DNA of 64,000 nt, taken from NCBI RefSeq assembly GCF_900177045.1, contig NZ_LT841358.1:761073-825072 (forward strand). Direction: 5' to 3'. Of this stretch, positions 1-64,000 are shown in pieces (the first letter of the stretch is position 1; every line of letters begins with the position of its first letter). The notes beneath the pieces were generated by a model that saw only the letters and a program-made list of their open reading frames with translations, did no database searches and was not told where the DNA came from. The position numbers were made by a program, and so were the translations under genes. This DNA comes from Candidatus Nitrosotalea okcheonensis. GTDB lineage: Archaea; Thermoproteota; Nitrososphaeria; Nitrososphaerales; Nitrosopumilaceae.

Positions 1-265
1 TCTGCTTGCCAAGATCTTTTTCCTTTGCTAGATCTACCGTTAGATCCAATAGTTTTTGATCCAAGTTTTCAATGGAAGTGTTTCCAGTTTTTTCTTTTTT
101 TGTCATGACATCATCTGCCTCTTCAATTACTTGCCTGCCACAGTTTATACACAGTGCACTGCCATTTTTCATCACTCGTACACCCTTGCAGTAAGGACAA
201 GGATCGCCTACCAGTGTGGCCCCGCTTAGTAAAAGATCAACTGCTTTCTTTGTTAGATTTGACAT
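1..265 (-). CDS. Zinc-ribbon protein, Sjogren autoantigen p27 / UPF0148 type (3' end outside window)
   Basis: The first 88 codons of a minus-strand gene that runs off the left edge. It starts with ATG at 265-263. The translation begins MSNLTKKAVDLLLSGATLVG and then has a zinc ribbon: CPYC near residues 23-26 and CINC near 43-46, the spacing seen in the archaeal homologues of Sjogren syndrome/scleroderma autoantigen 1. A charged, lysine-rich segment predicted to be helical follows. The molecular role of this family in archaea is not settled. The gene is divergent from the SUI1 gene at 348, so the ~80 bp between them should hold both promoters. The assignment rests on the ribbon and N-terminal helix only. 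Confidence 0.75.
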   Translation of the reverse strand, partial: MSNLTKKAVDLLLSGATLVGDPCPYCKGVRVMKNGSALCINCGRQVIEEADDVMTKKEKTGNTSIENLDQKLLDLTVDLAKEKDLGKQ

Positions 266-347
266 AAAGATAATGTACACAATCAAATAAAAAAACATAA
301 GGGGGATAAACAAGGCTTAATAGTAGGATCTCGACTTTTTATTTCGA

Positions 348-656
348 ATGGCGGTAATCTGCAACACTTGCGGACTTCCTAATGATTTATGCGCCTGTGG
401 CGAACTAGAAAAAGATCAAACACAAATTGTCGTTAGAATTGAAGAAAGACGTTTCAAAAAGAAAGGAACGATGATTGAAGGAGTGAATCCAAAGATGAAT
501 GATTTAGGAAAAGTTGTGAAAGAGTTGAAGGCTCGTTATGCTTGCGGTGGCACTGTAAAAGAAGGTTACATATTTCTCCAAGGAGATCATAGAGATACTA
601 TCAAGGCAACGCTTGTTAAGCTTGGATTTCCAGAAGCAAGTATCGAAGTCCATTGA
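348..656 (+). CDS. Translation initiation factor SUI1/eIF1-like
   Basis: 102-residue protein of the SUI1/eIF1 family, which assists start-codon selection on the small ribosomal subunit. The N-terminus carries a Cys-rich motif (CNTCGLPNDLCAC, residues 5-17), typical of archaeal SUI1 proteins. The SUI1 core follows, with the diagnostic RRFKKKGTMIEG basic loop near residues 34-45 and the KKLKA...CGGTVK-like stretch near 58-71 (here VKELKARYACGGTVKEG). Length is normal for the family. The stop codon overlaps the TTG start of the next gene at 653, implying translational coupling. Confidence 0.95.
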   Translation: MAVICNTCGLPNDLCACGELEKDQTQIVVRIEERRFKKKGTMIEGVNPKMNDLGKVVKELKARYACGGTVKEGYIFLQGDHRDTIKATLVKLGFPEASIEVH

Positions 657-1660
657 TATCAACTCTAGAAAATTTAAATAAAATCATAAAAGCTCTTCTC
701 ATTCCATATTCAGGATTATTATCTGTGATATTTGGAGTAATGATTCTGTCGTTTCCAATCGGACTTTATGTCATGTACAACTCGGACGTTGGAAAAGAGA
801 TCAATTACCAATATCCCATCAATGGGTTTGATGTATTTTTGGGAGGGATTGGTTACAAGATTCCAGTCTCTTTTGAGATGGGCGATGCATTCATCATAGC
901 ATGGACAATATTTCTCATCTTATTTACAATATCATATTTCGGCCCAAAGGATTCACTTCTCAAAACCCTCTCAAACATGATGTCAAGAGAAGTAAAGCGA
1001 TTTCAGGGAAACGCCATGATAAACATGATGGCGTGGTTTTCAATCCTGATCCTGTTTTCCGTAATAATTGATGCCGTACAGCAAAGCTTTGGGGTAAAGA
1101 TAGAACTTCCCACTTCTAGCAATGACTTGGTACGGTTCTTCCAGATTGGCATTTCTCCACTGACAGAAGAGACGGGGTTTAGAATTCTTCTAATTGGTGT
1201 ACCGTTGTTTTTGATGTATTCACACAGTGCATCGTGGAAGACGCTTGTCAAGTCATTGTGGAGACCGTCAAAGTATCTTTCAATTTCAGATTATAAAAAA
1301 CCAATGACACTCATCATAACAATTGGGTTGCTTTTTGGCGTAGCTCACATCATTTCAGGTACACCATGGAGTCCAGGAAAAATAACACAGGCTACAATGG
1401 CAGGAATAATAATCGGTTGGGTCTATGTAAGATATGGTATTGCACCTGCAATTCTTGTACACTGGGCCACAAACTATTTCTTGTTTTCATACCTGTTCTT
1501 CCTCTCAGACCTCAGCCAGAGTTCGGCAATAACTGATTCATCAAATCCATTTTCAGACACTCTAGAGGTCATACTTGTTATCACGGGAGTATTTGCAATA
1601 GCAATCAAGATCTTAGAATACATAGAAACAAGACAGCTTGAAACAAGCCAGAGTCCATAA
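653..1660 (+). CDS. CPBP-family intramembrane metalloprotease
   Basis: 335-residue polytopic membrane protein of the CAAX-protease/bacteriocin-processing (CPBP, ABI) family, predicted to cleave substrates within the membrane. The three family motifs are visible: the glutamate pair in TEETGFR (near residue 172), a histidine in FGVAHIISG (near 231) and a second histidine plus Asn in LVHWATNY (near 270). About eight hydrophobic segments are present. It starts with TTG at 653, overlapping the SUI1 stop, so it probably depends on coupled translation. It meets cofC tail to tail with almost no gap at 1660/1662. The substrate is unknown. Confidence 0.85.
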   Translation: MISTLENLNKIIKALLIPYSGLLSVIFGVMILSFPIGLYVMYNSDVGKEINYQYPINGFDVFLGGIGYKIPVSFEMGDAFIIAWTIFLILFTISYFGPKDSLLKTLSNMMSREVKRFQGNAMINMMAWFSILILFSVIIDAVQQSFGVKIELPTSSNDLVRFFQIGISPLTEETGFRILLIGVPLFLMYSHSASWKTLVKSLWRPSKYLSISDYKKPMTLIITIGLLFGVAHIISGTPWSPGKITQATMAGIIIGWVYVRYGIAPAILVHWATNYFLFSYLFFLSDLSQSSAITDSSNPFSDTLEVILVITGVFAIAIKILEYIETRQLETSQSP

Positions 1661-1661
1661 G

Positions 1662-2300
1662 TCAGCCAAGAACTTTTTTGAGTGAGTTTGCAATGGCAGT
1701 GTCAGAAAATGAAAGTATGAAATTCAGGTCAGATTGGTCGTCAATGTCAAGCATTATCCTTCGAATAAGCACAAGCGAAGAGTTGGCATTTCGTTTCTCC
1801 GCAGTATTGAGATGTATCTTGTAGCTGTCCTCGTCATAATGAGTTTCCATAACACATGGCGGAGTTCGAAATAGTGCATTTGTCCCATCAAATTTTCTTG
1901 ATGGCACCACAAGCACACACCTGTCAGATGTCCTCATCTGGTATAGCGTACGAATGTCACCAGACTGGATCAGTGGAATATCTTGCGGAAATACGATTGT
2001 CCCCTCAAATCCTTCTTTTGCAAAATAATTGTCAGCAAGCAATACTGCACTGTTTACTCCCTGTTCAGACTCGTCATAGATTCCAATGGCACCGAATTTT
2101 TTGCCAATACCAAGAGCATCCTCATCCTTGCTCACAAGAACTGTTTTTTCAATAACATCGGATTTTGTTACAGAATCCAAGACAGATTCAAGCATCAACT
2201 TACAAATTTGCTCAGTCTTTTCAGGCGACAATCCAAGGCGTGTCTTGGCTCTAGAAAAAGTTTTTACCGGAATTATTGCGCCAACGCGCAAGCTAGACAT
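1662..2300 (-). CDS. cofC: 2-phospho-L-lactate (or phosphoenolpyruvate) guanylyltransferase, F420 biosynthesis
   Basis: 212 residues. CofC activates phospholactate or phosphoenolpyruvate with GTP, giving the guanylylated donor that CofD uses to build coenzyme F420. The sequence opens with the nucleotidyltransferase signature VGAIIPVKTFSRAKTRL (residues 6-22), matching the IPVK...AK-RL loop of CofC/MobA-like folds, and has FPQDIPLI near residues 104-111, the usual metal-binding Asp region. Its start overlaps the end of cofD at 2293-2300, so the two are co-transcribed and coupled. F420 made here could serve the LLM-family oxidoreductase encoded at 29064. Confidence 0.93.
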   Translation of the reverse strand: MSSLRVGAIIPVKTFSRAKTRLGLSPEKTEQICKLMLESVLDSVTKSDVIEKTVLVSKDEDALGIGKKFGAIGIYDESEQGVNSAVLLADNYFAKEGFEGTIVFPQDIPLIQSGDIRTLYQMRTSDRCVLVVPSRKFDGTNALFRTPPCVMETHYDEDSYKIHLNTAEKRNANSSLVLIRRIMLDIDDQSDLNFILSFSDTAIANSLKKVLG

Positions 2301-3213
2301 GTACTTGTTTCATAATAAAGGACGCCAATGCTTCTTCATCCTTTTTGTCTTTCATCTTTATTTTGGTTTCATAAACTTTCATGTCCAAGTTTTCAATTTT
2401 TCTTGTTAGTAACCTATCCGAAGAATCAATTACCATGTGTGATGCAACTTCGGAATACATTTTTGCAAGACCATAAACAGAGACTTCCATTCCAGCAGCT
2501 TCCATGTATTTTGTTGCAGGGCCGCTGATTGCAGCATTTCCAATCAATGGACTTACAACTACAACTTTTTTCTTTGACTTGGACAATTCTTTTCTTATTC
2601 CCTTGATGGATAAAATCGGTCCAATACTAGTAAGAGGGTTCCCGGGTGCAATTATCACCAACTTGGCATCATGTATCGCATTTACAGCAGCAGGATTTGC
2701 ACGTGCCTTGTCGGCTCCGATATATTTTATACCGTCAACCTTGTCTTGCCCCTTGTACTTTACCCAATATTCCTGAAGATGAAGATCTCCCTTGGTGGTT
2801 ACAATTCTTGTCTCTACACTGTTATCAGTAACTGGTATAATTTTTGTATCAATTGCAAATTTCTGGCACATCCATTCAGTAATATCAGACAGGTTCTTTC
2901 CATTCTTAAGCATGTTTGTTCTCAGGAGGTGAATTGCAGCATCCCTGTCACCGATGTTAAACCAAGTCTCTTCTCCCAGCATTTCCATCTGACGTAAAAA
3001 TCCATAAGTGTCTTTTTTTATCCCCCATCCCTTGTCAGTGTCCAAGACATCTGCAAGTCCATATAGAATAGTATCAATGTCCGGACAGATGTACAGTCCG
3101 TACAACCAATAATTGTCGCCAACATTTGATACTACAGAAATATCTCGAGTTTGAGTTGCCATACCGCGCACTAGTTTGACAGAACCTGTTCCACCTGCAA
3201 GAATTGTAATCAT
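2293..3213 (-). CDS. cofD: 2-phospho-L-lactate transferase, F420 biosynthesis
   Basis: 306 residues, the usual CofD length. CofD joins the activated three-carbon acid to 7,8-didemethyl-8-hydroxy-5-deazariboflavin (FO), giving F420-0 or its dehydro form. The N-terminus has the glycine-rich motif ILAGGTGSVKLVRGM (residues 4-18) that binds the nucleotide donor. Further family signatures are NVGDN near residue 30 and IIAPGNPLTSIGPIL near 187, with IGNAAISGPA near 224. First gene of a two-gene operon with cofC. Its promoter lies in the 3214-3344 gap shared with the divergent secreted-protein gene. Confidence 0.95.
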   Translation of the reverse strand: MITILAGGTGSVKLVRGMATQTRDISVVSNVGDNYWLYGLYICPDIDTILYGLADVLDTDKGWGIKKDTYGFLRQMEMLGEETWFNIGDRDAAIHLLRTNMLKNGKNLSDITEWMCQKFAIDTKIIPVTDNSVETRIVTTKGDLHLQEYWVKYKGQDKVDGIKYIGADKARANPAAVNAIHDAKLVIIAPGNPLTSIGPILSIKGIRKELSKSKKKVVVVSPLIGNAAISGPATKYMEAAGMEVSVYGLAKMYSEVASHMVIDSSDRLLTRKIENLDMKVYETKIKMKDKKDEEALASFIMKQVHV

Positions 3214-3344
3214 TTTTCTATTTGCCCCGTGAAATTAATAACTAACACCAACTAAATATTACTCTTGCCAATACACTGCACAGGAATTATCAACTTCAAA
3301 ATTAATGCTAAGATTTATTACTATCCCAAGGAAAATTGTGATTC

Positions 3345-4496
3345 GTGACTAAGAGACTCCTTTTAGCATCAGCCGTCTTGAGTTTATTGGTTATCGGAAT
3401 GGTTTCTCCTGTACTTGCAACAGTAGATTTTAATGCATACCTGCCAATTTCCGGAAAGCCAATCACGCCACAATTCATGTTTACAAAGAATGTTGCAATT
3501 GATTATTCAAACGGTGGAAAATTAAAAGATCTTTTAAACGGTAAGAATGTAACATATTCATACTCTGGCAACTCAAACAATAATCCAAGCATCAAAACAC
3601 TCATGGAATCATTAAACACACTGCTTGCAACACAGAGAAAGACAACTGCAACATTTTCAGACTTGCAAGTAGATTATCAAGTTCAGGTAAACGGTGATAG
3701 TCAAGGTGCTACCATCGATTACAAGATAGTGTTAACTCCAACACTAACAGGATACATGCTATACAAGAGCAATGGAGACACACCTACAGTATTTGACGTA
3801 TCATGGATGGGATTCAGTATGACAGGCCCAGCAGTCATATCAGCTGGAAGCCTAGGAAACGTGGATATCAATTCACCAATAGGAATAATCAAGAGTCAAT
3901 TACCAGATGTTTATAATGTATTGAAAGGAACTGCTGCAGAAGCTCCCCTGAGCGTAAACTTGCTTGATGCAAGCGCCCTAGTAGGATTTCCAATCGAAAA
4001 GTGGAATGCCCTTTTTGACCCAGCATATACCCTCAGTGATGCAGTAGGCTTGGGATACAAGGGACAAAAGGTAGCAGTTACCTCATTTGCATATGGACAA
4101 AGCGATCTGTACCAGGGATCATTGAAGACAGTCAATACAAACGTAGATTTTACAACAGATGCCAAGTATCACTTGTCAATGGTTGAAAGAGCAGGCTCTG
4201 GTACACTTGACGTAGACGGTCATGCAAACGGATTAGAAGTCCAGGGAGATCCGGCAATTTCAACAACAGTTGGTGCATCAGCAAACGTAGGCACCACAAC
4301 AGCTCAGGGTCTATCAACTATGACAATTTATGCGATGGCAGGATTTGCAGCAGTTATTGCAGTAGGAATTTTCATATGGAGTAACAAAAAGGTGAAAGAT
4401 GCAGCAAAGAGAGGAGTAGACACAAGTCCACCACCAACATACCAGTACGAAGAGAGAAAGCACTGGGCAGACAAGTTTGATGAAGAAAAGAAGTAA
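3345..4496 (+). CDS. Secreted, C-terminally membrane-anchored protein of unknown function
   Basis: 383 residues with a Sec signal peptide (LLLASAVLSLLVIGMVSPVLA, about residues 5-25), a long extracytoplasmic domain rich in beta-prone and Thr/Ser/Asn residues, and one C-terminal transmembrane helix (about residues 327-345) followed by a charged cytoplasmic tail ending in DEEKK. The GTG start at 3345 is chosen because it directly precedes the signal peptide; a TATA-like GATTTATTA lies about 30 bp upstream, so the leader would be very short. No enzyme motif is recognised. The topology suggests an envelope or S-layer-associated protein exposed to the outside. Confidence 0.8.
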   Translation: MTKRLLLASAVLSLLVIGMVSPVLATVDFNAYLPISGKPITPQFMFTKNVAIDYSNGGKLKDLLNGKNVTYSYSGNSNNNPSIKTLMESLNTLLATQRKTTATFSDLQVDYQVQVNGDSQGATIDYKIVLTPTLTGYMLYKSNGDTPTVFDVSWMGFSMTGPAVISAGSLGNVDINSPIGIIKSQLPDVYNVLKGTAAEAPLSVNLLDASALVGFPIEKWNALFDPAYTLSDAVGLGYKGQKVAVTSFAYGQSDLYQGSLKTVNTNVDFTTDAKYHLSMVERAGSGTLDVDGHANGLEVQGDPAISTTVGASANVGTTTAQGLSTMTIYAMAGFAAVIAVGIFIWSNKKVKDAAKRGVDTSPPPTYQYEERKHWADKFDEEKK

Positions 4497-4535
4497 GAAT
4501 CAGCGATTATTTTTCAAAACTATTTTAAAAAAAAT

Positions 4536-4812
4536 GCGTGCCAGCCGTAACCCTCCTTCTGTTTTCACGATATTTCGCTATGCGGCCTACCTAAACAAAG
4601 TGCAGCGCTTATTGTTTGATTTGGCCTTTCTCCGCGTGGGACAGATATTTCATTCCTGCACTGGAAACCTCAGGCTTTACCATCATAGTACGCCAGGTGG
4701 GATTTTTTTCTGTGCTGTTGCCAATCATCTCTGATTATCCGTCTCCGGATCACACTTGCTGCATGGAGGGAGGAGTTTCCTCTGCCGTGGCAGTGATCGT
4801 TCACTGGCTCGC
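4536..4812 (-). ncRNA. rnpB: RNase P RNA, archaeal type
   Basis: A ~480-bp gap between two plus-strand genes contains a G+C-richer stretch with the universal RNase P landmarks on the minus strand. CR-I, GAGGAAACTCC, is at 4782-4772. CR-IV-like ACAGAAA is at 4713-4707. CR-V-like ACAGAAGGAGGGTTACG is at 4562-4546, and its GGAGGG can pair with CCTCCC just after CR-I, as in helix P4. The ends pair as P1: GCGAGCCAG at the 5' end (4812-4804) with CTGGCACGC at the 3' end (4544-4536), with one internal mismatch. An eight-T run follows the 3' end and should terminate transcription. Length ~277 nt is normal. RNase P removes 5' leaders from pre-tRNA. The exact 5' end is an estimate. Confidence 0.85.
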
Positions 4813-4975
4813 ATACAGTACCAAGTCAAGATTAGTTATTTTAGGATTAGGAACAGGAAAAATTAGAACTAAAAGATGGTATGCCTTCCATATTTGCCAA
4901 AGATTTGTTCATATTTACTTAGGATCTACAAGTAGAGATTTATTCTACCGCCAAGTCCTCACGAATAGATAGTCC

Positions 4976-7306
4976 ATGGAACACGAGTCACATGCAGGCC
5001 TTGTCCGAAGTCTCTCATTGCTAGACATAACAATGATTGGAATTGCAGCCATGATTGGAGGTGCAATTTTCAACCTAGTAGGTCCTGCAATGCATGAAGG
5101 TGGGCCAGCACTTTTAGTAGTATTTCTGGCAAGTGGAATAATCAGTTTCTTTACTGCCTTGACATACGCCGAGCTTGGCTCTGCATTCCCAGAGGCAGGT
5201 GGAGGTTACAGGTGGGTAAAAGAGGGCCTGCCAAGGCCAAATGCATTCATCAGCGGCTGGATAGCTTGGTTTGCCCACATGATTGCAGGTAGTTTGTATG
5301 CAGTATCTATTGGAGCCTTTTTTGGTAGCATACTAACCAGTATTGGAGTTGCGCCACAATATGGAGGAATTCCACTTGAAAAAATTATTGCGATTTTATC
5401 CATCATACTTTTCACATATGTAAATTATCGGGGGGTTTCCCTTACAGGAAAGATTGGAAACGGACTAACTTTCATGCAGATAATCATAATCATCATTCTC
5501 ATATCGTCTGGCATTTATGCGATGAGTTTTGTAAACCACAACTGGGCAGTAAACTTTCAGCACTTTGTTCCAAACGGAGTGACCGGATTCATTTTGGCAA
5601 TGGGAATTACATTTATCGCATTTGAGGGATATGAAATAATTGTCCAAGCAGGAGAAGAGGTGAAAAATCCAAAGAAGAACATTCCAAAGGCAATATTTTT
5701 GACACTCGGAATAGTAACTGTGCTCTACATTGTGTTTACATTTGTCTTTCTTGGGGGAATTGATTCATCAAAGATTGGAAAGGAAGTATGGCAGTTCATT
5801 GGAGATAACCAAGATGTCGGGATTGCAAAAGCTGCAGAATATCTAATTCCATATGGAACAACGCTTGTTTTTGTTGGAGGACTTGTGTCAAGCATTGCAG
5901 CACTTAGTGCTACAACATTTTCGTCAAGCCGAGTATCCTTTGCAATGGGCAGACAATACAACTTGCCATATATTTTCAGTTCCATTCACAAAAAATACCA
6001 CACACCGCATTTTGCAATAATTGCATCAGGTTTTATCATGTTGATAATGGCATCATGGTTGCCACTTGAACAGATTGCGCTTGTGGCAGGTGTCATGTTT
6101 CTGTTTTTATTCACGCAGGTAAACTGGGCTGGAATCAACATTAGACGAGTTCACGGGCACAAGCTTGACTATGGATTCAAGATTCCACTGTTTCCACTCA
6201 TGCCAATAATTGGAATAATCTGCAAGGCAGGGCTTGCGATATTTTTGCTCATATACAACCCTCTTAGTTGGGCGATTGCCATAATCTGGATACTGATCGG
6301 ATTTTCAATCTACAAGCTATACATTGCAAAAAAAGAGATAGAACATTATGCACCACTTGTTGCAAACATTGGCCCGCCAGAAAGAAAGAGTTATCGCATA
6401 ATGGTTGTCTTTAACAAAAAGACAATTGAAAAGCTAGTCAAGATTGCATCAGCAATTGCAAAGGACAAGGATGGTGAGATCTCGCTTTTGAATGTGGCTA
6501 CAATTCCCCTGCAAATTCCACTCTCAATGGGTCACAGGTTTGCAGAACCCATCATGAAGACATTTGATGAGTTAAAAAACATGCCTGGTTTTTCAGACCA
6601 CAGATATCTTGTGAGGTTATCGCATGACAACACGGAGGCAATTCTTGCAACAACAGAAGAGCAGGGAATCAATCTTTTGATAATGGATTTTTTCGATCTA
6701 AAAAATAACCGAAAACTTCTCTCGCTTGCAACATGTGACATACTTGGTGTGAGTATCAAAAAAGAGTTTGAAAAAGAACTATCCAATGTTGTGGTATCAT
6801 ATGACAAGGGCAGACATTCGGATCTTGGAATCGAGATTGCACATGCATTTTCAAATGTGATTGGAAGCAAGATACGAATCATACGCGGTGTTGTAGAATC
6901 CCCAGAGGAGGAAAGAGACATCTTGAGTAGAATAAATGAGAAAATGTTCGACCTTGATCTCCGAAAGGTACCAGTCGAAAGGGTATATCCAACAAGTTCA
7001 GAAATAACGAAAGACCTGCTTGAGAACCTGAATAAAGATCCAGAGATCGTAATTGTTGGTGCGGGAAACCAATCAGAGCAGGCATTCAGTCCGCGAACCA
7101 TGGAGATTGTGGAAAAATCACGATACAGTGTCTTTGTTGTAAGAGATTCAAGGTTTTCAAGCATAAAGGCAAGATACTTTTGGCAAATGATAGCTCCAAG
7201 GCTGAAGGAAAACAGGATAATTTACAGGGTCTATCGCAGCATTTACAAATTCAGGCCAGTCAAGAAGATCACTTCAGACGAGGAATATTTTTCATCAAGA
7301 TTCTAA
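4976..7306 (+). CDS. APC-superfamily amino acid permease with C-terminal universal-stress-like domain
   Basis: 776 residues. The first ~460 residues form a 12-helix APC (amino acid-polyamine-organocation) transporter: the substrate-site signature is GIAAMIGGAIFNLVGPAM near residues 22-39 and FIAFEGYEIIVQAGEEVKNP spans about 212-231. The remaining ~310 residues are soluble and resemble tandem universal-stress-protein domains (RIMVVFNKKTIEKL near 475 and VIVGAGNQSEQAFSPRTMEIVEKS near 695, the latter like the nucleotide-binding G-x9-G-S/T region). This fusion is known in archaea and suggests nucleotide-gated uptake or exchange. Substrate cannot be read from the sequence. ATG at 4976 is preceded by the divergently read RNase P RNA. 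Confidence 0.88.
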   Translation: MEHESHAGLVRSLSLLDITMIGIAAMIGGAIFNLVGPAMHEGGPALLVVFLASGIISFFTALTYAELGSAFPEAGGGYRWVKEGLPRPNAFISGWIAWFAHMIAGSLYAVSIGAFFGSILTSIGVAPQYGGIPLEKIIAILSIILFTYVNYRGVSLTGKIGNGLTFMQIIIIIILISSGIYAMSFVNHNWAVNFQHFVPNGVTGFILAMGITFIAFEGYEIIVQAGEEVKNPKKNIPKAIFLTLGIVTVLYIVFTFVFLGGIDSSKIGKEVWQFIGDNQDVGIAKAAEYLIPYGTTLVFVGGLVSSIAALSATTFSSSRVSFAMGRQYNLPYIFSSIHKKYHTPHFAIIASGFIMLIMASWLPLEQIALVAGVMFLFLFTQVNWAGINIRRVHGHKLDYGFKIPLFPLMPIIGIICKAGLAIFLLIYNPLSWAIAIIWILIGFSIYKLYIAKKEIEHYAPLVANIGPPERKSYRIMVVFNKKTIEKLVKIASAIAKDKDGEISLLNVATIPLQIPLSMGHRFAEPIMKTFDELKNMPGFSDHRYLVRLSHDNTEAILATTEEQGINLLIMDFFDLKNNRKLLSLATCDILGVSIKKEFEKELSNVVVSYDKGRHSDLGIEIAHAFSNVIGSKIRIIRGVVESPEEERDILSRINEKMFDLDLRKVPVERVYPTSSEITKDLLENLNKDPEIVIVGAGNQSEQAFSPRTMEIVEKSRYSVFVVRDSRFSSIKARYFWQMIAPRLKENRIIYRVYRSIYKFRPVKKITSDEEYFSSRF

Positions 7307-7312
7307 AAAGCA

Positions 7313-7810
7313 TTACACTTCAAGACCGTATTCTTTAGATATTTTTACAACATCTTCTGTTGTTTTTGCAGTGGCATAGTCCTGCAGCATATACTGGTTC
7401 AAGTCAAAAAATGTATGACCCCACTTGAACTTGTCAAGTACCGAGTCTGCAAGCTTGCCATAATCCATAACATACAAAGCACCTGCTATCGCTTCAGCAG
7501 TTGTAAGCTTACCGACCTTTGAATAGTTGACAGGATTTCCTGCAAGAAGTGGTGGAAGTTTTCTTGATAGTCCCACAAATCTTTTCAGGAACATATTTTG
7601 TGCAAGCTCCCATGAGCAGTCGATTGCAGTGAGTGATTGTGTAAGATCCCTGTCAGTTTTCAGGACAAACTCTTTTGCAAATGGATTTAAAATCATGTCT
7701 TTTCCTGTAAGATGTTTCACACGTTTCGCAATTCCAAATTTTACAAGTTTGGCAGCAGTACACTTGGATGGATCATCCTGCTCAAACATTAACACTTGGA
7801 TTTGCATCAC
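7313..7810 (-). CDS. tsr3: rRNA aminocarboxypropyltransferase Tsr3 (DUF367)
   Basis: 165 residues, the typical size of archaeal Tsr3. In eukaryotes Tsr3 transfers the aminocarboxypropyl group of S-adenosylmethionine to a hypermodified uridine of small-subunit rRNA; archaeal homologues are predicted to modify the equivalent base. Family motifs are DDPSKCTAAKLVKFG near residues 12-26, AIDCSWE near 62-68 and LPPLLAGNPVNYSK near 84-97 with LTTAEAIAGALY following. It converges with the permease gene, only 6 bp separating their stops. Confidence 0.92.
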   Translation of the reverse strand: MMQIQVLMFEQDDPSKCTAAKLVKFGIAKRVKHLTGKDMILNPFAKEFVLKTDRDLTQSLTAIDCSWELAQNMFLKRFVGLSRKLPPLLAGNPVNYSKVGKLTTAEAIAGALYVMDYGKLADSVLDKFKWGHTFFDLNQYMLQDYATAKTTEDVVKISKEYGLEV

Positions 7811-7856
7811 AGATACAAAAATTTGTCAACAATAAATTGCTTCAGGTTTGAAAAAA

Positions 7857-10800
7857 TTATTTGCTGATATATGTTACCTGGTAATAGAATCTAGTTACTT
7901 GGTCTTTTTTAATTATCTGAACACTCCATTGCCCATCAGGTATTACATCGCCAGTGTGTGCAGGCATGATGCTAAATTGAGCCAGCCTCCCTCCTGTTCC
8001 GGAATATCCAACAAGGTATTGCATGCCACCAATTATTTCAGTCTGATACACTCCACTTGACTGGACAGTAGAGCCAGATATTTTGCAACCCTTGTCTTGC
8101 CCAATTATGCACGTTCCATCTTGTGAGCTCACCTTGAGGCTCACGGAATTTACGTCACCCGGGTTTACTCGTAAAAGGCCATCAAGCTCCTGTGGATAGT
8201 ATGTTGCGTTTCCACGTGGTTTGGAACCAAGATTTATTGGGACTACAGACTCTGAAAGCTGGCCCATCTTTTCAACAAACATGTTAGCTGTCTTTGAGGG
8301 CTTTTCTGTCGGCCCTATAGTATATGGAGCAATTGTTGGAGGAGAAAGAGTAGAGTTGGTCACAGTGTTGTTCACCCCAGTGGTGTGTGTTGTCTGTGTT
8401 TTGTTTATGATTGGAATTGTATTGACGGGTAGCTTGTCCACCACGCTAAAGTATGCATTGTATGCCCCAAATGGTACCTGTGCAATAATGGTATAGTTTC
8501 CAAGCGGTGCATTGCTTGGGATCTTGTAATCATAGTTAAAGGATCCAAATTGATCAAACGGTACAGTAACGGTTGGTATAACATTCCCTCTAATTGATGT
8601 GACTTGTCCATCTCTTATTGTAGTATCATTTGCAATGCCAAATGAAAGGTTCACATTATTGACCGAGACTATGCTGCTTGTCCTTCCGGTAACAAGTACA
8701 GTTTGTCCTGGGAGATACTTGTCAGAGTCAGTAGTCATAAAGACCTGCAACCCGGTGGAACTTGTTGTGAATTGGTCATATACGGTAAATGATGATATTA
8801 TTGTATTTGTAAGATATTGAACATAAAGCTTGTAGACTCCAGCATGCCAGATACCAATATGGAATGGCACCGTAGCATAATATTGACCGCCCTGGTTGAC
8901 ATTTGCGTTACCTCGGTAAATCTCTTGTCCCGTGCTAGAGTAAATCAGAATTTGAACTGCAGTGTTAGTTTCCTGAGATGCGGTATTTTGTGTTTGAACA
9001 ACTTCTCCCCAGATCTTTGCTACATCTGTTGAGGCATAATTTGTCTTGTCAGTCATCACTACAAGGGGAGCAATGTCTTGATTTGGCTGTGGATTTTTAG
9101 ATACTTGGAAAAACAGGTCAGTGTTTACATTGGCCGAACTTATTTTTATGTGATATATTCCATAGACGTTGATCATAGGATCTGATACCGGAGAAGACGA
9201 CCTATCAGTTAGAATTTGGACACCCTGGCTTGCTGTGCTTGCCACTGTCCAAGTCCATGAAAAGTGACCATTGTTAAGAATTAGTGGATAGGTTATTTGT
9301 TCCCCATCAGGTTTTATCAATGTCAGTGTAAAAGACGAAGTACTTGTTTGGGCGGAAATGTTGCCAGTCAACTGTACAGTATCTCCAACACCATATACCT
9401 TTTTGTCAGTGCTTACAGCAATTGGGCCCTGTGAGCCTGTTGCAAGCGGATCATATACAGTAAATGTTGTTGAAGCAACCAAATTTAGGTAAGATGCCTT
9501 GAGCATGTAATTTCCTGGCTGATATACTCCAGTCTGGACAATTTGTTGTAGTTGATAGCGACCATTAGCATCAGGGAATGCAGAATAAGACAAGGCGTTT
9601 GCAGTAACAGCAGGTGCGGTTTGGTTACTTGTCAGTATCGATATATTAGCATGTAAACTACCAGCAGATGTCACGGGCATGCCTGTTGAGTTCAATACTT
9701 GGATGCTCACACCTACTCCGGAATTTTGTGTTGAGATTTGAATCGGATGTAGAATTTGGCCAGATATTGTTATTGGATCCCCTATAGCATACAAACTCTT
9801 GTCTGTAACAATGGTAAATGGAGATGATGATGTTGTGCCATTGTATGCAGATGGGTTTTGCATAACAACAAAGTCGGATTCTGCGCTACCTTGTGGTATT
9901 GATACAATTGCCCTATAATTCCCTAAGCTGCTTGAGGTTCCAGGAAGGACAAACTGGTATGAGAAAGTATTATCAGATTTGAGGTTGACTTGGATCTTGA
10001 CATTTGCAGCATTTGTGACACTTGTAGAAGTTTGATAACTAGATCCAACACCGGTCTGGATTATTTGCAGGGTTGGACCCAGTCCGGCATTTTGCAACCC
10101 TTGAAGCAACGTACTTCCTTTGAATGTCACGGTTTCTCCTGGTGCATATGCTGGCTTGTCAGTTGATAGCGTTATCTGGCTAGTTTGTATTTGAGCAGGA
10201 ACAAGTGTGAATATAGTAGTGGCAGATGCCCCACCATAAGTTGCACTCACTCGATATATTCCATAAACTGGATTTACTCCATTGACGAGCAACCCAGAGC
10301 TGCCAGTACTGCTCTGATATGGATTTACAGAAGTTATTTTCCCTTGAGCATCAGGGAATAAATTTCCTTGATATATCAAGACGTTTGTTGGATCATAGAC
10401 CTTGTACTGGACAGGAGTAAGTGGAATTACGTTTGAGACAGTTCCCAACAATATAACAGACTGCGAGGTTGTGTAATTGGAATGATCCGTGGATATTACA
10501 AGTGTTGTCTGAGCGGCTTGCGTTGGCGGGACAAATGCCACTGGATTTAGTGAAAATGTTGTGGATGTTTGTACACCTCCATATGATGCAGAAATGGTAT
10601 ACGTTCCTTGAGAAAATCCCAGCACCTGATCAGTCTTCACAGATTGGGAAAATGTAAGATCATTTCCAGGATAGAGTGAAAATGTTTGCTTGAATCCTTG
10701 CGGACCTGATAAAACCATGTTAACAATCTGAGGGATTGAAGACACTGTTGAACTCATGACAAGTTGAGATACTTTACCACTAATGTTTACAAAGTCTCCA

Positions 10801-11369
10801 AAGACATAACCCTGCTTGTCAGTTGACACAGACATTGTTAGATGGGTTGTCGTACTAGTTGTCGGTGGTTTTCCATTTGAAAAACCCGGAGTGCCAATAT
10901 TGTACACCCAGTCATTCACAGAGCCAGTACTTAGACCGTCATACATTCTCTGCCATGTATTGCCATCACCCTGGGTATCTGAAAGTGGAGGGGTCTGATC
11001 AATTACCGTACCAGTAGGATTTGTCAGCTGTATTACAGCACCGGCATGTGGAAACCAAATTGGGACATAGTGATAAACAATAAACTGCTGGCTCTGGATT
11101 GTGGTACCTGCAGATATCGTATATGCCTGCCTTAGTCCAGTTGTTGCCCCAATAGTCCATCCTCCAATGTTGACGGGAGAACTGGTCGGGTTGTACAGTT
11201 CAACCCATTGGGCAGGAAACTTGGTATCATCAATGGCAGGATTTATCTCTGCTTCGTTTATTACAACATGGTTTGCAATTGTCGGGGTTTGCGCATTTAC
11301 GGAATAACTTTGCCCAATGACAAGCAAGAGAATAATTCCTGCAATAAGGCCTGAGCTAGAGTATTTCAT
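7857..11369 (-). CDS. Giant secreted surface protein with lamin-tail domain and repeated Ig/MG2-like domains
   Basis: 1170 residues with a Sec signal peptide (about residues 8-26). Directly after it comes a lamin-tail (LTD) domain: HVVINEAEINPA near residues 34-45 and WVELYNPTSSPVNIGGWTIG near 54-73. The rest is a series of about seven similar beta-sandwich units, each opening with a phrase like STDKQGY, STDKPAY, VTDKSLY, STDKKVY or MTDKTNY, as in MG2/bacterial Ig-type domains. No C-terminal transmembrane helix is obvious. The layout fits a cell-surface adhesin or scaffold. It is monocistronic. The repeats make precise domain borders uncertain. Confidence 0.85.
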   Translation of the reverse strand: MKYSSSGLIAGIILLLVIGQSYSVNAQTPTIANHVVINEAEINPAIDDTKFPAQWVELYNPTSSPVNIGGWTIGATTGLRQAYTISAGTTIQSQQFIVYHYVPIWFPHAGAVIQLTNPTGTVIDQTPPLSDTQGDGNTWQRMYDGLSTGSVNDWVYNIGTPGFSNGKPPTTSTTTHLTMSVSTDKQGYVFGDFVNISGKVSQLVMSSTVSSIPQIVNMVLSGPQGFKQTFSLYPGNDLTFSQSVKTDQVLGFSQGTYTISASYGGVQTSTTFSLNPVAFVPPTQAAQTTLVISTDHSNYTTSQSVILLGTVSNVIPLTPVQYKVYDPTNVLIYQGNLFPDAQGKITSVNPYQSSTGSSGLLVNGVNPVYGIYRVSATYGGASATTIFTLVPAQIQTSQITLSTDKPAYAPGETVTFKGSTLLQGLQNAGLGPTLQIIQTGVGSSYQTSTSVTNAANVKIQVNLKSDNTFSYQFVLPGTSSSLGNYRAIVSIPQGSAESDFVVMQNPSAYNGTTSSSPFTIVTDKSLYAIGDPITISGQILHPIQISTQNSGVGVSIQVLNSTGMPVTSAGSLHANISILTSNQTAPAVTANALSYSAFPDANGRYQLQQIVQTGVYQPGNYMLKASYLNLVASTTFTVYDPLATGSQGPIAVSTDKKVYGVGDTVQLTGNISAQTSTSSFTLTLIKPDGEQITYPLILNNGHFSWTWTVASTASQGVQILTDRSSSPVSDPMINVYGIYHIKISSANVNTDLFFQVSKNPQPNQDIAPLVVMTDKTNYASTDVAKIWGEVVQTQNTASQETNTAVQILIYSSTGQEIYRGNANVNQGGQYYATVPFHIGIWHAGVYKLYVQYLTNTIISSFTVYDQFTTSSTGLQVFMTTDSDKYLPGQTVLVTGRTSSIVSVNNVNLSFGIANDTTIRDGQVTSIRGNVIPTVTVPFDQFGSFNYDYKIPSNAPLGNYTIIAQVPFGAYNAYFSVVDKLPVNTIPIINKTQTTHTTGVNNTVTNSTLSPPTIAPYTIGPTEKPSKTANMFVEKMGQLSESVVPINLGSKPRGNATYYPQELDGLLRVNPGDVNSVSLKVSSQDGTCIIGQDKGCKISGSTVQSSGVYQTEIIGGMQYLVGYSGTGGRLAQFSIMPAHTGDVIPDGQWSVQIIKKDQVTRFYYQVTYISK

Positions 11370-11532
11370 CTGTTATACCATTTCAAGCCCACTTTTAGAA
11401 TTTTAGGTGTTAATTGTGGAAAAGTTGAGCAAGTGGTTAATGCACAATATGCATGGATTTGCATAAGCAAAATGCTCCTGCAAGCATTATAAGGCATACT
11501 CAGAATTCATACCAAAACCAAACAACGGCTTT

Positions 11533-11772
11533 CTATGCAGAATCACATTGTGGGCACTTGTTATCCATTATTTTTGCCCCACATGTTGCGCATATGCCCT
11601 GGCCGATTTCTCTTTGAATCTGTTTTTTTCGCCTTCCAACAAACACCCTGATTCCAAAATATATCAAGACGGCAATAACAAGAGCATACGCAGGGGCAAG
11701 AACTGACATCATTCCAATCATCACAAACAAAACCCCCACAATTAAGAGAAGTTCACGTTTTTCGAATTTCAT
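11533..11772 (-). CDS. Small membrane protein with C-terminal zinc ribbon
   Basis: 79 residues. Residues about 8-26 and 27-45 are hydrophobic and form one long or two adjacent membrane helices; a basic segment RRKKQIQREIGQG follows, and the tail has a zinc ribbon CATCGAKIMDNKCPQC (residues 61-76). The pattern resembles archaeal zinc-ribbon membrane adaptors, whose function is unknown. The gene stands alone in a region of ~160 bp upstream and ~120 bp downstream without other genes. In the upstream gap toward 11370 an inverted repeat TATGCA/TGCATA is present at 11448-11465. Confidence 0.7.
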   Translation of the reverse strand: MKFEKRELLLIVGVLFVMIGMMSVLAPAYALVIAVLIYFGIRVFVGRRKKQIQREIGQGICATCGAKIMDNKCPQCDSA

Positions 11773-11890
11773 TTTAATCTAGGGCAAGGATATTTCAATA
11801 AATAGATATTGACAGGATCTAGAATACATGTGCACTGCAATTTTACCGTGGATGTTAAGAAAATACAATACCAGCGTTTTTGGCAATTTC

Positions 11891-12415
11891 CTAGTTTATT
11901 ACATGTAGTAGGTCTTTTGCCCCTCTCGTTGCCTTTTCCTTTGGTTTTTCATTTTCGTAACCAATAGGAAGTATTGCAATCGGCCTTTGCCCTTTTGGAA
12001 TATCCAGTATCTCCGAGACTTGTTTTTCATCAAATGCTCCAATCCACACTGTTGACAATCCTAGTGCATGAGATGTTAGCTGAGCATAAGCAGCTGCGAT
12101 GGTGGCATCTTGAACAGAAAACAACTGTGATCTCTCTCCAAATCGTTCAACAGAACGAGATGGATTTGCACAAAAAATCAATAACAAAGGAGCTTGCGCT
12201 ACAAATGTCTGGTCTTTTGCTGCCGAAACTAATTTTTCTTTCATTTCTTTGTTTTTTACCTGGTAAATTTCGAAGGTTTGCAAACCACCAGATGATGGAG
12301 CCAAATTGATTGCCTCAAGCATCTCATCTGTCTTGGATTCATCAATTGCATTTTCTTTGAAAGACCTAATTGATCGTCTTTTTCTTAGAAACTCCAAGAA
12401 TAATTTTCCGTCCAT
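11891..12415 (-). CDS. Nitroreductase-family flavoprotein
   Basis: 174 residues, the short form of the FMN-dependent nitroreductase fold. The N-terminal FMN-binding motif RKRRSIRSFKE (near residues 11-21) and SSGGLQTFEIYQV (near 41-53) match the family, as does the late ALGLSTVWIGAFDEKQVSEIL segment (near 116-136), where FMN and the dimer partner meet. Such enzymes use NAD(P)H to reduce nitro compounds, quinones or flavins; the physiological substrate cannot be inferred. It ends the four-gene run DUF302 - small protein - Usp - nitroreductase, with its ATG abutting the Usp stop at 12415/12416. Confidence 0.88.
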   Translation of the reverse strand: MDGKLFLEFLRKRRSIRSFKENAIDESKTDEMLEAINLAPSSGGLQTFEIYQVKNKEMKEKLVSAAKDQTFVAQAPLLLIFCANPSRSVERFGERSQLFSVQDATIAAAYAQLTSHALGLSTVWIGAFDEKQVSEILDIPKGQRPIAILPIGYENEKPKEKATRGAKDLLHVIN

Positions 12416-12847
12416 TTATTTGACCACCAGTACTGGTATCTTTGATTTATGCAATGCCGAATAAGTGACACTTCCCAAAAACCATCCTTTGGCAGGTCCA
12501 AATCCCCTTGATGACATGACCATGATGTCACATTTACCACTGTTTGCATATTTTACAATGTCTTGAAAAACTACATCGCCCTCGATTATCTTTTCTTTCA
12601 AGTCCACACCCTCTTTTGCTGAACGAACTTTTGCATCATAGATGAAATTCTTTGCATTTTGAAGAAGATCTTTTTTATACGGTCCAAATATTCTTGGGCC
12701 GCTATCAGCAATATAAAACGATAATACGTATAGTCCTGTTATGGTTGCACCACATTGCCTCGCAAGATAAATTGCAAAATCTAGTCCTTTCAGAGAATTT
12801 TTGGAACCATCCAATGGTACAAGTATTCTAGAGATTTTTTTTCTCAT
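12416..12847 (-). CDS. Universal stress protein (UspA family)
   Basis: 143 residues, a single UspA domain. It begins SRILVPLDGSKNSLKGLDFAIYLA-like (residues 6-28) and ends with the ATP-binding pattern MVMSSRGFGPAKGWFLGSVTYSALHKSKIPVLVVK, in which G-x2-G-x9-G-S is intact (near residues 110-143). It is close to the second Usp of the window at 59155: the two share DGSKNS, LARQCGAT and SKIPVLVVK, so they are paralogues. It is co-transcribed with the DUF302 gene upstream and the nitroreductase downstream, suggesting a stress or redox response unit. Confidence 0.92.
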   Translation of the reverse strand: MRKKISRILVPLDGSKNSLKGLDFAIYLARQCGATITGLYVLSFYIADSGPRIFGPYKKDLLQNAKNFIYDAKVRSAKEGVDLKEKIIEGDVVFQDIVKYANSGKCDIMVMSSRGFGPAKGWFLGSVTYSALHKSKIPVLVVK

Positions 12848-13035
12848 ATCTTTGTAGTGTGTAGATCATATCCATTACAAAAAGTTTGTAGGCTACAAAT
12901 AGAGCCTTCAACGGAATTTGATTCAAATTGTTCTCTTGTTTCCATGACATAGACAAGCAAATGTTTTACTCTAGAAAACACATTACTTGAACATTTGTCC
13001 ATTCCAAGGTTTTTAGAAACAAGAGAACCCATCAT
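12844..13035 (-). CDS. Small hypothetical protein linking DUF302 and Usp genes
   Basis: 63 residues with no recognised domain. The case for a real gene is its position: its start overlaps the stop of the DUF302 gene by 4 bp and its stop overlaps the Usp start by 4 bp, both in the classic coupled arrangement, on the same strand. It has three cysteines and no membrane helix. Against it, the composition is unremarkable and the short frame could have arisen by chance, so it should be treated as a candidate. Confidence 0.45.
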   Translation of the reverse strand: MMGSLVSKNLGMDKCSSNVFSRVKHLLVYVMETREQFESNSVEGSICSLQTFCNGYDLHTTKI

Positions 13036-13484
13036 TTCGCTTTCTCTGTGGCCTGTACGAGTTTTTGTTCAATTTCTTTTCCAAATTTTTCCAATGTATA
13101 GTCATGAATATTAGCTAGAAGAGATGTAGGTTTTGCCAAGCTGATAAAGTTCTCATTGTTTTTCTGATATATTGCAATAGTACAGGGTAACAGCAACCCA
13201 ACCTCTGGATTTGATTCCAATACCTGTTTTGCGGCTCCGGGATTGCATACTTCTAAGAGTCGATATTCATCCTTGAAATCCAATCCCTTCTTTTGTAAAA
13301 TTTCCTTAAAATCCAGAGTACCTAAAATACCAAAGCCGACATCCTTTAGACTTGTTGTCATATCATCAACTGCCTGATTTATTGTCTTCAGAGTCCTCAC
13401 AGTATAGCTAAAATTTGTCTTTGCCGCACCGGTCATGATCATACTAGCAATATCATGCATTATAACAGTCTTGAAAAATATCAA
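13032..13484 (-). CDS. DUF302-domain protein
   Basis: Up to 150 residues; the true start may be the internal Met of MTGAAKTNFSYTVRT, since the upstream codons look unlike the family. DUF302 proteins have a small alpha-beta fold of unknown biochemical role and are often found near redox or heavy-metal genes. Matching features are GFGILGTLDFKEILQKKG (near residues 50-67), YRLLEVCNPGAAKQVLE (near 76-92) and the hydrophobic LLLPCTIAIYQ strand (near 99-109). First gene of the run with the small protein, Usp and nitroreductase. Confidence 0.85.
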   Translation of the reverse strand: MIFFKTVIMHDIASMIMTGAAKTNFSYTVRTLKTINQAVDDMTTSLKDVGFGILGTLDFKEILQKKGLDFKDEYRLLEVCNPGAAKQVLESNPEVGLLLPCTIAIYQKNNENFISLAKPTSLLANIHDYTLEKFGKEIEQKLVQATEKAK

Positions 13485-13604
13485 ATTTGAAATTCTGCAT
13501 TATCATTTATAGGCAAAATAAAAAATATGTAGATTCTTGAGTGTGGTATTTTTCATTGATTATCATCAGTGATATTCTTGGTATTTTTTAAATAATATTT
13601 TTGT

Positions 13605-13970
13605 GTGAATGTAACCATGTCACAAGATGTAGAATCAATATACAACCAATATCTTTCAAATCTAAAACAGGCCATGCCTAATGTTGATCCTAATCTTGCC
13701 CATCGTATAATGTATCTAGAAAGAAGGATTGCTGACGAGATGGTTTCCGAACCTCATGTTAATGCGATAATAGAATACAAGTCAGGTGTTGAACTTGATA
13801 AAAAAATCAATGGTCTGCGAGAAAAATATTCTTTGGAAGTGGAACATGCCGATAAGCAAAATGCACTTCACATAATGAGTAATATGAAGATAAATAAAAT
13901 CAGGGAGATTTCGTTGGACAGAGACATTATACAGATTTCTGGAAAAGCTGATCCAGCCATGAGTGAATGA
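13605..13970 (+). CDS. Hypothetical soluble protein
   Basis: 117-121 residues, depending on whether translation starts at GTG 13605 or at the ATG 13617 that gives MSQDVESIYNQYLSN; the second is preferred as the more usual codon. The protein is charged and mostly helical by composition, with no membrane segment, metal motif or recognised family. Upstream is an A+T-rich stretch with a TATA-like TTTTTTAAATAATATT around 13583-13597. It stands alone between two minus-strand genes. Confidence 0.7.
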   Translation: MNVTMSQDVESIYNQYLSNLKQAMPNVDPNLAHRIMYLERRIADEMVSEPHVNAIIEYKSGVELDKKINGLREKYSLEVEHADKQNALHIMSNMKINKIREISLDRDIIQISGKADPAMSE

Positions 13971-14230
13971 GTTATCCATCACACTAGACAATCCAAGATT
14001 CGCGAATTTAGAATATTGTTACAACGGGGCAACAATCTGAATTGAGTCATTGTGATTGATTTTATCTTGCTTTGGTAGAGATGTATTTTTTACCATCCAT
14101 GGAGTCTAAAGATATCACATCTTTCAGAATCCTCAAACACGGCTGGTTTTCCAGGAAATACTTGCATTATCAATTTGCCAATCCATGTGATAAAGATAGA
14201 CATGTCTCTAATGCAATCATCCGTAATTGC
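13971..14230. other. Intergenic stretch, no convincing gene
   Basis: About 260 bp between a plus-strand hypothetical gene and the end of a minus-strand gene. A 60-codon TTG-started plus-strand frame (14072-14254) is present but overlaps the convergent gene and shows no motif, so it is not called. No tRNA-like cloverleaf or repeat was seen. Confidence 0.5.
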
Positions 14231-14758
14231 CTAGTCTTGAAAACTGAGCACTAGCGAGTTTGTCGTTACAGTTGAATTACAAGATTTCCCAAGTGTTGAT
14301 TTTATTAATGTCTCCAAGAATGTCTTGAGAAATAACGAACCCTTTTTGCCTAAATCATGACGTATGCTAAAAGTAATCATACCTCCAGTTTTCGTATGGT
14401 CATGTGTTCCATATCCACAGTGATCAAAATACATTTTGACGAACTTGATTACATTGTCAATAGCGATTTCTTTCCATTTAAACAAGATAAACTCCTTTGG
14501 TGCTTTCCCTCCAATATCCACGGCCAAGTTTAGAAGGCTTTTTTCATCAAGTGAATCAAGTACAATTTTGAATGCTTCTCTGCTTAGAACTATGGTCCCA
14601 AACTTTTCCATATATCGTTGCCATTCCACATAGTCACCAAAAATCTGGTTTGCAAGAGCATTTACTGTGATTTTTTTAGTTTGTGCTTCCTCACGCAAGA
14701 CCTTCTCATACTCCTTGTCTATTCTAAATGTGAATGTACTTGTTTTTTCGCTACTCAT
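14231..14758 (-). CDS. Ribbon-helix-helix-like N-terminus with uncharacterised C-terminal domain
   Basis: 175 residues. The start, STFTFRIDKEYEKVLREEAQTKKITVNALANQIF in the region of residues 6-40, resembles a ribbon-helix-helix unit: a beta strand with alternating residues, then two helices separated by a turn, as in CopG/Arc-type DNA-binding proteins. The remainder (about residues 60-170) is an alpha-beta domain with HCGYGTHDHTKTGGMITFSIRHDLG, which I do not recognise. The 70 bp to the rhodanese gene at 14829 is a shared divergent promoter region, so it may regulate that gene; this is inference. Confidence 0.6.
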   Translation of the reverse strand: MSSEKTSTFTFRIDKEYEKVLREEAQTKKITVNALANQIFGDYVEWQRYMEKFGTIVLSREAFKIVLDSLDEKSLLNLAVDIGGKAPKEFILFKWKEIAIDNVIKFVKMYFDHCGYGTHDHTKTGGMITFSIRHDLGKKGSLFLKTFLETLIKSTLGKSCNSTVTTNSLVLSFQD

Positions 14759-14828
14759 GTATCATCTGAACACAGTTGATTACATTAAAGACATATTCGC
14801 TAAATACTTTCGTGTACCATGTACATTC

Positions 14829-16247
14829 ATGAACGCCAATCAGGAATCCAAAAAACTTGCAGTCACTGCAGAAGAATTGTATGCAGATCTCAAAAGTGAA
14901 AAGCCACTTTTAGTGTTTGATTTACGACTAAAGGAACACTATATTCATGAGCACATAGAAGGCTCGGTTCATGCAGTCTGTGACTCGCGTGCAAAAGAGA
15001 CCATAATGCCAAGAATTCCAAAAGGTGTAAAAATTGTATTAATTGATGAAGATGGAACCATATCTGCAGAGACAGCTGGCATGATGGCATCATATGGACT
15101 GGACTCTTACTTTCTCAAGGACGGAATCAAGGGTTGGAACAAAGGTCTCATCAAAAAAGAAACCCATTCCACAATTTCTCCCGAGGAGTTATGGTCCAAG
15201 ATAAAGAAAAAAGAAAACGTGATATTAGTAGACGTAAGACAGGCTGAAGAGTTTTCAGACTTTAAAATTCCAGGCAGCATAAACATCCCGCTTTCAGAAT
15301 TATTCAAGAAGGAAAATGTTAACAAGATACCAAGAAACAAACAGATAATCACAATCTGTCCTCACGGAAACAGGTCAATGGTAGCTGCTTTTGCCTTGGC
15401 AAGAAATGGAATAGATGCATTGTCCCTTACAGGGGGTCTTGCAGGTTGGGGACAAGTCCTAAATTCTCAAGTTGTATCAAGAGAAGAATCCATCGTAGTA
15501 CAGGTGGAGAAAATTGGAAAAGGGTGCCTGTCATACATAGTGGGCTCAAAAGGACAGGCCATAGCAATTGATCCGGTTTATCCAGCAGAGAAGTATGTAG
15601 AGTTTGCAAGAAATGAGGGATTGCAAATAGTAAAAGTCATCGATACTCATCAACATGCAGATCATGTTTCTGCAGCACGGGAACTAGCTAAAATTACAAA
15701 CTCGGAACTATATATGAGCAAGTACGAGCAATATGATTTTGAAAGTAACAGAGTTGGAGAGGGTGACATTGTAATTGTAGGTGATTCAAAGATCAGAGTA
15801 ATTCATACTCCGGGACACACAACAGGAAGCTTGTCCTATGTCTTGAATGAAAAATATGTCTTTAGCGGTGATATTCTTTTCGTCGAGGGAATAGGAAGAC
15901 CAGATTTGAGAAATAATGCAAACGAGTTTGCAAACGACCTGTACGATACACTGCACAAAAAGTTTCTCACCCTACCAAACGAGGTGATTGTTCTTCCAGC
16001 TCATCATGGAGAGCAATCTAGTTCTAAAAATGGCATCTATTATACCACCATCAAAGAAGCAAAGAATCTTTCAATATTGAAACTGTTACATGATGGTTTC
16101 ATAGAAAAAGTTGCCAGTACAACACTTCCAAAACCAATGAACTATGAGAAAATAATCCAGATAAACAGATTGTCTCAGCCAGTACCTGTCTTGGAGATTG
16201 CAAATTTGGAGATTGGTCCAAACAGATGTGCCATATCAACATCCTAG
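14829..16247 (+). CDS. Double-rhodanese / metallo-beta-lactamase protein, persulfide dioxygenase-like
   Basis: 472 residues from ATG 14829 (a longer frame opens upstream but would run into the divergent gene). Residues ~10-110 are a degenerate rhodanese domain without its cysteine. Residues ~115-215 are a second rhodanese with an intact active loop ICPHGNRS. Residues ~225-460 are a metallo-beta-lactamase fold with THQHADH, HTPGHTTGS, FSGDILF and PAHHGEQSS, the metal-ligand pattern of ETHE1-like persulfide dioxygenases. Such proteins oxidise glutathione- or protein-bound persulfide to sulfite. The TSUP permease 17 bp downstream could export that sulfite, giving a two-gene sulfide/persulfide detoxification unit. 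Substrate carrier is unknown. Confidence 0.88.
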   Translation: MNANQESKKLAVTAEELYADLKSEKPLLVFDLRLKEHYIHEHIEGSVHAVCDSRAKETIMPRIPKGVKIVLIDEDGTISAETAGMMASYGLDSYFLKDGIKGWNKGLIKKETHSTISPEELWSKIKKKENVILVDVRQAEEFSDFKIPGSINIPLSELFKKENVNKIPRNKQIITICPHGNRSMVAAFALARNGIDALSLTGGLAGWGQVLNSQVVSREESIVVQVEKIGKGCLSYIVGSKGQAIAIDPVYPAEKYVEFARNEGLQIVKVIDTHQHADHVSAARELAKITNSELYMSKYEQYDFESNRVGEGDIVIVGDSKIRVIHTPGHTTGSLSYVLNEKYVFSGDILFVEGIGRPDLRNNANEFANDLYDTLHKKFLTLPNEVIVLPAHHGEQSSSKNGIYYTTIKEAKNLSILKLLHDGFIEKVASTTLPKPMNYEKIIQINRLSQPVPVLEIANLEIGPNRCAISTS

Positions 16248-16264
16248 ATCTGGGTTAATATCAC

Positions 16265-17110
16265 ATGGAATTAATCTCCCTAGTTTTTTCTCTTTCCACT
16301 TTGGGTTTATCTCAAATTTCTAGTTTAGAATTTTCGCCAATCATCATAATTCTTTCCATGATATCCGGGATCATAGTAGGATTTAGTCTTGGCGTGGTCG
16401 GAGGCGGAGGTTCTATACTTGCTGTTCCTCTTTTGATTTATGTCATAGGGATTGAACCGCATGTTGCACTTGGAACTTCAGCACTAGCTGTAGCTGTAAA
16501 TGCTTTGATTAATCTGATACACCACAAAAAATTCGGGCATGTTAGGATCAGGGAAGGTTTTGTCTTTGCAATTCCCGGCATATTTGGTGCGTTAATTGGA
16601 TCCCAGCTTGGCTTGCTTACTCCCTCAAAACATCTCTTGTTCTTGTTTGGTTTATTCATGATAGTCATAGCAATTACAATGTGGAAAAGAAAACTAACAA
16701 TTTTACCCACAGTACTGCAGCACAAACATCGCATATTTCTTTTACACAAAAAGAAAATAATCATCATTGGTTTTGCAGTGGGTGTCACAGCCGGCTACTT
16801 TGGTATCGGCGGAGGCTTTTTGATCACTCCTGCCCTCATGTACTCTGCAGGTTTGAACATAATAGATGCCATTGGTACTTCGCTCCTACCTGTAAGTGCT
16901 TTTGGCCTGACTACTGCAATAAGATATTCTCTTGAATCTCAGATTCAGTGGTTTGTTTCGATTCTTTTCATCATTGGTGGTATAGGTGGAGGGTTTGTAG
17001 GTACAAAACTTTCGATAAAACTTCCAAGAGAAAAACTTTCCAAGATGTTTTCAATTCTTTTGGTGATAGTAGCAACATTCATGATTGTTAAAACTCTTGC
17101 TGGAATATGA
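16265..17110 (+). CDS. TSUP/TauE-SafE family membrane permease, probable sulfite exporter
   Basis: 281 residues, about eight membrane helices arranged as two repeats. Each repeat carries a glycine-rich loop, GFSLGVVGGGGSILAVPLL (near residues 40-58) and GYFGIGGGFLITPALMYSAG (near 178-197), the hallmark of DUF81/TauE. Members move sulfite, sulfoacetate or related anions. It is 17 bp behind the rhodanese/persulfide dioxygenase-like gene, which points to export of the sulfite that enzyme would make. Start codon ATG 16265. Confidence 0.88.
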   Translation: MELISLVFSLSTLGLSQISSLEFSPIIIILSMISGIIVGFSLGVVGGGGSILAVPLLIYVIGIEPHVALGTSALAVAVNALINLIHHKKFGHVRIREGFVFAIPGIFGALIGSQLGLLTPSKHLLFLFGLFMIVIAITMWKRKLTILPTVLQHKHRIFLLHKKKIIIIGFAVGVTAGYFGIGGGFLITPALMYSAGLNIIDAIGTSLLPVSAFGLTTAIRYSLESQIQWFVSILFIIGGIGGGFVGTKLSIKLPREKLSKMFSILLVIVATFMIVKTLAGI

Positions 17111-17182
17111 TGTACCATACAAATCCATTTCCGATTTCAGGTTTTTCATCAGATCCTTTAGTATCCATATGATATTACTTAT

Positions 17183-17210
17183 TTGAGGCTTGGGCATACC
17201 CGCGTCTCAA
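17183..17210. repeat. Intergenic hairpin, copy 1 of a two-member dispersed family
   Basis: A 28-bp inverted repeat: TTGAGGCTTGGG, loop CATA, CCCGCGTCTCAA, pairing over 12 positions with one mismatch and two G-T pairs. Its reverse complement resembles the hairpin at 61656-61683, sharing ATTGAGAC, GG, CCCA and CTC. It lies between two convergent genes and could act as a bidirectional terminator; the shared sequence suggests more than a generic terminator. Confidence 0.6.
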
Positions 17211-17305
17211 TTAGATGTATTTTGTAATATGTTAAAAATTACTGAAGGTATATCGCATGGTATGAAAATATCATAATAAGAATTCAGACAAGTGCAAAAA
17301 ACATC

Positions 17306-17713
17306 TTAACTTGAATAATGAATCAGATCCTTTTTTGCAGTCATCACAGCAGTACCTGGAACAACTTGGGCATGTATATAGAATGGTTTGGTGAAATTTC
17401 CCTGAGAAAATTCGTATTGAATATCTTTTACATGGTTTTTTATTTCGTTTATTGTTTTTATGTCACTCATGTTAGATGACATTATCATAATTTCACCGCC
17501 CGTAGCAGAAGCCATAAAGTGATGGTGAATCTTGGTCTGATTGAATCCCATTGCCATGTTACCACGCTCCAGCATTGCAGCCTGGTTGGAATCTTCCGTT
17601 GCGTTGGTAGTTTGGTTGACTTCATTCTTGTAATTTGTAGTAAGAAAATACACAGTTGCAGATATCATGGATGCAACAACCATTATCATTATTGTTAGAA
17701 TTTTTTTATTCAA
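17306..17713 (-). CDS. Membrane-anchored protein with HHHF/GGEIMI motif
   Basis: 135 residues. An uncleaved signal anchor (about residues 4-24) precedes a short domain with KIHHHFMASATGGEIMIMS (near residues 62-80), INEIKNHVKDIQYEFSQGNFT (near 88-108) and HAQVVPGTAVM (near 114-124). This HF...GGxI...H...F..G.F....H...PG pattern occurs in a small family of bacterial and archaeal proteins, sometimes mislabelled aspartate carbamoyltransferase, of unknown function. The histidine cluster faces outward and could bind metal. It follows the Met-rich gene at 17747 on the same strand, 33 bp apart. Confidence 0.7.
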   Translation of the reverse strand: MNKKILTIMIMVVASMISATVYFLTTNYKNEVNQTTNATEDSNQAAMLERGNMAMGFNQTKIHHHFMASATGGEIMIMSSNMSDIKTINEIKNHVKDIQYEFSQGNFTKPFYIHAQVVPGTAVMTAKKDLIHYSS

Positions 17714-17746
17714 TTACACATTTCACTGTCAAATTAGAATATGATA

Positions 17747-18163
17747 TTACTTTTTCCACATCATGCCATGATAGGTAAAATTATTTTGCATCATCCAAGG
17801 ACCCATGTAGTTATTTTGAAAGTTTGAATTTTTCATCATCTCATACATAAAATCTTGATTTTGTAACATGTAGTTATACATTTGTTGTCTTAGTTGCGGA
17901 TCCTGCATCATAGATCCCATCCACTGTCCCACATATTGCGGATTCTGTGACATCCATTGGTTCATGTATTGTGGATTTTGCATCATGTATCCCATATATT
18001 GACCAGAAAACTGGGGATTTTTTCCAATCATCTGACTGAACATAACAGGATTTCCCATCATTGCATACGGATTGTAAGTGTTAATGAAAATACTATAACC
18101 CATGCCCAGTCCAGCAAAGAATAGTCCTATTGCCAATCCGATCCACACATACCTGCTAATCAT
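17747..18163 (-). CDS. Methionine-rich membrane-anchored protein, possible copper binder
   Basis: 138 residues. One N-terminal helix (about residues 5-26) is followed by an external domain in which Met, Gln, Asn, Tyr and Trp dominate. An imperfect repeat built on QNPQYMNQWM and QNPQYVGQWM (about residues 62-85) recurs four times. Met-rich, Asn/Gln-rich external segments are common in copper-handling proteins, and ammonia oxidation requires much copper, so periplasmic-side copper binding is a reasonable guess. No cysteine occurs, so binding would rely on Met and the few His. Probably co-transcribed with 17306. Confidence 0.72.
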   Translation of the reverse strand: MISRYVWIGLAIGLFFAGLGMGYSIFINTYNPYAMMGNPVMFSQMIGKNPQFSGQYMGYMMQNPQYMNQWMSQNPQYVGQWMGSMMQDPQLRQQMYNYMLQNQDFMYEMMKNSNFQNNYMGPWMMQNNFTYHGMMWKK

Positions 18164-18269
18164 GCTAGATTGTTTGTTCTCCTCAATATTATAACCAGAG
18201 TAAAAATATCAGGATTGATAACATGTAATCATTTTAAATCAGACCAATCATGTAAAGGGATGTAAAAAG

Positions 18270-18425
18270 ATGCTAATGATTGAAGAAATAGAAAATTTTG
18301 GTTTCAAGCCAAAAAAAGGAATTTTCGATTTGGAAAGATGTACCAAGTGTAGTGAAGTTGTTTTCTCCACTGGTTTGAGAGTTGTAAATGGCAAACATTA
18401 TTGCATTCCGTGTTCTGGATTATAA
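18270..18425 (+). CDS. Small zinc-finger protein (51 residues)
   Basis: Reading frame from ATG 18270 (or the second ATG at 18276) to TAA 18423-18425. The translation has two pairs of cysteines, CTKC (residues 24-27) and CIPC (46-49), with a beta-rich loop of 18 residues between them and a conserved-looking GKHYCIPCSG ending, like a small treble-clef or ribbon. It is on the same strand as, and 18 bp before, the H+-ATPase gene, so the two may be co-transcribed. Function unknown. Confidence 0.65.
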   Translation: MLMIEEIENFGFKPKKGIFDLERCTKCSEVVFSTGLRVVNGKHYCIPCSGL

Positions 18426-18443
18426 TTTATAATCAAGCATACG

Positions 18444-20831
18444 GTGAAAGACGTGGACACACTAGCAAACGACAAGACAGACATAGAAAAAGGACTGGGA
18501 ACTGAAGAGGCTAAAAGGAGATTGGCAGTATATGGCTACAATGAGGTCCCGGAAAAAAAGACACATTTTCTCATTACACTGGCAAGATGCTTTTGGGGCA
18601 TTGTTCCATGGATGCTCGAAGCTACCGCATTTCTCACGTGGTTTTTGGGCAAATATCCCGATACAATCATCATCGTAGCACTTCTTCTTTCCAATGCTGT
18701 AATATCCATCATGCGACAGAGAAAAGCAAGTGTGGCAATGGCCGCTCTCAAACAGAGACTGAGTATTCAGAGCAGGGTAAAGAGAGACGGCATGTGGTCA
18801 GTCATTCCTGCAAGAGAACTTGTGCCTGGTGACCTCATTAGAGTCAGAGCAGGTGACATTTTACCAGCTGACATAAAGATTGTTGGTGGAAACACTGATG
18901 TTGATCAATCAGTACTCACCGGCGAATCTGCAACGGTAGAAAAGTCAAGTGGAGAACCAGTCTATTCAGGCTCTACTGTAAAACGTGGGGAGGCTACAGG
19001 AATCGTCGATGCCACTGGAACCAGAACCTATTTTGGTAAAACAGTCGAACTAGTAGATTTGGCAAAACCAAAATTGCACATGGAAGCATTGACTGTAAAA
19101 ATTGCACGACGACTTGCAATTATAATCATCATATCCCTTCTAATTGCTTTTACCTATGCCCTTTTGACAGGTTTCCAGTTTGTGGTGTTGCTTCCACTTG
19201 CGGTAGTACTTTTAGTTTCTGCCGTTCCTGTAGCGATGCCAACCATGCTCACTTTGAACATGGTACTTGGTTCATCGGTGCTTGCAAAGAAGGGAGTTCT
19301 TGTTACAAGACTCAGTGCAAGTGAGGACGCTGCTGTAATGGATGTCATCTGTGTAGACAAGACCGGTACAATGACAATGAACAAGCTCTTCGTTGAAGAA
19401 GAATTTCCAGTAAGCGAATTTGGAAAAAATGATGTCATACTTTATGGTGCACTTGCTTCAAACGAGGCAAACCAAGATCCCATAGATCTTGCATTCCTAG
19501 CAGCAGCCAAGGATACTAATATTTCACTGGATGGGTACTCCCAGACAGAGTTTGTGCCATTTGACCCACAGACTAGGATGACTGGATCTACAGTTCATAG
19601 ATCTGGTGAAAAATTCCATGTAATGAAAGGTTCGTTCAAAGCCATCTGCGCTTACTGCAAAATGACGGACGATAACACCATATCTTTGAGCAAGGATGCA
19701 GATGCTCTCTCAGCAAAAGGATTGAGAGTGATAGCAGTTGCCAAAGAAAACCACGAACATGGATTTGAATTGGTGGGCCTTGCAGGAGTAGCTGATAGAA
19801 TAAGACAAGATTCTCGTGAGACAGTTTTGCAGCTCAATGACCTCGGAGTGTCTGTAAAGATGCTTACAGGCGACGCACTCCCAATCGCAAAGAATATCGC
19901 ACCACAGATAGGTCTGGGTGACAATATTATCAGAATGCCCGATGTGCAGAATCAAAACTTGTCAGGCTCCATGATAGAAGAAAGTAGCGGTATGGCCGAG
20001 ATCTACCCTGAAGACAAGTATACCATAGTCAAGAATCTCCAGAGCAGAGGACATATTGTTGGAATGACTGGCGATGGAGTAAATGATGCACCAGCACTAA
20101 AGCAGGCCGAAGTAGGAATAGCAGTTAGAAATGCAACAGATATTGCAAAGGACTCGGCAAGCGCTGTGCTTGTAACAGAGGGCCTAGGCGGCATACTTGC
20201 CATCATAAAGACTGGTAGGACGATTTACCAAAGGATATTCAGTTGGGTCCTCAACATGGTAACCAAAAAGACTTTCATGGTTGGATATATTGTATCCATG
20301 TTATTTCTTACTCACAGTCTTGTAATTTCAATATTTAGCATGGTATTACTGATATTTTTTGCCGATTTTGCCACCATGTCAATATCAACAGACAACGTCA
20401 GACATTCAAAGAGTCCAGACTCGCTAGATACTTCATGGTTATTCAAGGTTGGAATACCACTGGCAATGCTTACCGTGATCGAGGGCGTAGTACTTACCAT
20501 GGTAGGCATGAACTATTTCAAATTAAGCGACAACTCCCACAGACTCTACACCTTCACTTTTTCATATCTGGTCATAGAATCACTCTTTAGTTTGATGATA
20601 ATACGGGAGCGCGGACATTTTTGGAAATCAAGACCGAGCAATATTCTTCTCATTACAACTGCCAGTGAAATCGCAATAGTATCTGCAATATCGATACTTG
20701 GTTTTTGGGAACTTGGTCCGCTAGGATATATTCCGTTGCTTGTCATACTGGCCTATTCGTTTGCTGTACGTTTTCCAAATGATCTGCTCAAGGTATATCT
20801 CGTAAGGAGATTCTACAAGAGTTCACAGTAA
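18444..20831 (+). CDS. Plasma-membrane-type proton-translocating P-type ATPase (P3A)
   Basis: 795 residues from GTG 18444, matching the length of archaeal P3A ATPases. Such pumps use ATP to export protons. Visible landmarks are the actuator motif TGES (159-162), the PVAMP membrane motif (262-266), the phosphorylation site DKTGTM (Asp305), and GDGVNDAP (near 540) in the hinge. About ten membrane helices are present. No metal-binding N-terminal domain or CPx motif exists, which excludes the P1B metal pumps. With the antiporter at 23841 it could serve pH homeostasis. The direction and ion are family inference. Confidence 0.92.
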   Translation: MKDVDTLANDKTDIEKGLGTEEAKRRLAVYGYNEVPEKKTHFLITLARCFWGIVPWMLEATAFLTWFLGKYPDTIIIVALLLSNAVISIMRQRKASVAMAALKQRLSIQSRVKRDGMWSVIPARELVPGDLIRVRAGDILPADIKIVGGNTDVDQSVLTGESATVEKSSGEPVYSGSTVKRGEATGIVDATGTRTYFGKTVELVDLAKPKLHMEALTVKIARRLAIIIIISLLIAFTYALLTGFQFVVLLPLAVVLLVSAVPVAMPTMLTLNMVLGSSVLAKKGVLVTRLSASEDAAVMDVICVDKTGTMTMNKLFVEEEFPVSEFGKNDVILYGALASNEANQDPIDLAFLAAAKDTNISLDGYSQTEFVPFDPQTRMTGSTVHRSGEKFHVMKGSFKAICAYCKMTDDNTISLSKDADALSAKGLRVIAVAKENHEHGFELVGLAGVADRIRQDSRETVLQLNDLGVSVKMLTGDALPIAKNIAPQIGLGDNIIRMPDVQNQNLSGSMIEESSGMAEIYPEDKYTIVKNLQSRGHIVGMTGDGVNDAPALKQAEVGIAVRNATDIAKDSASAVLVTEGLGGILAIIKTGRTIYQRIFSWVLNMVTKKTFMVGYIVSMLFLTHSLVISIFSMVLLIFFADFATMSISTDNVRHSKSPDSLDTSWLFKVGIPLAMLTVIEGVVLTMVGMNYFKLSDNSHRLYTFTFSYLVIESLFSLMIIRERGHFWKSRPSNILLITTASEIAIVSAISILGFWELGPLGYIPLLVILAYSFAVRFPNDLLKVYLVRRFYKSSQ

Positions 20832-20925
20832 TAGACGATCCTGTGCTCCGCATTCCAAAACTATTTTCTTTTTCAAAATGCTTTATCTTGATTTTTTTTA
20901 CTAGCCTTGATCATTTGTAATAATA

Positions 20926-21540
20926 CTAGGTTTGCAAAAACCTGCCATATCCTACTATGCCGTTCTGATTGACATTCCATATTGCAGGTTTTATCCACAA
21001 ATTCCCATCACTGTCAGTTTCAAGATAAAGAATTGGTAACACATTCGATGGTGCAGCTTGAAGAGATGCAGGCCCTGCAAACGCCTTACCGTTTATCATG
21101 TTGTACATACTTCCATGACATGGACATTCTCCTCTTTTTCTGCCCTCTTGTGGCCAGTATTTCCACAAGCACCACAAATGTAAACAAACCATGCTGTAGG
21201 CACGAAAAGCACTGACATCTTCTTTGCCGCCACCAAGTTCATCTGGCAATCGAACAAACTGCCATTTCTTAAATGGCTCTTTATCAAGCACAGGATCACC
21301 TGATAATGGATAAGTAATAACTTCGGAATGATTCTTTGGAAAAGTCTTGACGTTTGCCTGAGTTCCGTCTGGAAGTATGACCTCAGCTTTTACCGGCATG
21401 ATGTTTGAGGGGTTTGGCATGAATTTTCCCCATGGAATAAACGGTGTAAATGCCAGTCCTACCCCAGCAGCAGCTAACAACTTTAGAAAGTCTCGTCGGG
21501 ATACATCACTCTTGGAAGGTTCTATCTCGATTGAACCCAT
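20926..21540 (-). CDS. TAT-exported Rieske iron-sulfur protein
   Basis: 204 residues. A twin-arginine signal, SRRDFLKLLAAAGVGLAF (about residues 14-31), precedes a Rieske fold. The [2Fe-2S] ligands are in CLHLWC (near 114-119) and CPCHGS (near 139-144); the first box replaces the usual CTHLGC with CLHLWC, and the intervening loop is Trp-rich. Rieske proteins pass electrons from quinol in bc-type complexes. No cytochrome b gene adjoins it here, so it is an orphan or its partner is elsewhere. Confidence 0.9.
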   Translation of the reverse strand: MGSIEIEPSKSDVSRRDFLKLLAAAGVGLAFTPFIPWGKFMPNPSNIMPVKAEVILPDGTQANVKTFPKNHSEVITYPLSGDPVLDKEPFKKWQFVRLPDELGGGKEDVSAFRAYSMVCLHLWCLWKYWPQEGRKRGECPCHGSMYNMINGKAFAGPASLQAAPSNVLPILYLETDSDGNLWIKPAIWNVNQNGIVGYGRFLQT

Positions 21541-21824
21541 TCAAATTCACTACCTAGCAAGAAAGGATTTTCTCCAAGCGCAATCTGTACGGACAAGAAA
21601 TTTTTGATTTGTTGATCAAACATGATCTTGGTATTGCTTCCTGACTTTTATGTCTCACTATGTCTTTATTGACGCATCTTTATCAAGAAGGTGTTGATTT
21701 ACTAGCGTACGATATTTTCACTTTAGGTTGGTCAGTCATGATTTTGCAGCATTAGCAGCCAAAGATGTTAACAGTATCAGACAAAACCAGAACCTTATAA
21801 GTACACAAAATTAGTTCCAGTCAA

Positions 21825-22220
21825 ATGTCTACAGGAGATAAAAAACATGATCGAGTTACAGAACACCTAGCCAATGAACGCACTTTTCTTGCATGGCTAC
21901 GTACCTGCATTGCACTCATGGGATTGGGTTTTGTGATTGCAAGATTTGGCCTATTTCTTAAAGAATTTAGCATCATAACAAAGAATCAGACAATTCCATC
22001 AAACCTACCATCTCAATCTTCTTCAACATTGTTGGGCATGAGTATGATCGGTCTTGGAATTTTGCTGATAATTTACGCATTGGTAAATTACCTCAAAGCT
22101 CAGAGATCTATTGAATCTGGCACCTACATTCCCAGACATTCTATAATGTATGTGACAAGCATAGGCCTTGTCATCTTTGCAGTAATTGTGCTTGCTTATT
22201 TGATCTTGATATCAACATGA
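21825..22220 (+). CDS. DUF202 (YidH-type) membrane protein
   Basis: 131 residues with the DUF202 signature ANERTFLAWLRTCIALMGLGFVIARFGLFL-like segment (about residues 17-47), followed by two more hydrophobic helices (near 69-87 and 107-129). Three membrane segments in total. The function of DUF202 proteins is unknown. A TATA-like CCTTATAAG at 21793-21801 lies 24 bp before the start, so the transcript would be leaderless or nearly so. Monocistronic. Confidence 0.87.
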   Translation: MSTGDKKHDRVTEHLANERTFLAWLRTCIALMGLGFVIARFGLFLKEFSIITKNQTIPSNLPSQSSSTLLGMSMIGLGILLIIYALVNYLKAQRSIESGTYIPRHSIMYVTSIGLVIFAVIVLAYLILIST

Positions 22221-22321
22221 TTTTTTGTAGAAAAACATACGGGCATTAGAGAATTAAAATTCTGGATTTGGGCATATAATGATCTAGCCCACTCATTCAT
22301 CACAAAACGATTTTGAAACTA

Positions 22322-22708
22322 TCAGGCATCATGTGACTGCTTTTGACAGTCATTGATAGTATTTACAATCTTCCTTGCCAGGGATATTGGACTAGCATTC
22401 TTGTTTATTGTTACAAGAATAATGTGATCGTCCATAGGGAAGGTGAGCATTGTAAGACTATCTCTCTTAGATACGTAATAGTTGATTGGGCCAAAATGTT
22501 CATCAAAGTCACCGCCCATTGATACCTGCAGAACACATTGCATGAAGAACATCTCACTCATGTAATCCGGAAATTGGTTTGTAAATCCAGGTCTTGAGAC
22601 TTTTTCAACTGCCCTTCCCTGTCTGTTGATTAATGCAATAGATTGGATATTTTTATTAATAGATATGATGGAGTTGCACAATCCAACATGGTCTAGACGT
22701 AGCGACAT
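22322..22708 (-). CDS. Small soluble protein, roadblock-like, DUF6659-type
   Basis: 128 residues without membrane segments. Hydrophobic strands alternate with helices in the order expected of a roadblock/profilin-like fold: NIQSIALINRQGRAVEKV (near residues 20-37), then YYVSKRDSLTMLTFPMDDHIILVTINKNA (near 77-105), then a C-terminal helix. Similar proteins are frequent in ammonia-oxidising archaea and are of unknown function; I give the DUF6659 link from memory of the motif, without a search. Monocistronic. Confidence 0.68.
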   Translation of the reverse strand: MSLRLDHVGLCNSIISINKNIQSIALINRQGRAVEKVSRPGFTNQFPDYMSEMFFMQCVLQVSMGGDFDEHFGPINYYVSKRDSLTMLTFPMDDHIILVTINKNASPISLARKIVNTINDCQKQSHDA

Positions 22709-22833
22709 TACATATTAGAATACAATAATGGAAGAAAAGTCTTCCGTAACAAAATGTACTTACAGTGATTTCTCACTTTCATAACCTGTCGATAGTACAT
22801 GGTCTTTATCCCTACCATGACTGATTTATCGTA

Positions 22834-23298
22834 TCAATTGGTTTTACCTACTACTGTACTAGCATGCAAAATAATATTTTTACCATTTTGCAATATACCT
22901 TCTATTGTCACCGGCATCTTTGTTCCTATGTTTGGATCTCCTTTAACAGGCATGACAATCTCATCATATGATACGGTTTTTCCAGGATTCAAATTAGTAG
23001 TAATTACAGACTTGTCATATGGTCTTCCCAGTAATCCCATATTTCCCATTGAAAATTTAATGTCGTGAATTGAAGCATTACCAGCATTGTATAATACAGT
23101 TGAAAGATGCATAACTGCATGAGAGTCTATACTTTCACTTACATGTAGAACTGCAAGATTATCTTTACTTGCTATTGATTCAATCTTGTTATTAATCATA
23201 TTTTGTGAAAATTCTCCCGAGCTGACCATTTGGAAAACGTACAGCAATGCAATCGTGCCAACAAAAATAGTTGGAGGTATGGCAAATATCTTATCCAT
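22834..23298 (-). CDS. Membrane-anchored extracytoplasmic protein of unknown function
   Basis: 154 residues from ATG 23298. A longer TTG-started version exists (23319), but a TATA-like ATTATATTT lies at about 23321-23329, which would put transcription initiation at the ATG and give a leaderless message. An N-terminal helix (about residues 6-24) anchors a beta-rich domain containing HLSTVLYNAGNASIHDIKFSMG (near 84-105) and NPGKTVSYDEIVMPVKGDPN (near 119-138), an arrangement like CARDB or other Ig-type domains. No catalytic residues are apparent. Confidence 0.7.
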   Translation of the reverse strand: MDKIFAIPPTIFVGTIALLYVFQMVSSGEFSQNMINNKIESIASKDNLAVLHVSESIDSHAVMHLSTVLYNAGNASIHDIKFSMGNMGLLGRPYDKSVITTNLNPGKTVSYDEIVMPVKGDPNIGTKMPVTIEGILQNGKNIILHASTVVGKTN

Positions 23299-23840
23299 AT
23301 TTTTATGAATTGTTTTCAAATATAATACAATTGATTAACAATGTTATGTTTGTCTTAATCTATAATCATCTCAGGATTTAATCAGAAATTAATAAGATCA
23401 ATTCTCTAGATAGCAAGTAGACAAGATATAAAAATTTCTTAGCATGTTAGAGGTACAACAAAAGAAATCTACCAGAAACTGATAGGAGATAAGTCTTCTG
23501 TAACATGGTAACGTAACAAGGATCATCATTCTCTAAATATTACAATACCGAAAAGAATTTCATGCAAGAAATCAACGACATGAAAAAAAGACGTGTAGAT
23601 CAAAATCTATTCTGGCTTGAACAACGTTCTGGCGGAATATACGTAAAGTTTCACAGCAAGTAGATTAGATCAATAATAAATATTTATGAAAACAATTGAT
23701 TTGTATGAAGTACATATGATGAAAGCAAAAGTAAATAAAAATTATAAAAATAATTTTGAATTTTATGGAAGAAAAGATGTTGTTATGATATGTTTCTCAG
23801 ATAATTTTATTTTATATTAAAAAATTTTAATACAAATGAA
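23299..23840. other. Long A+T-rich intergenic stretch
   Basis: About 540 bp between divergent genes, strongly A+T-rich, holding one short candidate gene (23562-23663) and the likely promoters of both flanking genes. Just before the antiporter gene the sequence TTTTATTTTATATTAAAAAATTTTAATAC gives several possible TATA boxes. No tRNA, repeat array or structured RNA was seen. Confidence 0.5.
23562..23663 (+). CDS. Possible 33-residue peptide
   Basis: A short frame from ATG 23562 to TAG 23661-23663 encoding a basic, soluble peptide with KKRRVDQNLFWLEQRSGGIY. An upstream in-frame stop fixes the ATG as the only ordinary start. No family is recognised. It is listed because it is the only sensible coding frame in a 540-bp gap; it may be chance. 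Confidence 0.35.
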   Translation: MQEINDMKKRRVDQNLFWLEQRSGGIYVKFHSK

Positions 23841-25193
23841 ATGACCCTCCAAGATTTGATCATATATGCAAAGTCGGCTACTGAAACAACCAATTTCGCA
23901 GAGTCAGTAAACAAGACATTACATTCTAACATCATTACAACTGAGATAACTAGAATAAATCATGACCTTGCGCAGACGGTGTTTCATGGCACCAATCTTG
24001 CATCAGCTCAGGTCATTCTTCTTGCAGTGGGAGTCATAATTTTCGTAGGAGTGGCAGGAGAAGCATTCTTTAGAAAAACAGGAATTCCAGAAGTTCTTTT
24101 CCTCACAGTTGTCGGATTTGTACTGGGGCCAATCTTTGGCATAGTAGATTCATCCACCATCATTAGGATTATTCCGTATTTTTCATCCCTTGCCCTCATC
24201 ATAATAATGTTTGATGGAGGCCTCAATCTTGACATAAAGACAGTAATCAGAACTGCACATTATTCTCTGCTTGTTGCAATACTAAGCTTTTTAGCAACGC
24301 TTGCCATTGTCTCATCTCTTGCAGTCTACGTTTTTGACTGGCAGTGGATAAGTGCAATACTTCTTGGTTCCATCTTAGGAGGAATCAGTCCAATAGTTGT
24401 ATTTGCCATAGTAAAGAGAGTACAGATTACTGAAGATACCAAGTCAATTTTGATTTTGGAATCTGCCATGACTGACATCATGGCTACCATAGGAGCCTTT
24501 TTGCTTTTTGACATCATTGCTTCAGGACATTTCAGTATTAGTTTATTGGGATTGGATTTTGGAAGGGAGGTAGTAGTTGGCATGGGACTTGGATTCGGGG
24601 TTGGCATACCTTGGCTTTATGGGTTTTCCAAGATTACAAATATCAAGCATGCATACATGCTTACACTTGCCATATTGTTTGTACTTTTCTTCACTGCAAA
24701 ATCTCTTGGCGAATCAGGAGCATTAACAGCTCTAATTTTTGGACTGGTACTAGGTAACAGAAAAACACTTTCAAGATATCTCAAGTTTAACATGCCAGAG
24801 GTCTCCATGGAAGACACATTTCATGATGAGGTGACATTTCTTGTAAGATCATTTTTCTTTGTATTTGTAGGGTTGATTGCAGAGTTTGGCCAACTAAGAT
24901 ATGTGATAGTGGGGGTAATAATTGCAATTGCGCTTTATCTATCAAGAAAGGTAATTACCAAAGCCTTGTTTACAAGATTCCCCGAATTTGATAAAAAAGT
25001 GATAAGATCCATGATACCAAGAGGATTGGCAGCTGCAGTACTTTCCACATTTGCCCTCACATTTGGAGTCCCACACGCTAAAGTCTATACTGAGATTACC
25101 TTCATCATAATCATCTCCACTGTAATAATCACAACTATTGACATTGGAAAGATCCAAAAAAAGCAAGGCCAGACTAAAAGTTGTAACAAATAA
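23841..25193 (+). CDS. Cation:proton antiporter (CPA family)
   Basis: 450 residues from ATG 23841. After ~45 polar residues come about 12-13 membrane helices. Motifs fit the CPA Na+(K+)/H+ exchangers: FRKTGIPEVLFLTVVGFVLGP (near 75-95), IIIMFDGGLNLD (near 120-131), LGGISPIVVFAIVKR (near 178-192) and MIPRGLAAAVLSTFAL (near 391-406), the last carrying the conserved Pro-Arg-Gly. There is no C-terminal RCK or TrkA domain. Together with the H+-ATPase at 18444 it would help regulate internal pH or Na+. Ion selectivity is not readable. Confidence 0.9.
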   Translation: MTLQDLIIYAKSATETTNFAESVNKTLHSNIITTEITRINHDLAQTVFHGTNLASAQVILLAVGVIIFVGVAGEAFFRKTGIPEVLFLTVVGFVLGPIFGIVDSSTIIRIIPYFSSLALIIIMFDGGLNLDIKTVIRTAHYSLLVAILSFLATLAIVSSLAVYVFDWQWISAILLGSILGGISPIVVFAIVKRVQITEDTKSILILESAMTDIMATIGAFLLFDIIASGHFSISLLGLDFGREVVVGMGLGFGVGIPWLYGFSKITNIKHAYMLTLAILFVLFFTAKSLGESGALTALIFGLVLGNRKTLSRYLKFNMPEVSMEDTFHDEVTFLVRSFFFVFVGLIAEFGQLRYVIVGVIIAIALYLSRKVITKALFTRFPEFDKKVIRSMIPRGLAAAVLSTFALTFGVPHAKVYTEITFIIIISTVIITTIDIGKIQKKQGQTKSCNK

Positions 25194-25324
25194 CCGAGGA
25201 TCGTGTATAACAATTTACAAAAATATAACCCTAGTTACCAAGCATGTACTGGATACATCTTCGGATTTACACCATCTGTCAGACAGTCATACTAGACAGC
25301 AATTACGTACACAAATAGGTAGAC

Positions 25325-25462
25325 TTGGAACAATTCAATGTAGCCATTCCTGCAAGAAAATTTGGTAATACAGCATCATTCAAATTGAATAGAGACGCCG
25401 TAATAGTGAAACAAGTCACATCATTAGATTCAGCGCAAAGATGGCAAGGAAAATATTTCTAA
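25325..25462 (+). CDS. Possible 45-residue protein or remnant
   Basis: A TTG-started frame (25325) ending TAA 25460-25462 reads MEQFNVAIPARKFGNTASFK followed by LNRDAVIVKQVTSLDSAQRW, which looks more protein-like than random. An in-frame stop directly precedes it. It lies in the 330-bp gap 25194-25522 behind the antiporter gene; the rest of that gap holds nothing recognisable. It could be the decayed end of a longer gene. Confidence 0.3.
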   Translation: MEQFNVAIPARKFGNTASFKLNRDAVIVKQVTSLDSAQRWQGKYF

Positions 25463-25522
25463 ATCAAAAACTAAAACTAGGGATTTTAACGTCTTCATTT
25501 GGGTTTGATGATAAAGAAAAAC

Positions 25523-25813
25523 TTATCCCGGAGGTCCAGTCATCAGAGATTGTTCTCTAGTCTTTACATTTGCATCATACTTGGCTAATACAGAATCACC
25601 AGGCTTTGCGTTGCATTGCCCTATCTTGACAATATACCCATCAGAAGTTTCTGCAGTGCATCCTGAATTATCTACTGAAACCACCTTCACCTTCTCAGTG
25701 ACTTCATTTGGTAAAAGGTTCCATACTGGAAACACAACTGTTACCATGAGGATCACAACTGCTCCTATGGCTACTCCTACATACCATGATGCTTTACTCT
25801 TTTTTTCCATCAT
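25523..25813 (-). CDS. Membrane-anchored small protein, divergent to a YncE-like gene
   Basis: 96 residues. One helix (about residues 12-32) anchors a short external domain of beta character with VSVDNSGCTAETSDGYIVKIGQCNAKPGDSVLA-type spacing, where two cysteines (near 53 and 68) may form a disulfide. It resembles a small OB- or SH3-like barrel but is not a family I recognise. The start lies 35 bp from the tandem GTAGNNNATCTAC elements at 25848-25876, which it shares with the gene at 25891. A TATA-like CAATATATG on the minus strand lies near 25886-25878, beyond those elements. Confidence 0.72.
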   Translation of the reverse strand: MMEKKSKASWYVGVAIGAVVILMVTVVFPVWNLLPNEVTEKVKVVSVDNSGCTAETSDGYIVKIGQCNAKPGDSVLAKYDANVKTREQSLMTGPPG

Positions 25814-25847
25814 TTGATAAAATCAATCCATCATTTCATTTATATAT

Positions 25848-25876
25848 GTAGTGAATCTACGTAGTAGCTAATCTAC
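25848..25876. promoter_or_regulatory. Tandem GTAGNNNATCTAC operators, divergent promoter
   Basis: Two 13-bp elements, GTAGTGAATCTAC (25848-25860) and GTAGCTAATCTAC (25864-25876), 16 bp apart start to start. A TATA box TTTATATAT (25839-25847) touches the first element, so a bound protein should block RNA polymerase for the gene at 25891. A second TATA on the other strand serves the gene ending at 25523. Same element as at 27967, 30857, 34668 and 36824. Confidence 0.8.
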
Positions 25877-25890
25877 TATGCATATATTGA

Positions 25891-26964
25891 ATGATGACTA
25901 AAATGGATAAACGGTTTATTGTTTTAATTGCTGTAATTGTAGTTACAGTAGCATCTTTGGCTGTACTTGCTGGCGGAAATATGTTCAACGTGGAAAGAAT
26001 TGGAAACAATTCTGTAGATCAAAACATGACATCTACAGCCTTACAAAAAATACAAGTAATTCCACTCTCAAATGTTAATGGACGAATTGATCACATGGAC
26101 ATAGATATTGCAGGAGGGCGTTTGTTCATTGCTGAGCTTGGAAATAATTCTATAGATGTTATTGATCTTGTGAAAGGTAAGAGAATACACAGCATTACTG
26201 GACTTGATGAACCACAGGGAATTGTCTTTGTTCCAGAATCTAAAAAGATTTACGTGGCAAATGCAGGAGATGGAACGGTAGATATTTTCAATTCAGATTC
26301 TTACGCGCTTGTCAAGACAATTAATCTCTCAAGTGATGCAGACAATATGCGATATGACTCAGCCTCAAAATTAGTTTACGTTGGATACGGAAATGGTGCA
26401 CTTGGATTAATTGATACTGCAACTGACAATTTGGTGGGAAGCATAAAACTGGATGGTCATCCTGAATCATTCCAGATTTCCCATCAGCTAAAACCAAGTA
26501 TTTTTGTCAATGTTCCAGGAGATGATTCCATAGAAGTCATTGATAGCCAAAAGTTATCAATGGTATCAAAAATATCGAACACCGATTCACATTACAATTA
26601 TGCCATGGCATTAGATGAAAATGATCATAGACTCTTTGTTGTTTACAGACAGCCCTCACAACTATCTGTTATTGATATTGATTCTGGAAAGACAATAACA
26701 AAGCTAAATGTTGTTGGAGATGCGGATGATATCTTCTACGATAACAAAAACAAGCAGATCTATGTAACTGGAGGCGAGGGATATCTGCAAGTAATTTCAC
26801 AAGACGGTGCTAATACTTATCATGAGGTAGCCAAGATGCCAACAGCCAACGGTGCAAGAACTTCCTTGTTTGTACCAGAAACCGGCAGGCTATATCTTGC
26901 AGTTCCTGCCTACTTTGGACAAGACGCACAAATTCAGGTTTATGAAGTTCACAAGATACAATAA
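25891..26964 (+). CDS. YncE-like/YVTN beta-propeller, membrane-anchored or secreted
   Basis: 357 residues. An N-terminal signal or anchor (about residues 9-27) leads to a seven-bladed beta-propeller of the YncE/YVTN type, with repeated phrases such as LFIAELGNNSIDVIDLVKG (near 74-92), KIYVANAGDGTVDIFNSDSY (near 116-135) and LFVVYRQPSQLSVIDIDSGK. Such proteins are extracytoplasmic and usually bind partners or metal; several ammonia-oxidising archaea encode many. ATG 25891 follows the tandem operators at 25848-25876. A second YVTN protein without signal peptide is at 35419. Confidence 0.85.
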   Translation: MMTKMDKRFIVLIAVIVVTVASLAVLAGGNMFNVERIGNNSVDQNMTSTALQKIQVIPLSNVNGRIDHMDIDIAGGRLFIAELGNNSIDVIDLVKGKRIHSITGLDEPQGIVFVPESKKIYVANAGDGTVDIFNSDSYALVKTINLSSDADNMRYDSASKLVYVGYGNGALGLIDTATDNLVGSIKLDGHPESFQISHQLKPSIFVNVPGDDSIEVIDSQKLSMVSKISNTDSHYNYAMALDENDHRLFVVYRQPSQLSVIDIDSGKTITKLNVVGDADDIFYDNKNKQIYVTGGEGYLQVISQDGANTYHEVAKMPTANGARTSLFVPETGRLYLAVPAYFGQDAQIQVYEVHKIQ

Positions 26965-26982
26965 AAACAAGCCAGAAAAGTT

Positions 26983-27312
26983 TTATGGAAAATTAAATGT
27001 GGATTGTTCCAATTCTAATATTGGTACATACATAGACAAGGCATCACTTCCAATTTTACCCACAAAACTAAATTCGCCAGATAATCGCTTTAATTCAACA
27101 AGTTTTGTTTTCGGGATCTCTTTTGTAACGTGATAATGAACAACATTTCCTCCCATGCCGACTGTTTGGATAAAAAGAATTTCTCTATTTTTATGATTTA
27201 TGTGATGCAGTAGAGGAGCAGTAGCTAGTAAAGATTGTGAGGAATATAAAATCACGGTAAGAAGATCATTCATAGATGAATACTGGAAAAATGTGAACGA
27301 GTCTTCGGTCAT
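26983..27312 (-). CDS. Small protein co-transcribed with PadR regulator
   Basis: 109 residues from ATG 27312, 10 bp after the stop of the padR gene on the same strand; a longer frame extends back into that gene but is not needed. The sequence alternates hydrophobic strands and helices (DLLTVILYSSQSLLATAPLL near 15-34, EILFIQTVGMGGNVVHYHVT near 44-63, FSVGKIG-like near 82). This hints at a roadblock- or PAS-sized sensory domain, though no family is recognised. Co-transcription suggests it modifies or senses for PadR. Confidence 0.6.
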   Translation of the reverse strand: MTEDSFTFFQYSSMNDLLTVILYSSQSLLATAPLLHHINHKNREILFIQTVGMGGNVVHYHVTKEIPKTKLVELKRLSGEFSFVGKIGSDALSMYVPILELEQSTFNFP

Positions 27313-27322
27313 GAGAAACACC

Positions 27323-27922
27323 TTATGTTGATTCTTCGTTCTTTGAAGCCTGCCGAGGCCATTCCATTTCAATATGGATCTCATACTTGTCTTTATTCTC
27401 ACCAGTCTTCTCCTTTGCATAAAGAAATTTAAATTCCAATGGATCAGAGGGATTCTTTACAACTATTTTTTTAGTGGTTGGCAATATCTTGCTTATTTCT
27501 AAACTTGATTTTTCCTGCAAGGATTTTGCAAGATAAGTAAAGATCTTTGATAGATCGTTTTTACTGATTTCACTTTTGTGACGAAATACTGCCTGATGGG
27601 CTTCCCAATGAGTCTCAATAATTTCGGCCATCTTGGACCAATGTATCATGGAATCTGCCAATTCCTTCTGACCCTTTTCTGTAATTGCATAATGTCTCCT
27701 GTCTGGAGTTTTGTCTCTGAACTCAACCTTGCTTGTAACGGATTTGTTTTTTTCAAGTTTTTCTAGTGCGGGATAGATTGTACCTGTTTGTGGTTTCCAA
27801 TATCCAGAGAATTTCTTCTCCAATTCTTTTATGATTTCATATCCATACATTGGTCTCTCTGCTAGAAGCAAAAGAAGCCACAGTGAAACGGCTCCAACCT
27901 TCATTCCTTTCTGTTTGATCAT
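27323..27922 (-). CDS. PadR-family transcriptional regulator
   Basis: 199 residues. The N-terminal winged helix is diagnostic for PadR: LLLLLAERPMYGYEIIKELE (near 15-34), WKPQTGTIYPALEKLEKNKSV (near 42-62) and DRRHYAITEKGQKEL (near 74-88). The C-terminal part is helical and longer than in PadR-s1 proteins, for dimerisation or ligand binding. A TATA-like TATTAAACT on the minus strand (~27951-27943) puts transcription start at the ATG. The GTAGNNNATCTAC elements at 27967-27996 lie just beyond, as expected for self-regulation, making this a candidate for the protein that binds them across the region; this is inference. Confidence 0.9.
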   Translation of the reverse strand: MIKQKGMKVGAVSLWLLLLLAERPMYGYEIIKELEKKFSGYWKPQTGTIYPALEKLEKNKSVTSKVEFRDKTPDRRHYAITEKGQKELADSMIHWSKMAEIIETHWEAHQAVFRHKSEISKNDLSKIFTYLAKSLQEKSSLEISKILPTTKKIVVKNPSDPLEFKFLYAKEKTGENKDKYEIHIEMEWPRQASKNEEST

Positions 27923-27966
27923 CTTACTGTCCTATGTATGACTAGTTTAATAACTCTTATATCAGT

Positions 27967-27996
27967 GTAGAGGATCTACCTATGTAGATGATCCAT
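27967..27996. promoter_or_regulatory. Tandem GTAGNNNATCTAC operators between padR and ChrB-like gene
   Basis: One perfect element GTAGAGGATCTAC (27967-27979) and one degenerate copy GTAGATGATCCAT (27984-27996), 17 bp apart. A TATA-like CTTATATCA (27956-27964) for the plus-strand gene directly precedes them, the same order as at the other sites. Confidence 0.75.
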
Positions 27997-28007
27997 GGTG
28001 ATAAACA

Positions 28008-28445
28008 ATGAAATGGGTTACTAGGGAACATGCCAAAGTAGACAGAATTGCATGTCCTTGGCTTATTAAGCATCATGTAGATGCAGATGCAGAATTTCTC
28101 TATGTACCAGCTGATGAGGTGATGCACGTTGCAAAGGAACAAAACGCAACACCGTTTGATGTGCCAAGTGTGGAACTTGGTCACCACGGAGAGGAATGTT
28201 CCTTTGACGCCATTGTGAAAAAGTATGATCTTGACAAAAAGGATCCAGCATTAGCAGAGCTCGCAAAGATTGTCAGGGGCGCGGATACTCCAAACAGGTC
28301 CCTAACACCACAATCGGAAGGATTGCTTGCCATTGCTTATGGTTTTAGTATGAATGTAAAAGATGATCATGATAACATTAGTAAACAATTCCATGTCTAC
28401 GATGCACTTTACAGTTTTTGCAAGTGGAAAATAACTCAAAAGTAA
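28008..28445 (+). CDS. ChrB C-terminal-domain protein (chromate-resistance-associated)
   Basis: 145 residues, corresponding only to the C-terminal domain of ChrB. Motifs are KVDRIACPWLIKHHVD (near 10-25), AEFLYVPADEV (near 28-38), HHGEECSFDAIVKKYDL (near 58-74) and LAKIVRGADTPN (near 86-97). In bacteria ChrB regulates or aids chromate efflux by ChrA; stand-alone domains are widespread and their role is unclear. No chrA is seen. It is preceded by the shared operators and followed 21 bp later by the HIHAHL-type protein gene. Confidence 0.85.
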   Translation: MKWVTREHAKVDRIACPWLIKHHVDADAEFLYVPADEVMHVAKEQNATPFDVPSVELGHHGEECSFDAIVKKYDLDKKDPALAELAKIVRGADTPNRSLTPQSEGLLAIAYGFSMNVKDDHDNISKQFHVYDALYSFCKWKITQK

Positions 28446-28466
28446 GATTGAGGATATTGGTTATCG

Positions 28467-29024
28467 GTGAAGATAAGAAAAACTAAAGAATCACAATCAG
28501 ATATACAATCAAATAAACACCGAAACAAGATAATTTTAATAGCAATCATATCTGCTATAGTAGCAAGCATTGCAATCATAAGTTACCAATTAGACAATAT
28601 TACAACAAGCAGTATTCAATATGTTGATTCAATAGGATGTGACAGTATGGAATATTCTATTTTTCACATACATGCCCACCTGGATATTTTTGCAAATGGT
28701 CAACCGATTACAGTACCAGCATCAATTGGCATAAAAGACAGCACTTGTCTATATTGGTTGCATACTCATAAATCAGACGGCATAATACACATTGAAGCTC
28801 CAAAATCAAGAGATTTCTCTTTAGGAGAGTTCTTGGACATTTGGAAGTCAACAAACACTGGTTTGCCTTCTACAAATGAGAATCCCATCATATACGTAAA
28901 CGGACATATTGTAACCACTAGCCTAAAAGATACTCTGCTTAATGCACATGATGAAATTGTACTTGTTTATGGGAATCCACCGTCTCACATACCTCAGTTC
29001 TATCAATTTCCAGAAGGCCTATGA
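28467..29024 (+). CDS. Membrane-anchored His-rich protein (HIHAHL family), paralogue of 59582
   Basis: 185 residues from GTG 28467. An N-terminal anchor helix (about 24-42) is followed by a domain with a striking histidine pattern: FHIHAHLDIFANGQ (near residues 67-80), LYWLHTHKSDGIIHIE (near 96-111) and FSLGEFLDIWKS (near 119-130). Spacing of the histidines suggests an external metal site. The gene at 59582 encodes a close paralogue with the same motifs in the same order. The family occurs in archaea and some bacteria with no established function. Confidence 0.75.
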   Translation: MKIRKTKESQSDIQSNKHRNKIILIAIISAIVASIAIISYQLDNITTSSIQYVDSIGCDSMEYSIFHIHAHLDIFANGQPITVPASIGIKDSTCLYWLHTHKSDGIIHIEAPKSRDFSLGEFLDIWKSTNTGLPSTNENPIIYVNGHIVTTSLKDTLLNAHDEIVLVYGNPPSHIPQFYQFPEGL

Positions 29025-29063
29025 TTTATTCATGTAAAAAAATACATCTGGTGAGAACATAAC

Positions 29064-30071
29064 ATGAATCTAGCATTAACATTTTACAGTGTACTTAAGA
29101 TGCCAATATCCGATATAATTTCTTGTGGAGTGGCAGCTGAAAAGGCCGGATTTAGTCATGTTTCCTTGGCAGAATCATTTTACAGAGATGCGGCTGTTCT
29201 AGGTACTGCAATTGCTACAAATACAACCAAGATAAAATTTGGCTCTAGCATATTTCCAATTCCAACAAGGACACCTTTTCAGATAGCCATGGCAACCGCC
29301 ACACTAAATGAGATTTCTTGCAACAGAGTTGGATTCGTTGGACTTGGAGTGGGTTATCGTAGCAGAATTGAGAAATATTTTGGCATAAAGATTGAAAATT
29401 CTCTGGACAAGATGAAAGAATATGTCGCAGTCCTGAAAGGATTGCTTTCTGGTGAAGATTACACATATAGGGGAAATTTCTTTTCTTTTGAAAGTTTCCC
29501 AAAACTTGTTCCATACAGAATGAATATTCCAATTCTGTTTGGTTCTTCAGGTCCAAAAATGATTGATCTGGCAGGACAAATATCTGACGGGCTGGTATTA
29601 AATTCAATAGGTACACCAGATTACTTTAAAGAAGCAATATGTACCTTCCAAGAATCTGTCAAAAGATCCAAAAGAAAAAAAAGTAAATTTGAGATTGCCT
29701 CTAGTGTAATATTTTCGGTTGATGATAAATACGATGAAGCAATAAAAGCTGCTAAACCTGATGTTTTGTTCTATGTTCTTTATCCAGAGTTAGACCCAGT
29801 CATAGAAAAGACACCTTATGTTGAAAGAATAAAAAAGATAAGAAAAGAACACTCTGCTGGGAATTACAAAGAGGCTCTTTCTTTAATATCTGATGAAATG
29901 ATAGAGGATCTCACCATTGCAGGAACTCCAAAGGAATGCAGAAAAAAACTGCAAAAAATATATGGCTACGGAATTACTTTACCAATAATCAGAGTATCAG
30001 TTCAGACTTTCAAGGAGAATCAACGCAAGGATGTCTTTCTAAAAGCAATACAATCACTAGCTAAAATGTGA
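29064..30071 (+). CDS. LLM-class flavin/F420-dependent oxidoreductase
   Basis: 335 residues, a luciferase-like monooxygenase (LLM) TIM barrel of the methylene-tetrahydromethanopterin-reductase type. Typical features are AEKAGFSHVSLAESFYRDAAVLGTAIATNT-like residues 25-54, KIKFGSSIFPIPTRTPFQIA (near 56-75), GLGVGYRSRIEKYFG (near 95-109) and a late GTPKECRKKL. The substrate pocket resembles F420-dependent members, and cofC-cofD at 1662-3213 show that F420 is made. Reaction is unknown. Start ATG 29064, 39 bp after the preceding gene. Confidence 0.87.
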   Translation: MNLALTFYSVLKMPISDIISCGVAAEKAGFSHVSLAESFYRDAAVLGTAIATNTTKIKFGSSIFPIPTRTPFQIAMATATLNEISCNRVGFVGLGVGYRSRIEKYFGIKIENSLDKMKEYVAVLKGLLSGEDYTYRGNFFSFESFPKLVPYRMNIPILFGSSGPKMIDLAGQISDGLVLNSIGTPDYFKEAICTFQESVKRSKRKKSKFEIASSVIFSVDDKYDEAIKAAKPDVLFYVLYPELDPVIEKTPYVERIKKIRKEHSAGNYKEALSLISDEMIEDLTIAGTPKECRKKLQKIYGYGITLPIIRVSVQTFKENQRKDVFLKAIQSLAKM

Positions 30072-30124
30072 CCTAGTAACTACCTCGTTAGTCAATTAAT
30101 TCATGAAAAACCAAATCAATAGAC

Positions 30125-30229
30125 ATGAAGTTGAACATTAAACATATTATAATTATCGCAAGTTGCATAGGAGCAGCCCTGCTTGTAGCCTTCTTCCTCA
30201 TGACAGAGGCAAGTGTTGATTTGACCTAA
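30125..30229 (+). CDS. 34-residue single-helix membrane peptide
   Basis: From ATG 30125 to TAA 30227-30229. After MKLNIK comes one long hydrophobic helix (about residues 7-26) and a short acidic tail ending in ASVDLT. It lies 2 bp before the ATG of the next membrane-protein gene, so the two are surely co-transcribed. This kind of peptide often acts as a subunit or assembly partner in membrane complexes, but no identity is recognised. Confidence 0.65.
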   Translation: MKLNIKHIIIIASCIGAALLVAFFLMTEASVDLT

Positions 30230-30231
30230 AG

Positions 30232-30513
30232 ATGGACAAACGCATATTTTTTTCAGGGGTCGCAATGTTTGCCGTAGGACTGTTATCACTTGCATATCTG
30301 AGCAACACAGAACCTGCAGAAAAACCTGGCATGACTGAACAGGAAACAAAAGAATTTTACAAATCTGAAGCAACTAATACAAACTTGTCAATATTGTCAC
30401 AAGTACTCTCAGCCATAGGATTTGTCATGTTACTTGTAGGCATAGGATTAAATCCGAAAAATAAAGGCGGTGTTGGAAAAGCAGTCATACAAAAGCCCGC
30501 CAACACAATGTGA
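30232..30513 (+). CDS. Two-helix small membrane protein
   Basis: 93 residues with helices at about 4-22 and 54-75, separated by an acidic loop containing EPAEKPGMTEQETKEFYKSE, and a basic tail. Topology: both ends on the same side. It follows the 34-residue peptide by 2 bp. No family is recognised; small membrane proteins of this size in ammonia-oxidising archaea include accessory subunits of ammonia monooxygenase, but no such link can be proven from sequence alone. Confidence 0.68.
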   Translation: MDKRIFFSGVAMFAVGLLSLAYLSNTEPAEKPGMTEQETKEFYKSEATNTNLSILSQVLSAIGFVMLLVGIGLNPKNKGGVGKAVIQKPANTM

Positions 30514-30564
30514 CCAGTCTATCAACAGGCTAGTCGCTATATCATACTAGGTAATTCAAGAAAC

Positions 30565-30753
30565 ATGGCATGCAGGGGGCTCTGTGAAAGACTGTCGGCC
30601 AAGAAACCCAGGAACAATCAACGCTATGCGTCAGGACAGAGGCCTTGCTCCTTATGTGGAGTATTTTTTGACACGAATGATCTTGAAATTTTCAGGTGCC
30701 CATGCTGCAATACAAAGCTGCGAATGACTCAACGAAACAAGTCTAGATTGTAA
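30565..30753 (+). CDS. Small zinc-ribbon protein
   Basis: 62 residues, strongly basic. The core is a four-cysteine ribbon CSLC (residues 28-31) and CPCC (45-48), plus an N-terminal Cys near 3 and 7. Motif spacing and the GQRPCSLCGVFFDTNDLEIF stretch suggest a nucleic-acid-binding zinc protein. Similar small proteins recur in ammonia-oxidising archaea. Starts with ATG 30565 and is monocistronic. Function unknown. Confidence 0.72.
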   Translation: MACRGLCERLSAKKPRNNQRYASGQRPCSLCGVFFDTNDLEIFRCPCCNTKLRMTQRNKSRL

Positions 30754-30848
30754 ATCACTGTACAAATAGATCAATTCTAAAATACATCAACATTGGGTCA
30801 AGAAAATCAATTTTCAATGTACCAATGACCTCTCAGAATTAGCTAGAC

Positions 30849-30886
30849 TTATATAAGTAGTAAATCTACTTAGGTAGTGAATCTAC
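30849..30886 (+). promoter_or_regulatory. TATA box and tandem GTAGNNNATCTAC operators
   Basis: TATA box TTATATAAG (30849-30857) overlaps the first element GTAGTAAATCTAC (30857-30869); the second, GTAGTGAATCTAC (30874-30886), is 17 bp on and directly abuts the TTG start codon at 30887. Transcription from this TATA would begin near 30880, giving a leaderless or nearly leaderless message. Confidence 0.8.
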
Positions 30887-31648
30887 TTGGTTACCGACAA
30901 GGATATAGTAAACAAGGATATAGTAAACAAGGAAAAAGGAAATAATCAAAATGCTGACAACATTATCTCATCCCCTACTAGCAACAAGAATCTTGTACAA
31001 ATACTCGTAGAGAAAGAAAATATCGAAATCTACAATCCTGACCTTGGTGCAAATGACCATAAAATTCTCTTGCTGCTAAATGATAACAGCGAATTAAATC
31101 ATTATTACACATTCAAAGGCATAATGAGAAAAATAAATCTTCACCAACAGAGTCTTTCAAGATCTTTGCAGAGACTAGAGTCATTAGAATTAATTGAAAA
31201 GACAATGATGGGTTACAAAATAACGAAAGAGTGTAAAACACAATTATCAAAAAGACGTGAAGCAAACTTTTCTAGTATCCCAATTAAAATTCCAATTGAA
31301 AGTGCTGGTTTTACACAATTAATTCAAACACATGTCCCATGTGATCTTATGACACATGACATAGTTGCTGCTTTGACAGGAAAATGGTTTGATACTCTTC
31401 GATGGCTTGGGCTTGTAGAAGGTGATAATGAATATCTTTTACAATGGATAAGTACAGATCACAAAGTTCTAGTAAATCTTCGCATATTATCTAGATACAT
31501 AATTATTGAAACTAATGCAACAAATGAAAAAGACAGGATGGAATCCATGATCTCTTCCTATAAGATACTTGATTATGCTACAAAACTTGCAAAGAACAAA
31601 ATCAATAGATGTAGTTCTACACAATACGAGCTTGATATATTTGATTAA
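30887..31648 (+). CDS. Winged-helix transcriptional regulator with C-terminal domain
   Basis: 253 residues. Residues ~1-45 are polar and include a tandem repeat, KDIVNKDIVNK, from a 15-bp duplication. A MarR-like winged helix covers about 57-110: HKILLLLNDNSELNHYYTFKGIM, then NLHQQSLSRSLQRLESLELIEK. The C-terminal ~130 residues form an uncharacterised domain including DIVAALTGKWFDTLRWLGLVEG. The TTG start at 30887 is the only reasonable one and sits flush against the second operator, so this gene is likely subject to tight control by the operator-binding protein, perhaps itself. Confidence 0.78.
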   Translation: MVTDKDIVNKDIVNKEKGNNQNADNIISSPTSNKNLVQILVEKENIEIYNPDLGANDHKILLLLNDNSELNHYYTFKGIMRKINLHQQSLSRSLQRLESLELIEKTMMGYKITKECKTQLSKRREANFSSIPIKIPIESAGFTQLIQTHVPCDLMTHDIVAALTGKWFDTLRWLGLVEGDNEYLLQWISTDHKVLVNLRILSRYIIIETNATNEKDRMESMISSYKILDYATKLAKNKINRCSSTQYELDIFD

Positions 31649-31663
31649 AATAATCGGAAAATT

Positions 31664-32014
31664 ATGAAACCCATAACAATAGGAGCAATTGGTGGAGGAG
31701 CTGCAGTAGCAATTGCCATCATAATCATGTTTGTGTTTCAAAGCGTACCTATTACTCAATATTCTTTGTATGTTGATGCTCGCACTGAATCAGGCGATGG
31801 TTTGTCCGAATCCCATGTAACGATCATCAATACTGGTTCAGCACCATTGACAAACCTCAAAATGGCATATGATACTGGTGCCCCATATAAGATACCGCTA
31901 CTAAATCCAAAGGACAAGATGGTTCTTTCTCCTCCCCCTTCTGCAAAAACAGTAACAATAACTACAGATCAAGGTTATACTGTAACAAAATCATTTGAAC
32001 AAATTTCGGAATAG
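31664..32014 (+). CDS. Membrane-anchored small Ig-like protein, paralogue of 35013
   Basis: 116 residues. An N-terminal helix, GAIGGGAAVAIAIIIMFVF (about residues 7-25), precedes a compact beta domain with HVTIINTGSAPLTNLKMAYDTG (near 51-72) and the ending VLSPPPSAKTVTITTDQGYT. The gene at 35013 encodes a paralogue with the same glycine-rich anchor, an INTG/KNTG phrase and the PP-SA-TVT stretch. It is 15 bp behind the winged-helix gene and 9 bp before the propeller gene, so the three form one operon. Confidence 0.72.
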   Translation: MKPITIGAIGGGAAVAIAIIIMFVFQSVPITQYSLYVDARTESGDGLSESHVTIINTGSAPLTNLKMAYDTGAPYKIPLLNPKDKMVLSPPPSAKTVTITTDQGYTVTKSFEQISE

Positions 32015-32023
32015 GGTGAAGAA

Positions 32024-33307
32024 ATGAACATGTTAAGATTTACAAAACTTGCCATTGTTGTACCAATACTTGTGATTCTAATGATGCCAACAATTGATGT
32101 ATTTCCTATAGTTAATGCATTAACTAAAAACACATTTGATGACAGTCATACAACAGCACGTTTTGGAAATAGCAAAGTCTGTGGCGATCATCTCTGTGCA
32201 CCGGGAGAACATCAGAAAATGATTGAAGCAATGATGCAAGCACAACGAACAAAATATGTTACACCTAGTACAGCTGCAAATTCACCTTTGCAATCCGCAC
32301 CAAGCAACATCAGTCAAGATGTATTCAACAAACATGGAAACATTCTCATTTCAGACCAGTTCAACAATCGTGTTATTGAAGTAAATCCAGTTACCAAAGA
32401 TATCGTGTGGAGTTTTGGTTCCGGGAATTCCAGTCTTTGCAATCCCGGACCTGGAGCAATCATAGGAACAAATGATGCAGAGAGACTTTCTGATGGGCTG
32501 ACACTTATTGCTGGAACAGGCTTACCTGCAGGAGCATTAGGTTCTATGTCTAAGGGATGTGTAGACAATCGTGTAATAGTTGTGAATCAAGCAGGTCAAA
32601 TTGTGTGGCAATATGGACAAGCTGGAGTTACAGGCTCTGATCCTAACATGCTTAATGCGCCGGTATTTGCAATCCAATTGCCTAATCATGATATACTAAT
32701 CACTGATCAAGGGAACAATAGAATCATAGAAGTGAATCAGCAAAAACAAATAGTATGGTCGTATGGGCCTTCCTCAGGACCTGGCGCATTAAACAGTCCT
32801 AACAGTGCTGAATTGCTTCCAAATGGAAATATCTTGATCGCAGACCAAAATAATAACAGAGCAATTGAGATTACACATGATGGTAACATTGTGTGGCAGT
32901 ATAACACAAGTTTACAAGCAGTTGCATTTGCAAGCAGACTGCCAGATGGTCATACCTTGATTGTTGACTCGGGCCATAGTCACATAGTTGAGATAAACGA
33001 GCAAAAAAGTATTGTCTTTCAATATTTCACCAACGCCACATCTGGAAGCAATTCATCTCCTACGCCTTCTAATGCAGTCAGACTTGTCAATGGAGAGACT
33101 AGCATTGCCGACCAATTCAATGATCGCATAATAATTATTGATTCCAAGGGGAACACTGTCTTTCAATATGGAATGACAAACATGACAGGAGTTGGAACTA
33201 ATGAGTTAAATGCACCATATAGCGCATTTGTGATCGGAGATTACACAGGTCAGACACCTCCACCATCAAATTCCAATTTCATATCTCATAATTTTTTGAA
33301 TCCTTAG
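32024..33307 (+). CDS. Secreted NHL/PQQ-type beta-propeller
   Basis: 427 residues from ATG 32024. Sec signal peptide about residues 8-35. Then a propeller built of blades marked by NNRVIEVNPVTKDIVWSFG (near 103-124), NNRIIEVNQQKQIVWSYG, NNRAIEITHDGNIVWQYN and NDRIIIIDSKGNTVFQYG, the NHL-like or arylsulfotransferase-N-type repeat. A CGDHLCAPGEH segment before the blades (near 53-63) has paired cysteines and histidines and may bind metal or form a disulfide. Such propellers lie outside the membrane; no partner is known. Last gene of the operon 30887-33307. Confidence 0.8.
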   Translation: MNMLRFTKLAIVVPILVILMMPTIDVFPIVNALTKNTFDDSHTTARFGNSKVCGDHLCAPGEHQKMIEAMMQAQRTKYVTPSTAANSPLQSAPSNISQDVFNKHGNILISDQFNNRVIEVNPVTKDIVWSFGSGNSSLCNPGPGAIIGTNDAERLSDGLTLIAGTGLPAGALGSMSKGCVDNRVIVVNQAGQIVWQYGQAGVTGSDPNMLNAPVFAIQLPNHDILITDQGNNRIIEVNQQKQIVWSYGPSSGPGALNSPNSAELLPNGNILIADQNNNRAIEITHDGNIVWQYNTSLQAVAFASRLPDGHTLIVDSGHSHIVEINEQKSIVFQYFTNATSGSNSSPTPSNAVRLVNGETSIADQFNDRIIIIDSKGNTVFQYGMTNMTGVGTNELNAPYSAFVIGDYTGQTPPPSNSNFISHNFLNP

Positions 33308-33380
33308 ATGTCAACTTTCAGTAAGATCATGACACTCAGAGTCTTGTATGTTGGAATTAACACATGGAAAGGAAATACAG

Positions 33381-33815
33381 ATGGCTGAAAATTTTTCTAA
33401 TAGGGAGGGCATCAAGGGAATGCTCAATCCTACAAGATATGGTCTTCTTCGTTTTGCATATTGGCTTCAGCGGTTGACAGGACTTGGTTTGCTTGCTTAT
33501 CTGATAGGGCACATTTACGAGACTAGTGCTATAATTCATGGTAAAATCGCATGGCAACAAATGCTTAACATCACAGGGGGTCTGACAGGTAATCTTGTTT
33601 TGGTGATTGTCATAGGAATGTGTGTCTATCACACAGGTAATGGTATTAGAGTCATGATAAGCTCGAGTGGAAATGGCCTTGGCAAACCAGGTCAACCAGA
33701 ATATCCATACAAACCATCGTCGTTGAATTATAAGCAAAGACTTTGCATTTGGGTATCAATAGCATTAGCTGCACTTGCAATGATGTATGGAGCAGCTGTA
33801 TTGTTTGGTGATTAA
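33381..33815 (+). CDS. Cytochrome b subunit of succinate-dehydrogenase type (SdhC-like)
   Basis: 144 residues from ATG 33381; a TTG extension to 33348 is possible but less likely. Three membrane helices. Features of the SdhC/b556 family are RYGLLRFAYWLQRLTGLGLLAYLIGHIYETS (starting near 21) with a heme-ligand-like His, and VYHTGNGIRVMISSSG (near 93-108), the second His followed by GNGIR as in cytochrome b556. No sdhA, sdhB or sdhD gene adjoins it, so either it belongs to a complex encoded elsewhere or it has another partner. Confidence 0.75.
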   Translation: MAENFSNREGIKGMLNPTRYGLLRFAYWLQRLTGLGLLAYLIGHIYETSAIIHGKIAWQQMLNITGGLTGNLVLVIVIGMCVYHTGNGIRVMISSSGNGLGKPGQPEYPYKPSSLNYKQRLCIWVSIALAALAMMYGAAVLFGD

Positions 33816-33816
33816 A

Positions 33817-33900
33817 ATGAGAGAAAATACAATTATGAAGATAATTATGGAACAGCATTGGGCAGTAGATCTGTATCTGGGCACATCTTGTTTAGAATGA
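33817..33900 (+). CDS. Possible 27-residue peptide after SdhC-like gene
   Basis: A short frame from ATG 33817 to TGA 33898-33900, one base after the stop of the SdhC-like gene. Its close position suggests coupled translation, but the sequence (MRENTIMKIIMEQHWAVDLY and seven more residues) has no clear motif. Listed as a weak candidate. Confidence 0.3.
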   Translation: MRENTIMKIIMEQHWAVDLYLGTSCLE

Positions 33901-34005
33901 CAGCAAAAGATTACTCTTTAATGATTGTTTTAATCTAAAAAAAGGAATTTATGAAAATTTAGAGTATGTGACAAACTCTCAAGATGAAAATAAAGGAAAG
34001 GGAGT

Positions 34006-34656
34006 TTAGTCCCACTTAGACCAAGCTGCCATCCACCTGTAAGTCCATGTTGTGAGTTTAGTTCCTAATGCAGTCATTGTTACTGTCAAAACTGCACTAA
34101 CACCCGCACCTAGCGCAACGGGACTATCATAGAACTTTCCTACTTGGGGTTCTATTGGTGTCATGTATGGAGGCAATGTGGTTCTGGGGTATTTGAAAGC
34201 CATCTCAAGAGGATCATCTATTGTGATTAGATTGATCATGTTGAACAACGCCATTGACATGCCACAAAGCACACCACCGATTAGGATCAAAGAGTGTTTG
34301 TTTCTCTTTGTTGCCCAAAATGCCAAATCCATCAATATTGCAGATGGAATCCATATTGGTACAGTGATGAAGCTGTATGGATATCCTAAGGAAAACCACG
34401 CACCTTTTGCAACCCATGTATACGTTGTCATTATTAGCGCATAGTATGTTGCGGTTCCTGGCACGCCAGTGAACGTAAGGTAATATGCTGCACCGACTGC
34501 GAGCATCAATGATTGTGATAGTGTAAATATCACATAAGATGTCCATGCCCAATCAGTGTAGAATATGTAGTCTCCTGAGTTGATTGTCAACAAGGTTGAG
34601 TTGACTGCTACCACTACTATGAATAAGTAGTGAGTGCATCTTCTTAACCAGACCAT
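34006..34656 (-). CDS. amoA: Ammonia monooxygenase subunit A
   Basis: 216 residues, exactly the archaeal AmoA length. AmoA is a membrane subunit of the copper ammonia monooxygenase that oxidises ammonia to hydroxylamine, the first step of ammonia-based growth. Hallmark stretches are MVWLRRCTHYLFIVVVAVNS (1-20), GDYIFYTDWAWTSYVIF (near 28-44), YYLTFTGVPGTATYYALIM (near 59-77), FKYPRTTLPPYMTPIEPQVG (near 153-172) and the invariant ending TWTYRWMAAWSKWD. No amoX, amoC or amoB gene adjoins it: downstream is a gap of ~190 bp, upstream a divergent promoter. TATA-like CATATTTAAG near 34712-34703 (minus strand) precedes GTAGNNNATCTAC-type elements, suggesting that amoA is under their control. Confidence 0.99.
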   Translation of the reverse strand: MVWLRRCTHYLFIVVVAVNSTLLTINSGDYIFYTDWAWTSYVIFTLSQSLMLAVGAAYYLTFTGVPGTATYYALIMTTYTWVAKGAWFSLGYPYSFITVPIWIPSAILMDLAFWATKRNKHSLILIGGVLCGMSMALFNMINLITIDDPLEMAFKYPRTTLPPYMTPIEPQVGKFYDSPVALGAGVSAVLTVTMTALGTKLTTWTYRWMAAWSKWD

Positions 34657-34667
34657 TTGATAACATA

Positions 34668-34724
34668 GTAGAATATCTACTTATTTAGGTTTTCTACATA
34701 ATCTTAAATATGTAGCATATCTAC
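34668..34724. promoter_or_regulatory. GTAGNNNATCTAC operators at the amoA promoter
   Basis: Perfect elements GTAGAATATCTAC (34668-34680) and GTAGCATATCTAC (34712-34724) with a degenerate copy TTAGGTTTTCTAC (34685-34697) 17 bp from the first. A TATA-like sequence CTTAAATATG (34703-34712), usable on both strands, lies between the second and third. For amoA two elements are downstream of TATA; for the divergent structured RNA one is. Confidence 0.78.
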
Positions 34725-34735
34725 ATATATGCAAT

Positions 34736-34826
34736 CTGCGGAGTTGACTGCCCCTAAAAGGCAGCGTCTTAGCCAGACAAACTCCGTAGATAATTTAATT
34801 TATAAAAAATCCATTTTACTTTTTTT
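34736..34826 (+). ncRNA. Candidate structured small RNA, three-way junction, divergent to amoA
   Basis: 34736-34789 folds as a three-way junction: outer stem CTGCGGAGTT (34736-34745) with AACTCCGTAG (34780-34789), one G-T pair; hairpin CTGCC-loop-GGCAG (34748-34764); hairpin GTCT-TAGCC-AGAC (34766-34778). A TATA-like CTTAAATATG centred near 34708 would start plus-strand transcription at about 34735, precisely at the stem. A run TTTTACTTTTTTTAC (34812-34826) follows and could terminate it. It is G+C-richer than its surroundings. It is not a tRNA (only two internal hairpins, ~55 nt). Identity unknown; the fold is also possible on the other strand. Confidence 0.55.
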
Positions 34827-35012
34827 ACACATCTTCTTTAAGATCAATTGCTCATAAATTAATAAATTCTTGTAAAAAGAGCATTAGTAAATTGTGACCA
34901 CATATATGATTTGGCGGTCAATATAATTATGAATTATGAAGATATTGCATGAAAAAATGCAGGCCAAAATCACAGAGAATGCAATTTCAAATAATTCACG
35001 GTGTGCCTTTTA

Positions 35013-35357
35013 ATGGTAAAGGCTATGGTATTTGCAGCAATAGGTGGTGGCGTCGCAGTAGCTGTAGTTTTAACATTATTTTTCTTCAATTTAGGTGCAA
35101 CTCAATACCAGATGTCAGTTGAAGTCCAAACAGGGACGTCAATGGGCAACATGGGCTATACTGATCTAAAAATTAAAAATACTGGAACCTCAGAGTTGAC
35201 CAATATCAAAGCAGATTATGGCCAAACTTCTGAAAAAATAGCATCTCTTGAACCTGGTCAATGGGTAGATGTCGCTCCGCCCGCTTCGGCAACAATGGTG
35301 ACAGTAACATGCGATCAAAATGTAACTGTAATAAAAGCGATATCATCTATGGGTTAA
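35013..35357 (+). CDS. Membrane-anchored small Ig-like protein, paralogue of 31664
   Basis: 114 residues from ATG 35013 (a GTG at 35001 would add four). Anchor helix AAIGGGVAVAVVLTLFFF (about 6-23), then a beta domain with TDLKIKNTGTSELTNIKADYG (near 49-69) and VAPPASATMVTVTCDQNVTV. It matches the 31664 protein in anchor, middle and end. The two genes flank amoA at 2-3 kb distance, hinting at a common process in the outer face of the membrane, but nothing direct shows it. Confidence 0.7.
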   Translation: MVKAMVFAAIGGGVAVAVVLTLFFFNLGATQYQMSVEVQTGTSMGNMGYTDLKIKNTGTSELTNIKADYGQTSEKIASLEPGQWVDVAPPASATMVTVTCDQNVTVIKAISSMG

Positions 35358-35418
35358 CTCGGAAAATGTCTACAAAGTTTATGATCTACATCTACGTTTG
35401 TTTTCTGCACTTTAACCA

Positions 35419-36318
35419 CTATCCTGTTTCTTCATACACTGCTACACGACAACTTTTTGGCAGAAATACATAGAGAAGCTGCATGTTGGAATTAAAGGCA
35501 AGCGTATGTGCACCCTCTTCAGTTTTGATTCTTTCGCTTATTGAAAATTCCTTGGAATCTATTGCCTCAATTATTCCGGGTTTTCCTATTGCACAGTAGA
35601 GACGTATCATGGATTTGTTATACCAAATCACATCTGGTTCTCCACCTATTGATACCGATGAAATCTCGCGGCCATTTTCTATGTCAATCAGAACAAGTTT
35701 TTTTGCATCACATGCGATGAATGCATGTCCAACACTATCAAGATCTAGACCATGAGGACCAAGTGCTGAGACAGACAGAAAATTCTTCTGACTTCTAGTC
35801 TTTGGTTCAATTAAGGAAAGTCCGGGTGGATCTCGAATATTTACTAGAAACAAATCGGATCTCTTATCATATGTGCACCAGCGAGGTCTTCCTGGAAGAA
35901 TTATCGTATAAAGATATTCTCCAGAATATGGATCAAGTATCATGGCTTGATATTTCTCTGTATCTGCTACGAGCAGCTGTTTACGTACTGAATCCCAAGC
36001 TAAACCATTAGGTTTTGGCCCTACCTTTAACTCTCTTAAGACATTGTTACTATTTGCATCTATGACTAGGACCTTGCCCTTACCTCTGGATGCTACAAAT
36101 ATGAGATTTTCACTCTGTGCACATAGAACACCGCTTGCCTCAGGACAGCCTCGGATTGTGGCAAGATGACAGTTCTTCAAACCATTTATTATCTCAACGG
36201 TCCCGTTTGCAGTGTGTGCAAGAAATACTTTGCCACTTGAAAGATGAATATCAGCATGATCGAATCCACCAGAATCATGACTGGGCAGGTCAATGTAGTT
36301 TCTAAACTTTAGTGCCAT
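35419..36318 (-). CDS. YVTN-type beta-propeller without signal peptide
   Basis: 299 residues of propeller blades: KVFLAHTANGTVEIINGLKN (near 31-50), IFVASRGKGKVLVIDANSNNV (near 73-93), QLLVADTEKYQAMILDPYSGE (near 114-134), HAFIACDAKKLVLIDIENG (near 197-215) and LYVFLPKSCRVAVYEE at the end. Unlike the 25891 protein there is no signal peptide, so it is probably cytoplasmic. Its start overlaps the stop of the upstream AsnC-type gene by 10 bp, making a coupled pair. Function unknown. Confidence 0.82.
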   Translation of the reverse strand: MALKFRNYIDLPSHDSGGFDHADIHLSSGKVFLAHTANGTVEIINGLKNCHLATIRGCPEASGVLCAQSENLIFVASRGKGKVLVIDANSNNVLRELKVGPKPNGLAWDSVRKQLLVADTEKYQAMILDPYSGEYLYTIILPGRPRWCTYDKRSDLFLVNIRDPPGLSLIEPKTRSQKNFLSVSALGPHGLDLDSVGHAFIACDAKKLVLIDIENGREISSVSIGGEPDVIWYNKSMIRLYCAIGKPGIIEAIDSKEFSISERIKTEEGAHTLAFNSNMQLLYVFLPKSCRVAVYEETG

Positions 36319-36620
36319 TCCATAACATCTTGTCTGTTTTCAGTTGATAAAGGTAAACATAGAAGTGTAGTAGTAGAATGAATTCCATCAATTTTGCGAA
36401 TCTTCCAATTAATGGTCTCTTTGATGATATCAACAGTTATTGCTTCTAGTTTTACAATGATATCATAATTTCCAGAAATTTGTTGTATTTCTTTTATAGA
36501 TTTTATTGAATAAAGTTTTTCCATTATTGATGCCTCTTTACCCTGTTCGCAATTTATCAATATGAAAACCATGACAGGGCCAAGTTGTTTGGATATGTTT
36601 GTACGGTGTTGGAGATCCAT
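36309..36620 (-). CDS. Stand-alone Lrp/AsnC ligand-binding (RAM) domain protein
   Basis: 103 residues, only the effector-binding alpha-beta domain of Lrp/AsnC regulators: VMVFILINCEQGKEASIMEKL (near 16-36), IKEIQQISGNYDIIVKLEAIT (near 42-62) and IRKIDGIHSTTTLLCL (near 74-89). No helix-turn-helix is present, so it cannot bind DNA alone; such single-domain proteins can bind amino acids or modulate full Lrp proteins. It is coupled to the propeller gene at 35419. Confidence 0.85.
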   Translation of the reverse strand: MDLQHRTNISKQLGPVMVFILINCEQGKEASIMEKLYSIKSIKEIQQISGNYDIIVKLEAITVDIIKETINWKIRKIDGIHSTTTLLCLPLSTENRQDVMEWH

Positions 36621-36713
36621 CAGATGTTATCCCATGAGACATAATGCAATCAAAAATAAAATGACCACGCATTTCTAAATCAGGTCACAGACTCCCAAAT
36701 TTCAAAAAGTTGT

Positions 36714-36797
36714 CTAAATAAATTCAATGTTGAAGACAAGCATCAATATGATGGCTATCGCAATTATCCCAATTAAAAGAAAACCAAACTTACTCAT
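36714..36797 (-). CDS. 27-residue single-helix membrane peptide
   Basis: From ATG 36797 to TAG 36716-36714 on the minus strand: MSKFGFLLIGIIAIAIILML followed by seven residues. Almost entirely one membrane helix. It is divergent from the 34-residue peptide at 36892 and shares with it the operators at 36808-36852. The TATA box TTATATAC (36861-36854, minus strand) has the elements just downstream, the same architecture as at the other operator sites. Confidence 0.6.
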   Translation of the reverse strand: MSKFGFLLIGIIAIAIILMLVFNIEFI

Positions 36798-36807
36798 GCA
36801 CTATCCT

Positions 36808-36852
36808 GTGTTACATCTATCATGTAGTACATCTACTATGTAGAGACACTAC
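36808..36852. promoter_or_regulatory. Three tandem GTAG-type operators between two membrane-peptide genes
   Basis: Elements start at 36808 (degenerate, GTGTTACATCTAT), 36824 (perfect, GTAGTACATCTAC) and 36840 (one change, GTAGAGACACTAC), each 16 bp apart. A symmetrical TATA region CGTATATAAG (36852-36861) adjoins the last element and can serve either direction. Confidence 0.75.
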
Positions 36853-36891
36853 GTATATAAGTATGTTTTTGATAATTGCATTAGAATAACA

Positions 36892-36996
36892 ATGGATGTA
36901 GATCCAACAGGTCAAATGTATGCATGGGGCGCCATGGTTGCAATCAGTGCAATTTCTGCTGCAATAGGCATATTTACAATTCAGCGACGCAAGTAG
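36892..36996 (+). CDS. 34-residue single-helix membrane peptide
   Basis: From ATG 36892 to TAG 36994-36996. A short acidic N-terminus, MDVDPTGQMYAWG, leads into one helix (about residues 14-30) and a basic end QRRK, so the C-terminus should be cytoplasmic. TATA box GTATATAAG (36853-36861) lies about 32 bp upstream, giving a leader of only a few bases. Operators shared with the opposite 27-residue peptide. Confidence 0.62.
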   Translation: MDVDPTGQMYAWGAMVAISAISAAIGIFTIQRRK

Positions 36997-37547
36997 ACAA
37001 ATTATGCCCCTATTGTAAGAACCCACTCTGCTTTTTCTCAGATGTCGTTCATGTAACATGTAGACAGAATATTCTAGATCTAATTGTAACTTGGTTCATT
37101 GTTCAATCAGATTAATTTTTTGTAAAGATTGACCCAAAATTATCACTAACACCGGTATTTTTTGTAGATCCAGTTTTGTACAAAATATTCTAAAAGAAAT
37201 CTCATAAAACAAAGCTGAATCTTGGAATGCTTCTATACTGACATGGTTCATATAATTTCAAACACAAGTCTTCAAAATATCGTTGAAGACAACAATCTCC
37301 CGGTGGACTCATTCTTTTCTGGGTGCATTTATGAGACTTTCTTGATAATCTAAAACGAACTTAACATTCTAAATCAAGAAAATATACAAAAATTGTACAA
37401 GATTTCAATATGAATATACTAAAAATTAACAAAACTTGTGAGTTAACGGAGAATTGGAATTATGTTCAACGCTCAGATAATTATTGATTACAACATAGCT
37501 GAATTTCAATCACATCCATTAAATCAAAAACCATTTCTAGTGATTGC
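36997..37547. other. Intergenic stretch with no convincing gene
   Basis: About 550 bp, A+T-rich. One 36-codon frame (ATG 37243 to TAA 37351-37353, beginning MVHIISNTSLQNIVEDNN) has no recognised motif. A longer frame from 37462 overlaps the zinc-finger gene in another phase and the end of the ATPase gene, and is taken as a shadow. No repeat, tRNA or hairpin of note. Confidence 0.45.
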
Positions 37548-37682
37548 ATGCCAACATGTAAAGAATGCAATATTGTTTTTTACTCACAAGAAGGGTTTCA
37601 AGTACACGTTGAGAAAGTCCACAACAAACCCAATTCGTCGGACTCGTTTGCTCAGCAACAGAGAGACAAGGTTGCACTCTAG
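37548..37682 (+). CDS. Small C2H2 zinc-finger protein (44 residues)
   Basis: From ATG 37548 to TAG 37680-37682. The translation is a single classical C2H2 finger: Cys4 and Cys7 (CKEC), Phe11, Phe17, His20 and His25, i.e. C-x2-C-x12-H-x4-H, followed by a polar tail rich in Ser, Asn and Gln. Single C2H2 proteins of this size are known in archaea and their viruses and plasmids and usually bind DNA. It converges with the TraG/VirD4-type gene ending at 37694. Confidence 0.75.
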   Translation: MPTCKECNIVFYSQEGFQVHVEKVHNKPNSSDSFAQQQRDKVAL

Positions 37683-37693
37683 TTGTACCATAG

Positions 37694-40141
37694 TCACCGT
37701 TGTTTTTTTCTTGTTATTACCTTGCCATTTTTCACATACACATAGTTTCCCCTATTTTCAAGAAGCGTCTTTGCAAAGGTTCCGCATTCTAGATCCAATA
37801 CCAAGTCCTTTAATCCTCGATCGCTGAGTTTTGAAAAATCAAACCCTGCAGGTTTCTTGTCTTTTGTATCGGATAATACAGCCGTGTCATTTTTCTGCTC
37901 TGCTTCTAAATTATGAGAGTCCAAGTTTTCACCGAGTTTTTCGTCTTTCCCTGGCGATATGAGACATTCCTGCCTTTTGGCTTGGGCGATGTTTTTTCCT
38001 TCCAAGTCAAATTTTGCATTCTTGGTCTCGATACCGCCCCGTTCTGTCACACCATTTTGCTCAAGTTTCCATAAAATCTTCATTACATCACATGCAGAAA
38101 ATTCTGCTTTGTAGTCAATAGACTGTGCCGTACCACTGCCTTTTAGTATGTTGTACACCATAAGTTCCTCCCCAGTTAGGCAAGATATGAAATTGTCATG
38201 TATGTTGCCAAGTCGCCCTACTACATCAGGCATGATGATTGCGATATTATAAAACTGCCTAGCAATGTTATTCTTGTTCATCGCATCTACAACATACTGT
38301 TTGTGCTTGTCTGAGAAAACTATGAACCATACATCGTACCCAAGTTCAAAGTTTTTCCTGAAATTCTCAACAACCTGAGATTCATGTTTTGTTGGGTCTA
38401 TCTCTACCTCTACTGCAATTATTTTTTCAGACCAATACAGAGGATCATACGTTATTTCTTTTGAAGCCTTGCGTCTTTGTAATTCAAATATTAAAAGATC
38501 CGGCCTCTGTTCTGCCCTGTCGCCAAGATCTGGAATACAAAACTTGAATGTTTTTTGCTGCATGTTCATTATCAGAAATATTGTAGCCTGGTGCAGTGGA
38601 GACCCTGCACGTCTTCCTATTGCAGTTTGTGAGAAAAAACTATTGTATGCAAGGCCCGACAATACATAACTGATAGCAAGTTTGTCACCGCCATCGTTAA
38701 ATATCGTATTTTTGCGCTCCACCAGATGTAATTGATTAACTAGGATATCATCGAGTTTTGAAAAAACATCTCGCTTGTTTACTGGAAACATTTTGTAAAC
38801 AAATTCATAGATCTCATCTTTTGTCATGTCCCTATTTTCATTATACAGTAAGAGCAAGATTGTTGCCTCAAGTGGTGTTACCTGTGGTGACGGGTGTTGA
38901 GACTTGGTCGGCATGACATATCTTTGAAGAGATGTTGGTTCGCCATACTTTTCCACACTGTATCTTGCCAATTCTTTCCAATCTTTTCTTCTATCAACTA
39001 TTGGAAGTGCCATCAACAATCCAGTATGTTGCGGATTCCCCTGGGAATAAAAGGCAAATCTTCCCTGCGTCATGGATGTGAGTTGCTCTACCGATACTGG
39101 CATTACAGTCTTGAACATGTTTGCAGTCTCCAAATCCACTTTGAAGCAAACTAGCGTACGAACCAGTGCAGATATCTCCTTTGCAAATTCCCTTGGGAAT
39201 GTATTGATGGTTTGTGTCGCAATTGTCACTTTCATGTTTGCCTTTCTCATTGTGTTTAGCAATTCCCTTAGCGCAAATGGGGCAAAAAGATGCGCCTCGT
39301 CAACATACATGAAAAATGATCTTGTTGTACCAACAGGCCTTCCAAACCTTTTTCTTGCTTCCACATAGACCATGTTGATTAGAATAGTCCCAAGGAACGA
39401 TATCACATCGTCAGAGCCGCCACTTGATAAATCCACTATTACCCACTTGTCTGATTCCATTATATCCCCAAAGTCAATCGTTGATTTTGCAGTGTCAAGT
39501 ATTGCTGCTACCTGAGGGGTTGACAAGATCTTGTCAAGTTTGTTGTACGCTGAACGACCGGCATCTTTTTGATATTGTTGAGGAAACAAGACATTCCAGA
39601 AATGTCTGACATCTCTGTTTGCAACTTTATTCATAAAAACAGAACGCATTCTCTCATCTGTGATTATTTTTACCAAGTCTCTAAGTGTCGAGTCTTCTAT
39701 CTCTACAAGTGCATTTGCACCATTTCGTAGCAAGGCCTCAAGCTGTGGACCCCATGAATCGTGATATATGTTTCGTAATGCATTTACAAGATTCATGGCA
39801 ACAACATACCTGTCACTACCACTCTTTACCTCAAGTGGGTTTATTTTTACAATTTTTCCCCACAAGCGCACAGTATCCAAACTGATGTAGATTACGCGGT
39901 CCTTTTTTGATTCCGGAATCATTCTTAGTACATCTTGTGCCAAGGTTCCATGTGGGTCAACAAGCATGAACCATTGATCTCTGTTTATGTTCTGGTTTAT
40001 CAGTATGGTATCCACAATACTTTTTCCTGAACCAATCTAGCCAAAGATTCCCGTGTGTATCTGCTCATTTCGTGATATTCCTGCAGTCATGCCATTGTCA
40101 TTAGAACCAAGAACTGTCATGTCAGACTTGCCAGAACTCAT
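37694..40141 (-). pseudogene. TraG/VirD4/HerA-type ATPase with in-frame amber codon in Walker A
   Basis: From ATG 40141 the frame reads 34 codons, ending HTGIFG, then TAG (40039-40037), then IGSGKS: the stop replaces one residue of the P-loop, where relatives have GxxGSGKS, usually with Gln (CAG) or a similar residue. The frame then continues for 780 codons; a GTG at 40015 could restart after the P-loop but would give a motor without Walker A. Downstream features are intact: Walker B FFMYVDEAHLF, the sensor ATQTINTFPREFAKE, a helical middle, and a C-terminal domain with RPDLLIFEL and IAVEVEIDPTKHESQVVENF resembling the PD-(D/E)xK-like fold of replication-relaxation proteins. Either a recent nonsense mutation, a sequencing error, or stop readthrough. 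Intact, it would pump DNA. Confidence 0.8.
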
Positions 40142-40295
40142 GATTTGTAGAAATATTCTATTTTAAAAAGTCAAAATGTGTCCAATTAGAACAGAATTAT
40201 GTCTCATGGTCATACTTGACAATAAAATTAAGTTAAAAATAAAACTAGTTAGAACTGCAGATTTTGTTATTATGTGATGATCCCACAAAAACAGT

Positions 40296-40427
40296 TTAGC
40301 TGTGAGATTTTTTCAATTTTGAAACTGCATATTCAAATCCATGTGACCTGCTAGAAAACACCTTTTCCTTAATTTGTTGGTCTATCCATTTTACCAGTTC
40401 TGCATCAATACTGATGGTAAGTTTCAT
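40296..40427 (-). CDS. Ribbon-helix-helix DNA-binding protein (43 residues)
   Basis: From ATG 40427 to TAA 40298-40296; a TTG at 40436 could add three residues. The protein starts MKLTISIDAELVKWIDQQIK, the beta strand with alternating Thr/Ile/Ile and first helix of a CopG/Arc-type ribbon-helix-helix, and continues with a turn (FSSRSHGFEYAVSKLKK) forming the second helix. Such proteins dimerise and bind short palindromes, usually in their own promoters. A pair of inverted repeats lies just upstream at 40449-40497. It may be an antitoxin-type or element-borne regulator, but no toxin gene adjoins it. Confidence 0.78.
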   Translation of the reverse strand: MKLTISIDAELVKWIDQQIKEKVFSSRSHGFEYAVSKLKKSHS

Positions 40428-40448
40428 CTTTGCCAATAGTATGACTAT

Positions 40449-40497
40449 GTAATACCGATTCATTTAACTAGAGGTATTACTTTACCTTACTAGGTAA
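40449..40497. promoter_or_regulatory. Two inverted repeats upstream of the RHH gene
   Basis: An 8-bp perfect inverted repeat GTAATACC (40449-40456) / GGTATTAC (40473-40480), spacer 16 bp, is followed by a 6-bp perfect repeat TTACCT (40482-40487) / AGGTAA (40492-40497), spacer TACT. A further GTAATA lies at 40504. The arrangement fits operators for the adjacent RHH protein and may also control the genes at 40545 and 40726. Confidence 0.65.
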
Positions 40498-40544
40498 GGG
40501 AATGTAATAATGATTAACAAAATTCTGAAGATGTTTTTTGATCA

Positions 40545-40703
40545 ATGCGAATATGCAAAAAATGTCAATTTTATGACAATAATAACTATGACCAATATTA
40601 CAAATCAGATATGCTGTGTGGAATAAAGAGAGAAAAAGACGTGGTCAAACTTGGGGACAGATCTCTCAAAAGCATCATAAGAAATCTGACAATTGATAAA
40701 TGA
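40545..40703 (+). CDS. Small Cys-containing protein (52 residues)
   Basis: From ATG 40545 to TGA 40701-40703: MRICKKCQFYDNNNYDQYYK, then SDMLCGIKREKDVVKLGDRS and a basic end. CKKC at residues 4-7 and Cys25 suggest an incomplete zinc site. It is followed 22 bp later by the winged-helix gene at 40726 on the same strand. No family recognised. A competing frame from 40511 in another phase ends early and looks random. Confidence 0.5.
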   Translation: MRICKKCQFYDNNNYDQYYKSDMLCGIKREKDVVKLGDRSLKSIIRNLTIDK

Positions 40704-40725
40704 TATAAAATTATGAGCCAGCAAT

Positions 40726-41193
40726 TTGCAAGGAGAAAAAGTCAACAAAAATGTGCCCAAGAAAGGTGTGAATGTCTTGGAAAGTAATGTACATTCCAGC
40801 CGTGATAAAGACAGACACAGCACAACAAAAAATGATATAGAAATACAGAAAACAATAGATTTGTTATCACTCTTATCAAAACTACATGCCTTGAAGATCT
40901 TTACTCTTGCAAAGGATGGCATAAAATCGCATATTGGTACGCACTCTGAGATTGGGCTAACAAAAAAGCAGTATTATCTTAGACTTAATCAGCTAGTCAA
41001 GGCTGGTCTTTTGGTAAAATATGATGACACGTATAATCATACAACACTTGGCAAAATCATTTATCATGATTATCTCCTACGACTTGAAAAGGATATTTCA
41101 AATTCTAAATACATGGAGATGATAGATGTGCTAAACCAGTCTTCCAAGTTCAGTAAAGACGAGATTAAAGAAATTTTTCCAAATATGAGATGA
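40726..41193 (+). CDS. Winged-helix DNA-binding protein
   Basis: Up to 155 residues; TTG 40726 gives the longest form, but the first ~35 residues are polar and the real start may be the GTG within KKGVNVLES. The core is a winged helix: LLSLLSKLHALKIFTLAKDGIKSH (near 47-70), then GLTKKQYYLRLNQLVKAGLLVKYDDTY (near 77-103) with HTTLGKIIYHDYLLRLEKDI as the wing and dimer helix. Similar regulators are very common in ammonia-oxidising archaea. It lies near the RHH gene and may control local genes. Confidence 0.72.
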   Translation: MQGEKVNKNVPKKGVNVLESNVHSSRDKDRHSTTKNDIEIQKTIDLLSLLSKLHALKIFTLAKDGIKSHIGTHSEIGLTKKQYYLRLNQLVKAGLLVKYDDTYNHTTLGKIIYHDYLLRLEKDISNSKYMEMIDVLNQSSKFSKDEIKEIFPNMR

Positions 41194-41806
41194 ATCCAAG
41201 TGATTGATTGTCATATCATATCCAAGCACTGTATTTCTCATTACCTATGTTTTGATTAGTCCTGTAGGATCCAGTTACTATTTTGGAGTTAATCAAACCC
41301 CCCCCCCCCAAACCTTTTTTCGTATTCTTTGTGATCAAATACTTCTAAAATAGTGCAGACTTTTTCTTGTTTTGTACCATATACGGTATACGGGAGATAT
41401 CAGTCGAGCCTCTCTTTGAGTGCCTCAAGGATGCATTTGGTACATCCGTACTTTTGGTGCGGGGATTTGACATCTCATCATCATATGTATTAATGTGCAT
41501 CTTTGCATACCAGATTGCCGTATACTATAACTGTATTACAGGCAATGATAACCCAAGATGTGTCAAGAGAATGTTTAGCAACTAGGATTTATTTTTGGAA
41601 AGAATAGTGCCCACGGCTCAATTAGTTAAAACCATGAACCGCCTTATTGCACACTCTATACATACAAAACTTGCCTTAAACAATTTCATCCTCATTTTTA
41701 TTCCCAATTATCCAAATATTTCAGGCAATAATTACAGATTGGATAACCTGTATCTTCTCCATATTCTGTTTTGCATCTTTTACATATCTTTTGTGATTTT
41801 TGTACA
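41194..41806. other. Intergenic stretch with 12-C homopolymer
   Basis: About 610 bp without a convincing gene. At 41298-41309 is an uninterrupted run of 12 C, exceptional in this A+T-rich genome. Two plus-strand frames of 72 and 74 codons (41367-41585 and 41595-41819) show no motif; the second overlaps the opposite gene. They may be decayed sequence. Confidence 0.5.
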
Positions 41807-42307
41807 CTATTTTGCGTAGTCATTAAAAAAAGAAAACATCTTTGCAAAATTGGCAATATTCCTATTCATCATCTGATCATAAAAGTCCAATAACGTAAGC
41901 CTATTAGACACATAGGACTTGACCATATTTTCGTTCATGTCCATTTGAAATAGAACCATTTGTTTGACAGATCCCAAATAGGCATTAAACATTGCAAGCA
42001 TAGCATCATTTACACCCATCTTACCAAAGAATTCTTTTTGGGTCAAGCAAGATGTAGTGTAGAAATTGTTTGCAATGTGTAGATATTTTTTGTACAGATC
42101 AGAATAAAGTTGAACATATGTTGGAATTTTAGAATCGATCTTCTCGACTATCTCAGAAGCGTTGTCTTGGATGACATTGGGCATAGAAACAACTGTTTTT
42201 TGTCCAGATAAATCATGTTCATTTTTGCTTGTCTTGATTGCATCGATTAATTGCTTTTTTGTTACATTTTCTATTGTTGCTATTGTTTCCACTGTTTTTT
42301 CTGACAT
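41807..42307 (-). CDS. PhaE-like subunit or phasin-like partner of PHA synthase
   Basis: 166 residues from ATG 42307 (MSEKTVETIATIENVTKKQL); a longer frame starts at 42355 but its extra residues look unlike coding sequence. The C-terminal two-thirds is helical: KIPTYVQLYSDLYKKYLHIANNF (near 88-110), FFGKMGVNDAMLAMFNAYLGSVKQ (near 119-142), LLDFYDQMMNRNIANFAKMF. Size and helical make-up fit archaeal PhaE, the non-catalytic subunit of class III PHA synthase, and phaC is 1 kb upstream on the same strand. The match is by context and composition, so it is tentative. Confidence 0.55.
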   Translation of the reverse strand: MSEKTVETIATIENVTKKQLIDAIKTSKNEHDLSGQKTVVSMPNVIQDNASEIVEKIDSKIPTYVQLYSDLYKKYLHIANNFYTTSCLTQKEFFGKMGVNDAMLAMFNAYLGSVKQMVLFQMDMNENMVKSYVSNRLTLLDFYDQMMNRNIANFAKMFSFFNDYAK

Positions 42308-42529
42308 CCATTCTATTACACAGTCATAGCCATTAAATGTGATCATGATTATCATCTCAAATTAGTAAAAAATGTCATTACGTGCATTTACACATAAAAC
42401 ATCGTAGTTTTACCGTCCAATCGTAAAGTAAATCTCCCAAGATCCCCTTGTTGTTTGTTCTTTTGATTTTCTTATTATCAACATGATAATTTTACGGTTG
42501 ATTTTATATCAAAAGTTAGAATTACCATT

Positions 42530-42979
42530 ATGAGTACAGCATTGGACATAATGAGTAAGAAACTTGTCACTCTTGATTCAACTGTTTCTGCCTCAGAGGT
42601 TGCAAAAATAATGGACAAAAACAATGTAAGCTGTATAGTACTTACAAAAAATGAAAAACTTCAGGGCATAGTGACAGAAAGAGATTTTTTATCCAAAGTT
42701 ATGATACCAGCCAAAAAACTTCATGAGTTAGCAGCAAGTGAAATCATGACTTCTCCCATTACAGTTGTATCTCTCCTTACTCCAGTAAATGAAATAGCAC
42801 AAAAAATGCTTGATAACAAAATCAGAAGAGTGGTTGTCGTAGATGGCGAACGACCACTGGGGATAATCACAGTTACAGATTTTGTGAAACACATCCATAC
42901 AATATTGTCAGATTCTGAAAATTCTAAAATACAATTTTATAGAAATTTGTTTGAAGATTACGAAGATGGGATTAATTAG
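42530..42979 (+). CDS. CBS-domain pair protein
   Basis: 149 residues formed of two CBS domains (a Bateman module) that bind adenine nucleotides and usually sense energy state. First unit: IMSKKLVTLDSTVSASEVAKIM with GIVTERDFLSKVM (near 47-60). Second unit: IMTSPITVVSLLTPVNEIAQKM with RPLGIITVTDFVKHIH (near 106-122). No other domain. It lies on the opposite strand between the PhaE-like and phaC genes, so it could adjust storage-polymer synthesis; that is inference from position only. Confidence 0.88.
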   Translation: MSTALDIMSKKLVTLDSTVSASEVAKIMDKNNVSCIVLTKNEKLQGIVTERDFLSKVMIPAKKLHELAASEIMTSPITVVSLLTPVNEIAQKMLDNKIRRVVVVDGERPLGIITVTDFVKHIHTILSDSENSKIQFYRNLFEDYEDGIN

Positions 42980-43261
42980 CCAGTTCAAATCTGATTGCAT
43001 CAATTGATGATTAGAACGCATTCATTTGAATATCCAATCTTGAGCTCACTTTGAACATTCAAAGTTTTATTATTTTTTGATCAGTGTTTTTTCCATCACC
43101 TGACTGAACATATGGAATTTCCGTCATGGCACATGGATGGGCAAGGATAATGAAAATAATGATATTCAGAAAATTCAAGGACAGTATTTTTTGTGATCTT
43201 GACAGATTTGTGAGCTAATCATGTGACAGAATCAGTTCCAAATGAAAATGTTACATTCCAC
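42980..43261. other. Intergenic stretch, no gene called
   Basis: About 280 bp between the CBS-protein gene and the end of phaC, A+T-rich. A 30-codon ATG frame exists near 43123 without any motif; not called. No repeat or structured RNA seen. Confidence 0.4.
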
Positions 43262-44662
43262 TCAAGATCTTTGGGCAAGCCATTTTCCAACTTCGGGCCA
43301 TAATTTTTCATGTGCTGCCGTACTTATACACAAACCAACATGACCTGTTGGAAATTCAACGAGTCTCTTGTCAGCACTGCCTATTGCATCAAGTACAGAT
43401 TTACTTGATGACGGAGGCACTAGGTCATCTTTGGTACCAATTATGTCAAGAACTGGTACTGATATTTCTTTGAGGTTTATTGTTTTAGAACCTACTTTCA
43501 TCTTATTTTGTATCATCAGATTCTTCCTGTATACCTGATCCACTATCTCACGATAAACTTCTCCTATTATCGGTCTGCTGTCGTATAGCCATGTCTCAAT
43601 CGCAAAAAACTGGGTCATCTCGTCGAGGCTTCGTGGTTCGCTAAAATATCTAGGGTACTTCAACATTGTCTCCACGGGATTACGCAGAATAAATGCCAAG
43701 TTGAGAAGCCAGCCAGGGATGTTTCCACATGTATCTACCAGATTGTCGGCATTGAGATGAGCAGTCCAGTTTTCTATTATCGTCTTTTCCTTCTCTATAT
43801 CTACCGGAGTAGCATGTAAAATCAGATTCTTGACATTTTCTTGATGTGTAGCTGAATAGATAAGGGCAAATAGTCCTCCCCAGCAGTAACCAAACAAGGA
43901 TATTTTTTCAGATCCGCTTATTTCCTTGATTTTTTCTACCGCGTTTCCAATATATTTTTCAGCATATGTCTCAAGGGATAGATCCTTGTCAAAGGAGCTT
44001 GGAGTTCCCCAATCTGTTGTATAAACATCAAAGCCTTGTTTTTGGAGATTTCTGATGACACTGACTTGGGGAAGAAGATCCAGAATATAGTGTCTGTTGA
44101 TAAGTGAATATATCACTAGTAGAGGCGTCTTGTGTTTTGGTGCCAGGTCTGATTTATAATGACGTATCTTGAAGCCTCCCTTCACATCTGCAGCATCAGA
44201 TGGTGTACTGCCATTGTCTCTCAGGGTTGATGTTTCGCAACAAGTCTTGGAGCAATGGATGATATCAGATGGCGTTCTGTTGATGTTGTCCCTTAGTGGT
44301 TCTAGTATTTTGTTTGCATATGATATAAAATCATAAAAATTGGAAGTGAGTTGGCCATATCCAAAAAGACCGCATAATTTTATCCAAGAATTAACATAGT
44401 CTGACATGCTTGATGCCAAAGCATCGTCGTTTAGATCATCCCGAAGTGTAAAGTCAAAAGAAGATCTAATGTTTTTTTCAATATTTTGTGCGGTTCCTTC
44501 CCTTGAACTAAAAAAAGTATCCAGTGCATGTGAGCCTGCATCAAAGAGTGCAGAGTTGTACTTTAATGCAAAATCAAACCAGTTGAAGACATAGTCATAG
44601 TAATAATCAGAGGCTTGTTTTGTTACATCGTTTGATGTGTTCGTCTTGGTTGCAAGCGACAA
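43262..44662 (-). CDS. phaC: Class III poly(3-hydroxyalkanoate) synthase, catalytic subunit
   Basis: 466 residues. PhaC polymerises 3-hydroxyacyl-CoA into storage polyester. An alpha/beta-hydrolase with the lipase-like box GYCWGG holding the catalytic Cys, the Asp in GTKDDLVPPSS and the His in FPTGHVGLCI. Preceding signature: DVYTTDWGTPSSFDKDLSLETYAEKYI. The ~130-residue N-terminal part is less conserved. Translation probably begins at the TTG 44662, as no in-frame ATG is nearby upstream. A PhaE-like partner is at 41807. Confidence 0.92.
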   Translation of the reverse strand: MSLATKTNTSNDVTKQASDYYYDYVFNWFDFALKYNSALFDAGSHALDTFFSSREGTAQNIEKNIRSSFDFTLRDDLNDDALASSMSDYVNSWIKLCGLFGYGQLTSNFYDFISYANKILEPLRDNINRTPSDIIHCSKTCCETSTLRDNGSTPSDAADVKGGFKIRHYKSDLAPKHKTPLLVIYSLINRHYILDLLPQVSVIRNLQKQGFDVYTTDWGTPSSFDKDLSLETYAEKYIGNAVEKIKEISGSEKISLFGYCWGGLFALIYSATHQENVKNLILHATPVDIEKEKTIIENWTAHLNADNLVDTCGNIPGWLLNLAFILRNPVETMLKYPRYFSEPRSLDEMTQFFAIETWLYDSRPIIGEVYREIVDQVYRKNLMIQNKMKVGSKTINLKEISVPVLDIIGTKDDLVPPSSSKSVLDAIGSADKRLVEFPTGHVGLCISTAAHEKLWPEVGKWLAQRS

Positions 44663-44743
44663 TATCCTATGGAGCGAGGTGATCAGATTTTAATGTAAGC
44701 TGTCATTATCACACATGATATCACCTGTCATGGTGCATGCAAT

Positions 44744-47608
44744 TTATGTTCGCAGGTTTTCCTGTACGTGTAATTTTGCGATAAATTTTTCCAGTTTATC
44801 ATTTAGTTCCCTGGCATACCAAGATATGGTGCTGTGTTTGCGCATTGCAAATATTCCAGTAATTGGTCCAGCTATTACTAGCATCAAATATGTGTAATCA
44901 GGCCTGTAGATTGCAGTTGCAAATATGCTGTCTTTTGCTACAAAACTAGGATCATTTGTCTTTGAATCAAATGGCAGATTGTTGCCGTTCCAATGATCAA
45001 AAACCTGTCTTACAAGAAATGAGACTTGCCATTTCTCTGGAGCATCTAGTGTGACAGTACTTCCATACGAGTAAAATCCCCCTCCAATAGCATTTGTTGC
45101 ATTTACACTGAGGACCAAGTCATATGTTGCAATTATGTACGAGTCGTCTTCTAGGTATGTTTGTACGTTATTTTCAGTATAACGCTGGTTACCAATATCG
45201 ATCATGTGTAACACATAATTTTTGTTTTGCAAAATCACTTTTGGTGGTAATTCCATGTCAGCATTGCCAGCATTCACGGTTGTAGTAAACGGTGTGTTTT
45301 GTTCAATGGAATAATTACTAACAGTAAACTTGGGATTGATGTGTAACTGGGTTCCATCATTTCCTTTTGCAACCATCGTTATGTCTATTATTTTCTTTGA
45401 GACAAGATGCAATGTTTCAGATACTGGTCTGAATCCATCTTTGTGTGCAAATATAGTCACATCAAAACTCTGTTCTCTTGATGGTATAATGGAGTATTCT
45501 CCATCTCCTTTTTTAATAACAGGAAAAATTGATTGTACTTTGTATGTTACATCACTGATATCTGAACTTATATTGAAAATATTGTCCTTTCCCACTCTGA
45601 AAATTGTCGAGTTTGCATCGGTGTTTACATTCATGTCATTGTAAAACGAAGTGATTGACTGCTTGATTGCCCCATCCTCTGAAAGTATCACTATTGTTAC
45701 CCTTCCTTCCTGATTCACGTATATGTACCTGCCAGAAGGATCAAAATCCACTCCGGTTATTGTCGATACATCACGTGGTATGATCCTCATTAATGGAACC
45801 CCAAACGCATCTGTTTTGTATACAACATAAGGAAATTTTTCTCCCACATGGACTCGCGGTGGCAATTCAAATTCCATGTTTGTTGCAACATCAAGAGGAA
45901 CAATTGAAATTGCAGAGGATTGAATTCCTTGAATTGATGCTACTAGTTCTGATTTGGCAGTTAACATCCCACCAAGTATCATGTTGGTGGATGTAAAATC
46001 GAGTACCTTTGGCATATTATTGATGGTACTTTTGATTTCTACTTGTGGTGGAACTGCAAAAACATTTGATGGTTCTATCATTGCTCCAGTACTGTCTGCA
46101 ATGTACATTATGCCAAGATCTTGATTTATTCCAGCCTTGGCTGGAAGTGGGGTTATCTTGATGCTGTATGAATCACTATACCGTGGTTTGACATTAAAAG
46201 TTGCAACACCCGGGATTTCTCCTGGACCTGATGCTGCCATGGTAAAGTTTCCAGTTCCACCCCCTTGTATGCCAAATTCCACTGCCTGAGCTACGCCTGC
46301 TTCTTCATTGCTTCCAGGTATGCGAGTGGGTATCATGCTGATTTGTTTGTCATATCTTGTCTCCGGTCCATTTGATGACAACTGGACTGTACTGCTGTCT
46401 GCTTCTAGCGGAATGATTGTGCTGGTGTTTGATTGATTCATCTCATGATACAACCCAATTATGCCATATCCCGAGTCATCAAATGTAGTAGGATACACCC
46501 AAATTTTCACCATGTTTGGTTTACATGACGAAAATGAATCGCAGTAACTTGTGATGTTTTTTCCTGTTACTTGATTGTTCGTCGAGGGCCCAACTATTAG
46601 GCTAGCACTTGCTACACCAAACCCGTCTATGCTTGCAGAAATTACTGTACTTCCAACATTTCGCGTATAGACAAAACCTTTTGCAACCCCGTCCCTTATT
46701 GTTGTAGAATAAAGCATATCACTAAAATGCGTGACATCATAATTATTTCCAAATCTTGCAACATTTGTATCACTTGATGTAAGTGACGCATGAATTGCAT
46801 ACGGAGGCTTGAATGGCATCCCATCTTTTTCCAGCCAAATGTAAAAGTAAGACAGAGAATTTGGCAGTGCAGTGTAGGGTGCCACAGCTAATTTGATCGT
46901 TATATCATCACGGGTTTTTGTGACGTTTGTAGTTGCAACACCCAAGGTATCAGATGATATCGAAATAGTGCCACTGCCTTTTGTAATCAAGGGCAGTGTG
47001 GTATAATACTGTCCCTTGGGTATGGTTACAGTTTCTGGGGCTGTTATCATGGATGATGTTGTCACGGTTATTTCTGTATCTTCATCAACTGACACCGGCA
47101 ATCCAAATTTATCTTCTGAAAAAACATATGATTGCATATCTTGTGCCTTGGTCACATGTGTTGGAACGATCATTTGTAATTTTGATGGTTGCGAATTTGA
47201 AGTGTAAACCATGGCATCACATTGGGTCAAATTTCCATTTAATGCACCAAATACAGTAGCATTTCCATCTTTGAGTGCTGTGATTGTAAATATTCCATGA
47301 TTTTCTGACGGCTGCACTGTTACTGAGAGCGGCACACGCAATGTCGATATATCACTTGAAGACAAGTAGAAAATACTTGGCTGGTTTGTTGGCTTGTCTA
47401 AAACTACCATTCCTTCATAATCCTGACCGCTGATCATTTTGCTTGGAATCCATATTGTAAAACTGCTCGCATCTTGCTTTGATGGCAAATTTGAACTGGC
47501 ATCATTTGGGATCAAGTCAAGCTGTCCAAATACCTGAAGTGGCAATATGACAATGCCAATGAAAAATAGAAAAACCACAGTTCGCATAAGACCGAAAATT
47601 ATGCGCAA
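44744..47608 (-). CDS. Giant surface protein with C-terminal membrane anchor
   Basis: 954 residues. Signal peptide (about 6-28), then many beta-sandwich domains in a Ser/Thr/Asn/Pro-rich extracellular part, then one membrane helix (YTYLMLVIAGPITGIFAM near residues 912-929) and a basic cytoplasmic tail. A segment before the anchor, YSYGSTVTLDAPEKWQVSFLVRQVFDHW (near 860-885), is like the cysteine-free beta repeat often seen before anchors in surface proteins (INTVSGxGWY-like). 21 bp behind the gene at 47630, so both are co-transcribed. Function unknown; likely adhesive or structural. Confidence 0.8.
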   Translation of the reverse strand: MRIIFGLMRTVVFLFFIGIVILPLQVFGQLDLIPNDASSNLPSKQDASSFTIWIPSKMISGQDYEGMVVLDKPTNQPSIFYLSSSDISTLRVPLSVTVQPSENHGIFTITALKDGNATVFGALNGNLTQCDAMVYTSNSQPSKLQMIVPTHVTKAQDMQSYVFSEDKFGLPVSVDEDTEITVTTSSMITAPETVTIPKGQYYTTLPLITKGSGTISISSDTLGVATTNVTKTRDDITIKLAVAPYTALPNSLSYFYIWLEKDGMPFKPPYAIHASLTSSDTNVARFGNNYDVTHFSDMLYSTTIRDGVAKGFVYTRNVGSTVISASIDGFGVASASLIVGPSTNNQVTGKNITSYCDSFSSCKPNMVKIWVYPTTFDDSGYGIIGLYHEMNQSNTSTIIPLEADSSTVQLSSNGPETRYDKQISMIPTRIPGSNEEAGVAQAVEFGIQGGGTGNFTMAASGPGEIPGVATFNVKPRYSDSYSIKITPLPAKAGINQDLGIMYIADSTGAMIEPSNVFAVPPQVEIKSTINNMPKVLDFTSTNMILGGMLTAKSELVASIQGIQSSAISIVPLDVATNMEFELPPRVHVGEKFPYVVYKTDAFGVPLMRIIPRDVSTITGVDFDPSGRYIYVNQEGRVTIVILSEDGAIKQSITSFYNDMNVNTDANSTIFRVGKDNIFNISSDISDVTYKVQSIFPVIKKGDGEYSIIPSREQSFDVTIFAHKDGFRPVSETLHLVSKKIIDITMVAKGNDGTQLHINPKFTVSNYSIEQNTPFTTTVNAGNADMELPPKVILQNKNYVLHMIDIGNQRYTENNVQTYLEDDSYIIATYDLVLSVNATNAIGGGFYSYGSTVTLDAPEKWQVSFLVRQVFDHWNGNNLPFDSKTNDPSFVAKDSIFATAIYRPDYTYLMLVIAGPITGIFAMRKHSTISWYARELNDKLEKFIAKLHVQENLRT

Positions 47609-47629
47609 TTTAAGACAATTTTTTTATCG

Positions 47630-49960
47630 TCAACTAATGCCTGTGAGGATGGAACCACTGTTGAGATTTATCGCGGCACTTCCGGTGCATATTTGGTTTG
47701 TAGTGGTAAATACTCCGTAGTGCCCTGTTGGTACAGATATTGGATCTCCATATGCATCCACATGTGCACGCAGGTAAAATTCAACCAAATCTCCTGCATG
47801 TACTGGTATCTGCACTAGTCCAGAAGCTTGTGAAGTTGGATAATGCATTGCCATTGCATTTGAACCTGAGAATGACCAACTGCTCACAGATGATGTCTGC
47901 TGAATTGTTGGATTTGTGTTATAGTAAATAATCTGCGAACCAGAAAATACGCCATTTACGTAAACATCTGCATATACGTCAAGCGGTCCTGCGTGAACGG
48001 ATGATGAGGCATATGATAAATGGTCAGTACACCCACCAGATTGGAATTGATCTTGTGGGCATGGTGCCTTTATGTACCAACCTGTTGACGGATCATACAC
48101 CTCGTAGATGTATTGTGTTGCAGTCTGTTGATAGTTGTAAGTTGCACTTGTGGTGTATGATGTGTCCGCAGAGACTTGAGCATTTACTAACGCATACATT
48201 GTTCCGTCTTTTGGGGCAATAGATGATGCTTCACCGCCAGTGTCCGCACTAATTTGCAATGGCGCACCATTAGTATCATATCCTGAATTGCTGTTTGTAC
48301 CTGGCGTGACAATTGATATTCCCAAATTGTTTGGAATGGAAGACATCTTCAGTACTGTTTGAGTACCATTCAGGCTAAATGAAATTGATTTTAGCCCCGG
48401 AATGATTGGTACCATCATAGATGAGCCTGCATTGTATGTCTTTGACAAGTATGGTATGCTGATTAACGAAGTTGCATTATCTACCACGTTTTGTATGTCG
48501 GTTTTAGCAGCCATTGGAATTTGAATATAAGCAAACGGAGTATAGATCTGCATAGATGCTGCAGGTATGTTGAACATTTGGTTATTCACCGTATCATAAA
48601 CTGCAGTACCTATGGTTCCGTCATATGATGGAGAGTTTGGATAAATGTCCAATTCACCACTAATTGAAGACTGGCCTCCGGCGGCTATTTGTGAAGATGA
48701 CAAGGATATTGTACCACTTGAGCTTGTTACACCTTGTACACCGACTATTCCGTTTTGTAATATCTGAAACGGGATGTTAGATGGTAAGTTAGTCACTTGC
48801 AAAAACATCTGTGTGCTAGGATCATAGTTGGTTGCACCAATTGTTGTCCCCCCAGATGTGGGGGTTACAATTAACCAATACGAGTATGAGGGATTGAAAT
48901 TTACTTGTGATTGAAAATCATTTGTGTATGTTTGTGTCAACTGGACAAATGGTGATTTATCATAGAGCGTAATATACGGTACAAATGAACTGCCACTCTG
49001 AAAATATGAGCACCCTCCTTTCGCGGTACATGAAGAAGAACTAGTGTGCGAATAATAATTTGCGGCATACTGATCAGTTGTGCTATAACTTACAGAAGTT
49101 ACATAGTAGTAACTTCCTGATACGTATCCATTTACCGTTGCAACACCTGTTCCAGAATCATAACCACAAGACCAAGACCAAGCTGTGTATGCGCTCATAT
49201 TGCAAGATGACCAGCCCCAGGTATATGTCGCATAGACATTGCTTGCCGAACTTGTGTATTTGTTGACAGGTGTTGTTATGGCATATCCTCCACTGGTTGT
49301 TCCAATGTTTGATGAAAATATTGCATATCCATGAGTCCCACCATCATAAGCAGTTGGGGACACTGTAGGATCTATCAAAGTTCCAAAAAATGCAGAGCCA
49401 CCACCAGCAAGTCCTGATCCTGTCACAACAGTAGATCCCAATCCACTATTGAGTAAAATTCCGAGATTTCCTTGACCGCTAATGCTAATCCCACTTGATG
49501 AAGTTGTACTGTATGGTGAACCTGAAAATACAACAGTAGAACTGGGAGACAATATGTTTGTCAGTTGTATACTGTTACTTTGTAATGTCCCATTACTGTA
49601 CACATACGGCGCATTCATCTGTGGAATGTATAACTTTTGAACAGGATCGCTTGCCTGAAATCCTGCCGCAAATGTTCCCGTGTCAACTTTATTGTATGGT
49701 CTAAGCGAACTTGAATTTCCAGTAGCACTGTCTATTCCTGCAATTACTGAACCTTTTGGATTTACAGTAACAATCTGTGCAATGACTCCATTGCCCGTTC
49801 CATTGCCGTTACCAGTCCCAGTAGCAGAAGAACCGGATGTATTTGCGATTGGAAATACATTGCCATTGTCAGTGACAATTAAAATTTGTGTGGCATATGC
49901 ACTGTTAAACACAAATGCTGCCAGTAATAATCCTAAAGAAAGTAATTCTATTCTTTGCAT
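47630..49960 (-). CDS. Giant secreted Ser/Thr/Gly-rich protein
   Basis: 776 residues. Signal peptide (about 7-23: LSLGLLLAAFVFNSAYA), then a low-complexity region rich in Ser, Thr, Gly and Tyr, including STATGTGNGNGTGNG-like and YTWGWSSCNMSAYTAWSWSC-like segments (the latter near residues 247-266, with paired cysteines). No anchor helix at the C-terminus, so it may be released or bound to the anchored protein encoded directly downstream at 44744. No known domain. The composition suggests heavy glycosylation. Confidence 0.78.
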   Translation of the reverse strand: MQRIELLSLGLLLAAFVFNSAYATQILIVTDNGNVFPIANTSGSSATGTGNGNGTGNGVIAQIVTVNPKGSVIAGIDSATGNSSSLRPYNKVDTGTFAAGFQASDPVQKLYIPQMNAPYVYSNGTLQSNSIQLTNILSPSSTVVFSGSPYSTTSSSGISISGQGNLGILLNSGLGSTVVTGSGLAGGGSAFFGTLIDPTVSPTAYDGGTHGYAIFSSNIGTTSGGYAITTPVNKYTSSASNVYATYTWGWSSCNMSAYTAWSWSCGYDSGTGVATVNGYVSGSYYYVTSVSYSTTDQYAANYYSHTSSSSCTAKGGCSYFQSGSSFVPYITLYDKSPFVQLTQTYTNDFQSQVNFNPSYSYWLIVTPTSGGTTIGATNYDPSTQMFLQVTNLPSNIPFQILQNGIVGVQGVTSSSGTISLSSSQIAAGGQSSISGELDIYPNSPSYDGTIGTAVYDTVNNQMFNIPAASMQIYTPFAYIQIPMAAKTDIQNVVDNATSLISIPYLSKTYNAGSSMMVPIIPGLKSISFSLNGTQTVLKMSSIPNNLGISIVTPGTNSNSGYDTNGAPLQISADTGGEASSIAPKDGTMYALVNAQVSADTSYTTSATYNYQQTATQYIYEVYDPSTGWYIKAPCPQDQFQSGGCTDHLSYASSSVHAGPLDVYADVYVNGVFSGSQIIYYNTNPTIQQTSSVSSWSFSGSNAMAMHYPTSQASGLVQIPVHAGDLVEFYLRAHVDAYGDPISVPTGHYGVFTTTNQICTGSAAINLNSGSILTGIS

Positions 49961-50003
49961 TATTTGAAAAAAGTATCTAATTTTTAAACAGTTGATAATC
50001 CAA

Positions 50004-50339
50004 TTATTTTAGATATTGTAAAGGTATTACTCCGTTAAGGTTAATGCTAGAGTTTGTAAATGCAGGTATCTGCTTATCATATGGAATTCTGGCAATCAAA
50101 TGTCCCTGATCGTCTACAATTCTAAAATACTTGATATGCACCGGTACATTTTCTGGATTTTTGAAACTAAATGAACTTCCAGAGTACGTTGCCATGATGT
50201 TTTCTTTTTCTCGAATGTTGTGAATCGTATTGATATCATTTTCTTTTTGTGTAACTGTCAAACTTTGGCTTTGTTGTTGCATTATCAAACCCATTCCAAC
50301 TATGATAATGAGCGTGATAGCTATTGCCACAGGTATCAT
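50004..50339 (-). CDS. Small membrane-anchored protein, pilin-like or envelope
   Basis: 111 residues: one N-terminal helix (VAIAITLIIIVGMGLIM, about 3-20) after only two residues, then a polar helix (QQQSQSLTVTQKENDINTIHNI) and a small beta domain. The helix-then-beta layout resembles a pilin without a recognisable class III signal peptide, or a simple signal-anchored protein. It is co-directional with the large surface-protein genes just downstream and could be part of the same operon (44-bp gap). Confidence 0.65.
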   Translation of the reverse strand: MIPVAIAITLIIIVGMGLIMQQQSQSLTVTQKENDINTIHNIREKENIMATYSGSSFSFKNPENVPVHIKYFRIVDDQGHLIARIPYDKQIPAFTNSSINLNGVIPLQYLK

Positions 50340-50408
50340 AATTATTAATTTGTAATACCATTTAAGCGGTATAATGACACCTTTTATTTTTCATGATTCC
50401 GTGATTGT

Positions 50409-50696
50409 GTGATAGGTCTTGCAAAAGGACAACAAATTCGTGACAAGATAAAAGTACAATGCAAGATGGGGCTTGGAACATTATATCTACTTGACACTGG
50501 AATTGCAGTAGAAGTACATGGTAATGGATTGTGCCTGGAACTTTTGTATGACGAAATACTTTCAAATGCAGTAAAAAAAGATAGCCTTGTGATTTCTTGG
50601 ACTGAGGGAGTGGCTACATATGATATGAAATTTAATATCAAAAATGCGGTCGAGGTAATACAAAAAATAAATCAATATAAAAAAATAATCTCTTGA
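50409..50696 (+). CDS. Small soluble beta-rich protein
   Basis: 95 residues from GTG 50409. Strands alternate regularly: KIKVQCKMGLGTLYLLDTGIAVEV (near 14-37), GLCLELLYDEILSNAVKKDSLVISWTEG (near 41-68), ATYDMKFNIKNAVEVIQKIN (near 70-88), with a final helix. That order (seven strands then a helix) resembles a PH-like or GRAM-like domain. No enzyme motif. Divergent from the gene at 50339. Confidence 0.65.
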   Translation: MIGLAKGQQIRDKIKVQCKMGLGTLYLLDTGIAVEVHGNGLCLELLYDEILSNAVKKDSLVISWTEGVATYDMKFNIKNAVEVIQKINQYKKIIS

Positions 50697-50860
50697 ATTA
50701 GTAAATCCTCCTGATGTAGTGGATTACTTTTTCATCATAGCAAAGCAATTTTCGTATGTAGAGTAATCACTATCTCAGTTTAGTGTCCCATTATAATGAA
50801 TTCCGTAAGACTCGGGCTAACAGTTAAAACCTGAAAATGCTCTGCTATGAACTAATTTAC

Positions 50861-50882
50861 TAATTCCAATTAATTGGAATTA
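50861..50882. repeat. 22-bp perfect palindrome over a stop codon
   Basis: TAATTCCAATT followed by its exact complement AATTGGAATTA. It spans the stop codon and the last three codons of the gene at 50870. It could be a regulatory site for a dimeric protein or a weak bidirectional terminator between convergent genes; A+T content makes the hairpin only moderately stable. Confidence 0.6.
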
Positions 50883-51241
50883 ATCATGGTTGATTTTATC
50901 TTGTTGAGGTAGACATAGCCCAGTACAATTGAGAGTATGGATATCACCCCAATCACTACACCCATCTTTTCATAGAGAACAATCCATCCAATACCAACTG
51001 CAAGCATTATTCCAGCCCAAGTGAAATAGTAGTCATGGTCGGAGGTTGCGTAAGGTTTCTGTTTGTTCCTGAGACCAAGCACGGTAGTATAGATTGAGAC
51101 TGGAATCAAGAAGAGAGGAATTGATAGAACAAGCGGGATTAAATGTAATTGCAACAAGGCTGCCACGGCAATGATGACAAGTATTACTAGAGTAATAGTT
51201 GTAATATTAGACGTACGATGAGTCTGAATCTTGCTCAACAA
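50870..51241 (-). CDS. Three- to four-helix membrane protein of unknown function
   Basis: 123 residues; helices at about 12-34, 35-52, 70-88 and 91-111. Small polar loops, one with RNKQKPYATSDHDYYF. No recognised family. Its 3' end overlaps the 22-bp palindrome at 50861. Monocistronic, with an upstream gap of ~170 bp to the end of the gene at 51414. Confidence 0.68.
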   Translation of the reverse strand: MLSKIQTHRTSNITTITLVILVIIAVAALLQLHLIPLVLSIPLFLIPVSIYTTVLGLRNKQKPYATSDHDYYFTWAGIMLAVGIGWIVLYEKMGVVIGVISILSIVLGYVYLNKIKSTMINSN

Positions 51242-51413
51242 TATCTATAGGGTTTTCATTCATATAAGTAATTGAGTATGTGACATGGCCGTTTCTGAAA
51301 AATACGCTTGTCAGACATTCTCCTCAAATAATATCAAGCAGATTACATTGTTCTCGCCAATTCTTTCCAGTCCAGTTTCCCAGATAATTCAGTGATCATA
51401 TTCATCGTATGTC

Positions 51414-52499
51414 TCACCCTGTTGAATTGGTAAGATTTACGCCCAGTCTCCGTAATGCTTTGAGTATATGACCTTCGGTGGTAGAGTTGATTTCGTTTGT
51501 ATAGTTTTGATTTTCAGCATTGCTCTGTATCATATTTTGAGTAAAGTTGTTTCCAGTGTTTGATGGACTTGTCTGGTTTGAGTAAGTATTGTTGGTATCA
51601 TTTGACAATGTAAATGTCATGAGTTGTTTTGGAATCCAGATGGCATGTTTCTGGGACTCTGAATTGTTGTCGGCTTGTGCGAGAGTTTTATGTCCCACAG
51701 GTTCCAGCAACAGTTGGCCTTGGCACATCTGTTTGACATCAAGTGGCGGGTCAACAGCATCTTTTGTCACATTAGAAAATCTCAATAATTTTACTTGATA
51801 GAGAGTTGGCACATCAGTGTTTGCAGTCTTTGAATCATAAAGCGTACTTTCCACTGGAAAGGGAATATCATCTTGGAGGTAAAACGCATTGTCTCTTATC
51901 ACTTCAAATCCAACTTGATATACAGATGCGATGGCATTTCCCGTGTTTATTGTAGTGAACCTATTTACAATTAACTGGGGAATGGGTAATACATATTCGT
52001 CTACCAGTCCCCACGAGGTTCCAATCTTGAGCAATTGAGGTTTGTGCATGTTTGCATATTTTTGTAGATAAAATATAGTATGTGAAAGAGATGTAGCATA
52101 ATTCATGCTGGTACCATCAGTTGTAATTGTTGCAAAATCTGAAGATATGTGTAAAATGGAAAACCAATGTTTTCCTGCATCATCTGGTGTGAAAATCGCT
52201 TGAACTATCCAAGTCTGCCCAGTCTGTTCCTGCAAGAGTCCGATAAAGTCAAGTTCTACCTCATAACACGGAGTTGCATAATTTAGAGTAGGCTTTATGG
52301 AATAGTCACATATGTGATATGTGTAGCTTTGCTGAGGCAATATGCCCTTTCCAACATACCACGATGGGTATTCCTTTTGTTTTTCAATGACAAGACGCTC
52401 GAAACTATTGTCAAACCCTGTTGCGTATACAGGAATAATGAAAAATGAGATTATCATAATTGCTGCAACTGTCAAAATAATTTTTAACATGTTTTTCAA
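51414..52499 (-). CDS. Secreted protein of unknown function
   Basis: 361 residues. Signal peptide (about 6-26, ending PVYA), then a mixed alpha-beta extracellular domain with PSWYVGKGILPQQSYTYHIC (near 40-59), a second half with KLLRFSNVTKDAVDPPLDVKQMCQGQ, and an Asn/Thr-rich tail (SNDTNNTYSNQTSPSNTGNN) that looks heavily N-glycosylated. No C-terminal helix. The first part resembles secreted proteins repeatedly found in ammonia-oxidising archaea with no known role. Divergent to the gene at 52559. Confidence 0.75.
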   Translation of the reverse strand: MKNMLKIILTVAAIMIISFFIIPVYATGFDNSFERLVIEKQKEYPSWYVGKGILPQQSYTYHICDYSIKPTLNYATPCYEVELDFIGLLQEQTGQTWIVQAIFTPDDAGKHWFSILHISSDFATITTDGTSMNYATSLSHTIFYLQKYANMHKPQLLKIGTSWGLVDEYVLPIPQLIVNRFTTINTGNAIASVYQVGFEVIRDNAFYLQDDIPFPVESTLYDSKTANTDVPTLYQVKLLRFSNVTKDAVDPPLDVKQMCQGQLLLEPVGHKTLAQADNNSESQKHAIWIPKQLMTFTLSNDTNNTYSNQTSPSNTGNNFTQNMIQSNAENQNYTNEINSTTEGHILKALRRLGVNLTNSTG

Positions 52500-52558
52500 G
52501 CATCAATTGCTTAAAAACAGAAGATCTTGCTTTAAATTTCATAATTTTCTAAAATACA

Positions 52559-53797
52559 ATGACATCGAAAATACAGGAATTTGTTTGGCTTGAGCTCAAG
52601 CCTCAGCAGAGATTCAAAGATGATCAAGAAAATCAAGTCCTGAAAATAATCCAGTATGCCACGGAATTTGCATTCTTTGTTTTACGGAGCAAGTCTGAAA
52701 TGAGATTGATAGTCAGAACCACAAATATGAACCAAAAGATCTTTGGAACAATTGACGGCCTCACAGTAGAACGCATAGACCGGCCGCACTTTGAGCAAAT
52801 GGTCACAAGATATCTTGCATTAAAAAATCACTTTATGGTTCCCCTTGTAGACCTTGCAAAAATAGTAAAAAGTGATGTCTACTCTAAACTCTGGCAGCAG
52901 TCATCGGGGTGTATGATGGCCTGTTTTGTTCAGGACCAGACCAAAAAAATCTCAAATGTAATACATGACCAAGTGACCTCGCTTGAGAGTAAAATGTCAA
53001 AGAAAAATGCCGTATTTTCTAGCAAGAGAAAGATAGATCTCGCAGAAGCAAAAAGCAAACTTGCCGGACACAATCTGTATAATTGCTTTATTATATTTGG
53101 AGTAGAGGCAACTCTCCACAAATTCTCAGAATTGGATGCAGAAAAAAGAAATAGTGTAAATCAGGAGAAAATCCTGTTTGAAAACCATATTGCCAATCTA
53201 AAAAAAGACCTGACGGAGGAACAATTCAAAAAGGAACGTAAGAAACAAAACAGCATTCATCATGATAATATTAAAAAAATAAAAGACGCTTTCAAACTGG
53301 AGGTGGAAAGATCAAGGGCAGATATTGTCCGGTCAGCAAAAACGTTGGATGGCATCATCAATGTAGTTCTTCTCAACAGCTTTTCTCACAGAATCACATC
53401 TCGTAAGATCAGATTCATGTATGGAAAAAAGACTTTCAGGCAAAAACTTGCAGAGTTGTTTTCTGTCAAATCGATTGATCCATATACTTTCATGCCTCAA
53501 AAATTGCACTCAAAAAGTCTTGCCTTATCAGACATAGAGCTTGTATTCTTTTTGTCATTTCCGCAAGAAAAAGATATTCAGATAATCAATTTTGGCGTAG
53601 GTGTAACACCTACTTTTGTACACAGTCCTGCCCAAGATTTATCCCTGACAGATCTTACAATGCAATGCCATCCACATCAAGTATCGTCAAAGGACCAAGA
53701 CAGGTTGAATCGTTCAGTATATCATAGCCTCAAAGTTCATTGTGAGAAATGCGGTATTATGATCAATGTAAGAAAAGATGGAAAAACTGAGTACTAG
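52559..53797 (+). CDS. Stand-alone N-terminal-like domain of conjugation ATPases, with Cys-rich tail
   Basis: 412 residues without Walker motifs. Residues ~1-110 are alpha-beta; ~120-260 are rich in charged coiled-coil-like segments (LESKMSKKNAVFSSKRKIDL and FENHIANLKKDLTEEQFKKE). Residues ~270-350 contain NVVLLNSFSHRITSRKIRFMYG and the phrase LALSDIELVFFLSFPQEKDI, a pattern that in TraG/VirD4/VirB4-like ATPases lies just ahead of the motor (the S-x-x-E-L-x-x-x-x-x-x-P stretch). The C-terminus has HCEKCG. It may supply the substrate-binding domain that the ATPase at 37694 lacks. Inference from motif resemblance; no search was possible. Confidence 0.5.
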   Translation: MTSKIQEFVWLELKPQQRFKDDQENQVLKIIQYATEFAFFVLRSKSEMRLIVRTTNMNQKIFGTIDGLTVERIDRPHFEQMVTRYLALKNHFMVPLVDLAKIVKSDVYSKLWQQSSGCMMACFVQDQTKKISNVIHDQVTSLESKMSKKNAVFSSKRKIDLAEAKSKLAGHNLYNCFIIFGVEATLHKFSELDAEKRNSVNQEKILFENHIANLKKDLTEEQFKKERKKQNSIHHDNIKKIKDAFKLEVERSRADIVRSAKTLDGIINVVLLNSFSHRITSRKIRFMYGKKTFRQKLAELFSVKSIDPYTFMPQKLHSKSLALSDIELVFFLSFPQEKDIQIINFGVGVTPTFVHSPAQDLSLTDLTMQCHPHQVSSKDQDRLNRSVYHSLKVHCEKCGIMINVRKDGKTEY

Positions 53798-53904
53798 ATA
53801 CGGCATCCAATAATTTTGTATTCCACAATTAATTTTGATTGTGTATTATACTAGGCAGATTTGTTTAAATCAGTTTAATACTCATTACGTTTTGTTTGCA
53901 TGTT

Positions 53905-54603
53905 TTAGGCAGATCGCCTGTTCACAAATTTTCTTTTGTATACAAATCCAACAATCGATGTTCCTACAAAAGTTGCAGTCCAGTATAACCACAGGTTGTC
54001 AAAAACTCCTGAAAAAACAGCAGGTGCAAGGGAACGGATTGGATTCATTGATGCCCCAGAGATAAACGCAAAAAAGAAAATATCAAGTCCTATCATTCCT
54101 CCAATTGCAATTCCGCTAAAACCTCTCAGTCCGTTTGTGTGAACAACTAGCATGATTACTGCCATCAAGAGTGCTGTTGCCAATACCTCTACCCCAAAAA
54201 TCATCCATATTGGAAATGAATAGTTTGGGGTATTGACTCCAAGGTATGCTTCTGTTCCTATGACATTCTTGACAAAGATTATTCCTAAAAATGCACCAAT
54301 AGATTCTGCTCCAAAATAGATGGGCAGATGTGTTTTTGTAATGTGTTTTGTTATAAAATACGATATAGTAACTGCTGGATTGAAATGTGCGCGTGAGATC
54401 TTGCCAAATGTATACACCATCAGACAAACCCCGACAAAGGGAGCAAACGCCTCAAACCATGTGCCTATGGTTCCACCGGATTTTGCATGCAATACAACTG
54501 ATCCTGTGGCACAAGCTACCACGACGAACGTACCAATGATTTCGGCAAAAAATATCTTTTGATTAGAAGATAATTTGCTAGTTAGATTCAAGAGTTGTAA
54601 CAA
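53905..54603 (-). CDS. Aquaporin-family channel (MIP), probable arsenite/glycerol channel
   Basis: 232 residues, six membrane helices and two half-helices. The first selectivity motif is standard, HFNPAVT (near 73-79); the second is SMNPIRS (near 186-192), with Ile replacing Ala of NPA. Residue variation here is common in aquaglyceroporins. It is the last gene of the operon with ArsC and ArsM and overlaps arsC by 26 bp. Channels in such operons let arsenite leave the cell down its gradient after arsenate is reduced. Confidence 0.88.
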   Translation of the reverse strand: MLQLLNLTSKLSSNQKIFFAEIIGTFVVVACATGSVVLHAKSGGTIGTWFEAFAPFVGVCLMVYTFGKISRAHFNPAVTISYFITKHITKTHLPIYFGAESIGAFLGIIFVKNVIGTEAYLGVNTPNYSFPIWMIFGVEVLATALLMAVIMLVVHTNGLRGFSGIAIGGMIGLDIFFFAFISGASMNPIRSLAPAVFSGVFDNLWLYWTATFVGTSIVGFVYKRKFVNRRSA

Positions 54604-55006
54604 GTTCCTTTACCTTTTTTTCTATCTCGTTTCTTATTTCACGCACTTTTTCAATCGGTTTTCCCTTGGGATCCTCAATGCCCCAGTCTTGATAGTTTCC
54701 AAGAAACACGGCAGGACATTCTGCCTGGTCTATGCAGCCCATGCTCACCTTTAGAAAGGAGGAGCGAACCAGTTCCTCAGATAATTCCTTTGGTTTCTGT
54801 TTGCTAATATCTATACCAACTTCTTTCATTGCTTCTACTGCAACTGGATTAAGCCCTGGCGTTGGTCTTGACCCTGCACTGACTGGAATCCATCCATCAG
54901 GAGCATGTTTTCGAAGGAAGCCTTCTGCCATCTGACTTCTCCCGGCATTCTCTACACATACAAAGAGAATTTTTTTTCCTTCCTTGTGTTTCTCAAAGAA
55001 CTTCAT
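54578..55006 (-). CDS. arsC: Arsenate reductase, low-molecular-weight phosphatase type
   Basis: 142 residues. The active-site P-loop CVENAGR (Cys17-Arg23) matches CX5R of LMW-phosphatase-type ArsC, with KKILFVCVENAGRSQMAEGF at residues 11-30. A second cysteine pair in MGCIDQAECP (near 90-99) could act as the resolving cysteines of thioredoxin-linked ArsC. It reduces arsenate to arsenite. Operon order on the minus strand is arsM, arsC, aquaporin, with 7 bp between arsM and arsC. Confidence 0.94.
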   Translation of the reverse strand: MKFFEKHKEGKKILFVCVENAGRSQMAEGFLRKHAPDGWIPVSAGSRPTPGLNPVAVEAMKEVGIDISKQKPKELSEELVRSSFLKVSMGCIDQAECPAVFLGNYQDWGIEDPKGKPIEKVREIRNEIEKKVKELVTTLESN

Positions 55007-55013
55007 GGCATGA

Positions 55014-55772
55014 TCACTTTATTGCTCGGATGACAAGACTAGATATTTTTCTGCCATTTACCTTCTCTCCTTCCATGTATGGTCTCTCTTCTAAAACATC
55101 GACATTCACAAAACCAGCTTTTTTGATACTTTGAATATAATTCTCCCTTGTCAGTGCACCATCTATGCAACTACACCATTGTTCCGTATTGATCTGACCC
55201 TGTTCAATCTCTCTGTCAGTTACAAGATCAGAGATTACCATCCTTCCGCCTTGCTTCAATATTCTATGAACTTGCCTAAATGCGCTTGTCTTGTCGGTGG
55301 TAAGATTGATGACACAATTGCTGATAACTGCATCAACTATATTGTCATCTACTGGAATGTTCTTTTCAATGTCCCCCTTTCGAAATTCTACGTTAGTGTA
55401 ATTGCCTTCTTTTGCATTTTTTCTTGCCTTGTCTAGCATTTCATCTGTCATGTCAATTCCAATTACTTGCCCAGATTTTGAGACCTTGTTTGCAGACAGG
55501 AATGCATCTATTCCAGCACCAGAACCAAGATCCACGACAGTTTCTCCATCTTTTAGATTGGCAAATTTTATTGGGGTACCACATCCCACACCCAGAATCG
55601 CCGCTTCTGGAATTGATCTTAATTCATCCCGGTCATATCCAATTATCTTGCTTGCATCAATCAGGGAATCGTCAGTGCTGCATTCTCCGGGCATGCAGCA
55701 ACAGTCAGAATTACCAGTCAGTGCGATCTTTCCGTATCTTTCTTTTACCTTTTCTTTGATGATATCATCCAT
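55014..55772 (-). CDS. arsM: Arsenite S-adenosylmethionine methyltransferase
   Basis: 252 residues. ArsM methylates arsenite. Methyltransferase motif I is VVDLGSGAGID (79-89). Arsenite-binding cysteines fit the family: Cys64 in GVGCGTP, Cys153 in SNCVINL and Cys200/Cys202 in QWCSCIDGAL, plus an N-terminal CCCMPGEC cluster (24-31). First gene of the operon with arsC and the aquaporin. A perfect palindrome lies 7 bp upstream of its start, at 55779-55795. Confidence 0.93.
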   Translation of the reverse strand: MDDIIKEKVKERYGKIALTGNSDCCCMPGECSTDDSLIDASKIIGYDRDELRSIPEAAILGVGCGTPIKFANLKDGETVVDLGSGAGIDAFLSANKVSKSGQVIGIDMTDEMLDKARKNAKEGNYTNVEFRKGDIEKNIPVDDNIVDAVISNCVINLTTDKTSAFRQVHRILKQGGRMVISDLVTDREIEQGQINTEQWCSCIDGALTRENYIQSIKKAGFVNVDVLEERPYMEGEKVNGRKISSLVIRAIK

Positions 55773-55778
55773 GCAATA

Positions 55779-55795
55779 GGTTTACCAAGTAAACC
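55779..55795. promoter_or_regulatory. Perfect inverted repeat, operator of the ars operon
   Basis: GGTTTAC-CAA-GTAAACC, seven paired bases per arm with a 3-bp centre. It lies between arsM (start 55772) and the divergent HxlR-type regulator (start 55837), so a single bound dimer could control both. Such arm length fits winged-helix dimers. Confidence 0.75.
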
Positions 55796-55836
55796 ATTTA
55801 AGTTGTCAAGGATATACGATTGCAGTTGGTGTAAAA

Positions 55837-56217
55837 GTGGAAACTAAAAGAAAGTCTCTTCCAATTATCAAAGACAGTTGTAGTTTTGAGGGGTATGATG
55901 CGTTGTCTTTAATGTCGGAGACTGCAAAACTAAGAAAGATAATCACCAAGAGAGGCACACTTGAGATTTTAATTCCTTTATGTTGTACCACTGAACCTGT
56001 AAGATACAAGCAATTCAGACAAGCCCTGAAGGGAATAAGCAGTAGAACTTTGGCAATTAGATTAAAAGAATTGGAAAAAAGTGGAGTATTGGAAAGATTA
56101 TCGTATAACGAGATTCCACCTAGAGTAGAATACAAATTAACTGGCAAAGGACAGGAGCTTGTGGAATCAATGATTAATCTTTTGCAGTGGATGAAGAAAT
56201 GGTCTAAAACCAGATGA
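55837..56217 (+). CDS. HxlR-family winged-helix regulator, probable ars repressor
   Basis: 126 residues from GTG 55837. The HxlR signature is present: ITKRGTLEILIPLCCTTEPVR (near 37-57), YKQFRQALKGISSRTLAIRLKELEKSGV (near 58-85) and PPRVEYKLTGKGQELV (near 96-111). A vicinal Cys pair in PLCCTTE and a single Cys in DSCSF could sense As(III) or a similar thiophilic ion, unlike typical HxlR proteins. Its place opposite arsM with the palindrome between argues that it, not an ArsR protein, governs the operon. Confidence 0.82.
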   Translation: METKRKSLPIIKDSCSFEGYDALSLMSETAKLRKIITKRGTLEILIPLCCTTEPVRYKQFRQALKGISSRTLAIRLKELEKSGVLERLSYNEIPPRVEYKLTGKGQELVESMINLLQWMKKWSKTR

Positions 56218-56319
56218 TTTGTGCCACTGTCAAATAGTTTACAAATTAGAATCCATTCATAAAATGGAGAATGATTTTGTTGTGACTTGACTTTTGTTTA
56301 ATTTGTAATATTTTGTAAT

Positions 56320-58512
56320 TTATTTGTCTTCGTTGCCATCTCCAAAACTTAGTGCCGCTGCAAATCCGCGCCAATAACGCCTGACAAACCCATAGCCTGT
56401 GACAGCCAATGAAAAAAGCAACACCAATGTGGCAATCTTGTTGTAATCAGTGGTGTCTTGGGACACGGAATTGTATACATCAAAAGTCTGTGATGCCTTG
56501 CCACCCCAAGCGTTGTATGCACTAACTGTAGAATTTTTGTACCTATCAGACAGCATGATGATGCATCCCGTTGAGCAAGTAATGTTTTGTATTTTTCCAT
56601 CTACTAGAACCTGAGAGTACGATCCAAAGTTATTGTCAGGTCGAATTGATACCATTCCTTGGTACCTCGTACTGTTGAGTGTATTGTTTTGGTCCATGTT
56701 GATTACATACCTCCAATTTGTATCAAACTCAAATCCATGCTCTACAAACGAGAGTCGTTTTCCACCTGCAGTTATGGTAACATTATACGGCGATGGTTGT
56801 TCATACACCAAATTGAGAGGAAGATCAAGGGGATTTTGTGCAAGTACTTGTGATATGTCTGGTATTACCATCGATGTAAGATGTGCTTGTAAATTTATTA
56901 CTCCAGTACCTGTTGCCGTATTTTCTTTACCATACATGTCATTTAGTACAATTCCTGCAAAGATCCTGTCCCTGTCATGGATGACCTTTGTTCGTATAAA
57001 GTTCTGTTCATATGTTGCACCCTCTGAATAATCAGGTATCATCTTCAAATCAATTGGCACGTGGTTTATGGAACCATCAGAGTGCAAGGCAATTACAATC
57101 ACATCAGTACTGAATCTAGTATGTGGGTATCCAAAATAATATTTGAAAAGATCAAGTTTGTCCAGTCCTGCAAAGTTTACAGATTGTAATGTATTGATTA
57201 TTGTGGAATTATCATAACGTGTCTTCAATATTGTAAACAAAATGGGATGCTCAAATATGATATCACCGTATCCAGATTTTACAAACATGGCAGAGTTTTT
57301 TCCGGATTGTAGCGAGTCATCACGATATGCGAAATTATCATCGAGAAAATTTGCAGAATGTGACTCTGACCATGTCATGGTAACATTTAGCGGCACAGGT
57401 GTCAAGATACGGTACGCATAACTATTGTAAGAAAATGAGTTTATCTTGCTTCGTCTATATTCATGAATTCCCCGGTCCGAATCGTCCTGCCCCCCGCCTT
57501 TTGAACCAAGATAATGCATGGCTACTGCAGGCCTATTCCCAAACCCCCACCACTGGTTATCTTTTAGTACTGTATACCCATAACTTGAGTTGTATACCGG
57601 GTCATACGTTACAACTAATGCATCGGTCTTTGCAAATTGACTTTGGCCAATCAATCTTCCAATGTTGTACAGAGTTGTTTCATACGTGAAGGTATGTTTT
57701 TTGATATCTGAGCTAGTCTCCGGGACCCAATTTGTCTGGCCCTGTGCATATTCATATGAAAATGTCCAAGGCTTTGCCCGGGAATATAGTAGTGTATCAC
57801 TGCAAGACTTTTTTTGACATTGAAAATCTTTTTGCAAATACATGTCTGATGAGTAGACAGTATGTGCTGATATCGTACCAACCCTTTGATTCTTCCATTG
57901 GTATTGTGGATTGAAGACAATATTGATTCCATCCCAGATATAATATGTCCCGTCTAGGTTTCTCATCATAAAACCGTCTGTATCTGTCAAGTTTTGTTTT
58001 GTTAGATCAATTGTTACTTTTGGCAAGATTATCTTGGGAGAATATAAAGTACTTCCAGCAGTACTGCCTCTAAAACATGTACCACCAGCCTGTGGATTAA
58101 AACTGCAAATCAAGCCATAACCAAAAACAACTTGAGACAAAGTTGCGGCACTTGATCCAATTCCAATTTCGGCATGCCCTGTCTCCGTATATCCAAAAGA
58201 TTGTCCTCCCCCTGATGATATTGGCAAGACTTGGATCTGGCCAATTTGAAGACCAACTGTGCTGATTGGTTTTGGTTTGATTGACCAGCACCATGAATTC
58301 CAGTGTATGGTTATTGCAAAATCAAAAGCATCACCAGGATAAAACGTACCATCCGGGTTACTACGAGGCAATCCGTTGTACTGCGATGGAGTTGTATGCA
58401 TGCCCAACCAAACTTTGCAGCCAGGGATGACCACGTCTGCAAAAGATATTGGCATCATGGATGAAGAAAACAGGACTAGAGAAATTAGTGTCAGACCAAT
58501 GATTCTCTTCAC
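56320..58512 (-). CDS. Large secreted protein with C-terminal membrane anchor
   Basis: 730 residues. Signal peptide (about 4-25), extracellular beta-rich body with many Tyr, Ser and Asn, C-terminal helix (LVLLFSLAVTGYGFVRRYW, about 700-718) and a short cytoplasmic tail. Cysteines are few and paired (e.g. CQKKSCSD near 232-239; CSTGC near 648-652). It is 33 bp behind the pilin gene at 58546 and probably co-expressed, suggesting a surface or pilus-associated adhesin. No domain recognised. Confidence 0.78.
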   Translation of the reverse strand: MKRIIGLTLISLVLFSSSMMPISFADVVIPGCKVWLGMHTTPSQYNGLPRSNPDGTFYPGDAFDFAITIHWNSWCWSIKPKPISTVGLQIGQIQVLPISSGGGQSFGYTETGHAEIGIGSSAATLSQVVFGYGLICSFNPQAGGTCFRGSTAGSTLYSPKIILPKVTIDLTKQNLTDTDGFMMRNLDGTYYIWDGINIVFNPQYQWKNQRVGTISAHTVYSSDMYLQKDFQCQKKSCSDTLLYSRAKPWTFSYEYAQGQTNWVPETSSDIKKHTFTYETTLYNIGRLIGQSQFAKTDALVVTYDPVYNSSYGYTVLKDNQWWGFGNRPAVAMHYLGSKGGGQDDSDRGIHEYRRSKINSFSYNSYAYRILTPVPLNVTMTWSESHSANFLDDNFAYRDDSLQSGKNSAMFVKSGYGDIIFEHPILFTILKTRYDNSTIINTLQSVNFAGLDKLDLFKYYFGYPHTRFSTDVIVIALHSDGSINHVPIDLKMIPDYSEGATYEQNFIRTKVIHDRDRIFAGIVLNDMYGKENTATGTGVINLQAHLTSMVIPDISQVLAQNPLDLPLNLVYEQPSPYNVTITAGGKRLSFVEHGFEFDTNWRYVINMDQNNTLNSTRYQGMVSIRPDNNFGSYSQVLVDGKIQNITCSTGCIIMLSDRYKNSTVSAYNAWGGKASQTFDVYNSVSQDTTDYNKIATLVLLFSLAVTGYGFVRRYWRGFAAALSFGDGNEDK

Positions 58513-58545
58513 GCAGATTAGGAGAAATGATTTTAAAAAGCAAAA

Positions 58546-58971
58546 TTATTCCAGTGGAAATTCAAAGACTGAACCATGTGTTGTAACAATCTGCATCCTA
58601 GAGCCTGACGTGCCAGTTGATATTATCACAGGTTCATTTACTGGCAAAAATTTGGTTTGCGTACCATTGATAAATGTCATTGCATAGGATTGTTGCAATA
58701 CTGCGTCCACCATTACCCTGTCTAAATTAATATTTTCAAGGCCAAAATTTACTATTTCTACCTCTGATCCCGTTCCTGTGTTCCTTCCTGCCACAAGTGA
58801 TATGCTCTCGGACATTCTCTTTTGGGACGAGTCTAGCATTTGGTAAGCACTTTGTTGCTGATTGTCAAATTGGTCAGATGATGATACCATTACAACTCCC
58901 GCAATAGCAAGAGCTACTGTAAACATCAGAACTGTAGAGTATATCTCTGATATGCCCCTTCGTTGCATCAC
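58546..58971 (-). CDS. Archaeal type IV pilin / archaellin-like protein
   Basis: 141 residues. The start MMQRRGISEIYSTVLMFTVA is a class III signal peptide (basic residues, then G before a hydrophobic helix; predicted cut near RRG-ISEIYS) followed by the helical spine to about residue 28 and a small beta domain. It is typical of archaeal pilins processed by PibD-type peptidase. It precedes the large anchored protein at 56320. A second pilin-like protein is at 62831. Confidence 0.85.
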   Translation of the reverse strand: MMQRRGISEIYSTVLMFTVALAIAGVVMVSSSDQFDNQQQSAYQMLDSSQKRMSESISLVAGRNTGTGSEVEIVNFGLENINLDRVMVDAVLQQSYAMTFINGTQTKFLPVNEPVIISTGTSGSRMQIVTTHGSVFEFPLE

Positions 58972-59154
58972 AATAGCAAGATATGCCAGATTTAAAACAC
59001 CTGAACGATGATTTTTTCTCCATGTTTTTCATCATTTTGAGGTTTCTCTCAAGGACTTTTAGTCAGAAAATGTACGGCGATTCGATGGAATCTGTTCCAA
59101 AATCATCAAACATGCTAACAATCAGTTTTATAATCTCAAAACACATCCATAACA

Positions 59155-59580
59155 ATGGCAAAATACCAAGTCAGGAAGATTCTAGTTCCCATGGATGGAT
59201 CAAAAAACTCGTTTAGAGGGCTGGATACTGCAATATATCTTGCAAGACAGTGTGGGGCTACACTTACAGGACTGTTTGTCATGCCAATATATCCACAATC
59301 GTTTATGCCGATAACATATGATAAGAAATACCTTACAAAGGCTGCCAAGGAATTCATGGACAATGCAAAAAAACGCGCTGCTCAAAACGGCATAGTCTTT
59401 GTTGGAAAAACCACAATTGGAAAAGAATCGTCTGAGATAATTGATTTTGCTGCAAGAAACAAATTTGATATCATAGTGATAGGGGCAAGAGGCCTTGGCA
59501 GTGTAAAAGAAGCCTTTCTTGGCAGCGTATCTCATGCAGTAGTTCACAAATCAAAGATTCCCGTACTAGTAGTAAAATAA
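59155..59580 (+). CDS. Universal stress protein (UspA family), paralogue of 12416
   Basis: 141 residues. KILVPMDGSKNSFRGLDTAIYLARQCGA-type start (residues 6-32 region) and the nucleotide loop GARGLGSVKEAFLGSVSHAVVH with G-x2-G-x9-G-S intact (near 107-128), ending SKIPVLVVK. Strongly similar to the Usp at 12416. A TATA-like TTTTATAAT lies at about 59126-59134, within 30 bp of the ATG. It is followed after one base by the His-rich HIHAHL gene, so both form an operon. Confidence 0.92.
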   Translation: MAKYQVRKILVPMDGSKNSFRGLDTAIYLARQCGATLTGLFVMPIYPQSFMPITYDKKYLTKAAKEFMDNAKKRAAQNGIVFVGKTTIGKESSEIIDFAARNKFDIIVIGARGLGSVKEAFLGSVSHAVVHKSKIPVLVVK

Positions 59581-59581
59581 C

Positions 59582-60124
59582 GTGAAAAAAATCAAAGAAG
59601 AAAAAAGTAATACAAAAAAGAGAAACGGCAAGATAATAGTATTGTTAGTGATGACTGGAGTTATAGTTGGAATTGTTTATGCGGGATACATGTCCAACAA
59701 TGCATCGCCCAGTGCTGCACCTGCAGTTGATGGAATAGAATGCAACACAAGTGAAATTACAACATTTCACATACATGCACATCTTGATTTTTATGTTAAC
59801 AGCAACCATTTGACAGTACCAGAAAGAATCGGAATAGTTGACAACAAATGCCTCTATTGGTTACATACGCATGATTCTAGTGGAGTCATACACATCGAGT
59901 CGCCAAAATCACAGGAATTTACCCTAGGACAATTCATGGACATCTGGAAGGCCTCGGGAGACTTTCCCATCTATGGCGCAACTGCAAAAATATTTGTCAA
60001 TGGGCAACTTGTGAATACATCATCAAACGATACCAAGATAAACAAACATGACGAGATTGCTCTGGTCTATGGAAATGTACCGCCTGCAATTCCATCATTT
60101 TATCAGTTTGACCCTGGTGAATAG
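59582..60124 (+). CDS. Membrane-anchored His-rich protein (HIHAHL family), paralogue of 28467
   Basis: 180 residues from GTG 59582. Basic N-terminus, anchor helix (about 17-36), then FHIHAHLDFYVNSNHLTVPE (near 61-80), LYWLHTHDSSGVIHIESP (near 91-108), FTLGQFMDIWKA (near 114-125) and a final YGNVPPAIPSFYQF. The same blocks in the same order occur in the 28467 protein. The six or more clustered histidines suggest an external metal site. Co-transcribed with Usp; a remnant of a copper-type ATPase lies directly behind on the other strand. Confidence 0.77.
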   Translation: MKKIKEEKSNTKKRNGKIIVLLVMTGVIVGIVYAGYMSNNASPSAAPAVDGIECNTSEITTFHIHAHLDFYVNSNHLTVPERIGIVDNKCLYWLHTHDSSGVIHIESPKSQEFTLGQFMDIWKASGDFPIYGATAKIFVNGQLVNTSSNDTKINKHDEIALVYGNVPPAIPSFYQFDPGE

Positions 60125-60126
60125 AT

Positions 60127-60420
60127 TTATTTTTCAATGTTCCTCTTTTTTCTCTTGCTTGGTGGCGACCATCGTTTTAGCAACAAAGAACTGTTTGTCA
60201 CCGAAACAGAACTTGCTGCCATGGCAAGACCTGCAAGAGTAGGATATAGGAGGCCCAACCGGTCACTGGAATTAATGCAACAACATTTTGAGCACATGAT
60301 ACACATTTGGATTTTTCCTCAATACCGCAATAGTTTGAATGCATTTGCGGGTTTGTTTGAATTTGTCGTGTCTGTATTTTGTCACTATTTTGGTCAAGAT
60401 TTAGATGCCGTCACAATAAA
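60127..60420 (-). pseudogene. Remnant of a P1B-type (copper) transport ATPase C-terminus
   Basis: On the minus strand one phase reads LGLLYPTLAGLAMAASSVSV, then TNSSLLLKRWSPPSKRKKRN, ending at TAA 60129-60127. This is the conserved C-terminal hallmark of copper P-type ATPases (two last helices and basic tail). Just upstream the homologous reading continues in a different phase as QNVVALIPVTG, equivalent to the YNVxAIPIAAG segment, so a frameshift lies near 60260. Further upstream the resemblance fades and stops occur in every phase. No N-terminal part or motor remains. A decayed gene; the border near 60420 is an estimate. Confidence 0.6.
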
Positions 60421-60427
60421 TTCAATA

Positions 60428-61501
60428 TCAATTCTTTAGATGCAAGTCTATTGCTTTGTTAGCATCATTTTCTCCGTTACGTATCAGTTTTTTTATTGTA
60501 GCAAGAGAAAAATCAGAATCTTCAAACAGATACGGCGCATCTTCTTTCCTTTCAACACGTACTATGTCCCTTATTATTCCACCCCTCTCAACTGTCAATT
60601 TGTGATATGTTTTCTCCATCTCCAATATTTTCTGTTTCATATTATCATCTGCTTTTCCAGAATCCAGATAATTTGTCGTTATTTTATGCATGTCACCTAA
60701 GAGCTCAAGGTATCGTTTGAGCATATTTGAAACTCTGAGTGTATGCTCGATCTTGTCAAAGAACATGATGTCTCTTGCCCTGTGCCAGACTTCTTCCATG
60801 TTTTTTGGAAGCTCCTCTTGCACATGCGGAAAAAGATCCACAAGGTACACGTTTTTGTCCGAATCAGGTGAGGCGTTTATGGCGTCAATTAGGGGCGTGT
60901 TACTCAACAGTGTACCATCCCACAGATATCTTCCGCTTACTTTTGTCCATTGTATTCCATAGTAAGGATATCCTGCGCTAGCAAGTATGTGATCCACAGT
61001 AATGTTATCATATTTGCTATCAAAAATTGTTGGTTTTCCATTTTGTATATCAGTACAAGTAATAATTATTCTAGGACTGGCAGGTCTTCGTATCCTTTCA
61101 AAATCAACATACTCGTTTATTTTGTTTCGAAGCCGTGTATTATCATAGATATATGGAGAGTTATTTGAATCTGATACATTTGGACTGAGCCATCTTGGTG
61201 TAAATGCTTTATTTCCCCAGATTGATGCATGTGTTACAGAAGCAACGGCACGGGCTTTGTCAGGCAAGTGTGATGAGGTAACAGTGTCTGCCAGACTTAA
61301 CCAAAAATCTTCTAGTGCTTTTGCAGGCTCGTCATTCTTGGAACCTGTCATAATTGCAGCGTTAACGCTACCAATTGATGTAGCAGTAATTATGTCAAGT
61401 TTTATTTTATGCCTAGACATTGCCTTGTATACGCCACACTCGTATGCTCCTAGGGCACCTCCACCTTGCAATACAAAAACAGTTTCGATTTTTTTTACCA
61501 T
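60428..61501 (-). CDS. Patatin-like phospholipase / acyl hydrolase
   Basis: 357 residues. Patatin-like proteins use a Ser-Asp dyad to cleave acyl esters. Visible motifs: oxyanion glycine loop GGGALGAYECGVY (near 11-23), nucleophile TATSIGSVNA (near 40-49; A-x-S-x-G where G-x-S-x-G is usual) and the dyad Asp in LWDGTLLSNTP (near 192-202). The C-terminal ~110 residues are helical. Archaeal lipids are ethers, so the substrate is not an ordinary phospholipid of the same cell; exogenous lipids or acyl proteins are possible. Confidence 0.86.
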   Translation of the reverse strand: MVKKIETVFVLQGGGALGAYECGVYKAMSRHKIKLDIITATSIGSVNAAIMTGSKNDEPAKALEDFWLSLADTVTSSHLPDKARAVASVTHASIWGNKAFTPRWLSPNVSDSNNSPYIYDNTRLRNKINEYVDFERIRRPASPRIIITCTDIQNGKPTIFDSKYDNITVDHILASAGYPYYGIQWTKVSGRYLWDGTLLSNTPLIDAINASPDSDKNVYLVDLFPHVQEELPKNMEEVWHRARDIMFFDKIEHTLRVSNMLKRYLELLGDMHKITTNYLDSGKADDNMKQKILEMEKTYHKLTVERGGIIRDIVRVERKEDAPYLFEDSDFSLATIKKLIRNGENDANKAIDLHLKN

Positions 61502-61641
61502 AGTCCAATCATGATTGTCTCATTTGTTATCTTGTTAGAAAGAACTTTTTGATATATTTGACTTTTCCTTTTTGCAATTTGATTGGCATTTTTGCTGATT
61601 TTGTTGCAGCCAGTACTCATTTGTTTCTTGAACAAAACCAT
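61495..61641 (-). CDS. Possible 48-residue protein ahead of the patatin gene
   Basis: A minus-strand frame from ATG 61641 to TAA 61497-61495, overlapping the patatin ATG by 7 bp, as in translational coupling. The translation is basic, rich in Lys, Asn and Gln (KNANQIAKRKSQIYQKVLSN), with no motif. Listed as a weak candidate; it may be random sequence of the gap 61502-61774, which also holds the hairpin at 61656. Confidence 0.28.
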   Translation of the reverse strand: MVLFKKQMSTGCNKISKNANQIAKRKSQIYQKVLSNKITNETIMIGLW

Positions 61642-61655
61642 GCCAAGACAGTTAA

Positions 61656-61683
61656 TTGAGACATGGACACACCCATGTCTCGG
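61656..61683. repeat. Intergenic hairpin, copy 2 of a two-member dispersed family
   Basis: TTGAGACATGG, loop of about five bases, CCATGTCTCGG: nine perfect pairs GAGACATGG/CCATGTCTC flanked by weaker ones. It shares TAATTGAGAC...GG...CCCA.G.CTC with the reverse complement of the hairpin at 17183-17210, 44 kb away. Confidence 0.6.
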
Positions 61684-61774
61684 ATAGTTAGAGGTTGTTG
61701 ATACTCAGAAATCACGATTGATCAACCAAAAGGTAGTAGCATCTGTTTTTATTAAAAAAGGACACAGTAGGATT

Positions 61775-62650
61775 TTACAGCCAGATCCTATTTGATTTAA
61801 TATATCGTTTCATAAACCACTGCAAAAAAGGCATCTCGTCATTTTTCAAGTTCGATTTTTCAAGAACTGCATAGTATCGGTATCGTGAAACATATTCAAT
61901 GTTCAACATAGGATACCTGTTTTCATCAAGTATGCAATTCATTAACAGTCTTGATATTCTGCCATTGCCGTCACCAAATGGATGAATTGATACAAATTTG
62001 AGATGAGCCAATGCTGCAAGCTCAACCGGATTCATCCTGGATTTTGCAGACTGGTACCATTTGAAAAATTTTCTTAGGAGAGAAAAAACCTGATCACCTG
62101 GTGGAAACTTTGTTTTTCTTCCACGAATTGTGATTTCATAATCCCTTACATCACCAGCAAGGTCAATCTTTGTCTTGTTGAACATTTTTGTGTGCCAATA
62201 CCTAACAGTATCAAGTGAGATCTGTTTTTCATGTTTTAGCATCTCAAAAAAAACCTGTTCTGCAAGCTCGGTCTCAATCATATCTGATTTTGGTTTGTTG
62301 GAAGGTGTGACACCATCCCTCAACAATCTCTCAGTCTCAAGCTTGGTAAGTGTAGATCCTTCAATTCTCTGGGTATGATATGTAAACTGGATGACAAAAT
62401 CTTTCAACTCTTGCTCGATTACACTTTCTGGCATCTTTTTTTGGTTCGCAACAAAATTTTTGCGTATTAATTCCAGCTGAGGATACCAATCCTCTCTGTA
62501 AAATTCAAGCAGAAATCTTTTCTTTCGTTCTTCAATATCGACCGGTATTTCTTTTCCAAGATACTCTCTTTTGGTTCTCGATTTGTTGTGGTGGGTGAGA
62601 TAATAATAATAGGTCTGATTACTAGTTTTTTGTAGTATTACGCTGACCAT
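61775..62650 (-). CDS. Fic-family protein (adenylyltransferase-type)
   Basis: 291 residues. The Fic active motif HPFGDGNGR is intact at 223-231, followed by ISR. A candidate inhibitory motif TQRIEG is at 93-98 ([S/T]-x3-E-[G/N]), N-terminal to the core as in class II Fic proteins. Residues 1-45 resemble the small N-terminal beta element often found in archaeal and bacterial Fic proteins. Fic enzymes attach AMP to target proteins and are often part of toxin-antitoxin or element-borne modules. No separate antitoxin gene is present, consistent with the built-in inhibitory motif. TATA-like AAATATAAATA on the minus strand (about 62686-62676) predicts an almost leaderless transcript. Confidence 0.92.
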   Translation of the reverse strand: MVSVILQKTSNQTYYYYLTHHNKSRTKREYLGKEIPVDIEERKKRFLLEFYREDWYPQLELIRKNFVANQKKMPESVIEQELKDFVIQFTYHTQRIEGSTLTKLETERLLRDGVTPSNKPKSDMIETELAEQVFFEMLKHEKQISLDTVRYWHTKMFNKTKIDLAGDVRDYEITIRGRKTKFPPGDQVFSLLRKFFKWYQSAKSRMNPVELAALAHLKFVSIHPFGDGNGRISRLLMNCILDENRYPMLNIEYVSRYRYYAVLEKSNLKNDEMPFLQWFMKRYIKSNRIWL

Positions 62651-62660
62651 GAACTGGTTA

Positions 62661-62711
62661 TATTACCCTATGTATTTATATTTTCAATAAATTTACAATA
62701 AAGGGGTAATA
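62661..62711. promoter_or_regulatory. Long-spaced inverted repeat at the fic promoter
   Basis: TATTACCC (62661-62668) and its exact reverse complement GGGTAATA (62704-62711), 35 bp apart, enclose the likely TATA box of the fic gene. This is reminiscent of operator pairs bridged by a repressor. The rest of the gap to 62830 holds nothing recognised. Confidence 0.5.
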
Positions 62712-62830
62712 AGTTGGCTATGAAATACCCACGTTGGTACTATTTCATTTGTATTTGTTTATCTCCTTACTGATCAACTGAAAGGTTAACAGTATCCAAT
62801 CCAAGTCTTATCTTCATTTTCTAACTTGTC

Positions 62831-63274
62831 CTATCCCGCACTAATTTGTCTGCCAGTAACAAAAGTAGACCCGTCATTTGCTGTTGCAGATACCCTTACA
62901 GTATAGCTGTTACCATAAACAACTGCTGCATTTAGAATACCTTTTTGCTCCAATGTCTGACTAGGACCAATTCTTGTTGTATTCTGTGAAAGATTATACG
63001 TTACACCGTTAATGTCTACAGATATTGTTGTTTGAATGAAAGGTTTGTTTCCGGTATTTGACAAAACAATGTCATACCAAGTTAAAGTTCCAGACTGGAT
63101 TGCAGAAAGGGTTGCTGTGTTTATTGTGTATTGTATATTTGATGAGAGTATGCTGTTTGATGCATTCATGTAATCATAGACAATGCCAGACATTCCTACT
63201 GCTATGATCACCAGCAAAGAAATTGCATATGCAGAATGTATACCACGTCTTTTCACACATGCAAAACAAATCAA
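62831..63274 (-). CDS. Pilin-like protein (archaeal type IV pilin family)
   Basis: 147 residues. CVKRRGIHSAYAISLLVIIA (about residues 5-24) is a class III-like signal: basic RRG then a helix with small residues. The ~110-residue external domain is beta-rich with WYDIVLSNTGNKPFIQTTIS (near 61-80) and Asn/Thr richness. Slightly unlike standard pilins at the expected cleavage site. It is 11 bp downstream of the gene at 63286, which overlaps the ATPase gene, so the three form one operon. Confidence 0.75.
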   Translation of the reverse strand: MICFACVKRRGIHSAYAISLLVIIAVGMSGIVYDYMNASNSILSSNIQYTINTATLSAIQSGTLTWYDIVLSNTGNKPFIQTTISVDINGVTYNLSQNTTRIGPSQTLEQKGILNAAVVYGNSYTVRVSATANDGSTFVTGRQISAG

Positions 63275-63285
63275 GTTTTAAAGGC

Positions 63286-63549
63286 TCACATGTACTTTTG
63301 TCTTTTTGGCCGACTCAGAAATATCGGATCGTTTCTAATCAACTTGCCTGTACCATCATAAAGACATACATGATAAAGCACCTGTCCATTGGATTCGGAT
63401 ATTTTCTTGACATGCATGGTATAAGTTTGTGTTTCAAATTTATCCCCGACATGAAGATTTCCAATCTTTTCTTTCAAATCAATTTCAGAGATTCCAATGA
63501 TACCAGACATCTCTTGGAAATATTTGTAATACTTGTTTCTAAGCTGCAT
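63286..63549 (-). CDS. Small soluble protein between VirB4-like ATPase and pilin
   Basis: 87 residues. N-terminal helix (RNKYYKYFQEMSGIIG) then a beta-rich part, KIGNLHVGDKFETQTYTMHV (near 28-47), SNGQVLYHVCLYDGTGKLIR, ending in a basic tail. No recognised family. Its ATG overlaps the stop of the ATPase by 11 bp. The operon position suggests it works with the ATPase or pilin. Confidence 0.68.
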   Translation of the reverse strand: MQLRNKYYKYFQEMSGIIGISEIDLKEKIGNLHVGDKFETQTYTMHVKKISESNGQVLYHVCLYDGTGKLIRNDPIFLSRPKRQKYM

Positions 63550-64000
63550 CTGTGTTCAATGGAGATGTTCCAAACATGTCAAGCTCTTCTTTTGATGAAG
63601 TAATGGAACAACGAATCCTATAATCGCGTGTCAAGATCAAGGCATCTCCTGGAACAAATGTCTGAATCATCTCTTTTTCCTGTGGAGACAACTGCAATGA
63701 TTTTGCAAGTTCTTCAGCCGCAATCTCGTTGTTTCGTAGTATTATTTTTGTCTCACTGTTGTCAAAGAATGCACGCCCAGCTTCCGTCTTTGTTACATCT
63801 TCCACCCGTTGTGAAATAAACATGAAAATAACATTCTTTTTTCTTCCCATACGTGCAAGCAAATCAACAAATTTTGAGGCACTGGCAAACCTGAAGATGA
63901 GATGCCCTTCGTCAATTACAAGTATTTTTGGAATCTCCGTTGGTGCGGCTTCTATTTTTTTCCACAATTTGGCCAGTGCAAGAAAGCTAATCTTTGCCAC
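63539..64000 (-). CDS. VirB4-like ATPase, C-terminal part (5' end outside window)
   Basis: The last ~153 codons of a gene that enters from the right edge. Walker B with neighbouring acidic residue is in KILVIDEGHLIFRF (near residues 25-38 of the visible part); sensor and arginine-finger-like segments follow: RKKNVIFMFISQRVEDVTKTE and FFDNSETKIILRNNEIAAEE. The order matches VirB4/TraC-type motors of type IV secretion and conjugation. With the small protein and pilin downstream it resembles a pilus or DNA-transfer operon. Walker A should lie beyond 64000. Confidence 0.85.
   Translation of the reverse strand: MAKISFLALAKLWKKIEAAPTEIPKILVIDEGHLIFRFASASKFVDLLARMGRKKNVIFMFISQRVEDVTKTEAGRAFFDNSETKIILRNNEIAAEELAKSLQLSPQEKEMIQTFVPGDALILTRDYRIRCSITSSKEELDMFGTSPLNTDAA

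Follow-up and report, generated by a model that had tools for sequence, protein, structure and literature searches.

A structured RNA element divergent from the second amoA gene of Candidatus Nitrosotalea okcheonensis, a candidate antisense regulator of the canonical amoA

A compact structured RNA element lies divergent from the second amoA gene of Ca. N. okcheonensis, within the window analysed here (the whole 64,000-nucleotide stretch of genomic DNA), and two of its segments are complementary to the beginning of the canonical amoA gene. Archaeal ammonia oxidation has amoA as its central gene and universal marker, and the regulation of this gene is barely known. The explanation that we favour, and hold to be rather probable, is that the element is an antisense RNA that acts in trans and originated from an amoA 5' end, would be co-induced with the second gene copy (amoA-B) and would mask the start codon of the near-leaderless mRNA of the canonical copy (amoA-A).

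The genome of 1.97 Mb (G000 in our set) contains two amoA genes 401 kb apart, the proteins of which are 96% identical.

34006..34656, minus strand: amoA-B, second copy of the ammonia monooxygenase subunit A gene (Pfam PF12942, E 3.8e-104)
G000:C1:1196937-1197581, minus strand: canonical amoA-A, candidate target of the RNA

For Ca. N. okcheonensis CS, Herbold et al. (2017; PMC5767755) describe a canonical amoA (NCS_11555) that is located in the amoAxCB cluster and transcribed, and a further copy (NCS_11033) that is more than 400 kb away, 95.5% identical and not transcribed in standard culture. The amoA-B of the window, which lies outside the amoAxCB cluster, is almost certainly NCS_11033. The sequence-only reading had taken the adjacent amoA for the main copy; it is actually the second one, and the RNA is complementary to the canonical gene. 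The body of amoA-B (34006-34656) clusters with the amoA-A of the same genome, and its first 24 nt match those of the G419 amoA-B exactly, which may point to a gene conversion in G000 that spared the amoA-B 5' end.

The RNA element and its predicted promoter are composed of the following parts.

34733..34792, plus strand: structured antisense RNA, three-way junction, 60 nt (from MFE z, covariance model and double-sided changes; 5' end predicted at ~34733)
34734..34745 (5' arm) and 34780..34791 (3' arm), plus strand: closing stem P1, 12 bp, with compensatory U-A to C-G and C-G to U-A changes
34748..34764, plus strand: hairpin P2, variable in sequence and length with pairing retained; 7/9 pairs with double-sided changes
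34766..34778, plus strand: hairpin P3 (GUCU-UAGCC-AGAC), inner pairs constant, 11/13 columns invariant
34704..34711, plus strand: TATA box of the RNA promoter, TTAAATAT, 29 nt upstream of the RNA

The three-way junction is both the minimum free energy and the centroid structure (-23.6 kcal/mol, z = -3.7), and 1/200 shuffled sequences folded equally well. Hairpins P2 and P3 have 5 bp (34748-34752/34760-34764) and 4 bp (34766-34769/34775-34778), respectively. This bears out the fold proposed from the sequence alone, a junction of 10-bp, 5-bp and 4-bp stems, the 10 bp being the inner part of the 12-bp stem; the element is real, and the start given for it (34736) moves to 34733-34734. The TATA-like element that had been placed at the right distance is indeed 29 nt upstream, and a TATA box (TTAAATA or TTAAATG) precedes the RNA at 27-29 nt in all nine genomes with homologues. 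These features suggest a small RNA gene that would be transcribed from its own predicted promoter. The T-rich tract described downstream is present (34819-34826) but is not conserved among the homologues, and is therefore poor evidence for a terminator. Searches of Rfam 15 at gathering and relaxed thresholds matched the element to no family (the best local matches, with E of about 1 or more, were chance) and ARAGORN found no tRNA there, in agreement with the earlier statement that it is not a tRNA, 5S, SRP or RNase P RNA. The only Rfam family in the window is an archaeal RNase P RNA gene (RF00373, 179 bits, 4536-4812, minus strand).

On inspection of amoA upstream regions, the same element was first met beside three further amoA genes (L028, L069 and L033), and a covariance model was built from these and the window sequence. 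The unfitted alignment of four sequences contains five pairs changed on both sides, compared with 1.9 in shuffles, 5/500 of which were as high. In the alignment of nine sequences, which was fitted to the covariance model and thereby favours structure, 92.8% of cells are paired and nine pairs are changed on both sides, against a shuffled mean of 3.3 (0/500 shuffles as high), so that the orthologues do hold the compensatory changes that the sequence-only reading had expected of a genuine structure; sliding this alignment by one column abolishes the signal. Stems P1 and P2 covary and P3 is nearly invariant, with 11/13 invariant columns in P3 and its loop versus 1/26 in the P2 region over the nine genomes.

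With the covariance model, the RNA was found in 9/37 genomes of the genus, while searches of 250 genomes of the family and 400 of the order returned no other convincing RNA. In each of the nine genomes, about 80 nt separate the element and the start of an amoA-B. Among the 32 genus genomes with a recovered amoA, nine carry the RNA, compared with 0/23 of the remaining ones; Fisher's test of the linkage between RNA and amoA-B gives p ~4e-8 on the assumption of independent genomes, which relatives are not. No genome with a single amoA carries the RNA, so that loss of the RNA offers no comparison of its effect, which counts against the favoured explanation. It is divergent from amoA-B in 8/9 genomes and inverted in G406. 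Apart from amoA-B and the RNA, the gene neighbourhoods of the nine loci are largely different, and the two thus behave as a cassette. The suggestion of a leader element finds no support: no conserved gene lies downstream, the RNA retains its own promoter, and its orientation is reversed in one genome. A riboswitch or leader was likewise rejected as a class, since the homologues share no downstream gene.

The RNA is single-copy in G000, and a second, decayed copy was found only in G406 (L114 1501-1569; L151 about 3944-4012), where no amoA-B adjoins it. This copy lies near a Rieske-like gene, and a Rieske-like gene neighbours amoA-B in G407 and G299; L114 is likely the relic of a lost amoA-B cassette. 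A miniature mobile element (MITE/REP) was rejected because such elements need several copies per genome. Weak model matches in G506, G416, G417, G209 and G180 fall on the antisense strand of ordinary amoA starts and add no RNA genes; they show the likeness of the model to antisense amoA. One match in G370, in sequence that looks coding, is chance. An exact pattern scanned against viral contigs matched once, in a GC-rich context with other flanking sequence, and this too was taken as chance.

The complementarity to amoA resides in two segments of the RNA.

34765..34778, plus strand: antisense segment 2, 14 nt, complementary to amoA-A nt 4-17 (codons 2-6)
34741..34751, plus strand: antisense segment 1, 11 nt, complementary to amoA nt 49-59

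The reverse complement of the RNA contains GTCTGGCTAAGACG (amoA nt 4-17), followed, in the order of the gene, by GCAGTCAACTC (nt 49-59). The P3 sequence GTCTTAGCCAGAC followed by NA (searched as GTCTTAGCCAGACNA) has just two sites in the 1.97 Mb, one in the RNA and the other where the canonical amoA begins. Against a background of 440 gene starts, taken from 20 stretches of 20 kb and the window, amoA-A ranks first on three measures: duplex energy (-50.2, against a mean of -22.9 with sd 6.0), cofold gain (-11.1, against a mean of -0.1 with sd 0.7) and length of the longest complement (14 nt). On the latter two amoA-B ranks second, and on duplex energy third. For the comparison among genomes, the amoA-A 5' end was taken from the same genome in four cases (G000, G424, G425 and G299) and from the invariant genus sequence in the other five (four MAGs with no recovered canonical amoA start, and G406, the copy of which is missing its first 12 codons); on this basis the complement to amoA-A is 13-15 nt long in 7/9 genomes and has one mismatch in the remaining two. 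The 12-nt core has no mismatch to amoA-A in seven genomes and one in two, versus one to three mismatches to the neighbouring amoA-B in each of the nine; of the two predicted pairings, the one with amoA-A is the stronger in every genome. The changes of amoA-B within the pairing site are silent, except for one Leu-to-Ile replacement in G299. In that genome the target has GTAAACTC in place of GTCAACTC, and the RNA has GAGTTTAC for GAGTTGAC (GUUUAC / GTAAAC); the target change occurs in amoA-A and amoA-B alike, which indicates that the RNA tracks amoA and not copy A alone. The element thus resembles trans-encoded antisense sRNAs in that its target is elsewhere, 401 kb away, with 14 + 11 complementary nt near the start, and in that the pairing is conserved, with 0-1 core mismatches in 9/9 genomes (genus consensus in five). 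A cis-antisense RNA of the adjacent gene was rejected, the RNA (34733-34792) having no overlap with amoA-B (34006-34656).

The promoters of the RNA and of amoA-B carry the same kind of operator, which recurs in front of a gene for a putative regulator.

34712..34724, plus strand: operator of the RNA promoter, GTAGCATATCTAC (TCATGAC-type in other genomes)
34668..34680, minus strand: operator of the amoA-B promoter, GTAGAATATCTAC, same dyad, directly 3' of the amoA-B TATA box
34681..34688, minus strand: TATA box of amoA-B, CTAAATAA, predicted leader of only a few nt
30857-30869 and 30874-30886, plus strand: two further operators, GTAGTAAATCTAC and GTAGTGAATCTAC, between a TATA box and the start of the MarR-like gene
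30887..31648, plus strand: MarR-like winged-helix protein (PF12802, weak, E 8.5e-5, below the curated cut-off)

The promoter region and operators had been described as common to the RNA and amoA, and this holds, with GTAGAATATCTAC and GTAGCATATCTAC each directly 3' of a TATA box. In the nine genomes the amoA-B promoters have the TATA box TTTAAATAA or a similar one, and the same box type lies directly 3' of both TATA boxes, TCATGAC-like in eight genomes and GTAGNATATCTAC in G000, the box of which differs from that of the other genomes at the RNA and amoA-B promoters together. The pattern GTAGNANATCTAC occurs six times in this genome (reversed-pattern control: four times), and four of the six sites are within 6 kb around amoA-B. 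The dyad GTAGN5CTAC stands beside TATA boxes at 30857-30886, 34668-34680, 34712-34724 and 36824-36836, the last of which precedes a predicted small membrane ORF (about 27 aa) near 36.8 kb. Judged from their arrangement, the dyad sites may form a local regulon, with the MarR-like protein (30887-31648) as the candidate regulator. Two small proteins flank amoA-B (31664-32014, 116 aa; 35001-35357, 118 aa); they look alike by eye and belong to no Pfam family. Given the same operator at the two divergent promoters, production of the RNA would be confined to conditions under which amoA-B is made as well. The description of the element as an abundant regulatory RNA tied to ammonia oxidation agrees with these data insofar as it is an unclassified structured RNA, co-regulated with amoA and plausibly a regulator; "abundant" is not supported, given that the neighbouring amoA copy is reported as silent in standard culture (PMC5767755).

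In the mechanism that we propose, release of the operator would lead to amoA-B and the RNA being made together from their divergent promoters. The RNA would then pair in trans, through its two collinear segments, with the canonical amoA-A mRNA, its 3' segment covering amoA-A nt 2-17, beside or over the start codon, and its 5' segment nt 49-59, while the intervening 31 nt of the mRNA and hairpin P2 would loop out. Segment 1 overlaps the closing stem, so this pairing would have to open the stem. The amoA-A leader is predicted from TATA spacing to be only a few nt long, and the start codon would therefore be masked and initiation on amoA-A hindered, such that the AmoA-A subunit would be swapped for AmoA-B under some inducing condition. 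The silent changes in the 5' codons of amoA-B would make its pairing with the RNA weaker, so that amoA-B could at least partly escape. The silence of NCS_11033 and expression of NCS_11555 in batch culture, as reported in PMC5767755, fit a mutually exclusive use of the two genes, with the system off under those conditions.

The sign of the effect is not given by complementarity alone, and the RNA might instead pair with amoA-A mRNA to protect or activate it, for example as a shield against a 5'-3' exonuclease, or balance both copies. Discrimination against amoA-B in G000 is narrow, consisting of a single G-U wobble plus a single mismatch, and with segment 1 complementary to both copies, amoA-B may be bound too; its place as second of 440 by cofold gain and longest complement is in keeping with such a role. 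We nevertheless regard protection or balancing as unlikely, since the paired region adjoins or includes the start codon of an mRNA with a predicted few-nt leader, which is the usual geometry of repression, and since amoA-B has its one to three changes inside the core pairing site in all nine genomes.

Complementarity could also be a matter of descent. The complement of the RNA can be aligned to amoA nt 1-62 apart from a replaced middle part, in which the element of G410 is apparently closer to amoA; the RNA probably arose by duplication of an amoA 5' end, placed upstream of amoA-B, that came to be read in antisense. With descent this likely, a structured RNA of other function, binding a protein or acting as a sponge, might have kept the complementarity as history, and P3 could be a protein site. 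This appears improbable to us, as it is the amoA-complementary parts that are invariant and the rest that covaries or drifts, and as segment 1 of G299 follows its target. An antisense role towards amoA would account for the invariance of P3.

Two further readings are at variance with the conservation of the element. Its position between the promoters and its near-perfect 12-bp inverted repeat would suit a DNA-level repeat or operator rather than an RNA; this we consider highly improbable in view of the TATA box kept at 27-29 nt in nine genomes, including the inverted case of G406, the covariation of P2 with free sequence and length, and the location of the element outside both predicted core promoters. 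Least credible is a decaying, non-functional duplicate of the amoA 5' end, for which the decayed G406 copy (L114) with no adjoining amoA-B could speak, because the copies beside amoA-B are undecayed in their covariation, constant promoter spacing and linkage across different loci.

What is new in the proposed antisense RNA is its target, its descent from that target gene and its coupling to a paralogue through a common operator. We know of no eukaryotic pseudogene antisense transcript with a divergent intact paralogue under the same operator or with a conserved compact fold. In other respects such transcripts are similar, being antisense, derived from a duplicated gene piece and able in principle to regulate the parent gene (PMC2753554). 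The transposon-derived antisense RNA of Sulfolobus solfataricus (Martens et al., as cited in PMC5867862) is also archaeal, trans-acting and of mobile or duplicated-sequence origin, but as described there it pairs with a 3' UTR and is not linked to a paralogue of its target. The sRNA162 of Methanosarcina mazei, which masks a ribosome binding site (PMC3510493), is an archaeal sRNA that likewise uses separate segments for pairing in trans (RF02792; PMC3510493), whereas the two segments of the present RNA are complementary to a single coding region, at the start of a near-leaderless mRNA, and the RNA is derived from the target gene; it has no homology with sRNA162, scoring 15.9 bits against a gathering score of 78. 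A review of archaeal sRNAs makes no mention of Thaumarchaeota (PMC5867862), the RNA element is not mentioned in the available part of PMC5767755, which reports NCS_11033 and its batch-culture silence, and no amoA antisense or small RNA was found in the literature on ammonia-oxidizing archaea, most subscription papers being outside the search.

We give about even chances to the wider proposal of a two-gene isoenzyme-switch cassette of ammonia-oxidizing archaea, in which an alternative amoA and a same-operator antisense RNA, itself built from part of amoA and silencing the resident amoA, would be mobile as a unit, with silent mutations conferring immunity on the alternative copy. If the proposed antisense role is true, it would represent post-transcriptional control of archaeal ammonia oxidation, of which we found no description in the literature, and would account for the presence in Ca. 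N. okcheonensis of a spare amoA that stays silent under standard culture. The proposed role would also bear on the use of amoA transcripts as a proxy for activity.
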